This document shows, piece after piece, positions 1-31,113 of a stretch of DNA of 31,113 nucleotides. The stretch's first letter is position 1. The number at the start of each line of letters is the position of its first letter. This DNA is from a virus, in IMG/VR virus record IMGVR_UViG_3300028572_000024, positions 1-31,113 of that record. One strand, given 5' to 3'. Made by a program: the position numbers and the translations under genes. The notes below the pieces were generated by a model, which saw only the letters and a list, made by a program, of their open reading frames with translations, was not told the origin of the DNA and ran no database searches.

Positions 1-102
1 CTTGAAAGTAACAAGCTTGGATGACTTGTCTACGATCTTGTAAAGAGTCTGTAAGCGTAGGTCACGGTTAGCGGCTAGTCTGCCGAGCGTGATATCATCC
101 AT
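1..102 (-). CDS. terL: Terminase large subunit, N-terminal 34 codons (partial)
   Basis: An open frame of 34 codons starts at an ATG that overlaps the end of the terminase small subunit gene and runs off the left edge without a stop. The visible end, YKIVDKSSKLVTFK, resembles the segment just before the ATPase domain in many phage large terminases (a hydrophobic residue, then D-K-x-G/S-K-x-V-x-F-K). The ATPase and nuclease motifs lie outside the window, so the call rests on this short similarity and on position directly after the small subunit. The 8-bp overlap suggests coupled translation. It would power DNA packaging at the portal. Confidence 0.6.
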   Translation of the reverse strand, partial: MDDITLGRLAANRDLRLQTLYKIVDKSSKLVTFK

Positions 103-529
103 TGATCAAGGGTGTTGACTGTCCCTGTAGAGAGACTTTAGTTTGAGCCGTGATAGTCTCTGTAGCAGTCTTGCGATCTTGCTTGCCTTGCTGCTCTGCT
201 TTGTATGTTATGAGCTCGTTTTCGTCTTCTTTTATGTCTTTAAAGTAGTGTCTCATGAAGCGATGCGCTATGGATGCGTTTACTGTTCCGTTGATGTAAT
301 TTTCCCCAATAATAGCAAGCGCGCGCTCATTATATGGGGCGAATTCCGCTCTTCTACAGTATTCCTTGTAGGTTTCCCACAAGATTCCTTTGTGTACGCT
401 ATACCATTGGTTGATGTGTAGGGGCCTATTTCGGCTTACCCAATCAATCATCTCTTTGCCCAAAGCAATCATCTCTTCCTCTGGTGGAGTTACAGTGCGA
501 GGCGCTCCGCCTGGCCCCTTCCTAGCCAT
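95..529 (-). CDS. terS: Terminase small subunit-like DNA-packaging protein
   Basis: A protein of 144 residues beginning MARKGPGGAPRTVTPPEEEM, a pattern typical of phage small terminases (basic N-terminus, then G-x-P-R-x-V-T-P-P-E-E). A helical middle follows, with W-Y and P-x-Y motifs, and then a hydrophilic Lys/Glu/Gln/Thr tail after about residue 105. The family binds viral DNA and loads the large subunit. A longer frame starts at 550, but the ATG at 529 is preferred: it overlaps the stop of the upstream gene and has GGAG about 8 bases ahead. The next gene looks like the large subunit, which supports the call. Family assignment is from remembered pattern, not from a search. Confidence 0.7.
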   Translation of the reverse strand: MARKGPGGAPRTVTPPEEEMIALGKEMIDWVSRNRPLHINQWYSVHKGILWETYKEYCRRAEFAPYNERALAIIGENYINGTVNASIAHRFMRHYFKDIKEDENELITYKAEQQGKQDRKTATETITAQTKVSLQGQSTPLING

Positions 530-770
530 TTGTAGGCTCCAATACAGCAAGGATAGCGTCTTTGCGCACTAGGAAGAACACGGCTTCTTCTTGGGTGACT
601 TTGATAGCATGCTGCGAGGTGAATAGAACCTCTTGGCCTTTGTGTAAGTCTAGTAGCTTGTAGGAGCCTGTTCCTAGCTGGTAGATGGTACCTGAGCAAG
701 AGTACTTATCATCTTCGCAAGTGCCGATATCGCCTATAAGCGCGAAGTCTTCTCTGATGTCTTTTAACAT
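522..770 (-). CDS. GroES-like co-chaperonin protein, second copy
   Basis: 82 residues. The order of elements matches the GroES (Cpn10) barrel: a short N-terminal strand (FALIGDIG), a SGTIYQLGTGS segment equivalent to the RGEVLAVGNG turn, a GQEVLFTSQHAIKV segment equivalent to GDxVxFxxxxGxxV, and a C-terminal VRKDAILAVLEP matching the xExDILAIVE end. The N-terminal half is more divergent than in its neighbour, so the mobile loop that contacts GroEL is not obvious. It begins 7 bases inside the preceding GroES-like gene, so the two are probably translated together. Possible roles are help with folding of the capsid protein (as T4 gp31 does) or a non-chaperone use of the fold. Confidence 0.55.
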   Translation of the reverse strand: MLKDIREDFALIGDIGTCEDDKYSCSGTIYQLGTGSYKLLDLHKGQEVLFTSQHAIKVTQEEAVFFLVRKDAILAVLEPTNG

Positions 771-1030
771 AGGATACCTAAAACGTGGTCTTGGGGCACA
801 AGCATAAAGCTTTCGCCGTCTATTGTGTACTCTCTAGCTGCGTAAGGGTCAAATAGTATCCTGTCGCCGTCTTGGTAGACTGTAGTCACTAGAGGGCCGT
901 AGTCAACTACTGTGGCTATGTTAGCAGGTGCTTTTTTGTGAGAGTCGGGCATGATGATAGCACCTTGAGGGGCTGGCGCCTCTTTCTCTACTCTGATAAG
1001 CAATAAGTCTCTTAGGGGCTTTAGTAGCAT
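764..1030 (-). CDS. GroES-like co-chaperonin protein, first copy
   Basis: 88 residues with a clear GroES pattern. It opens with KPLRDLLLIRVE (GroES: KPLxDRVxVK), then a mobile-loop region with GAIIMPDSHKK, then ANIATVVDYGP, then DGDRILFDPYAAREYTIDG, and ends with FMLVPQDHVLGIL (GroES: xxExDILA). Length is a little under the usual 95-100. Phage versions such as T4 gp31 replace host GroES so that the capsid protein can fold inside GroEL. Its start overlaps the stop of the small basic protein upstream by one base (TAATG). The location just ahead of the terminase genes points to head assembly. Confidence 0.8.
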   Translation of the reverse strand: MLLKPLRDLLLIRVEKEAPAPQGAIIMPDSHKKAPANIATVVDYGPLVTTVYQDGDRILFDPYAAREYTIDGESFMLVPQDHVLGILC

Positions 1031-1161
1031 TACTTCTTTTTCCTTTTAGAGTCTGCGGGCTTTGTGGCTTTGCCCATAGGGCCTTTAGTGTGCTCAGCTT
1101 GCATAAGCTTGCCTTCATTTGGCTTTACGCCTGATTTAAAGCTGGGTTTATCTTTAGCCAT
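1030..1161 (-). CDS. Small basic Lys-rich protein, unknown function
   Basis: 43 residues, starting MAKDKPSFKSG and ending in a KRKKK run; about a third of the residues are Lys or Arg. The frame stays open upstream to 1257, but that part lies inside the preceding gene in another frame. The ATG at 1161 follows the preceding stop by 7 bases and has TAGG ahead of it, so the short form is chosen. Its stop overlaps the start of the GroES-like gene. The charge suggests nucleic-acid contact or a minor packaged protein; nothing more can be claimed. Confidence 0.55.
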   Translation of the reverse strand: MAKDKPSFKSGVKPNEGKLMQAEHTKGPMGKATKPADSKRKKK

Positions 1162-1168
1162 TGTGTGC

Positions 1169-1432
1169 CTATGTATTCCAGACTTTGCGGATGAAATCGT
1201 GGAGTATCTTTGAAGAGTATGGATTCTTTGAGAGCTTTTGCTTAGCCTTTTTAACACCCGCTTCGCGGCGCAAATCAGCTTCCTTTTTAGGCTCTTCTTT
1301 GCGGAGGTCTGCGTAGTAATTATCGTTGCCGAGCATTTGGACTCTTTGGGAAGTGAGGGGCGCTTGGATAAAGCAGACTATTTTTTTATATAGTCTCTTA
1401 CGCCCCTCGCTCTCGTTATATGACGGAGGCAT
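1169..1432 (-). CDS. Unknown protein, first gene of the left minus-strand block
   Basis: 87 residues, very rich in Lys, Arg and Glu, with an N-terminal MPPSYNESEGRKRLYKK and a predicted helical charged middle (residues 44-70). The N-terminus resembles small proteins seen near terminases in other phages, but no function is known to me. It is the first gene read leftward from the divergent region 1433-1542. The ribosome binding site is poor (CCTAAA ahead of ATG), so another start is possible. Confidence 0.55.
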   Translation of the reverse strand: MPPSYNESEGRKRLYKKIVCFIQAPLTSQRVQMLGNDNYYADLRKEEPKKEADLRREAGVKKAKQKLSKNPYSSKILHDFIRKVWNT

Positions 1433-1542
1433 TTTAGGCGCAATAGATAGTGCGCTGTTTTTTAACCGTTAGTTTTTGTTTACGTAAAATGTTACGTGTG
1501 TCATTATGTATAAGACACAATAACTAAACCTGAGAAAACAAG
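1433..1542. promoter_or_regulatory. Divergent control region with two palindromes
   Basis: 110 bases between divergent genes. It holds a perfect 10-bp palindrome, TTTACGTAAA (1479-1488), and an inverted repeat TGTGTC/GACACA (1497-1502 and 1514-1519) around an AT-rich 11-base centre. On the plus strand TTTACG (1479-1484) is 17 bases from CATTAT (1502-1507), a 4/6 plus 4/6 match to a sigma70 promoter overlapping both repeats. A convincing minus-strand promoter was not found, although transcription of the late block probably starts near here. The palindromes are good operator candidates. Confidence 0.4.
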
Positions 1543-1764
1543 ATGTCAATACAACAACGATTTGATCAAGAGGCTCTTGATCTATGCCCTGAAATTAAGA
1601 AGTTGATTTATTCAGCTGAGCGAGCCGAGGCAAATCAAATGCTTTGCTGCTTTTTGAGACGTTGCATGGATTGCACACCGGCTTTAGTAGAGATGAGCGA
1701 CGAGCAAAAAAGTAGTTTTCAAGCTGCTTTGACCAGCGAATTTATATATAAAGAGTGGGTCTAG
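1543..1764 (+). CDS. Unknown small protein, first gene of the left plus-strand block
   Basis: 73 residues, largely helical and acidic, with four cysteines clustered around LCCFLRRCMDCTP (residues 34-46). The cysteine spacing is not a recognised zinc motif. It is the first of a run of closely spaced plus-strand genes, with 8 bases to the next. The start has only a weak GAGAA ahead of it. No family recognised. Confidence 0.55.
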   Translation: MSIQQRFDQEALDLCPEIKKLIYSAERAEANQMLCCFLRRCMDCTPALVEMSDEQKSSFQAALTSEFIYKEWV

Positions 1765-1772
1765 GCTGAACT

Positions 1773-2057
1773 ATGAGCGAGATTATACCGAAATACTGGG
1801 TCACCATGACTGATCGCTTTATGAGCGGCTGGGGCCTTGCAAAGGGTCTTAAAAATAAGCTGGTTTTTGAGTGTGAAAGCTTGGCGGAAGCCGAGAGGTT
1901 GGAATCCTTTGCACTCAATCGCCCAGAAATGAGCTATGTGCACCTTTGCTCGACGAAGCCTAAGTATGTCAAGGCTGTCATGGAACAGGACTACAAGAGC
2001 GGCGGCTATTACGTGCAGATGAGAAACAAAACACTTTGCCCTAGGTGGTACGAATGA
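1773..2057 (+). CDS. Conserved small phage protein, unknown function
   Basis: 94 residues. The pattern YWVTMTDRFMSGWGLAKG followed by KNKLVFECESLAEAE, then a central S-Y-V-H and a late GGYYVQMRNK and W-Y end, resembles a small protein that recurs in early regions of many tailed phages. To my knowledge no role has been assigned. The stop overlaps the ATG of the next gene (ATGA), a sign of coupled translation. Confidence 0.65.
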   Translation: MSEIIPKYWVTMTDRFMSGWGLAKGLKNKLVFECESLAEAERLESFALNRPEMSYVHLCSTKPKYVKAVMEQDYKSGGYYVQMRNKTLCPRWYE

Positions 2058-2458
2058 ACCTATACTATTTCCCGCTTCAGCTCTTTAGCTTTGTAGAGGG
2101 TGATCGCTACTTTTTTCAATTGGCAGATGGGAAAATTCCATCTACTGTAATTAAAAAGTTTTTTGAATACAAAGCACCTGTCCTTGTATGCACTCGCCTA
2201 ACTCCTATCGATGAGGAATTTGCCCTCTATTCGTTTGGAGATCAAGAGGGGCTCTATATGGCTATTGATCGTATATGGAGCCCTGAAGAGGAGGACGAAT
2301 ATGTCTGGTCTGAGCCTTATATTAGCAGCGTGTTTCATCAAGTCAAGTTCAATGCTGTACTGATCAGCCCTAAATTTGATATTAACCCCATAAAGAGCGT
2401 TTTAGAATCTAAAGCGCTTGCTTACCTAAACAAAATCAAAGAGGAAATTAAAGAATGA
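2054..2458 (+). CDS. Unknown protein
   Basis: 134 residues from the ATG at 2054, chosen because AGGTGG lies just ahead and it overlaps the preceding stop; a GTG at 2045 would add three residues. The product is rich in aromatic and acidic residues (an EEEDEYVW stretch near residue 79), with no membrane segment. It ends in a Lys/Glu helix. No family recognised. Confidence 0.6.
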   Translation: MNLYYFPLQLFSFVEGDRYFFQLADGKIPSTVIKKFFEYKAPVLVCTRLTPIDEEFALYSFGDQEGLYMAIDRIWSPEEEDEYVWSEPYISSVFHQVKFNAVLISPKFDINPIKSVLESKALAYLNKIKEEIKE

Positions 2459-2667
2459 GTGATAAAACACCTGAAGAAATCAAGGCTGAAGCTAATAGAT
2501 GCATTGATCATATCGATGATTATTTTGTCAGTTCAGGCACTTGTAAGTCAGCGGCTATTTCGTCTCTGGTCTATCTCCTACTTAAGGCATTTGCGTCTAA
2601 TGGCGTAACACATGAACAAGTAGCACTCGCTTTTCAAGAGCTATTAGAAGTTTATGACAAGACCTAA
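2455..2667 (+). CDS. Unknown small helical protein
   Basis: 70 residues, started by an ATGA overlap with the previous gene. Acidic N-terminal helix, a hydrophobic helix around AAISSLVYLLLKAFA (33-47), then an amphipathic helix. The downstream 84-residue protein has the same order (charged helix, hydrophobic helix, T-x-x-Q helix), so the two may be distant paralogues; this is only inferred from shape and a few shared residues. Confidence 0.55.
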   Translation: MSDKTPEEIKAEANRCIDHIDDYFVSSGTCKSAAISSLVYLLLKAFASNGVTHEQVALAFQELLEVYDKT

Positions 2668-2688
2668 CTGAGGAGAAAGAGGCCACCC

Positions 2689-2943
2689 ATGAATGAAATG
2701 ACTAAAGAGCAGATTGAAGAATACCGCGAAAGGTTTGGCGATCTTATCAGCGAAGGGATTGAGAAATGGGGGCCTGGTCAAACCATACCTCTTGTAGTTC
2801 AGGTTTGTCTTATTTCCTTTTTCATCTGCAAAGCTGAGGAGATTACGTATGATCAAATGAAGGCGAATCTTCAACCGTTGATTTACGAGGCTATTGAGAT
2901 CGTTAAAGCAGCGCCACATTTACCACCTGAAGCAGGCGAATAA
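2689..2943 (+). CDS. Unknown small helical protein
   Basis: 84 residues with an AGGAG-containing ribosome site in the 21-base gap after the previous gene. Charged N-terminal helix, hydrophobic segment VVQVCLISFFIC (36-47), then an amphipathic helix and an acidic Pro-rich end. Layout matches the preceding 70-residue protein. Its stop overlaps the next ATG by one base (TAATG). No known family. Confidence 0.55.
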   Translation: MNEMTKEQIEEYRERFGDLISEGIEKWGPGQTIPLVVQVCLISFFICKAEEITYDQMKANLQPLIYEAIEIVKAAPHLPPEAGE

Positions 2944-3332
2944 TGGTTTACCTGATACTTGCGCTTATTTTATCGATGGGCTCCGTTTACGCGGGGCCTC
3001 CTGAGCCGAGCAATGGCACTTCTAGCAGTAAAGAGAGTTTTTATTCTGCTAAAGAGATGAGGAAAGATGATCTGCGAATGGTGGGAAGTAACATGCACTA
3101 CTTTACCCTGCCTACTGGTTATAATACAAAAAATATTAACTTATTAGCTTACCAAGGAACACATAGCAATTTTGTGGTGCTTTTTAAGACAAATACAGAC
3201 TTTTATTTTCTCTACTCTCAAGAGGGTCACAATCGCGCGCTAGAAAAAGTGACTAAGGAGAAAGCTAAGGATTGGGTTCGCTCAAACGCTGAAGAATATT
3301 ACGACGACATTTGGGGCCGAAAGCATGTCTAG
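2943..3332 (+). CDS. Exported protein with signal peptide, unknown function
   Basis: 129 residues. The first 17 (MVYLILALILSMGSVYA) form a signal peptide with a V-Y-A cleavage motif, so the product should be exported to the periplasm or cell surface. The mature part has a Ser-rich linker, then a small domain with FVVLFKTNTDFYFLYSQEG and a C-terminal EKAKDWVRSNAEEYYDDIWG, a pattern (short strands, then a helix ending W/Y) seen in other small phage and bacterial proteins of unknown role. A superinfection-blocking role is possible, but nothing in the sequence proves it. Confidence 0.65.
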   Translation: MVYLILALILSMGSVYAGPPEPSNGTSSSKESFYSAKEMRKDDLRMVGSNMHYFTLPTGYNTKNINLLAYQGTHSNFVVLFKTNTDFYFLYSQEGHNRALEKVTKEKAKDWVRSNAEEYYDDIWGRKHV

Positions 3333-3612
3333 CAGTGAAATGTTTATTCTATTTATTTACGTGTTGGTAAGCGGTATTTCCTTTTTCAGCATGGGTTATA
3401 AACTAGGTTTTTCAAAAGGCGGTATTTCCTTTTTCAGCATGGGTTATAAACTAGGTTTTTCAAAAGGTCGATACGAGGGCTTCATAGAAGGGCAACCGTC
3501 TATGACTATATCGAAAGGTACTAATGTGTGTTTTGGCTACGAGTCATTGATACACTCAAAGGGGGGCAGTGAAAACACTTACGTGCATTTTCCGAAGGAG
3601 GAAGATAAATAA
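3325..3612 (+). CDS. Small membrane protein with a perfect internal duplication
   Basis: 95 residues, starting 8 bases inside the previous gene. N-terminal hydrophobic segment (FILFIYVLVSGISFFSMGY), then the 16-residue block GISFFSMGYKLGFSKG present twice in direct succession (about residues 17-32 and 33-48), followed by a soluble tail. The duplication is in frame and almost perfect at DNA level, so it is very recent. Before it the protein would have been about 79 residues. The repeat adds a second weakly hydrophobic stretch. Function unknown. Confidence 0.6.
   Translation: MSSSEMFILFIYVLVSGISFFSMGYKLGFSKGGISFFSMGYKLGFSKGRYEGFIEGQPSMTISKGTNVCFGYESLIHSKGGSENTYVHFPKEEDK
3371..3467 (+). repeat. 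Tandem direct repeat, period 48 bp, two copies
   Basis: Bases 3371-3419 match 3419-3467 exactly at a 48-base shift; the first mismatches are at the outer ends. Each copy encodes 16 residues in frame inside the membrane protein gene at 3325-3612. Confidence 0.95.
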
Positions 3613-3828
3613 ATGACTTTAGAACAAATATTACCTACACATATCGACGTGCGTCTCAGCAAAGAGCACAACAAACCAGTTCTTGGAATAGGTAGAAACG
3701 AGAACGGCAACTTTGTTTTAACAATTTTATCTTTGAACGATGAGAAAATCAGCATAACAGCTGAGGTTGATGCTACGCAGTTAGCTTACTTTTTACGAGT
3801 TGCTGAATTCGTTTTAGATAAAGAATGA
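3613..3828 (+). CDS. Unknown small protein
   Basis: 71 residues with a strong AGGAGG site 12 bases ahead, inside the end of the previous gene. Mostly short beta strands (VRLSKEHNKPVLGIG, FVLTILSLNDEKISITAEV) and a final helix. No cysteines and no membrane segment. Its stop overlaps the next ATG (ATGA). No family recognised. Confidence 0.6.
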   Translation: MTLEQILPTHIDVRLSKEHNKPVLGIGRNENGNFVLTILSLNDEKISITAEVDATQLAYFLRVAEFVLDKE

Positions 3829-3980
3829 AATGGCTCTACCGCATCCTGCGTCTGTTCTTCTGTCCTCATCGATACAAAGTGATCGATAGTCATAGGCGCA
3901 TTGGGATGATTCAACCTTTTGTAACTAGATACGTTTGCCGTTGCTCTTACTGCGGCAGGCTAAAGTCATTCAACGCTTAA
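3825..3980 (+). CDS. Small Cys/His protein, zinc-ribbon-like
   Basis: 51 residues starting at an ATGA overlap. It has a basic hydrophobic N-terminus (MKWLYRILRLFF), then CPHRY, and near the end CRCSYCGR. The C-x-H ... C-x-C-x2-C arrangement resembles small treble-clef or zinc-ribbon proteins common in phage early operons. Zinc binding and function are inferred. Confidence 0.6.
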   Translation: MKWLYRILRLFFCPHRYKVIDSHRRIGMIQPFVTRYVCRCSYCGRLKSFNA

Positions 3981-4055
3981 GTTTTGGTATGGCACAAAGT
4001 TCTTGATTTTGTTCCACGTGGGGCGCATATGTTGTTTTACGCTCCACGAGGGATC

Positions 4056-4214
4056 ATGAATAGCGAATATCTGAAGAAACTTGAGCGCTCGCGAGAAATA
4101 GCTAGCGGTTTGTTGCATGACGACGAGTTAGCGGCTGCTTTTGAGCAACGAATAGCTGAGTTCAAAGAGCATGTGCGGGAGCCCTTGCATGAGACTCTAA
4201 ATGATGACCCCTGA
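4056..4214 (+). CDS. Unknown small helical protein, last gene of the block
   Basis: 52 residues, MNSEYLKKLERS onward, acidic and helical. The frame is open back to a TTG at 3984 and contains another ATG at 4029, but GAGGG lies directly before the ATG at 4056, making it the best start. The two upstream segments (VPRGAHML and APRGIM) look like a repeated leader rather than protein. The last codons overlap the T-arm-like fold described at 4205-4300. Confidence 0.45.
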   Translation: MNSEYLKKLERSREIASGLLHDDELAAAFEQRIAEFKEHVREPLHETLNDDP

Positions 4215-4300
4215 GAGAATTGAACTCTCATTCCCCTATTTTTAAAGACGTTCTGACGCATATTTATTTTTTTGGGATCCTAATCTTGGACGAAAGGGTC
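4205..4300 (-). other. tRNA-like fold, degenerate; possible tRNA remnant
   Basis: On the minus strand, GAGAG-TTCAATT-CTCTC (4213-4229) is a textbook T-arm with a consensus TTCRANT loop. It is followed by AGGGGTC and an A in the discriminator place. Upstream, GACCCTT (4294-4300) pairs with AGGGGTC over all seven positions with one G-T pair. Next come T at position 8, then a possible D-stem GTCC/GGAT with A14. No five-base anticodon stem with a legal loop can be drawn in the AT-rich middle, and the total of 96 nt is long. It is not a working tRNA as far as I can fold it. The T-arm hairpin, with its flanks, could also act as a weak terminator for the plus block. Confidence 0.3.
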
Positions 4301-4312
4301 GAGGCTATTTAA

Positions 4313-4360
4313 GCAATACGGCCATATTTACGCAATACGGCCATTATACGGCCATTATAC
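4313..4360 (+). repeat. Cluster of short direct repeats (TACGGCCAT x3)
   Basis: TACGGCCAT occurs at 4317-4325, 4336-4344 and 4347-4355; the first two lie in a longer shared unit (GCAATACGGCCAT) and the last two form an 11-base tandem repeat, trailing off in TACCG. The cluster is in the non-coding gap 4215-4381 between convergent genes. Protein-binding repeats (attachment-site arms, an operator or an origin) are possible. Nothing else was seen in the gap besides the tRNA-like fold. Confidence 0.75.
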
Positions 4361-4381
4361 CGTGCTAATTGTCACCTGTGT

Positions 4382-4741
4382 CTACTTGGGATATACAGAC
4401 ACAGAAGGTGTGCCTTCACCGTGTTTATGGATAATAATTCGAATATCACCCTTGTATTCAGGGCTATGTGATGCCTGCCTTACAGGATGCAGAGCAGGAG
4501 GAGCCGCTAGCACATCAATTGATGACTCCATGCGTGTAGCTACAATCGATTTGCGAGGAGGCACTGGAGGAACAATAGCCATGGCTTCTCTTAGCGATAA
4601 GCGAGGCTCTCCTGTTCGAGGTGTGGGTGGAGTGATCTTGCGACCGTACCATGTTCGACCTGGGCAACAACTGAGGCAGCATTCAATTTGAACGTCTCTT
4701 GCTTTTATTGTTGGAGCAAATGTTGGAGTAACTGCGGACAT
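4382..4741 (-). CDS. Unknown protein, Pro-rich with CxxCC motif
   Basis: 119 residues. The minus frame is preferred over an overlapping plus frame because GAGAGGTG lies 7 bases before its ATG and because it continues the minus-strand block after rusA (46-base gap). It contains IECCLSCCPGR near residue 19 and a Pro/Arg-rich middle (ITPPTPRTGEPRL, VPPVPPRK), so it may be partly disordered and perhaps metal-binding at the N-terminus. No family recognised. Confidence 0.5.
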   Translation of the reverse strand: MSAVTPTFAPTIKARDVQIECCLSCCPGRTWYGRKITPPTPRTGEPRLSLREAMAIVPPVPPRKSIVATRMESSIDVLAAPPALHPVRQASHSPEYKGDIRIIIHKHGEGTPSVSVYPK

Positions 4742-4787
4742 AGGACACCTCTCGGCTAGGTTCTCTATCTCTTGTATAAACTATCAT

Positions 4788-5168
4788 TTACATTTGGCTA
4801 ACAAAAATATGAGTCGAGCCTTTTTCGGAGTACTTTTTTGAAGCGGTTAGAGATACGATTTGTGCATCGTCTACGTAGGCTATTGAATTAAGCGTATCCC
4901 CGGCGCTCTTCACCAAATTATCGAGGTCACTTCTGCTAGTCTTGTACTCGCCCCATTTCTTTTTATCTTTGATAGCAAAGTAGAAGCATAGCTCTAGCTT
5001 GATTGGGCCCTCTAGAGGCTTAGGGAAGTGCTGCTTAAGCGAGATTCCGAGCTTCTTACGCTCAGCCGTCTTAGGATCGAACATAGCGACCTTGCCGCCG
5101 CGAATACAGGCTCTAGGTCTTGACCAGACTTGAGGGGCGCCTTCTATGACTATGTGAACAGTGTGCAT
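4788..5168 (-). CDS. rusA: RusA-type Holliday junction resolvase
   Basis: 126 residues, the normal length for RusA. The hallmark region is present: RSDLDNLVKSAGDTLN with D81, D83 and K87, then YVDDAQI with D100/D101, matching the catalytic aspartates and lysine of E. coli RusA. The N-terminus (VHIVIEGAPQVWSRPR) also fits. RusA cuts four-way junctions made during replication and recombination; here it would work with the Bet annealing protein and the exonuclease encoded at 10344-12072. GAGG is just ahead of the ATG. An intrinsic terminator ends only nine bases before the start codon, an odd arrangement described separately. Confidence 0.92.
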   Translation of the reverse strand: MHTVHIVIEGAPQVWSRPRACIRGGKVAMFDPKTAERKKLGISLKQHFPKPLEGPIKLELCFYFAIKDKKKWGEYKTSRSDLDNLVKSAGDTLNSIAYVDDAQIVSLTASKKYSEKGSTHIFVSQM

Positions 5169-5176
5169 AATCCCTC

Positions 5177-5213
5177 AAAAAAAAGACTCTTGCCTTCCAC
5201 ATAGCAAGAGTCT
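5177..5213 (-). terminator. Strong intrinsic terminator just ahead of rusA
   Basis: Minus strand: AGACTCTTGC (5213-5204), 10-base loop, GCAAGAGTCT (5193-5184), then a T run to 5177. The stem is 10 bp and perfect. It faces leftward, so it should stop transcripts arriving from the replication genes before they enter rusA. Confidence 0.9.
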
Positions 5214-5342
5214 AACAAATATAGCGGCCAAGAAGTCCAACTTAAAGGCCAAAAATAGCAGAAAAATCATCTTTTATTTTTATTTTGTTTTTATTTCCCA
5301 TCTTTTGGGTGTCTCTACAGTAAGACTTACGTAAATTAAACG
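5214..5342. other. AT-rich intergenic stretch
   Basis: 129 bases with no supported gene. It has a TTACGTAA palindrome (5327-5334) just past the end of the gene at 5343 and A/T runs. No convincing promoter seen. Confidence 0.5.
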
Positions 5343-5513
5343 CTACTCGTCTTCGTCGTCTTCAATAAAAGATTCTAGATCTGCCTCAAGTGCTGAGAGT
5401 TGGTCTTTGTTCATGTGTGTCCGCGTTGGGTTGAGTTGAGCCCGTGGAAACGGCCCGATAATGAATTGGTTTCTTAGGTATTGGATAAGGGGATTAAGGG
5501 TAGGGTTACTCAT
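5343..5513 (-). CDS. Unknown small protein with acidic tail
   Basis: 56 residues, MSNPTLNPLIQYLRN onward, ending in the acidic run FIEDDEDE. The start lies in the first copy of a 26-bp direct repeat (5510-5535) that also carries the start of the gene at 5691. An internal ATG at 5414 would give only the acidic 23-residue tail. Function unknown. Confidence 0.5.
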   Translation of the reverse strand: MSNPTLNPLIQYLRNQFIIGPFPRAQLNPTRTHMNKDQLSALEADLESFIEDDEDE

Positions 5514-5535
5514 TCTTTGATCTTCGTTATCTCTC
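5510..5535 (-). repeat. 26-bp direct repeat, copy 1 (partner 5888-5913)
   Basis: Identical to 5888-5913. In copy 2 it is the coupled end/start of two genes (ITKIKE, stop, ATG). Here it supplies the start of the gene at 5343-5513, while the upstream gene ends early in it. Confidence 0.9.
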
Positions 5536-5691
5536 TTCGACTATAAACGGTGAATACTCTGGAACAATGCTCCTAGCTTCGTACTCTTCTGGACTCATAA
5601 CAGGCCTAAGAGGGTCAGACTCTGGATAGAGCTTTAGCATTTCTTCCTTGCTTTTCCAGACTCGGAATATGACGGGTTCACTTATACTCAT
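5527..5691 (-). CDS. Unknown small protein
   Basis: 54 residues, starting MSISEPVIFRVWKSKEEM and ending in YSPFIVEER, soluble and acidic, with a central PLRPVMSPEEYEARS segment. The ATG overlaps the previous stop by one base. It ends inside the 26-bp repeat copy, 13 bases before the next ATG. No family recognised. Confidence 0.55.
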   Translation of the reverse strand: MSISEPVIFRVWKSKEEMLKLYPESDPLRPVMSPEEYEARSIVPEYSPFIVEER

Positions 5692-5891
5692 TATTTGTCG
5701 ATATTTGCTTGATTGGTTGTTACAATAAAATTTAAATTACAGGACTTTCGCTCAGTTTCTGCATTTCTAAAAGGTGTCGTGACGCCATACTCAGCCACAA
5801 GACCATCATTGAAATCATCTTCAATTTCAACTTGATGGGTAGTTGATGAGCCATCGCTATAACACAATGTGCATTCATAAGATTTATTCAT
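5691..5891 (-). CDS. Unknown small protein
   Basis: 66 residues from the ATG at 5891, which overlaps the stop of the upstream gene (ATGA); the frame is open further upstream but only as an out-of-frame shadow. N-terminal CTLC pair and a strand-rich body (THQVEIEDDFNDG, CNLNFIVTTN). No family recognised. Confidence 0.55.
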   Translation of the reverse strand: MNKSYECTLCYSDGSSTTHQVEIEDDFNDGLVAEYGVTTPFRNAETERKSCNLNFIVTTNQANIDK

Positions 5892-5913
5892 TCTTTGATC
5901 TTCGTTATCTCTC
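5888..5913 (-). repeat. 26-bp direct repeat, copy 2 (partner 5510-5535)
   Basis: Spans the last codons of the 5888-6223 gene and the ATG of the 5691-5891 gene. Identical to copy 1, 378 bases away. Confidence 0.9.
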
Positions 5914-6223
5914 CGTCTGGCGAGACTTCCATTGGGCCGTTCTTGGATAGCAGTTCGAACATGATCTCGCGCTCTACTTGTGCTTGCCACTGGTTATAGA
6001 GTTCACAATATTTAGCTATAACTTCGGGAGCTGCTACTGATTCGTTAATCACCATATAAGATCTTGGATAAGTGTTTTCATACTCTTTGATGGCTTCGAT
6101 GTTAACTGGATCAGCTAAGCATTTTACATACTTTTGAGCCTGTGCAGTGTTTGGAGTCTCGCCACATATAGGGAATGCTGTATTTACCAAAAGTCTCATA
6201 GCAGGGCTTAAAGGGTCTATCAT
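5888..6223 (-). CDS. Unknown protein
   Basis: 111 residues from MIDPLSPAMRLL. This start is chosen over longer options at 6298 and 6256 because AAGGA is 8 bases ahead and it lies 10 bases after the previous stop. Helical, with a central Y-x-x-x-Y-N-Q-W pattern and an acidic end. No family recognised. Confidence 0.55.
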   Translation of the reverse strand: MIDPLSPAMRLLVNTAFPICGETPNTAQAQKYVKCLADPVNIEAIKEYENTYPRSYMVINESVAAPEVIAKYCELYNQWQAQVEREIMFELLSKNGPMEVSPDGEITKIKE

Positions 6224-6233
6224 AGCTTCGTCC

Positions 6234-6560
6234 TTAAAATGGCAGGTTGTCTTCATTATAATCGTCTGAAGGGTCGTTTCTGTGCGAAATTTCACCAAAT
6301 GCAGCTGGGCTAGCCTTTCTAAGTTCAGCTAACGCCCATTCATTGAAGCGTTTTGTCTGATCTGAGTCTGCCCATGTGACTAAAGGCTTGCGCTTAGTCT
6401 TTCCATCTTTGCCTTGATACTCTGAGCTAGGCATGACTATGTAGTAGCCGCGCTCGCCGTTGAACATGCAACAGGTGATTTTCATACCTGAGCCGAAAGC
6501 TATATCGAACTCACAGACGAGCGACTTGATGTTTTTGATTTGGACGTTAGTTATTTTCAT
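6234..6560 (-). CDS. SpoVG-like protein with SSB-type C-terminal tip
   Basis: 108 residues. The first 80 follow the order of the SpoVG fold: MKITNVQIKNI, a strand pair around FDIAFGSGMKITCCMF, GERGYYIVMPS, a basic loop (GKDGKTKRKP), then a helix FNEWALAELRK. SpoVG proteins bind nucleic acid. The last ten residues, DDYNEDNLPF, look just like the acidic, Pro-Phe-ended tip by which bacterial single-strand-binding proteins recruit repair and replication enzymes. Together with its place in the replication block this suggests a phage single-strand-binding or recruiting protein. The start overlaps the end of the upstream gene. The fold call is by eye. Confidence 0.55.
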   Translation of the reverse strand: MKITNVQIKNIKSLVCEFDIAFGSGMKITCCMFNGERGYYIVMPSSEYQGKDGKTKRKPLVTWADSDQTKRFNEWALAELRKASPAAFGEISHRNDPSDDYNEDNLPF

Positions 6561-6903
6561 AAACCTCTTCTAATCCTGTTCTACCGAGATCATATTGCTG
6601 AATGAGCCGATCCACTGAGGTCATTTTGATATTATCCGTTAAGCCTTTGGAATTATCTAGGGAGGTACCATAGCGAAAGTGTTCGCCAACGTCTTTAATG
6701 AGTATCGCGGGAAGTTCGTCGAATTCAAATAAATGCAGGGTTTGGTGAGCGCCTCGACGATAGGATGATTCGCTAATTCGAGCGATAAATCGAAGCAGTA
6801 GCTTTTTCTCTTTTTTCGTTAGTTTGCTAACGAGAGTTTGCATAGGTTCTCGCCATTTTTCAGGAAGAGAAACGATATTTTCAGTTTTCAAGGTGTGCCT
6901 CAC
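6547..6903 (-). CDS. Unknown protein
   Basis: Up to 118 residues from a GTG at 6903; a TTG at 6891 has GAGG at good spacing and an ATG at 6843 is also possible, so the start is uncertain. Basic helical N-terminal half (SKLTKKEKKLLLRFIARI), then a mixed half ending in EEVYENN. It overlaps both neighbours by 14-23 bases. No family recognised. Confidence 0.55.
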   Translation of the reverse strand: MRHTLKTENIVSLPEKWREPMQTLVSKLTKKEKKLLLRFIARISESSYRRGAHQTLHLFEFDELPAILIKDVGEHFRYGTSLDNSKGLTDNIKMTSVDRLIQQYDLGRTGLEEVYENN

Positions 6904-7096
6904 GTGCTTTTTCTTGTGCGATCTTTTTGGATAGGTAGACTAGCTTGGCTTCGTATAATCTTAGGGATTTCAGGGCTTCTAGTTCGTTTTCTCTAGCAGT
7001 CTGCAGCTTCACTTCTTCTAAAAAATTTTCCGCTAACGTTTGGTCATACTCGATCTGGTAAGACTCAGAGATTTTGAGGGGGATTACTTGAGTCAT
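6881..7096 (-). CDS. Unknown small coiled-coil protein
   Basis: 71 residues. A short strand region (QVIPLKISESYQIEYD) is followed by a long charged helix from about residue 22 to the end, likely a coiled coil. The ATG overlaps the preceding stop by four bases (ATGA). It might act as a small partner of a neighbouring replication protein; that is a guess from position only. Confidence 0.55.
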   Translation of the reverse strand: MTQVIPLKISESYQIEYDQTLAENFLEEVKLQTARENELEALKSLRLYEAKLVYLSKKIAQEKAREAHLEN

Positions 7097-7296
7097 AATT
7101 CACCCTTTGGGTTTTCTTCAAGGTAGTCAATTCCCATAATAGCCTTGACCTGTTTCTTCAACAAATCCTTGCTATCTAGCTCAAACTTTCGAGCTACTAA
7201 AGCGTAATTAACGAATCGATTCTTGCTATCTGGAGCAAGTTTCTCAGCTAAAGCAATAGCTTCTTTTATTTCTGTGATGGTAGGATCGGGGCACAT
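7093..7296 (-). CDS. Unknown small protein
   Basis: 67 residues (MCPDPTITEIKEAIALAEK onward), helical, charged. AAGGA precedes the ATG. The leader before it is nearly the same as the leader before the helicase gene, see the repeat entries. No family recognised. Confidence 0.55.
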   Translation of the reverse strand: MCPDPTITEIKEAIALAEKLAPDSKNRFVNYALVARKFELDSKDLLKKQVKAIMGIDYLEENPKGEL

Positions 7297-7318
7297 ATAG
7301 TCCTTTAGTTGTTTTTGG
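7294..7318 (-). repeat. Shared translation leader, copy in front of the 67-residue gene
   Basis: Minus strand reads CCAAAAACAACT, A, AAGGA, CTATATG. The helicase leader (8752-8775) is the same but for one substitution and one missing base. Includes the ribosome site and start codon. Confidence 0.8.
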
Positions 7319-7329
7319 GATGGGTGTAT

Positions 7330-7358
7330 GGGCGCTAGAGATAGCGCCCTTTTGTTTT
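7330..7358 (+). terminator. Plus-strand-facing intrinsic terminator
   Basis: GGGCGCTA (7330-7337), GAGA loop, TAGCGCCC (7342-7349), then TTTTGTTTT. An 8-bp perfect GC-rich stem and a T tract on the plus strand only, yet the genes on both sides are on the minus strand. The T tract covers the helicase stop codon. Confidence 0.8.
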
Positions 7359-8754
7359 AGTAACTCTTTCGATTTGGAAATACGTCGTCGGGTATTTCAT
7401 CTATCGCCCTAACTTGAGCTGACTGCTTTTGGTTTTTAGATTCGTAATAACGACCCGTAGCTGCCTCGAAGCACATTCTTACGATTGATCTTTTACCTGT
7501 GTGACGATTTTTATCTAAGTTAACTAGCACTTCGCCGGGGTTATTCAGGTGATCTTGTGCGTCTGGGCGGTGAATTAGCATTGCAATATCCACTGATTCC
7601 TCGATTGCTCCGCTTTCTCGTATCTGGTGAAGTGAGGGGCAGCGGTTGCCGTCTTTAGCATTCTCACGGTTAAGCTGAGCTAGAACCACGATTGCAACGC
7701 CAGTTTCCTTGGCGATAGATTGAAGCTCGTGAATGATATCCGTGAACTTCTCGTGAGGGTTGCTAGTCTTTTTATCACTACGCATGAGCGTCAAAAAGTC
7801 CACTACGCAAATCTTAATCCCGTGCACTTTTTGCATGTAGTACATGCGAGCCCTGAGCTGAGAGGGTGTTAAAGCTGCTGTCTCGTCATAGCAAAGCTTA
7901 GAATCTCTGTACCACTGAGCCGATTGATAAATCGCCATTACCTCGCGAGATTCCATAGTTTTTTCAGGGCGTTCAATCCGATCGACCTCCAGTCCCGATT
8001 TGATAGCGACTAAGCGAGCGTCAATTTGAAATAGTGGCATTTCCATGGAGAACATTCCGACCGAAACTTTCATATCTAGCCAGTTTTTGACTAGATTGAG
8101 AACGAATTGGGTTTTACCTGAAGAGGTGCGACCGCCGATTAGGACGAGCGAGCCTGGTCGAACGCCACCGGTCATTTCGTCAATGCGCGGTATTTTGTAA
8201 GGAATGCCTGGAAGTGTTACTTCGCCTCGTTGAGCGGCTTCAAGCCTTTGCTTAAAAATATCCTCGAACGTTTTACCTTCCTGAGAGTTATTCATTGAAG
8301 TCGGCGTATCACAAACGGTTTGCTTCGTTTCGAATGAGATCAGAGCCAACTTCTCTTTAAGCTCAGAAATGACCTTCTCTGCGTTATCGCTATCGAGTTT
8401 GATATTAGCTAGCTTAAATCCGATTTCTTGGAGCCTACATAGCTTTGCGTGGTTCTGGATCAATTCTGCGTGATGCTCATAATCGAACGCGTAAGCCGAG
8501 TCAAAGCAATCGGTTACTATTTTTAAGCAGTCTTGTCCGTTTCTAGCTGATCTCTCGGTATAGAGAGAGGCTACGCGAGCAAGTGTGATCTCTTTTTTTT
8601 GCTCTAGAAGAACCTTGATGCAAAGAAATATGAGGCGAAAGTCCTCATTTTCAAAATCCTGTACTGCTATACGATCCATGATCGAGTACATGCTTAGGGT
8701 GTCTCTGATGCAAGAGCCTATGAGGATCTGCTCAGATGTAAAAATGTCTTTCAT
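7357..8754 (-). CDS. dnaB: Replicative DNA helicase, DnaB type
   Basis: 465 residues, the usual DnaB length. Residues 1-100 form the helical N-terminal domain. After a linker comes the RecA-type ATPase: Walker A GGRTSSGKT (207-215), MFSMEM (234-239), Walker B ICVVDFL (315-321), LAQLNRE (358-364), ESGAIEESVD (390-399), and the basic KNRHTG (415-420) near the arginine-finger place. The hexamer unwinds the phage fork and moves on the lagging strand. The upstream gene encodes the likely initiator or loader. AAGG precedes the ATG; a TATAAT on the minus strand (8794-8789), without a good -35, may give an extra start of transcription. Confidence 0.95.
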   Translation of the reverse strand: MKDIFTSEQILIGSCIRDTLSMYSIMDRIAVQDFENEDFRLIFLCIKVLLEQKKEITLARVASLYTERSARNGQDCLKIVTDCFDSAYAFDYEHHAELIQNHAKLCRLQEIGFKLANIKLDSDNAEKVISELKEKLALISFETKQTVCDTPTSMNNSQEGKTFEDIFKQRLEAAQRGEVTLPGIPYKIPRIDEMTGGVRPGSLVLIGGRTSSGKTQFVLNLVKNWLDMKVSVGMFSMEMPLFQIDARLVAIKSGLEVDRIERPEKTMESREVMAIYQSAQWYRDSKLCYDETAALTPSQLRARMYYMQKVHGIKICVVDFLTLMRSDKKTSNPHEKFTDIIHELQSIAKETGVAIVVLAQLNRENAKDGNRCPSLHQIRESGAIEESVDIAMLIHRPDAQDHLNNPGEVLVNLDKNRHTGKRSIVRMCFEAATGRYYESKNQKQSAQVRAIDEIPDDVFPNRKSY

Positions 8755-8775
8755 ATAGCCTTGAGTTGTTTTTGG
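8752..8775 (-). repeat. Shared translation leader, helicase copy
   Basis: Minus strand reads CCAAAAACAACT, C, AAGG, CTATATG, matching the leader at 7294-7318. Confidence 0.8.
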
Positions 8776-8789
8776 TTAGGGCGGCGGGA

Positions 8790-9479
8790 TTATACGCGAC
8801 TTGTGTTATTAGCCGCTAAGTTGTCTTGAATAGCTACTCTGAGGTAAGCGAAAGGGTTTTTAACCTTCTTTTTGCCTCTTCTAGACTTCACATACTCGAC
8901 ATTTCGCTCTATGCGATCGAAAGAAAAGCGCTCGGCCATCTCGCGGCAGAAGTTTTTATCCGCTCCGAGGCCATGCAATAGCTCTTGGCTTTTTTCTACT
9001 TCGGCTTGATCTCTCACTCGTGGTTTTTTTCCCTCTTTTGGAGAGGGACAGGCAGAAACCTTTTTCCCATCTGTACAATTAACAGAGTTAATTTCTTCTT
9101 CCTGTATATAAGGATAGGGCGGACACGAATGTCCTACCCCCCGGACAGAAATGTCCGCCCTAAACTTTTCTTTAAAGCGTGATTTCTGGACGGCGTAACT
9201 TTGTGGTTGGATAGCAAAAAGGTGTCGCCTTTCGTTAACAAATTCCCTGATCAAATGGCCTTTTTTGATCAAATTTTCTAGATATCGTCTTATGGTTCTA
9301 TCGCAAACATTGAATCGCTCCATAAAATGAGAATTGCGAACTATGCAAGGCGTGCTTTGAGAAAGAGCGCATATTTCTGACCACAATAGGATTTCTACAG
9401 GTGACAATGATTTGTCGCAGTAGATAGGTGCTGGGATCGAAATTGAGGTGAATTGATATGTTGGCTGAGTGCTGCTCAT
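8790..9479 (-). CDS. Winged-helix replication initiator / helicase loader-like protein
   Basis: 229 residues. Residues 24-85 fit a winged helix-turn-helix: SLSPVEILLWSEICALS, then FMERFNVCDRTIRRYLENLIKKGHL as recognition helix and wing, as in phage replication proteins. The middle (100-160) is low in structure and is encoded by a repeat cluster that looks like an origin. The C-terminal part (165-229) is helical and basic, with FDRIERNVEYVKSRRGKKKVKNPFAYLRVAI, a pattern common at the end of phage initiators. It sits 35 bases upstream of the helicase gene, as in lambda O/P-like layouts. Binding to the repeats inside its own gene is an inference. Confidence 0.75.
   Translation of the reverse strand: MSSTQPTYQFTSISIPAPIYCDKSLSPVEILLWSEICALSQSTPCIVRNSHFMERFNVCDRTIRRYLENLIKKGHLIREFVNERRHLFAIQPQSYAVQKSRFKEKFRADISVRGVGHSCPPYPYIQEEEINSVNCTDGKKVSACPSPKEGKKPRVRDQAEVEKSQELLHGLGADKNFCREMAERFSFDRIERNVEYVKSRRGKKKVKNPFAYLRVAIQDNLAANNTSRV
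9070..9161. other. Putative replication origin: nested repeats beside an AT-rich tract
   Basis: Bases 9116-9125 (AGGGCGGACA) and 9152-9161 (TGTCCGCCCT) are perfect inverted arms. Inside them are two direct copies of GGACA-nnnn-TGTCC (9121-9134 and 9143-9156, loops CGAA and GAAA), each a small hairpin. The flank 9070-9113 is AT-rich. Repeats plus AT-rich DNA inside the initiator gene is the lambdoid origin plan. The repeats are seen; the origin role is inferred. Confidence 0.45.
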
Positions 9480-9514
9480 AGCGGAGTCTTATTGCTGAGT
9501 ATTGAAAATAATCA

Positions 9515-9639
9515 GTGGCTCGAGCTAAGATTTTGGCCTATTTTCTTTAAAAATATGGCGGAACCTGTTAAGTTCATTTTGTCTTAGCTTTCGAGCCACC
9601 TAGCCCTTCTCACTTAGTTCCTGAGAAGGGCTTCTTTTT
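9515..9639 (+). ncRNA. Candidate structured RNA: three-helix junction plus terminator
   Basis: Plus strand. A closing helix joins 9515-9530 (GTGGCTCGAGCTAAGA) with 9582-9599, 16 pairs with a two-base bulge. Inside are hairpin 2 (GCCTATTTT 9536-9544 with AAAATA-T-GGC 9550-9559, five-base loop) and hairpin 3 (GAAC/GTTC, 9561-9575). Three bases later comes an intrinsic terminator. No ORF of note fits. No strong promoter is seen; AATAAT at 9507-9512 is the best -10 but lacks a -35. Alternatively the same helices, on the other strand, are a structured leader of the initiator mRNA. No known RNA family recognised. Confidence 0.5.
9602..9639 (+). terminator. Intrinsic terminator after the structured RNA
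   Basis: AGCCCTTCTC (9602-9611), 11-base loop, GAGAAGGGCT (9623-9632), then TCTTTTT. The 10-bp stem is perfect; the T tract exists on the plus strand only. Confidence 0.85.
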
Positions 9640-9680
9640 ACCTTAATCCAGTCGCCTGTTTCTTGAATAGTGTAGAAAGC

Positions 9681-9704
9681 AAAAAAGAGCCCTTGTAGGG
9701 GTCC
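9681..9704 (-). terminator. Weak minus-strand terminator candidate
   Basis: GACCCC, TACAA loop, GGGCTC, then six T on the minus strand. One C-C mismatch interrupts the stem. It would end the transcript of the 54-residue coiled-coil gene. Confidence 0.35.
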
Positions 9705-9709
9705 TTGTG

Positions 9710-9726
9710 ACATATGTAACATATGT
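9710..9726. promoter_or_regulatory. Tandem palindromes, operator candidate
   Basis: ACATATGT occurs twice, at 9710-9717 and 9719-9726, separated by one A. Each copy is its own reverse complement. It lies between the 54-residue gene and the initiator gene, where a repressor could act. The rest of 9640-9740 holds no gene that I can support. Confidence 0.45.
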
Positions 9727-9740
9727 GAGTTCTGTAAATC

Positions 9741-9905
9741 TTAATCGTTTTTACTAAGCATGACGTTCAAGAAGCTGTGTATTCTAACTTTCAGTTGATC
9801 GTTCATCTCAATAAGTTGCTGCTCTCTTTCCTCTAAAGCTTTCACTCGCTGAAGAGTCGCCGCTAAATCTGCGTAGGCGTCTGCCAATTGCTGCCTTAAG
9901 TCCAT
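9741..9905 (-). CDS. Small coiled-coil protein, unknown function
   Basis: 54 residues, MDLRQQLADAYADLAATLQ onward. It is almost entirely one amphipathic helix with heptad-spaced Leu/Val (a likely coiled coil), ending VMLSKND. A strong AGGAGATG lies 6 bases before the ATG. It sits between the ribbon-helix-helix candidate and the initiator on the same strand. A small regulator or partner protein is possible; no family recognised. Confidence 0.6.
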   Translation of the reverse strand: MDLRQQLADAYADLAATLQRVKALEEREQQLIEMNDQLKVRIHSFLNVMLSKND

Positions 9906-9940
9906 TACCACATCTCCTGATTAATCGTTTTACACTAGTC

Positions 9941-9968
9941 CTGACACTTTAGGCACTTGCAGTATAAT
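9941..9968 (+). promoter_or_regulatory. Strong sigma70-type promoter, plus strand
   Basis: CTGACA (9941-9946), 16-base spacer, TATAAT (9963-9968): 5/6 and 6/6 matches. Expected start near 9975. Confidence 0.75.
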
Positions 9969-9986
9969 TCTACGTATGTCTATACT
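9961..9986. promoter_or_regulatory. 26-bp palindromic operator candidate over the promoter
   Basis: AGTATA-N4-TACGTA-N4-TATACT: both the outer arms and the centre are symmetric about 9973/9974. It covers the -10 box and the expected transcription start, where a bound protein would block the polymerase. Confidence 0.6.
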
Positions 9987-10079
9987 TACTCAAAACCTCC
10001 GAGCTTCACTGTTCGGGCACCTCAATTGTGTTTTCTCAGGTTGTGTTTTTAGGTCGCTGGATTAAAGCGGCCTTTTTTA
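9975..10079 (+). ncRNA. Candidate short transcript (about 105 nt), RNA or leader peptide
   Basis: It is bounded by the promoter at 9941-9968 and the terminator at 10052-10078, so a short transcript is expected. It contains one open frame of 29 codons (9976-10065), beginning ATGTCTATACTT almost at the predicted 5' end (so leaderless if used) and stopping inside the terminator loop. There is no ribosome site. It could be a regulatory RNA, a tiny peptide gene or an attenuator ahead of bet. Confidence 0.5.
10052..10078 (+). terminator. Intrinsic terminator
   Basis: GGTCGCT (10052-10058), seven-base loop, AGCGGCC (10066-10072; one G-T pair), then six T. It faces right, towards bet, and its T tract overlaps the stop codon of the minus-strand gene at 10077. 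Confidence 0.8.
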
Positions 10080-10253
10080 TTTCGTCTTCTTTCCAGATAA
10101 AAAAGCGTCTAGCGCTTGCTCAAAAACGTAAGCATTCATGACTTTCATGCCTTGCTTTGCTTCCTGCTGTAAAATTTCACGGCATTTGCGGAATTTGTTG
10201 AGGACGCTCACTGTGATTTTCAGCTGAAACGAATTGTAATCTTCATTGATCAT
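10077..10253 (-). CDS. Ribbon-helix-helix-like small protein, candidate repressor
   Basis: 58 residues from MINEDYNSFQLKI. The frame is open to 10361, but that extension would cross the bet promoter, so the short form is chosen. A strand (FQLKITVS), a helix (VLNKFRKCREILQQEA) and a second helix (NAYVFEQALDAFL) follow the ribbon-helix-helix order of Arc/CopG-type DNA binders. It is divergent from bet, and its start codon sits in an ATACGTAT palindrome, which suits autoregulation. Fold and role are inferred. Confidence 0.5.
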   Translation of the reverse strand: MINEDYNSFQLKITVSVLNKFRKCREILQQEAKQGMKVMNAYVFEQALDAFLSGKKTK

Positions 10254-10259
10254 ACGTAT
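10252..10259. promoter_or_regulatory. Palindrome at the ribbon-helix-helix gene start
   Basis: ATACGTAT overlaps the ATG of the 58-residue gene and shares the TACGTA core with the operator candidate at 9961-9986. Further on, CTGTA (10290-10294) and TACAG (10310-10314) flank a second TACGTA (10301-10306). Confidence 0.4.
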
Positions 10260-10262
10260 CAC

Positions 10263-10291
10263 TTGTTTGTATTTGTTACTTAAGATATACT
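10263..10291 (+). promoter_or_regulatory. Promoter for bet and the following plus-strand genes
   Basis: TTGTTT (10263-10268), 17-base spacer, TATACT (10286-10291). Expected start near 10298, about 46 bases before the bet ATG. Confidence 0.65.
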
Positions 10292-10343
10292 GTAAACCAA
10301 TACGTAAAATACAGCAATGATAACTATTGCTTTGGGAGCCTAT

Positions 10344-11153
10344 ATGAGCCTTACCGTCCACACTAATTCACCTGCGCCCGTACTTGGCGGAATGAGTCCT
10401 GAGCAAGAGAAGCTTATTAGAGAAATTCTCTGTAAAGAAGCAAGCCCTGATGAAATAGCCGTCTTTTTGAACATTGCTAGACATACGGGATTAGATCCTA
10501 TAGCTAAGCAGATTTGGATGATCCCAAGATGGGATTCAAAGCTTGGACGGAACGCTTACACGCCTCAAGTGTCGATCGACGGCGCAAGGCTCATTGCTGA
10601 TCGAACTGGTAAGTATGCGCCTGGTCGAAGCGCAACGTTTACTTACAAACCTGATGGATTAATCCTAACTTGTACCGCGTATGTAAAAAAACTTACGAGC
10701 GACGGAACTTGGCACGAGATAGAGCATACATGCTTTTTTGATGAGTACGTTCAAACGTTTACAGATAAGAAAACGGGTGAGAGCAAAGTATCAGGTCTCT
10801 GGGCCACTAAGGGTCACGTCATGATCTCTAAATGTACAGAAATGGCTTGTTTACGAAAGGGCTTTCCTAACGAGATGGGCAAACTTTATGTCGACGGTGA
10901 GTTTGACAAAGATTCGAAAGGGGCAATAGACGTTTCTCCAATTGATGAAATATCCCAGCAAGAACTTGATGATCTATATGCTATCAGCGTTAAATTTCCT
11001 GAAGTCTCCAAAAACTTTCAGAATCATTACAAAGTAACTGGATGGAATCAGTTAAAGCGTAATCAATACCAAGTAGTCAAACGACGCTTTGAGAAAGAGC
11101 TCGCAGATAAAGCAGAAGCTTTCCGAGCAGCTCAGGACGGCGAAAATGTTTAG
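10344..11153 (+). CDS. bet: Bet/RecT-family single-strand annealing protein
   Basis: 269 residues. The run IARHTGLDPIAKQIWMIPRWDSK then VSIDGARLIADRTGKYAPG is the core of the Bet (lambda Red beta) branch of the RecT superfamily, followed by CTAYVKK, GLWATKGHVMISKCTEMACLRKGFP. It anneals single strands made by the exonuclease encoded next. The ATG at 10344 is chosen over 10317 because GGGAG lies at good spacing before it. The C-terminus (about 200-269) is a basic helical region and more variable in the family. Its last codons overlap the exonuclease start. Confidence 0.92.
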   Translation: MSLTVHTNSPAPVLGGMSPEQEKLIREILCKEASPDEIAVFLNIARHTGLDPIAKQIWMIPRWDSKLGRNAYTPQVSIDGARLIADRTGKYAPGRSATFTYKPDGLILTCTAYVKKLTSDGTWHEIEHTCFFDEYVQTFTDKKTGESKVSGLWATKGHVMISKCTEMACLRKGFPNEMGKLYVDGEFDKDSKGAIDVSPIDEISQQELDDLYAISVKFPEVSKNFQNHYKVTGWNQLKRNQYQVVKRRFEKELADKAEAFRAAQDGENV

Positions 11154-12072
11154 GCTATTTGATTGTCAGCAAGGCTCCGATGAGTGGCTAGCATGGCGCA
11201 AGAAACACGGTCGCACTACAGCTACTATGCCAGCCGTTATCATGGGTAAGTCTCCTTACTGCACCGCTAATCAGCTATGGCGAGAGATGGTGCTTGGGGA
11301 GAAGCGTGAGATGTTTCAGCCTGCTTTGGATAGGGGCAAGGCTCTCGAGACACCCGCGCGCCTATGGGCTGAACAAAAGCTAGGCTGTGAGATTGATAAG
11401 CCTATCTGCGTAGAACACTATTTAAATCCCCTTTACGCTGCCAGCTTAGACGGTTGCATTGGGATGCGGGTTTTTGATACCCCCGTTGAAGGGCCTTGGA
11501 TTTATTTAGTTGAAGCCGTCGTAGAAATCAAAGTTCTTGGAGCTGCTAATCATGCCAAGATTTTAAGCGGTGAGATACCTGAGCATTATGCAATTCAAAT
11601 CAAATGGCAGATTTTTGTAACGGGAGCTAAATACGGTTTGCTTGTTGCTTTCGACGGAATAGACGGAATCATTCATCGCATTGAGCCTTTTCCACCCGAA
11701 GAACTTAAACGTGTCCTTCAAGCCTGCGCAAAGTTCCATGAAATGATTGACGAGTTTCGCGAACCTGATATTAGCGATGCTGACTGGGCAGTTGAAGAGT
11801 CTGAGGACTGGGCTTTTGCAGCTCAGATATACAAAGAAGCTCTAGAACAGAAACGCCAAGCTGAAAACCAGATAGAAGCGGCTAAAGCTGGAATGGAAAA
11901 GATCGCTAACGGAAGAGTTAGGCTTGTAGGATGCGGATTAAAATACTATCAAACGATCAGAAGTGGGCCTGTAGACTACAAGCAACTTTGTGTGGATAAG
12001 TGTATTAGCTCGCATGAGGTTGACCAATACAGGAAGGATCCTATCGTTACTACGAATGTGAGAGTGAGCTAG
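11146..12072 (+). CDS. YqaJ-type (lambda exonuclease-like) viral recombinase nuclease
   Basis: 308 residues from MFRLFDCQQGSDEW, which overlaps the bet stop by 8 bases with AGGA ahead; a longer frame to 11089 is a shadow. Motifs of the YqaJ/lambda-exo fold: QGSDEW (9-14) with R18, G64 and E68, D102 in ASLDG, VEIK (126-129, the E-x-K metal site) and IQIKWQ (150-155). It chews one strand of double-stranded ends 5' to 3' and hands the product to Bet. An insertion of about 15 residues before VEIK (VFDTPVEGPWIYL) is unusual. The C-terminal 60 residues are coiled-coil then basic. Confidence 0.9.
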   Translation: MFRLFDCQQGSDEWLAWRKKHGRTTATMPAVIMGKSPYCTANQLWREMVLGEKREMFQPALDRGKALETPARLWAEQKLGCEIDKPICVEHYLNPLYAASLDGCIGMRVFDTPVEGPWIYLVEAVVEIKVLGAANHAKILSGEIPEHYAIQIKWQIFVTGAKYGLLVAFDGIDGIIHRIEPFPPEELKRVLQACAKFHEMIDEFREPDISDADWAVEESEDWAFAAQIYKEALEQKRQAENQIEAAKAGMEKIANGRVRLVGCGLKYYQTIRSGPVDYKQLCVDKCISSHEVDQYRKDPIVTTNVRVS

Positions 12073-12282
12073 ATGGATGGCTATGATATTTTAGAGAATC
12101 AAATCGTCAATGACGTAAGAACATTAACAAAAGATCAAGACACTATACCTTGTTTTAACGCTTACCACCGACTTCTTGTTGGGTCGTTTCGAATCTTATG
12201 CGTGAGAGGGGATAAAAAGTTTTTAAAAATTGTAGCAAAAACTATTTATAACAATCTAATAGATGAAATTCCTAAGGAGTAG
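12073..12282 (+). CDS. Unknown small protein
   Basis: 69 residues, starting directly at the base after the exonuclease stop, with GAGAGTGAG overlapping the exonuclease end as ribosome site. Acidic N-terminus, then a basic helical half (RGDKKFLKIVAKTIYNNL). No family recognised. Confidence 0.55.
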   Translation: MDGYDILENQIVNDVRTLTKDQDTIPCFNAYHRLLVGSFRILCVRGDKKFLKIVAKTIYNNLIDEIPKE

Positions 12283-12286
12283 CCCC

Positions 12287-12361
12287 ATGCTCACCCTCCT
12301 AATCGCCGCGGTCGTCACCGTCGCAACCCTAATCTATTGCTGCTGGAGCCTCAAAGAATGA
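12287..12361 (+). CDS. Tiny single-span membrane peptide
   Basis: 24 residues: MLTLLIAAVVTVATLIYCCW then SLKE. AAGGAG lies before the ATG, and the stop overlaps the next ATG (ATGA), so translation is credible despite its size. It is one hydrophobic helix. It could be a holin-like or regulatory membrane peptide; unproven. Confidence 0.45.
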   Translation: MLTLLIAAVVTVATLIYCCWSLKE

Positions 12362-12585
12362 AAGAAGAACCAAACGAATACACAATTGAACGCGATCGAA
12401 AGCGCTATCTCCACATGGAGTATCTTGGAGAAATGGCTAAACTGCTTGAGGCTCATGAGAAATATATAAAGAGATGCCTTGTTGCAGACGTTGATCCTAC
12501 GTTAGAAGAGACGCTAATTGAGTATGGCGGACGATTTAGAGTTTATCTCGATACTTTTTCCACGCAATATGGGCCGCAATTATGA
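12358..12585 (+). CDS. Unknown small protein
   Basis: 75 residues from MKEEPNEYTIERDRKRY, started by an ATGA overlap; an in-frame ATG at 12337 would lie inside the membrane peptide. Charged, helical. Ends in QYGPQL, overlapping the next gene by four bases. No family recognised. Confidence 0.55.
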   Translation: MKEEPNEYTIERDRKRYLHMEYLGEMAKLLEAHEKYIKRCLVADVDPTLEETLIEYGGRFRVYLDTFSTQYGPQL

Positions 12586-12758
12586 CACCTAGAGAAGAGT
12601 TTAAAAGTGAGTTAAAGATGGTATTGGACGACATGGCTCGCGTTGTGTCTGATTATCGAGTCTATGGAAATGAAAGTCCTATGTACAAGCAATCTAATAT
12701 AATCTTTGATCAAAACATGAATACGTTTATAGAAAAATGGGCGCCTAAAGATGACTGA
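12582..12758 (+). CDS. Unknown small protein
   Basis: 58 residues, MTPREEFKSELKMVLDDMA onward, helical then a mixed end with FIEKWAPKDD. It is tied to neighbours by ATGA-type overlaps on both sides. No family recognised. Confidence 0.5.
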   Translation: MTPREEFKSELKMVLDDMARVVSDYRVYGNESPMYKQSNIIFDQNMNTFIEKWAPKDD

Positions 12759-12921
12759 CAGCGCTATTTGCCATACAACCATTGGCGCTCTGATGGCCAC
12801 TTTGCTGTTTTTGCTATATGTGGTCTACTTGCAATCGAAAAGAATCAATCGATTAGAGAAAATGCTGGACGGCGATGAGGAACCCCTTACCCCCATACGA
12901 GATCCCTATGAAAAAGTCTAA
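12751..12921 (+). CDS. Small single-span membrane protein
   Basis: 56 residues. Short N-terminus, membrane helix IGALMATLLFLLYVVYL (11-27), then a charged cytoplasmic-type helix (KRINRLEKMLDGD) and a Pro-rich end. The shape fits small phage membrane proteins, including inner-membrane lysis accessories, but there is no specific motif. Confidence 0.55.
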   Translation: MTDSAICHTTIGALMATLLFLLYVVYLQSKRINRLEKMLDGDEEPLTPIRDPYEKV

Positions 12922-13219
12922 AAAAGAACCGATCGAAAAAGTCATCGATATCAACGAGCCTGTTGTCCTAGAGACGAGCTACCCTATCGAGATAGTTCGT
13001 CCTACTGAGAAGGACGTGCAAGAGGCCGAGCTAGCGTTCTGCAAGTTTATCAACGAAGGTCATATGAATATTGAAGCAGCTATCCGCGCTATGCTAGGCG
13101 TATCTATCAGCACCATGGTCAATAGCAACCTGAGCGAAGAAGACTTCGACAACAATCTCGTGAGCATGAAAGGTCTGTTTGTGAAGCTCAAAGCCCAAAA
13201 AGACGCCGCATGTACCTAG
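12908..13219 (+). CDS. Unknown protein
   Basis: 103 residues from MKKSKKEPIEKVID; an ATG at 12875 would add 11 residues but would overlap the previous gene by 47 bases. Basic N-terminus, then beta strands (VVLETSYPIEIVRP) and a helical region with CKFINEGHMNIEAAIRAML. No family recognised. Confidence 0.55.
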   Translation: MKKSKKEPIEKVIDINEPVVLETSYPIEIVRPTEKDVQEAELAFCKFINEGHMNIEAAIRAMLGVSISTMVNSNLSEEDFDNNLVSMKGLFVKLKAQKDAACT

Positions 13220-13551
13220 ACAAAGAGCTTAAGAAGCTTAATCAAAAGCAATGGGAGCTCCTGCTTGGCCTCCCTGAGTATGCGAACGTAGCTAAAACCT
13301 GCGTGTCGTCTAGCAAGCGCCAAGACTTTGAGGTTGTAACGATCTGGGTTGGCTACGATATGGGCGGCGAGGCAAAGGTCTTCGGCACACGCGTATTCGT
13401 GCAGGGACATACCCACGATCTCTCAAAATGGAAACTCAAGTATAGATCGCTTAAAGAAGCATTAGCTGGTCACAATAGCGTTTGTGATGACGTTAAGAAG
13501 GGTCTCTACAATGAGGAAGAGCTGCTGAAGGCCGCTGAGGTTGTGGAATGA
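13210..13551 (+). CDS. Unknown protein
   Basis: 113 residues. Helical N-terminus (LDKELKKLNQKQWELL), central strands (FEVVTIWVGYDMGGEAKVF), a THDLSKWKLKYRS segment and a C-terminal acidic helix. It overlaps both neighbours. No family recognised. Confidence 0.55.
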   Translation: MYLDKELKKLNQKQWELLLGLPEYANVAKTCVSSSKRQDFEVVTIWVGYDMGGEAKVFGTRVFVQGHTHDLSKWKLKYRSLKEALAGHNSVCDDVKKGLYNEEELLKAAEVVE

Positions 13552-13934
13552 AAGTAATTGAACCCCCTAAGATGCAAAAAGCTCTTTACATAGGTAAAGA
13601 CTCTAGTCGCAAGCGTGAATATGTCGATCACTTAAAATGGTTAGGTGATGAATATTCAATTTGTTTTCTAAATGAGCTTTGTGTTGATGATCAAGAAGCT
13701 CAGGAACTTAGAGCTAAGGATTACTTCTCATTGTTTGACTTTGAGGTAGTCGCTTGTAGCAACAATCCTTTCTTTATCAATGCTGCCCCTCTTGAAGCGA
13801 TACATATTTGCACTAGAGTCGAAGACACTCTCGTAATAGATAACATACTCAGCAAGCCCGAAAAGTTTGCGGAATGGAGAGCTCTTGGGCTCCCTAACTA
13901 CGATTTGCTCACCTCTGAGTTTTTGTACAAATGA
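13548..13934 (+). CDS. Unknown protein
   Basis: 128 residues, started by ATGA overlap. Mixed alpha/beta, acidic, with a YIGKDSSRKREYVDHL segment after the first strand that faintly resembles a phosphate-binding turn but lacks a Walker motif. No family recognised. Confidence 0.55.
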   Translation: MKVIEPPKMQKALYIGKDSSRKREYVDHLKWLGDEYSICFLNELCVDDQEAQELRAKDYFSLFDFEVVACSNNPFFINAAPLEAIHICTRVEDTLVIDNILSKPEKFAEWRALGLPNYDLLTSEFLYK

Positions 13935-14023
13935 TCGTCGCGCAAACAATCCTGTTCACCATAGCAACTGCGGCGGCAATAGGCATCATCGTTGGGATCG
14001 CTAAGGACTTGTTGAGGAAATAG
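13931..14023 (+). CDS. Tiny single-span membrane peptide
   Basis: 30 residues: MIVAQTILFTIATAAA then IGIIVGIAKDLLRK. One hydrophobic helix with a basic end, begun by an ATGA overlap with the previous gene. It is the last plus-strand gene; only three bases separate its stop from the facing minus-strand gene. A holin-like role is possible. Confidence 0.45.
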   Translation: MIVAQTILFTIATAAAIGIIVGIAKDLLRK

Positions 14024-14026
14024 CTG

Positions 14027-14191
14027 TTACTTCTGAGTCTTGTCTGCGCTAAAGTCTACACTCACACCTGTCTCTGCCTTGATCTCTTCTTCAGCTAGCT
14101 GCTCGATGGGACTATTGGGAGGCAGGAACCTTGAGCTGACATAGCCAACGATTAGGGATGCTGCTACAACAATGATTAGGGTAATGCTCAT
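14027..14191 (-). CDS. Small membrane protein, phage FLPPNSPIE family
   Basis: 54 residues. N-terminal membrane helix (ITLIIVVAASLIVGYV), then SSRFLPPNSPIEQLAEEEI and KAETGVSVDFS, a pattern (P-x-N-x-P-I-E ... E-x-x-I-K-x-x-T-G-V-x-V-D) seen in small membrane proteins of many tailed phages, often near late genes. Its biochemical role is unknown to me. AGAGG precedes the ATG. Confidence 0.65.
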   Translation of the reverse strand: MSITLIIVVAASLIVGYVSSRFLPPNSPIEQLAEEEIKAETGVSVDFSADKTQK

Positions 14192-14204
14192 GTGGCCTCT
14201 AGGT

Positions 14205-14225
14205 TAGGGGGGATTGCTCCCCCTA
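14205..14225. other. GC-rich hairpin without T tract
   Basis: TAGGGGG (14205-14211), loop GATTGCT, CCCCCTA (14219-14225). It lies between the Ala/Pro/Val protein and the small membrane protein. It may slow or end the late transcript, but no T run follows on either strand. Confidence 0.5.
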
Positions 14226-14256
14226 GTATTACTCTGCTACTATGCAAAGTGCTTTT

Positions 14257-14541
14257 TTAGTCCATTACAGCTTCTGAAAATGCTGCTGGAGCAACCACTG
14301 GAGCTGCTTCTGCAACCACTGGAGTTACTGAAGCAACCACTGGAGTTACTGGAGCAACCACTGGAGCAACCACTGGAGTTGCTGCTTGTGCTGCTGCAAC
14401 TGCTGGAGCTAATGGAGCTGCTTGAGCAGGAGTTAGTAGGTGACCAATCACAATTTGGGCATCTTGTAGGATAGTAAGACCTTCTGAGCGCAATGCTGAG
14501 TGTAGGACTTTGAGGAGTGCTTGCTTAAGGGCTTCTGGCAT
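14257..14541 (-). CDS. Protein with Ala/Pro/Val repeat tail
   Basis: 94 residues. Residues 1-37 form a helical domain (MPEALKQALLKVLHSALRS, then a second helix ending IGHLL); the rest is low complexity built from TPVVAPVVAP-like units. The tail resembles extended spacers in surface or virion proteins. It lies next to the fibre genes. A plus-strand frame over the same repeat is Leu-rich and judged a shadow. Confidence 0.55.
   Translation of the reverse strand: MPEALKQALLKVLHSALRSEGLTILQDAQIVIGHLLTPAQAAPLAPAVAAAQAATPVVAPVVAPVTPVVASVTPVVAEAAPVVAPAAFSEAVMD
14286..14383. repeat. Tandem-like repeats encoding the Pro/Val tail
   Basis: Plus strand repeats built of GCAACCACTGGA with or without GTTACTGGA, about six degenerate copies, all in frame with the minus-strand gene. 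Confidence 0.85.
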
Positions 14542-14589
14542 GGGTACCTGTGGGGTTAAGGGGATAGTAGCAAAAGGGTGATTTAGGGG

Positions 14590-15177
14590 CTAGGCGATCT
14601 CTGTCACAGAGAAGGTCATTGATTCAGTTCCATTATATGAACCCAATAAAGAAGCGTTGCTTAATGCAATGTTAGAAGCATAGTAAACAGAATAGGTTGT
14701 TGATGAAGTGGTTCCAGAGGTTTTAACAAAATTAAATATCGCAGTACCATTTGCTGGAGCCATTGGATATGAATTAAGGAGAGTTGTTCCTTGAAACAAG
14801 AAAACTCCCATAGGGCCATTATAAGGACAACAAAAATCAAAAACTAAATTACTAGTAGATGAGGTTGGTGTGTAAGTAATACTAATCACAAACACACTAT
14901 TGGTGGTTGTTGGCGTTGTAAATGTATCAACAAGAGTTGCCGTGCTAGTCGCAGTCGTCGAAACAGTCGAAGCAAATCCCACAACCCCTCCACCACCACC
15001 AGAAGCAGCCCAAGAAGGCACACCTCCTGCAACAGTCATCACTTGCCCAGCAGTACCTATGGCAAGCTTAGACAAAGTGTTAGCTGCACTAGCGTAGAGT
15101 GTGTCGCCTGTTGTGTAGGTAGCTTGATTAGTTCCACCAGCTTTTTCTACTAGAGGAAGAGGGCCATCATATGCCAT
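14590..15177 (-). CDS. Tail fibre-like protein
   Basis: 195 residues. The N-terminal part contains TTGDTLYASAANTLSKLAIG and TAGQVMTVAGGVPSWA, a strand-turn motif (G-Q-V-x-T-V-x-x-G-x-P-x-W) very common in phage fibres. A Gly run follows, then a Ser/Thr-rich all-beta C-terminal domain of about 125 residues, likely a receptor-binding jelly roll. It follows the two long fibre genes on the same strand. It has a different N-terminus from those, so it probably attaches differently or is an accessory fibre. Confidence 0.7.
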   Translation of the reverse strand: MAYDGPLPLVEKAGGTNQATYTTGDTLYASAANTLSKLAIGTAGQVMTVAGGVPSWAASGGGGGVVGFASTVSTTATSTATLVDTFTTPTTTNSVFVISITYTPTSSTSNLVFDFCCPYNGPMGVFLFQGTTLLNSYPMAPANGTAIFNFVKTSGTTSSTTYSVYYASNIALSNASLLGSYNGTESMTFSVTEIA

Positions 15178-15185
15178 TAGAACAC

Positions 15186-17993
15186 CTAAAATACCGAGTA
15201 TGAGGCGCCATCAAAGATAACGCTGATTGATTGATAGTTGACGTTGAGCACATAGGAAGTTACCCCATCGATAGTCACCGCTCCACCCACTGTGGTTACA
15301 GTGATGTTGCTAGTAGCTGCTGCACCAGAGGCATCTTTGACAGTCCAAACTTGACCAGTCACTGGAGCGTTAGGGAGGAGGAGAGTAATCACACCACCGC
15401 TAGTCGCACACGATAGAAATTGATCTGTTGTGAGGACAGTGTAAGGAGAAGCTCCATGAGTTACAGGGGTCAACGCTTGAACGCTAGTCGTAGGAATAGC
15501 CTGAACACCTAGTTGGTCTGTAGAGCTATCTATGACCACCATTAGAGGAGTGCCACCTAGAGTGTTGCCATTCACCCCACTTAGGAAGAACTCTGCTAAT
15601 TGTTGGTTGGCAGTTCCTGTTCCTGCCCCTATCCTTCCAACATTGGACTCACCAACCACACCATAGCTGTTGATACAAATATTGCTAGATTCGCTAGATG
15701 TGTACCCTTCACCACTGTTGGCTCCTATACCTACGCAAAAAGAACCTGTTACTAGGTTGGGAAGACTATTAACACCAAAAGCACTGTTATTAATTGCGCT
15801 TCCAGCTCCATTAAGAAAGGTTAAAGATTGGTACCCAAAAGCTGAATTGCCACTATCAGAAACAGATTGTTGCAGACTTAAAAAACCTGTAGCTGTTGAT
15901 TGACCTACACCATTAGCTGCATACATTGACTGATAACCAATGGCGACTAGTCCACCATCCGAAACACAATTTACAAGTACCTGTGCACCAACTCCTACGT
16001 TTTGATGAGCTGAGGCAGCATTATTAAAACTTCCACTTCCAAGAATAGTGTTACCACTCCCAAATAAAGGGGCAACCACTCCAGAGCCATTTCCTATGAT
16101 GGTGTTTTGGTTGTTATCGCTTAAATTTAGCGTGCTAGTTGTGCCACTATTGCTAAAAGAAACTGTGCTACCTGCATTTAGAATGGCTTGATTAGCGAAA
16201 ATTTGAACTGTGTTACCTGTTATACTTCCAGAATCGCCAACGATTGTCTGGATAGCGCCAGATAGAAGGCTAGTCACTCCAAGTTGGTTGGATGTGCTGA
16301 TCGTAACAACTTGAGGCCCTGCTAATAGAGGGTCTTGAGTGAATTGATTAATACCACAGAAATATGCAGCTTGAAACTGGTTCTGAGCTGGAGAACCTGT
16401 AATGTCACCAATTCTGATAACCCCATTGTCCCCTGAAAGACCATTGGAGGCTATGCAGACGTTGAAAGAGTCGCTGGAAGTGCAGCTTGAGCCAGCACTA
16501 TAGCCAAGCCCTAGGTTGCCCTCCCCTGTAGTTATATTTGAAAAAACAAATGCTCCCAGCCCTGATGAGTTCTGCCCTGTAACTAGCGAGCCAAAGCAAT
16601 CAGTACCAAAAGCTGAGCAGTTGTTAGAGCCATTTATTGAGTAGAGAGCGCTGTCACCATAAGCACAATGGTATTGGTCATTTTGTGAGCTATAGAGAGC
16701 TTGAAATCCTGTTGCTGTGCAGCCTACAGAGGTCAAGCTTTGATACATGGCTTGGTAGCCTTCTGCCACTGTAGAGTTAGGTGTAGTCGCACTAAACAGA
16801 GCCTGAAAACCTGAAGCTAAGCACTGTGACCCAGAGATATTGGAATACATCACCTGATAGCCTGTCGCTACGTTAGCATTGCCTCCCATACCCCCAGAGT
16901 TAGTTGAGTACATAGCTTGAAAGCCTAGAGCAGTATTCTGGGCGTCCTGAACACTACTAAAGAGAGCTTGACATCCTACAGCAGTTATACCACTAACACC
17001 ATTAAGATTCTGTAAAGCTCCGTCACCAATTGCTACACAATAGCTATCGCCAGCTGTGCTATAAAGGCTTTGTGCCCCTACAGCTACGTTTGAATTACAG
17101 TTAGTACCTGATGTAAAAAGGCTTTGGTATCCATATGCAGAATTTCGTGTGGCATGGCTTGGCGAGGTGCCTTGCATACTCTGTGAACCAAAAGCACAAT
17201 TGAAACTGCCCCCTTGGGTATTTGTGAGCGTGTTAAAACCAAAACAACTATTGTCGCTGTCTGTAAAAGAAGCAAATAAGCTGTTGTAACCAAATGCTGA
17301 GCAGTTATTAGCGCTACCCCCACCATTGAGCTGAGCGAGTGATTGATACCCAAAAGCTGAGCAGCCTGTATCGCTTACAGTTCCACTTAGCGCAGTGTAA
17401 CCACAAGCTGTTAAGCCTATAGAGCCATTAAGACTATATAAAGCTGAGGTGCCAATTGCTGTTGAATAACTATCATTGACACTTGAGCGTAGAGCTTGAT
17501 TTCCAACTGCTACTGTGCCAGAACCACCCACCAGTGAGTATCCACATTGTGTGCCCACAAGGGTGTTTTGTATCCCTGTAAGGAGATTACTAGCATTGCC
17601 ACTTTGTTGGCCTAGGCAGGTGTTTCCATTGGTATCAGAAAGCTGAAGCTGAAGATCTGTATTGCCTGATATACCCTCAAAGAGGACTGTGCTACCACAG
17701 TAGTTGTCGCCATGATCCGCATAGACATAGATGTTAGGGCCATAGACTGGAACCCCTGTGTCACCATTGATGATAGTGCCACCACTAGCAGCTAGGTCGA
17801 TCGTCCCGTTACCAAGATTAAACAAAATAGTATTGTTAACGCTTGTAAGGAACCCAGACCTAATAAAAGGGGCCGTTGCCGACCCGATTAGAAGCTGGCC
17901 ATCGGCCGTCATTTGATCGACAACGGGTGTAACACCGCGGAAATCCACGTTGGTAGCATAAAGCGTAGAGTTGGAAAAACCGTGGACTGACAT
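15186..17993 (-). CDS. Long modular tail fibre with YadA-type head repeats, paralogue 1
   Basis: 935 residues. Residues 1-38 are identical to those of the next gene and probably the virion anchor. Then two rounds of one module: GDTG/GDSG strand block ending GSTVxF, SDxNxNT and xLG; many 14-25-residue repeats of the type S-A-x-G-x-x-A-L (YadA-head like); and a closing block ICINSYGVVGESNVGRIG plus GTGT, FFLSGVNGNT and MVVIDSS. The last 100 residues (YTVLTTDQFLSC, ITLLLPNAPVTGQVWTVKD, SISVIFDGASYSVF) form a C-terminal domain widespread in phage fibres. Trimeric receptor binding is inferred. Confidence 0.8.
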   Translation of the reverse strand: MSVHGFSNSTLYATNVDFRGVTPVVDQMTADGQLLIGSATAPFIRSGFLTSVNNTILFNLGNGTIDLAASGGTIINGDTGVPVYGPNIYVYADHGDNYCGSTVLFEGISGNTDLQLQLSDTNGNTCLGQQSGNASNLLTGIQNTLVGTQCGYSLVGGSGTVAVGNQALRSSVNDSYSTAIGTSALYSLNGSIGLTACGYTALSGTVSDTGCSAFGYQSLAQLNGGGSANNCSAFGYNSLFASFTDSDNSCFGFNTLTNTQGGSFNCAFGSQSMQGTSPSHATRNSAYGYQSLFTSGTNCNSNVAVGAQSLYSTAGDSYCVAIGDGALQNLNGVSGITAVGCQALFSSVQDAQNTALGFQAMYSTNSGGMGGNANVATGYQVMYSNISGSQCLASGFQALFSATTPNSTVAEGYQAMYQSLTSVGCTATGFQALYSSQNDQYHCAYGDSALYSINGSNNCSAFGTDCFGSLVTGQNSSGLGAFVFSNITTGEGNLGLGYSAGSSCTSSDSFNVCIASNGLSGDNGVIRIGDITGSPAQNQFQAAYFCGINQFTQDPLLAGPQVVTISTSNQLGVTSLLSGAIQTIVGDSGSITGNTVQIFANQAILNAGSTVSFSNSGTTSTLNLSDNNQNTIIGNGSGVVAPLFGSGNTILGSGSFNNAASAHQNVGVGAQVLVNCVSDGGLVAIGYQSMYAANGVGQSTATGFLSLQQSVSDSGNSAFGYQSLTFLNGAGSAINNSAFGVNSLPNLVTGSFCVGIGANSGEGYTSSESSNICINSYGVVGESNVGRIGAGTGTANQQLAEFFLSGVNGNTLGGTPLMVVIDSSTDQLGVQAIPTTSVQALTPVTHGASPYTVLTTDQFLSCATSGGVITLLLPNAPVTGQVWTVKDASGAAATSNITVTTVGGAVTIDGVTSYVLNVNYQSISVIFDGASYSVF

Positions 17994-17996
17994 AGG

Positions 17997-19940
17997 TTAG
18001 CCTATTTGTGATGCAAATGTAGTTGTAGAAGTGACTGTTACTGTTCCAGAAGTTGTTATCTGTGCATAAAACTTAGCAGGGACTACAAAGCTAAAGTATT
18101 GACTTGAAGCACCTGAAAGAGTTGGAGTGATAGCTCTAGCTGTTGGGCTGTTAGTAGAACCTACACCCACACTAACCACACCTGTAATCGCAGCAGAGAT
18201 AACCATCTGCACATGCACAAGGATAGGGTAGTTGGCAGTGTTCTGGAGGGCTGTACCTACAGATAGGGAACCATAGGTAGTAGACGCTGCACTAGCTTGA
18301 ACTGGCGTAGGACAAACAATTTGACCATCTGATGTATCTGTAAGGGTTAGGTAAGGAGTAGGAGAACCTGCTGAGAGGGTAGCTCCTGCAATACCTTGGA
18401 TATAGGCTTTGTTTAATTGATAGTTGCCTGTGCCTGTGGCATGGCCAATTCTTAGGGTGTTAGACTCTGAGACCACCCCAGCACTATTGATGAGGATGTT
18501 GTCACTCTCAGTACTTGTATAAGCACTACCTGTGGTAGTACCTGCCCCTACGTTGCGAGAGCCACCTGTCATTGAAGAAAAACATTGATACCCCATACCC
18601 ACGTTGCCATTAGCATTGAAAGAATTGTTAAGAACATTCAAACAATTGCTGCCTACCGCAGTGTTTTGGATGCCGTGCGCAGATTGATTTAAGGCGCCAA
18701 ATCCTAGAGCTGTGCAGTCTGAAGAACCTTGTGCAGCACCAAGTGCCCCTAGGCCTACCGCTACGTGGTTCAAGGACGCTGAGGATGTACCCAGAGCACC
18801 ATATCCAATGGCTACGCAATATGCTGAGGATGAATTTGAGCTCATCGCCCCCCAGCCTACCGCAGTATTGTCTTGGCCTGTATCGGCAGCATTTCCAGCG
18901 TTGGTACCCAAAAACAAGTTATTACTTGAGTCCATCACATCTAGAGTAACTGTCGTAGTCCCTGAGACAAATTTAACTGTACTACCGCAGTTTCGTGTAG
19001 AGTTGCCTGTGGTAAGGGTTACTGCACCATCTACAGTCGTTCCAGAATCACCCACTAGTGATGTAACTCCACTAGTTGGAAGTGGCATTGTTCCAAGCTG
19101 ATCAGAACTATTGATAACCACCATGAGAGGGGTAGTTAAGGCTGTATTGCCATTGATGCCAGAAATAAAGGATGTCGATAATTCTCCAGTGCCAGTCCCT
19201 GTAGCCTGCCCAATTTTAAGGCGATTACTAACCCCTGTATCACCGTAGCTGTTGATACAAATTGAGCTTGATTCCGCACCGTTTAGATAGATCCCAGCAT
19301 TGTATCCAAGGCCAGTCGTATAGTTTCCCGAGGACAAATTGGCTAGGGCTTGTGCTCCAAAAGCTGAACAGTATGAGGAACCTGAAAGACTGCTCAAACC
19401 TAGGGTTCCAAAACAACTATTATAAGTCCCTGATGTTATGGAGGTTGAAGATCCTTGACCGAAACTGCAATTGGATATCCCGTTCGTGAGTGCGGTTAAA
19501 ACCCCCGCTCCCAGCCCAGTGTTCGTAGACCCAGTAAGAGAAAGATTGCCTGTATTGATGCCCAGAAGGGTGTTATTGCTTGAGTCAGTTACATTGAAAG
19601 TAGCTGTCTGAGCACCGTCTGTCGTGAAGGTTACGCTTGAGCCGCAATTTAGAGCCGCTTGATCAGCATAAAGGGTAACTGCACCTGTAACGCTTTGGCC
19701 AGAATCGCCAACGATTGTTGTAACGCCGCCGATAGTCTCTAGGTTGATCGTGCCATGACCCACGGTAATATCAACCGTAGACCCTACACTTGTAAGCAAA
19801 CCAGATCGAATAAATGGAGCAACGCTTGAACCAATAAGAAGTTGGCCATCTGCTGTCATCTGATCGACGACTGGAGTTACGCCGCGAAAATCGACGTTAG
19901 TTGCATAGAGCGTGGAATTAGAGAAACCGTGGACTGACAT
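17997..19940 (-). CDS. Long modular tail fibre, paralogue 2
   Basis: 647 residues. Same 38-residue N-terminus as the 935-residue fibre and two rounds of the same module (GDSG block, NTGLGAGVL-type repeats, SSICINSYGDTG and NILINSAGVV closing blocks with RIG and GTGT), but fewer head repeats. The C-terminal 110 residues (PVQASAASTTYGSLSVG to TTTFASQIG) are unrelated to the other fibre, so the two probably bind different receptors while using the same attachment point. It ends three bases before the paralogue's start. Confidence 0.8.
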   Translation of the reverse strand: MSVHGFSNSTLYATNVDFRGVTPVVDQMTADGQLLIGSSVAPFIRSGLLTSVGSTVDITVGHGTINLETIGGVTTIVGDSGQSVTGAVTLYADQAALNCGSSVTFTTDGAQTATFNVTDSSNNTLLGINTGNLSLTGSTNTGLGAGVLTALTNGISNCSFGQGSSTSITSGTYNSCFGTLGLSSLSGSSYCSAFGAQALANLSSGNYTTGLGYNAGIYLNGAESSSICINSYGDTGVSNRLKIGQATGTGTGELSTSFISGINGNTALTTPLMVVINSSDQLGTMPLPTSGVTSLVGDSGTTVDGAVTLTTGNSTRNCGSTVKFVSGTTTVTLDVMDSSNNLFLGTNAGNAADTGQDNTAVGWGAMSSNSSSAYCVAIGYGALGTSSASLNHVAVGLGALGAAQGSSDCTALGFGALNQSAHGIQNTAVGSNCLNVLNNSFNANGNVGMGYQCFSSMTGGSRNVGAGTTTGSAYTSTESDNILINSAGVVSESNTLRIGHATGTGNYQLNKAYIQGIAGATLSAGSPTPYLTLTDTSDGQIVCPTPVQASAASTTYGSLSVGTALQNTANYPILVHVQMVISAAITGVVSVGVGSTNSPTARAITPTLSGASSQYFSFVVPAKFYAQITTSGTVTVTSTTTFASQIG

Positions 19941-19952
19941 AAGTTACCTGTA

Positions 19953-20633
19953 CTATGAGCGAATAAATTCAAGACGTGCTTTCCACACGATGGTTTTGCC
20001 AGCTACACCAGTAACTGCAATCTGAAGGCTGTTTCCGCTAATGGCTAGAGCCACATCTGCGGCTGATAGAGCAGCTTCTTCAAATGCGTCGATCATAGGA
20101 GCACCGATAAGCACTCCAGCAGAACCTGTAGTCCTAACACCACCAGTGATCGCATAAGCCACACCAGCAGGGGTTGCTGCGTCATAGCCTTCGATAAAGA
20201 TATCAAGCGAGTAGACACCTGCAGCGCCTAGATCATAAGTGATAACGTTTCCAGTAGTAGCGCCTACAGTAGTTACAGTACCTTCGTTAGTGCCAAACAC
20301 GTCAATAGTGAGCGTGTTGCCTGATCCAGCTACAACTACGCCTGAGCCGCCAACGATATTAATGTTGCCTGCGACGGGAGAAAGCGCTCCGCCTGTGTCA
20401 CCTGTGAGGGAAGTGATATCTCCGCCCGTTCCGCTGGTTACTTGTACCCATGCGCCAGCACCTGAATAAACAAAGAAACTCTTTGTTACAGTGTTTTGCC
20501 ATGATTGAAAAAGCTGGACGTTAGAATCGTTCGAGGTCGGATTGTAGGGAACCGCGATACAGGGGGTTAAAAAGGTGACAAAGCTGCCATCTCTTGAAGC
20601 TACTAAAGGAGCAAAGTTTCCGTTATTAGACAT
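19953..20633 (-). CDS. Short fibre or baseplate-type virion protein
   Basis: 226 residues. The N-terminal 65 residues include SWQNTVTKSFFVYSGAGAWV, a phrase typical of proteins joining fibres to the tail. A middle TSLTGDTGGALSPVAGNIN block is the same kind of GDTG unit as in the long fibres. The C-terminal beta domain contains EGYDAATPAGVAYAITGGVRT. Probably a fibre adaptor or short fibre; the order of genes supports this. Confidence 0.65.
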   Translation of the reverse strand: MSNNGNFAPLVASRDGSFVTFLTPCIAVPYNPTSNDSNVQLFQSWQNTVTKSFFVYSGAGAWVQVTSGTGGDITSLTGDTGGALSPVAGNINIVGGSGVVVAGSGNTLTIDVFGTNEGTVTTVGATTGNVITYDLGAAGVYSLDIFIEGYDAATPAGVAYAITGGVRTTGSAGVLIGAPMIDAFEEAALSAADVALAISGNSLQIAVTGVAGKTIVWKARLEFIRS

Positions 20634-20642
20634 GTTTTTTCT

Positions 20643-20996
20643 CTATGCTCCGTATGAAGCGCTAATGTATTCGATGGTAATGTCACCTGTTGGTGATCCT
20701 GGAGCTGATCCCTTCCATTTAACGTAGTAGGAACGGCCTTGTACTTCGTCAAAAATATCGGCGTTTGAAGGAGCGTTACCTGTTAGGTCGTCTCCGTCTT
20801 TCTCACCAGCTGATAGCGAGATCATATCTTCACCTAGCGTGTAGGTAAGTAAGAGGTCGCCGTTAGTGTTGTTTTTGAACTTAATTTTCCGCGCAGGCTT
20901 GATCAGGGTTCCTACTAACAAGTACGAGGTCGTGATAGACGCTGCAGCTAGTGTTAGCAAGGGTGGCCTTACTGCTTGGATTGAATATGAAGTCAT
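20643..20996 (-). CDS. Small virion protein, beta-rich
   Basis: 117 residues. KIKFKNNTNGDLLLTYTLGEDMISLSAGEKDGDDL and SYYVKWKG, ITIEYISASYG give a small beta-sandwich profile that I associate with minor structural proteins in short-tailed phages. It lies between the large internal protein gene and the fibres, with a 72-base gap upstream containing CTACGTAAAT but no clear promoter. Exact place in the virion unknown. Confidence 0.6.
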   Translation of the reverse strand: MTSYSIQAVRPPLLTLAAASITTSYLLVGTLIKPARKIKFKNNTNGDLLLTYTLGEDMISLSAGEKDGDDLTGNAPSNADIFDEVQGRSYYVKWKGSAPGSPTGDITIEYISASYGA

Positions 20997-21068
20997 GCTG
21001 AACCTACGTAAATCAAATCTTGGATATCGCTCTATGAACTACCTTTTAAATGCTCCAACGGATCATTT

Positions 21069-24000
21069 TTAGATATTTTTTTGTGCGATAGCCATCATTT
21101 GTAAGTAGATTTGATCGATCAGATAGCGCTTCTCGTCGGCTTCATATTGATCTGAGTTTTGAATAGCATTCACTGATTGCAGCATTCGTCTCATGGCTAG
21201 GTGTGCGGGCTTAAGATTCTTGCCAGTTCCTTCGTTCATGAGCTTCTTAGCTTGCTCTATGTCGCCTTCTTTCATGAGTGAGCGAATGCTTGATTCAAGG
21301 GCTATCTGTTGGCGATGCTTAGTCCAGAATTGTTCAAGGTCGCGAGAGTTGAGCATAGGGTATTTAGCAAAGAATGATCTAAATAGAGGCCATTCTGTTG
21401 CGTCCTTCCATGCTGGAATAGCAGGGGCTTTAACTGCTCCTGACTTGATGAAAGCCTTATCGATCGTCTGAAGGACGTTATATCCTGCAGTACCCGTCCA
21501 AGCGCGAATATAGTTCTCAGCAAGGGCAGGGCTAAAAGAATCACCAAAAATGTCTGCAATCACTCTTGCTGTCTTCTTGCTGAGCTCAGTGGTGTAAGGC
21601 GAATACTGAAGGTACTTCTTCATTTCCTTACGATACTCAGGAACGATCGTTCTTCCAGTAAATAGAGTCTTATTGAAGTGAGACTCTATGAAAGGCGCTA
21701 AAGCGTTAGGTGTTATGGTGACGTTAAATTGATCAACGAGTTGATCTTTCCACTCTTTGATAGCGTTTGGATTATGACCGTTCGTATAGGAAACGAATTT
21801 CTCGATGGAGTTACCTAACAACTGTCCATAACCATGAGGCTTGGGAATACGGATGACCTTATCGCCTACCTTTGTTAGCCAGAATAAATCGCGGATGTAA
21901 GCCGGCTGCTGCTCGTACCATTGCTCACCACTATTCATGGCAGCTAATACAGCGGAAGGCATGCCTACCCAAAGAGCCATACGGTAGTAAGGCTTCATAT
22001 CCACGTGGCCGTTTTCAAGATAACGCGGCTTGAACGATCTTACGAAACTATCGACACCGTTGATGTGTGCTGCTGAAAAGGCTACCAATCGGTTGATGTT
22101 TTGCATCTTCACGCCTTGCTTAGCAAAGTCTAGTGTGATCTCCCTAGACTCATAAGCGGCCTTAGCTCGGCCTTCTTTAGTGTCTCCATACTTTGCGACA
22201 CCAGCCTTAAACTCGGCGATCCTTGCCCCACTTTCTAAAGCTTGAGCGTATTCTTTATAGTTTTCGTAGATACCGGACTTTTCCAGTCTCAACGATTTTT
22301 CAAGCATGGATTTGCGGCTTAAGCTTGCAGGGGAGACGTAACCACCCTTGGCATTCATCCATTTCCAATAAAGATCGTCTTGCTTAAGAGCGCTAGCTAC
22401 TCCACGGGTGATATCCCCCATGGTAATGCCGTGCTGAGTCTTAATTGTGGCTTCAACGACGTCTTTTAGGAATGTCTTAACAACAAAATCTGGTGAGTGA
22501 GTAGTAAGCGAGCGCAAGGATTGAGTAGGAATAGACATCATCTGAACGGCCATAGGCACTTCTGATCGTCCTAGCATTCCTAAACCTTGATAGATCAATG
22601 GATCAACGTTATAGAGATGCGCCTTGCCATCGATAAAGACTTTGATATCGTTACCATCTTTAGTCCATCGAGAATGATCGGCCATGGCTTGAAGAATTTC
22701 AGGAGAAACGGTTTCAAAGAGAGCCGGATCTAATCCACTGCGTTCAGCTGCTAGACTAATCAGGTTCTCTCTTTTAGCTTCTTGGATACCATTAAACTCT
22801 AATATGGAACCGATTCCTGGCTTATGTGCCGTATCAGCAATAAACGTCTTAAGCACATCGTTGCGACTAGCCATGCGCGTCATCATAGCAGTGTTCTTAG
22901 AGATATTTTCGAGCGGACTCATGATCTTACGTTCGCTACCTAGAATCTTATGGGTTAGCTGACGGACTGAACCTGGAGAAAACATATCGACGGTGTTTTC
23001 AAAGACTCTATTCAAGGGAACATAGAACGGGTTCTTATCCTTAATAGCAGCATAGGATTCTTGAGAAAGCATTCCACTATCACGGTAATACTGAAGAACG
23101 GCGTCTTGATAGTGTTGAAGTTGCTCGGCTACCTTCTTAAATTGAGGATATGTGCTATCGCCTTGAATGACGGCTGCTTTAGCTTGCTCAGGAGTAACAC
23201 CTGTAATGATATCTCTTTTTGCAAGATCAAGAGTTCGCATAGCTACTAGATAGGCATCGAACTTCTTAAAGTCTTTGCCGATCGGTTCGAGGATCTTTTG
23301 AAGTGATTCGGAAGTTTTTTTAGTCTCCTTGAAGTCTGTAACGCCTTGCCCATGGATAAACGACATCACCTTAGCGTCAACGCCTGCATGGTTGCGAAGC
23401 TCTCGATAAGCTTCTGGGCTAAAACCATAGATAGGAGCGGCTCTATCTACCCAGTTAGCGTAAAAACCTGACCATTTAGACTGAAGAAACTTACGAGGAT
23501 CATCTTTGAATGACTCGTAAAGTTTTCCAGAATATCGCTTTAATTGAGCCCATTTGGAATTGGAATCGCTATAGCCATTCCTAGACTCAACATAATCAAG
23601 CGGACTCTGGTTAGCAACTGATTGGGCGTCCTCTTGCACTCGACGTAGGATCTCTAGTGCATGAGGGTTTTTTGCTTTCAAAGTCTCTTCAAAATGATCA
23701 AAGAACTTAGGAGCTACTCTGCGTGCTTCTCTCGGATCGGTAGTATATGCCGCTACAAACTCAGCAAAGCCTTCACTAATTGTGTCTTGACCTGGCAAAG
23801 GTTGGGTAGCGATAGGTTCTAGCTCGCCTCGGAACTTCTCGATAGATGAATAGTCGCCGTTAGGGAATAGGTTGCGCTCTAGGTCATGACCAATCTCGTG
23901 AGACGCCGTAACATAATCACCTGGACTTTGTAGCCTGATAACGCGTTCATGGGGCTTATAAATACCATGGATATTCTGATGGCTAATCTTTCCTGAACGG

Positions 24001-25475
24001 ATAGGAATCTTGAAGGCGCGAGCTATCTTTTCAACAATCGCTTCGTTGTTGTACTGAGTTGACTCTTTCTTGCGGTACTGCTGAGAAAGCTTGTTGGATA
24101 TGGAGTTGAGGCGCTCTTTGAGATCGGCTAGCTTTGCCTTCTCTTTTTCAAGGCGTGCGTGCTCTATGTCGCTAGTGGGATCTTTCTTAAGAGCTTTACG
24201 ATGCGATTCAATATTGTCTTCGGCTTCGCTGATCTTGTCCTTGAGGAGCTTGATCGCTGGGTTGGCTTCTACTTCAGCAGCTTCTCGCTCGTTAAGCTTC
24301 TTTTTCTCAGGAGGTTTCTCTTTGACGTTAGCTTCTGATTCTTTACGTTTCTTAGCTTCGTCTTTGATGGCTTGCTCTTTCTCGAAAGCCTTGTGCTCTT
24401 TAGCTTCGCGAACTTCTTTAGCTTCTTTTGTATTGGCTTCTCTTAGCGCGCGCTGCTCTTTGGTTACAGGCTTCTCAGCTATGCCTTCTGCTTGATTGCG
24501 TGAGATGGCGGCGGCCTTAGCTTCTTGCTCAGGAGTGATAGGCGTTTCGGTATAACCAGCTTTACCCCCCTCTTTATGTTCTAATAAGGGTTGAGACTCC
24601 CCCGTTAATTCATGCTCTTGAGGAAGAACCATAGACTTGCCCGATTCTTCTGGCTTGGCTTCTGCTTGGGCTTTCTCTGTTCTCTCGCGTAGAGATGGTT
24701 TGTACTCAAGCAATAGCTGCTTGGCGATCTTCTCTTTAGCGCCTGGGTGCTTCTGCATAGACTTCTTAAGAGTAGCAGCTAGCCCCATACTGATCTTTGC
24801 GCCTAGTACCATGACTAGGTTATCGCGAAAAGCTTCTAGTGGAACCGCATCATCGAAAGCAGTGTCTAGAGCGCCTAGAATGCCAGCTTCTGTGATAGCT
24901 TCTACAGCATGAGACCCTGCAATAGCAGCGCCTTTAGGAAGCTTATTTAGCACTGCTTGAGCCGCAGTGCCATGCAAAAATGGAATGAGTGCCTTAGCAA
25001 CTCCACCAAAGATAGCACCTTTACCAGCTGCTTTGCCTGTTCTAGATGCTACAGCCTTGAGGTAATCCATAAAGGATATATCTCCAAGGTCATTACGAGC
25101 ATTTTGGTATTCTTCATACATGGCTTTGATAACTTCTGGAGCTGCAAAAGCACCAGCACCACCGCCAAGGGCTGCGCCTACCGCTGCTCCACCTGGCCCA
25201 GCTACTGATCCTAATGCTCCACCTGCCGCAGTACCCGCAGTACCACCAGCGGCCATAGCAGGAAGATCGCCTAGTAACTGACCGAAACCCTCAATCGTAT
25301 CATTCGTAAAGCTCTCACCATGTTGAGCGGCGCCTGTTTGGCGTTCTTCCTTAGACAAGCCTTGACCTGTAAGGATACCAGCTGATGAACCGCGTAAACC
25401 GCGAGCAAAGCTAGTGCCAGCCCCTCTATTGCGTCCGCGTTGGATTAGAATGAGTTCTTCGGGTGTGAGGGCCAT
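21069..25475 (-). CDS. Giant internal virion (ejection-type) protein with metallopeptidase motif
   Basis: 1468 residues. Residues 1-110 are glycine/alanine-rich, 100-260 helical with hydrophobic stretches, 300-475 a highly charged coiled coil. Near 500-575 is a zinc peptidase signature: ASHEIGHDLE (HExxH about 526-530) and SEGFAEFVAAY (likely third ligand E about 568). The remaining 800 residues are helical, with segments resembling large polyvalent-protein domains (for example FVVKTFLKDVVEATIKTQHG, DFAKQGVKMQNINRLVAFSA). Such proteins are carried in the head and injected with DNA. The peptidase could process virion proteins or open the envelope. All roles are inferred from motif and context. 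Confidence 0.7.
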   Translation of the reverse strand: MALTPEELILIQRGRNRGAGTSFARGLRGSSAGILTGQGLSKEERQTGAAQHGESFTNDTIEGFGQLLGDLPAMAAGGTAGTAAGGALGSVAGPGGAAVGAALGGGAGAFAAPEVIKAMYEEYQNARNDLGDISFMDYLKAVASRTGKAAGKGAIFGGVAKALIPFLHGTAAQAVLNKLPKGAAIAGSHAVEAITEAGILGALDTAFDDAVPLEAFRDNLVMVLGAKISMGLAATLKKSMQKHPGAKEKIAKQLLLEYKPSLRERTEKAQAEAKPEESGKSMVLPQEHELTGESQPLLEHKEGGKAGYTETPITPEQEAKAAAISRNQAEGIAEKPVTKEQRALREANTKEAKEVREAKEHKAFEKEQAIKDEAKKRKESEANVKEKPPEKKKLNEREAAEVEANPAIKLLKDKISEAEDNIESHRKALKKDPTSDIEHARLEKEKAKLADLKERLNSISNKLSQQYRKKESTQYNNEAIVEKIARAFKIPIRSGKISHQNIHGIYKPHERVIRLQSPGDYVTASHEIGHDLERNLFPNGDYSSIEKFRGELEPIATQPLPGQDTISEGFAEFVAAYTTDPREARRVAPKFFDHFEETLKAKNPHALEILRRVQEDAQSVANQSPLDYVESRNGYSDSNSKWAQLKRYSGKLYESFKDDPRKFLQSKWSGFYANWVDRAAPIYGFSPEAYRELRNHAGVDAKVMSFIHGQGVTDFKETKKTSESLQKILEPIGKDFKKFDAYLVAMRTLDLAKRDIITGVTPEQAKAAVIQGDSTYPQFKKVAEQLQHYQDAVLQYYRDSGMLSQESYAAIKDKNPFYVPLNRVFENTVDMFSPGSVRQLTHKILGSERKIMSPLENISKNTAMMTRMASRNDVLKTFIADTAHKPGIGSILEFNGIQEAKRENLISLAAERSGLDPALFETVSPEILQAMADHSRWTKDGNDIKVFIDGKAHLYNVDPLIYQGLGMLGRSEVPMAVQMMSIPTQSLRSLTTHSPDFVVKTFLKDVVEATIKTQHGITMGDITRGVASALKQDDLYWKWMNAKGGYVSPASLSRKSMLEKSLRLEKSGIYENYKEYAQALESGARIAEFKAGVAKYGDTKEGRAKAAYESREITLDFAKQGVKMQNINRLVAFSAAHINGVDSFVRSFKPRYLENGHVDMKPYYRMALWVGMPSAVLAAMNSGEQWYEQQPAYIRDLFWLTKVGDKVIRIPKPHGYGQLLGNSIEKFVSYTNGHNPNAIKEWKDQLVDQFNVTITPNALAPFIESHFNKTLFTGRTIVPEYRKEMKKYLQYSPYTTELSKKTARVIADIFGDSFSPALAENYIRAWTGTAGYNVLQTIDKAFIKSGAVKAPAIPAWKDATEWPLFRSFFAKYPMLNSRDLEQFWTKHRQQIALESSIRSLMKEGDIEQAKKLMNEGTGKNLKPAHLAMRRMLQSVNAIQNSDQYEADEKRYLIDQIYLQMMAIAQKNI

Positions 25476-26581
25476 TATTCTTCCAGTTCGTTATCTTTTA
25501 ACCATTTCACAATGGATTTTTCATCGGCATTTTGATAAGCCTCACCCAATTCTTCTTGAGTCGCTTTACGCTTCTCGCCTTTCATGCGGCGAAGAACTTC
25601 ATCGTTTACACCTAGATCTTTGAGCTTAGCTAATGACTTTGGTGATAGAAGATCATCCGCGTTTCTTGAAGCGTACTCTAAAGCTTTGCGTGGGACATTG
25701 CCGCGATAATCGATCAGATGTTTATAAGCATTCTGAGAGGCTTTGCGTAAGGAAAGAGCTTTTGTTTCGTTTTCTATCTTCGCTAAAGACTGTTGCGCTT
25801 GATCATTTTTCTTAATGATGTTCAATGCTTCTTTAGCTTCAATACCCTCGCCCTTGAGAGCTATGATCTTTTGGCGATCGCTAAAGTTAGGGTTGTCCAT
25901 GATCAGCTTAACTTTATCCGCTTTATCCGCTGCTTCATAGTCTCTGATCTCTTGCATCTTGAGATCGTTAGAAAGCTTTGCTTCTTCTTGGGCTTCGGCC
26001 ATAAGTGCAGATTTATTCTTGTCAAAATCCTGTTTAGCTCTTGCCCATGCTGTCGCCTGAGAATCACCCTGAAGCAAATTGTTTCGGTATAGATCGGAAA
26101 GTGTGCTAAATTTTATCAATCCTTCTTCGTCAAGATCGCGTAGGTTGGTAAGTCCTGGCGTCGGAATAGTGTCGCCTTTTAGATCTGTGATAATTCCAAG
26201 AGCATTCGCTACAAATTCAGTCGATTCTTTATTAAAAGCTTGAACAGTTTTTTGAGTAACTGCCTTTTGCTGCTCAGCGACCTGATTATTATAAGCCTTA
26301 GTAGCCCTGTCTTTCACCGAAAGAGGGATTTCAGCCGAACGCTCGATCTCTATTTGCTTCTGAGAGGGTGACCATGCTTCGTTATTGATGATGGCATCTA
26401 GCGAAGGCTTTGCTTTCTGATAGTCTTCTTTGTAGAGCTCTTCTTGCAAATAGTGCTGGCGCTTAGTAGCGGAGGCTAGATCACGCTCTCTAGAGACTGA
26501 TTCGATGCCTTCATTAAATCCACCTAAGAATGAATCGCCGATAGGATTTGTTTTAGCGGGTACTGTAGTAAAGAAACTCAT
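25475..26581 (-). CDS. Internal virion / ejection-type coiled-coil protein
   Basis: 368 residues. Short N-terminal FTTVPAKTNPIGDSFLGGF, then almost entirely charged helix with repeated KAD/KAK stretches, and an acidic end (DNELEE). Long helical proteins directly beside a polyvalent giant protein are typical of short-tailed phage ejection sets. Its stop overlaps the giant gene's ATG by one base (TAATG), so the two are likely coupled and made together. Confidence 0.6.
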   Translation of the reverse strand: MSFFTTVPAKTNPIGDSFLGGFNEGIESVSRERDLASATKRQHYLQEELYKEDYQKAKPSLDAIINNEAWSPSQKQIEIERSAEIPLSVKDRATKAYNNQVAEQQKAVTQKTVQAFNKESTEFVANALGIITDLKGDTIPTPGLTNLRDLDEEGLIKFSTLSDLYRNNLLQGDSQATAWARAKQDFDKNKSALMAEAQEEAKLSNDLKMQEIRDYEAADKADKVKLIMDNPNFSDRQKIIALKGEGIEAKEALNIIKKNDQAQQSLAKIENETKALSLRKASQNAYKHLIDYRGNVPRKALEYASRNADDLLSPKSLAKLKDLGVNDEVLRRMKGEKRKATQEELGEAYQNADEKSIVKWLKDNELEE

Positions 26582-27150
26582 TAGCCAAACACCTTATTAG
26601 CTGCATAGTTACCAAAGCCTCGACCTGCTCCACCTGCTGCGGCTGAAGCTACAGAAGTTACAAACCCATTGTTAGCTGGCGTATGCTGATAACCAAACGT
26701 GCTTTGCGTACCCTGGGCTGAAGCTCCAAGGGCTTGATCGCCTGCAAACTTACCATACTTACCAGCTGTTTGAGCGGCTTGGTTCTGAGCACCCCAGCGT
26801 GTGGCTGCTAGTTTGTTTGAGTAGTCACCTGCTGCGCCTGCTTGAGCGTTCATAAAGTCTGATGATTGAAGGCCGTTAGCTCCGCCATACTGCGCATAAA
26901 TGCTAGGTAGGATGTTCTTATAGAAGTCGTTCTTGATTGGCGCCTCTATTGCGTCGGTATCTCCACCTAACACCTGTTGAAGCCAGTCGCTACCAGCTGC
27001 AAAAGTCGGATCAGCTTGTAAGTTGGCCACTAATTCAGGATCTAAATTGTTAAGTACATTGAGTAGGTACTTGTTTACTTCGGGCGATTTGGTGTCTAAC
27101 TTCTCAGTCTTCGCACTATTGCCAAATAAAAATCCGCCTAAATCTGCCAT
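26581..27150 (-). CDS. Internal virion protein, Ala/Gly-rich
   Basis: 189 residues. FAAGSDWLQQVLGGDTDAIEAP, then ILPSIYAQYGGANGLQSSDF and a run of Ala/Gly/Gln helices match a small protein family found ahead of ejection proteins in many short-tailed phages (pattern: D-P-x-x-x-x-G-x-x-x-L-x-x-x-L-x-G-D, I-x-P-x-I-A-x-x-F-x-G-x-G-x-x-x-S-S). The family is named only by position in most genomes. Start overlaps the following gene end by one base. Confidence 0.6.
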   Translation of the reverse strand: MADLGGFLFGNSAKTEKLDTKSPEVNKYLLNVLNNLDPELVANLQADPTFAAGSDWLQQVLGGDTDAIEAPIKNDFYKNILPSIYAQYGGANGLQSSDFMNAQAGAAGDYSNKLAATRWGAQNQAAQTAGKYGKFAGDQALGASAQGTQSTFGYQHTPANNGFVTSVASAAAGGAGRGFGNYAANKVFG

Positions 27151-27156
27151 ATAGCC

Positions 27157-27612
27157 TCACACTAATTTGAGATATTCCAAAACTACTTCGCCCACAAAGC
27201 CGTCAAAAGCATTTGTACTACACTGTATGATTACGTCTGTAGCGTTTACATCTAGTAAAACTTGATCCGTGCCTGGGTATGGAATAGCCAACGCCCTATT
27301 TACCCTATTGCAAATAGTCCCTGTAATCAATGTAAATACATAGCCTTTGATATCTAACCCGTGAGGAAAGACATTAGGTGCTGGATAAGCCGACAAAGTA
27401 ACAGGCACAAACACACGATAGGTAGTATTTGTGGCATCAGGCGAAACGGAGGGGTTGGGCCATAACTGACCAGTGGGGTTCTCTGCTGTGTCATAGATAG
27501 CTATATCCCTCTGATTGATCGCCGCAGCATGGGCATTCAGAATACTTTGCAGATAGATGCGAAAGTCTTCCTCGTCTGGTAGCGTGATATTGAGTTTTAC
27601 GAAACTGCTCAT
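27157..27612 (-). CDS. Minor structural protein
   Basis: 151 residues, beta-rich, with INQRDIAIYDTAENPTGQLWP, NVFPHGL, ALAIPYPG and a terminal VVLEYLKL. The FPHGL, PYP and VxLEYxK phrases recur in a small structural protein of short-tailed phages encoded next to the large tail protein. It directly follows that gene here (adjacent bases). Possible roles: tail accessory or fibre attachment. Confidence 0.6.
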   Translation of the reverse strand: MSSFVKLNITLPDEEDFRIYLQSILNAHAAAINQRDIAIYDTAENPTGQLWPNPSVSPDATNTTYRVFVPVTLSAYPAPNVFPHGLDIKGYVFTLITGTICNRVNRALAIPYPGTDQVLLDVNATDVIIQCSTNAFDGFVGEVVLEYLKLV

Positions 27613-30225
27613 CTATACCGCCGAGTAGTTGACGATTCGGCCGCTTTGCTTAATGTAGATCGTGTAGCCGTGTAGGATAAACTGCTTGTAGCCCGTGTTG
27701 TAGTCGAACATTTGAGCGTTAGAGTAGTACAACCTTAGCTGAACCGCTTGAGCCATAGCGTTAATGTAAACGCGTCGGATGATCTTGCCTGAATTGCCAC
27801 TAACCGGTTTCTCTAAGGAGAAGACTTTTGTAAAGCTAGGCTCATTATTATCGTCTAAATAGACGTCTACGGACATCTCACTTGCTACGTCTTGCGACTC
27901 AAAGAACACATCCACATAACCTAGACGAGTTTGAAGTCCTGCGTTACCGCCGACATAAAACTTCTTAGTCCAATACTCTATATTGTCCACTACAGCTAGA
28001 AAGCCAGATGGTGGAGAGGTGGCCGATGAGTTGGTAAACTGAATGACGTTTCCAGCCTGATTGACCAAATTGAAGCCGTTAACTGTAGCAAACTGAACTT
28101 GATAAACTGCATTATTGAAAGCTGCGTTAGGAGCCTTCATAAGTGTCATATAGACGTAATCGCCGTTCTTAAAGCTATGGTTGGGAACGGTAAGAAAGAA
28201 ACTCGTAATATCGGTTATTCTGTAACCGCGATCATTGTAAGCCTGTGATGTGATCTGGGTTTCTTCCGTCTTGTGAAAGAAGCCTTGGGAATTGCCTACT
28301 ACAGAAATCTGTTCACCGTTACGAGACTGAAGCGTATTCCATGGCATAGGCGACGCTGCCCATGTGCGCTTAGCGTTAGCCCATGTACTGTCGTAGAAAA
28401 GCTTAAAACTGTTGTAAACAGTGTTATACGTCTTATTCAGTGACCAGCTCTTTAATGCGTAGTTGTAGACCACTTCCACATTAGGAAATTTGAGATAGGA
28501 AGGGTAGCCTTGAGGGATAACCGCAGTCCATTTAAATAGCTGAGAGACAAAGTTACGGTATCCATGAACGCGCTTCTTGCCATCGTCCGTATTAGACAAG
28601 CGATAGACTAGGTCTGGAACCTTCATATCCATCTTAACAGTGTCGATACCCTGAGATTCGGTGAATCCATCCTGAGAGATCTTAACTGCTTTAGTGTCGG
28701 CGTTGATCATGCTGAACGTAGACTCTGCGCCAAACTCATCGTTAACCCTCGCCCATGTGAACAAAAGAGCGATGTTTCCTGTAAAGTCTAGTCTTAAGTC
28801 GTGCGTTTCGTGCGATACAATCAGCTCATCACGGCAAAAACGCGCGCTTACCATGTCTTGATTAACAGGTGAGGTATAAAAACCGCCAAATCCTGGAAAC
28901 TGACTGAACGAATTAGCGTTAGTGCCTTGAGTAGAAGGAAGCGGCTGGCTGTAATAAGGCGTACCTGCTGCGCTGCGTCTCATTCTGTTCTGATAGTGCT
29001 GAGCGGAAGCTAGTGTTTTACCCTCAACGGTATTGAAAAAGAGCAGATATCCCTTGTAGGACACGATAAAACGCGCTCCAAAAAGATAGGTTGCCTGACC
29101 ACCACCACCGTTAGGAGTATTGTAAACGCCCGTTAGAGGTGGAGCAAAGTTATGCCATCCTGAAACGGAATAGTATTTGATTCCATCTCCGCTAGTATTC
29201 AGCTGCCTATTGATCGCTTGAACCGTTCCACCACCTGAGAAAGTCGATGCACCATCGGTATAACTCGTAGCAATGTTAACTGTGATGGTGTCATTAGCAA
29301 AAGTAGTGGTAGAGACAGCCGTTACTTGGCCATAAGCTTGGATAATGTCACTAGCTTGAGTGATCGTTATATTGCCTAGATCCCATAGGAAAACCCAATC
29401 GTTAACCGCAAAGGTAGTTGAAGCAGGAAAGGTGATCGTGGTCGTAGCTCCAACCACCACATTGATTGGGTAAAGGGCTTGAAAGCCTGGCGTGTTATTT
29501 GTTACCCAAAATGTATCGGCATAGTTTAAGCACCAAAAGAAGTCGCTATCGGAACCGCTAAATGTAACTACTGGCCTATCAGCTGATGTTGAGTCGTACT
29601 TATCGGCTATCTGAAACTGATCGACGCTAACGTTGAATATGTAAGGCTTAACCGTATCAAAGGCCATCATGTTTTCTGATGTGCTTCCTGTTACGTCAAT
29701 ATTATCCGCACCCATAACAGGAGATATTGAGCTTGGAGTAAGGATAACAAGAGCTGACCAGCTATTTGTACTAACGCCATATGCTCCAAAGCCTGTTACT
29801 GCCGTGGAAATTATACCCGTAGAATAGTTGATCTGGCCTGTAACAGTAGCTGGGCCGCCAGTATACACTTCAAAAGTGCCGTCAATAGCGTTATCAATGA
29901 CCGTTAAAGATCCAACGGTAATCCTAACAGTGCCTGGATCTAAAGGGCCTGCTTGGATAAGTGTACCTGCTGGTATGACTGCCTGACCCGCAACGTTTGT
30001 TGTAGTACCCGTTGGGTTGCGAACTCCTAATCTGCCTCTGAAATACTCGCCTATATTAGACGGGTTGCAAAGAAGCGAGTTGCCTCCCTTTTCAACGATA
30101 CGCCCTCTAAAATGCGTCATGTTCAACATTTGAGGTGTCGCGTCATCGGGGATCAGAAACGATTCGGTATCGGTTCTAATTCCATCGGAGAAATTGGTTA
30201 CAACAAAGGGGGTGTAAGGTGTCAT
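27613..30225 (-). CDS. Large tail protein (tail hub/nozzle or stabilisation type)
   Basis: 870 residues. The N-terminus, FVVTNFSDGIRTDTESFLIP then DDATPQMLNMTHFRGRIVEKGG, has the N-F-S-G-G-x-x-T-D ... A-x-x-x-x-N-x-x-x-x-x-G-x-x-x-x-R-x-G pattern of large tail proteins in short-tailed phages. The middle is beta-rich with aromatic motifs (GGFYTSPVNQDMVSARFCRDELIVSHE). The C-terminus ends FILHGYTIYIKQSGRIVNYS. Length and place, between small structural genes and the ejection proteins, fit the protein closing the tail tube. The exact homology class could not be settled by eye. Confidence 0.6.
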   Translation of the reverse strand: MTPYTPFVVTNFSDGIRTDTESFLIPDDATPQMLNMTHFRGRIVEKGGNSLLCNPSNIGEYFRGRLGVRNPTGTTTNVAGQAVIPAGTLIQAGPLDPGTVRITVGSLTVIDNAIDGTFEVYTGGPATVTGQINYSTGIISTAVTGFGAYGVSTNSWSALVILTPSSISPVMGADNIDVTGSTSENMMAFDTVKPYIFNVSVDQFQIADKYDSTSADRPVVTFSGSDSDFFWCLNYADTFWVTNNTPGFQALYPINVVVGATTTITFPASTTFAVNDWVFLWDLGNITITQASDIIQAYGQVTAVSTTTFANDTITVNIATSYTDGASTFSGGGTVQAINRQLNTSGDGIKYYSVSGWHNFAPPLTGVYNTPNGGGGQATYLFGARFIVSYKGYLLFFNTVEGKTLASAQHYQNRMRRSAAGTPYYSQPLPSTQGTNANSFSQFPGFGGFYTSPVNQDMVSARFCRDELIVSHETHDLRLDFTGNIALLFTWARVNDEFGAESTFSMINADTKAVKISQDGFTESQGIDTVKMDMKVPDLVYRLSNTDDGKKRVHGYRNFVSQLFKWTAVIPQGYPSYLKFPNVEVVYNYALKSWSLNKTYNTVYNSFKLFYDSTWANAKRTWAASPMPWNTLQSRNGEQISVVGNSQGFFHKTEETQITSQAYNDRGYRITDITSFFLTVPNHSFKNGDYVYMTLMKAPNAAFNNAVYQVQFATVNGFNLVNQAGNVIQFTNSSATSPPSGFLAVVDNIEYWTKKFYVGGNAGLQTRLGYVDVFFESQDVASEMSVDVYLDDNNEPSFTKVFSLEKPVSGNSGKIIRRVYINAMAQAVQLRLYYSNAQMFDYNTGYKQFILHGYTIYIKQSGRIVNYSAV

Positions 30226-30383
30226 TATCCTCGCGCTCTACGTACGCCAGCTTTACGCAGTCCTGATCGTCTTTGTTCTGAATAGGCAATTGCCACAGCG
30301 CGCTTAACTGGCTCGCCAGCTTTTACTTCTTTACGGATGTTAGATTGCAAAGTTTGCTTTGACTTACCTTTTTTGAGAGGCAT
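30225..30383 (-). CDS. Small basic phage protein, MPLKKGKSKQT family
   Basis: 52 residues. MPLKKGKSKQTLQSNIRKEV then KAGEPVKRAVAIAYSEQRRSG is a strongly recurring small protein in structural regions of tailed phages (start M-P-x-K-K-G, a central S/x-N-I-x-x-E, G-x-P-x-K-x-A-V-A-I-A). Function unknown to me. AGGAG precedes the ATG, overlapping the upstream stop, and its stop overlaps the next ATG (TAATG). Confidence 0.75.
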   Translation of the reverse strand: MPLKKGKSKQTLQSNIRKEVKAGEPVKRAVAIAYSEQRRSGLRKAGVRRARG

Positions 30384-30391
30384 TTGTACTC

Positions 30392-30997
30392 CTAAACTGA
30401 CCCAATGGCCACGTAACTAAAGATTCGCGGTGCGATGTTATTAACGCCCTGCTGGTTAATTACGCAGCCTGCAGCCGTTGAGCTAGACACCCAAAAGTTA
30501 TCAGCGGCAACACCACCACCACTCATGGGAGTAACAACTATTGAATAGGGTACCGATCCAAAAGCTTGCGCATAAGTAACAGTACCCGTTCCTGTACCAC
30601 CACCTGCATTAACCGTAATAGAACCAAAGTTGATAATGATATTCCCGAGCTGTAAGGCGCCTGGATTAGCATTAACAGAGATAGCTCCAATTGGGAAAGG
30701 TGTTGCACTAGCCGAGCTAATACCAAATAAAGTAGGAACTGACGCTACTATTTGACTAAAGAGCCTAAGCGAGGGAGTGATAGCTGAAGGTTGAGCTGGA
30801 AGAGCGCCAATGCTATTTGGGAACGTGGGCAGCGTTACTTGCTCATGAAATCCATCGTTAGCACTGCTGGGAAATAGAGGCCAATGATCAATACCATAGA
30901 CATATTGCAAGCTTTGATTGTTAGCTAATAGATCGCCCTGGCTAACGTCTTGAGGGTCGGAGGGCTGAGGAATCGAAGGTTTAAAAGTGTTGCTCAT
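30392..30997 (-). CDS. Tail fibre protein with lectin-like C-terminal domain
   Basis: 201 residues. The N-terminal half contains SQGDLLANNQSLQYVYGIDH and NDGFHEQVTLP, which recur in phage proteins (D-x-L-x-x-N-x-x-x-x-x-x-x-x-G-x-x-H). The C-terminal 85 residues (LQLGNIIINFGSITV, Gly/Thr loop, VTYAQAFGSVPYSIVVTPMS, FSYVAIG) match the gp53-like fibre C-terminal domain, a small carbohydrate-binding-type fold. Likely a receptor-binding or decoration protein. Confidence 0.7.
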   Translation of the reverse strand: MSNTFKPSIPQPSDPQDVSQGDLLANNQSLQYVYGIDHWPLFPSSANDGFHEQVTLPTFPNSIGALPAQPSAITPSLRLFSQIVASVPTLFGISSASATPFPIGAISVNANPGALQLGNIIINFGSITVNAGGGTGTGTVTYAQAFGSVPYSIVVTPMSGGGVAADNFWVSSSTAAGCVINQQGVNNIAPRIFSYVAIGSV

Positions 30998-31007
30998 TTA
31001 TAATTCC

Positions 31008-31113
31008 TTAATACCACGTCGTAGGTTGATTTGCTGCACTGAAAGAGCCGCCACCGATGCTATAGATGGTTTCGATTCGTGTAGCTGCATTCTGCAACAT
31101 GCTTCTTGCCATA
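31008..31113 (-). CDS. C-terminal end of a structural gene (partial)
   Basis: 35 codons ending in TAA at 31008, entering from the right edge. Visible residues: ARSMLQNAATRIETIYSIGG then SFSAANQPTTWY. An ATG at 31112 is the first visible codon and may be internal. By position (ahead of a fibre protein and the large tail protein) it could be a capsid or head-tail connector protein, but this is not proven. Confidence 0.5.
   Translation of the reverse strand, partial: MARSMLQNAATRIETIYSIGGGSFSAANQPTTWY

Follow-up and report, generated by a model that had tools for sequence, protein, structure and literature searches.

The window analyzed here is the whole of IMG/VR virus record IMGVR_UViG_3300028572_000024 (31,113 bases), and its source is an uncultured tailed bacterial virus. 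A second fragment, IMGVR_UViG_3300028552_000030 (G001), bridges the right end of the record to its first 127 bases, suggesting a circularly permuted genome of ~40 kb, and the part joined in this way encodes products that, by eye, resemble large terminase, portal, and capsid protein. Among the phage's open frames that were searched, we saw no integrase-like frame, and no lambda-like lysogeny genes were seen in the phage. Elsewhere in the record, positions 764-1030 (minus strand) encode a phage GroES-like co-chaperonin (PHROG 3188, E 3e-11), and positions 15186-19940 (minus strand) encode two long proteins (935 and 647 aa) that have the N-terminus MSVHGFSNSTLYATNVDFRGVTPVVDQMTADGQLLIGS in common and carry many SAFGYQSL-type repeats; these are probable tail fibres or adhesins derived from a duplication.

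The subject of this report is the non-coding stretch that folds most tightly in the whole record; it lies directly ahead of the DNA-replication genes. All genes around it (encoding the 67-aa ORF, the 54-aa ORF, the initiator, and the DnaB helicase) are on the minus strand. The features of the locus are as follows:

7357..8754, minus strand: DnaB-type replicative helicase, the next operon gene after the initiator
8790..9479, minus strand: replication initiator gene (HTH_36; PHROG replication initiation protein)
9110..9167: origin-like repeats in the initiator gene; a 25-nt inverted repeat holds two copies of CGGACAnnAATGTCC
9480..9740, minus strand: untranslated gap from the 54-aa ORF to the initiator, i.e., a leader with both structures (junction and terminator hairpin)
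9502..9531, plus strand: sole fair promoter candidate on this strand, TTGAAA-18-TAAGAT, 11th best of the record
9515..9530: closing helix, left arm, GTGGCTCGAGCTAAGA (5' arm on the plus strand, 3' arm on the minus strand)
9536..9559, minus strand: inner hairpin 1, present on either strand and slightly longer on the minus strand via a G-U pair
9538..9639, plus strand: putative antisense RNA of ~102 nt whose complement is the initiator leader, predicted by combining the promoter candidate with the terminator
9561..9575, minus strand: inner hairpin 2, with 6 pairs on the minus strand (including G-U) and only 4 on the plus strand
9582..9599: closing helix, right arm, TCTTAGCTTTCGAGCCAC, with a 2-nt bulge
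9602..9639, plus strand: intrinsic terminator (11-pair hairpin at 9602-9632, loop of 9, tail TCTTTTT)
9741..9905, minus strand: 54-aa ORF, upstream on the initiator's strand, with a good Shine-Dalgarno sequence and no family
10077-10280, minus strand: 67-aa ORF, upstream
from 10344, plus strand: RecT and YqaJ exonuclease genes

A preliminary description, made from the letters and their open reading frames, had proposed a strongly structured three-helix junction closed by 16 pairs, and folding analysis bears this out. In the closing helix, GTGGCTCGAGCTAAGA pairs with TCTTAGC-TT-TCGAGCCAC through 16 Watson-Crick pairs interrupted by a TT bulge of 2 nt, at the positions first assigned to it. More specifically, region 9500-9645 folds at -51.2 kcal/mol (z -6.7) on the plus strand and at -53.8 kcal/mol (z -7.2) on the minus strand, with none of 200 shuffles as stable on either; for 9515-9639, none of 300 shuffles folded as well on each strand. 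When the entire 31-kb record was scanned in 125-nt windows, this element ranked first on the plus strand and second on the minus strand. As no shuffle equals it and it takes top ranks in the scan, the fold is real and unusual for this genome.

Both long helices are purely Watson-Crick and thus uninformative as to which strand carries the element. The inner hairpins, which contain two G-U pairs on the minus strand that become A-C mismatches on the plus strand, are more telling. Both of the proposed inner hairpins are present in the minimum free energy (MFE) and centroid structures of the minus strand, whereas on the plus strand hairpin 9561-9575 drops out of the MFE structure (by 0.2 kcal/mol from the optimum). 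Likewise, the inner 51 nt were matched by 5 of 500 shuffles on the minus strand and by 40 of 500 on the plus strand, the latter being a weak result. This evidence, modest as it is, favors assigning the junction to a minus-strand RNA, in which G-U pairs complete it. The alternative mentioned in the preliminary description, a leader element on that strand, is its better-supported half. In contrast, the T tract following hairpin 9602-9632 is functional solely on the plus strand. Because the junction favors one strand and the T tract serves only the other, the element is not a single object on a single strand.

The terminator hairpin (arms AGCCCTTCTCA and TGAGAAGGGCT; -15.8 kcal/mol) stands where it had first been placed, T tract included, but comprises 11 pairs rather than the perfect 10 described; read on the minus strand, it has no T tract. 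It lies on the strand opposite the initiator and in the gap upstream of that gene, as antisense control would call for, and a plus-strand RNA ending there is indeed antisense to the initiator leader, as originally stated, since the gap is read on the minus strand. As every gene of the block is on the minus strand, use of this terminator requires a plus-strand transcript that ends at it. The promoter candidate at 9502-9531, located 70 to 100 nt before the terminator, could supply one, although 80 of 1000 shuffles of the local region (8%) were as good. It overlaps the 5' arm of the closing helix; an RNA from this promoter (start at ~9538) would therefore lack that arm and could not form the closing helix, and the predicted 9538-9639 RNA folds chiefly as the terminator hairpin. 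When potential targets of the plus-strand RNA were sought elsewhere in the phage, the strongest non-self duplexes were not distinctive. On the minus strand, the stretch from the fold to the initiator gene held no promoter scoring >5.1, so transcription of the initiator probably begins farther upstream and includes the fold, although the same gap also has a weak terminator-like hairpin on this strand, at ~9707-9690.

The initiator gene itself has two features of interest. There is no Shine-Dalgarno sequence before its ATG (ACCUCCUUA, duplex of -1.5 kcal/mol), which places its match among the poorer ones of the phage's genes; ~17 of the 43 gene starts tested have a duplex of -5 kcal/mol or stronger. 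In addition, the element sits, as first described, just upstream of a gene that contains origin-like repeats. The two copies at 9110-9167 (CGGACACGAATGTCC and CGGACAGAAATGTCC) adjoin an AT-rich stretch in a strongly folding region, and judging from these sequence features they may constitute a replication origin.

Other terminators and one further candidate RNA occur in the vicinity. Adjoining the structure, positions 9941-10081 (plus strand) likely encode a small RNA of ~105 nt (9975-10081), with a promoter (CTGACA-16-TATAAT) that has the top score of the record and is reached by 4 of 1000 local shuffles, and with a terminator at 10051-10073. Its positions 9996-10080 match Rfam family RF02837 (anti-hemB) over the full length at a sub-threshold score (27 bits versus a gathering score of 49.5; E 0.0023 in 4 kb), and it contains ACCTCC, an anti-Shine-Dalgarno sequence. 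This unit is a better small-RNA candidate than 9515-9639. A perfect 8-pair hairpin with TTTTGTTTT at 7330-7349 (plus strand), directly behind the minus-strand dnaB gene, is the third antisense-oriented terminator in this gene block. Within the minus-strand replication block, a strong 11-pair intrinsic terminator with T8 (5213-5184, minus strand) is found just before a RusA-like gene.

To place the element among known RNAs and phages, we compared it with Rfam and searched for relatives. No Rfam family reached its gathering score anywhere in the 31,113-nt record, and within 9450-9760 the best match had an E value of 0.44, all matches being at chance level, plasmid antisense-RNA families included; the element thus belongs to no known RNA family covered by the Rfam covariance models, as had been held. 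No tRNA or tmRNA was found. Relatives were sought in viral contigs via the initiator, DnaB, RecT, YqaJ, and the 1468-aa and 870-aa structural proteins; the initiator and RecT were also searched in genome contigs, and the DNA of the locus in phage and plasmid records. No intermediate relatives emerged from these six proteins and two DNA patterns, or from two genome scans, the matches being confined to fragments of the same phage that are nearly identical, some very distant helicases, and a single distant exonuclease. Just one further record spans the locus, and it shows no difference there; over 5152 bases, its sole mismatch lies at 13857. Three very distant phages with a homologous initiator beside DnaB (L013, L014, and L023) have neither a structured leader nor an antisense terminator, which shows that initiator-DnaB operons do not generally carry the element. 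Several apparent matches were rejected: an 18-bp exact match in another contig (L025) is due to chance, having no partner arm and no further similarity, and sixteen viral contigs with GTGGCTCGA-N52..82-TCGAGCCAC are likewise chance matches, sharing 0 to 2 inner 7-mers, mostly GC-rich. By eye, no target duplication was seen at the ends of the element, and a MITE-like insertion was discarded. The structure is real, strong, lineage-specific, and of RNA type.

We tentatively favor, at somewhat below even chances, the following explanation: the locus would be a two-sided control site ahead of the initiator-helicase operon, comprising a folded mRNA leader and a short, terminated antisense RNA that restrains the initiator. 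On the minus strand, the initiator mRNA would have an untranslated leader that folds first as an 11-pair hairpin and then as the three-way junction, which would end ~35 nt ahead of the start codon. On the plus strand, a short antisense unit would point away from the initiator and stop at the terminator at 9602-9639. Base pairing between this RNA and the leader, or polymerase collision, may then reduce the amount of initiator made, and replication would be adjusted in level or timing by the lowered initiator synthesis; the sense leader, through its fold, could display the target or shield the start region. From the arrangement of the locus we infer both transcripts and this regulation. Several features support the explanation: (i) the folds exceed those of shuffled sequences; (ii) the junction forms better on the minus strand; (iii) the plus strand carries a strong terminator; and (iv) the initiator has a poor Shine-Dalgarno sequence. 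It is weakened by the modest plus-strand promoter candidate and the overlap of that candidate with a helix arm, by the lack of such elements in L013, L014, and L023, and by a switch pairing at chance level.

The layout of the locus, with origin-like repeats inside the initiator, an outward-facing plus-strand terminator, and poor start signals, appears by analogy to match known counter-transcript controls. In lambda, the pO/OOP arrangement includes a short terminated RNA that lies opposite to, and runs away from, an initiator gene with an internal origin, and it resembles our locus in being from a phage and in having the RNA site between the upstream genes and the initiator; OOP targets cII, whereas the putative RNA described here would cover the non-coding gap only (PMC3985674). 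No sequence relation between OOP and this element was found. To our knowledge, a three-way-junction leader has not been described for lambda. RNAII of pMV158, which lies opposite the copG-repB gap just before the atypical start signals of repB and ends in a terminator, is similarly an antisense RNA from a pre-initiator gap with an intrinsic terminator and with atypical translation signals beside its target, but it belongs to a plasmid and consists of 48 nt with a single-stranded tail and the terminator hairpin (PMC4485353). The pMV158 repressor CopG has no confirmed counterpart in this phage: the 67-aa upstream protein was considered as a ribbon-helix-helix (RHH) repressor, and as its low-confidence single-sequence model is all-helical and not RHH, this parallel was dropped. 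In repABC, the antisense ctRNA comes from the gap ahead of the initiator gene, the origin lies within that gene, and the sense leader has a large stem-loop; gap position, location of the origin (origin-like repeats here) within the initiator, and the big sense-leader structure are all shared, whereas the repABC ctRNA makes the leader form a terminator and no minus-strand terminator of that sort occurs beside our initiator (PMC3155836). A repABC-type switch was rejected, since pairing of a helix arm with the region just before the start codon was reached by 156 of 2000 shuffles, no better than chance, and the alternative hairpin has no U tract; nor does the element have an Rfam match. Finally, ArrA of Bacillus subtilis is antisense to the 5' UTR of dnaA, so that its target, like that of the putative RNA here, is the untranslated leader of an initiator gene, but it is cellular rather than phage-borne, and a sequence relation is not expected (PMC12112137). 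The control that such an antisense RNA could exert would be of a familiar kind, in a virus where a single copy is known.

Alternatively, though with a lesser probability, the structure may act solely in cis on the minus-strand mRNA (through stability, RNase III-type processing, or ribosome access), and the plus-strand terminator may be an insulator against stray antisense transcription. That the junction folds best on the minus strand agrees with this, as do the insulator-like plus-strand terminators placed directly behind two further minus-strand genes, at 7330-7349 (dnaB) and at 10051-10073 (67-aa ORF); the latter layout, however, includes the record's best promoter and therefore looks like an RNA gene rather than an insulator. 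The original proposal of an independent, trans-acting plus-strand small RNA comprising the whole 125-nt element, which the evidence bears out only in part, is improbable: the plus-strand fold is stable and has its terminator, but the junction forms more poorly on this strand and is completed on the other, and upstream of 9515 a sigma70-like scan of 9380-9515 yielded a best -10 element score of only 5.0. Less probable again is a DNA-level element, either a single-stranded DNA hairpin (a site for priming or for the primosome) or a paired operator close to the origin; the inverted repeat is strong on both strands and lies ~350 bp from the origin-like repeats, but the 2-nt bulge and T tract suit RNA better, and the unequal spacing of the arms is poor for an operator pair. 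About as doubtful is a small plus-strand peptide gene. The claim that nothing coding crosses the structure is not proven, given a 44-aa plus-strand frame (TTG 9453 to 9587) and, read by eye, a 21-aa minus-strand frame (ATG 9577 to stop 9512); the former, or a 31-aa version from TTG 9492 with GGAG 5 nt ahead of it, ends 15 nt before the terminator, but neither family nor phage similarity was found for the 44-aa frame, frames of such length are not rare by chance, and a gene here would overlap the initiator start and leave the long helix unexplained. That the junction is a functionless, lineage-specific inverted repeat beside an ordinary terminator is the least credible explanation, for although a single phage lineage is known, the element has the record's best plus-strand and second-best minus-strand fold and occupies a non-coding gap ahead of a replication operon.

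At present, the locus amounts to a single strong fold in a single uncultured lineage. There is perhaps one chance in a few, in our estimation, that the locus represents an undescribed structured RNA family, in which a three-way-junction leader and a counter-transcribed RNA control initiator synthesis in a phage where no integrase was found. Plasmid-like antisense control of replication would be unexpected in such a phage; if both transcripts exist, a counter-transcript would control its replication operon. If true, this would allow one to ask whether non-lysogenic phages time their replication by plasmid-style RNA control.
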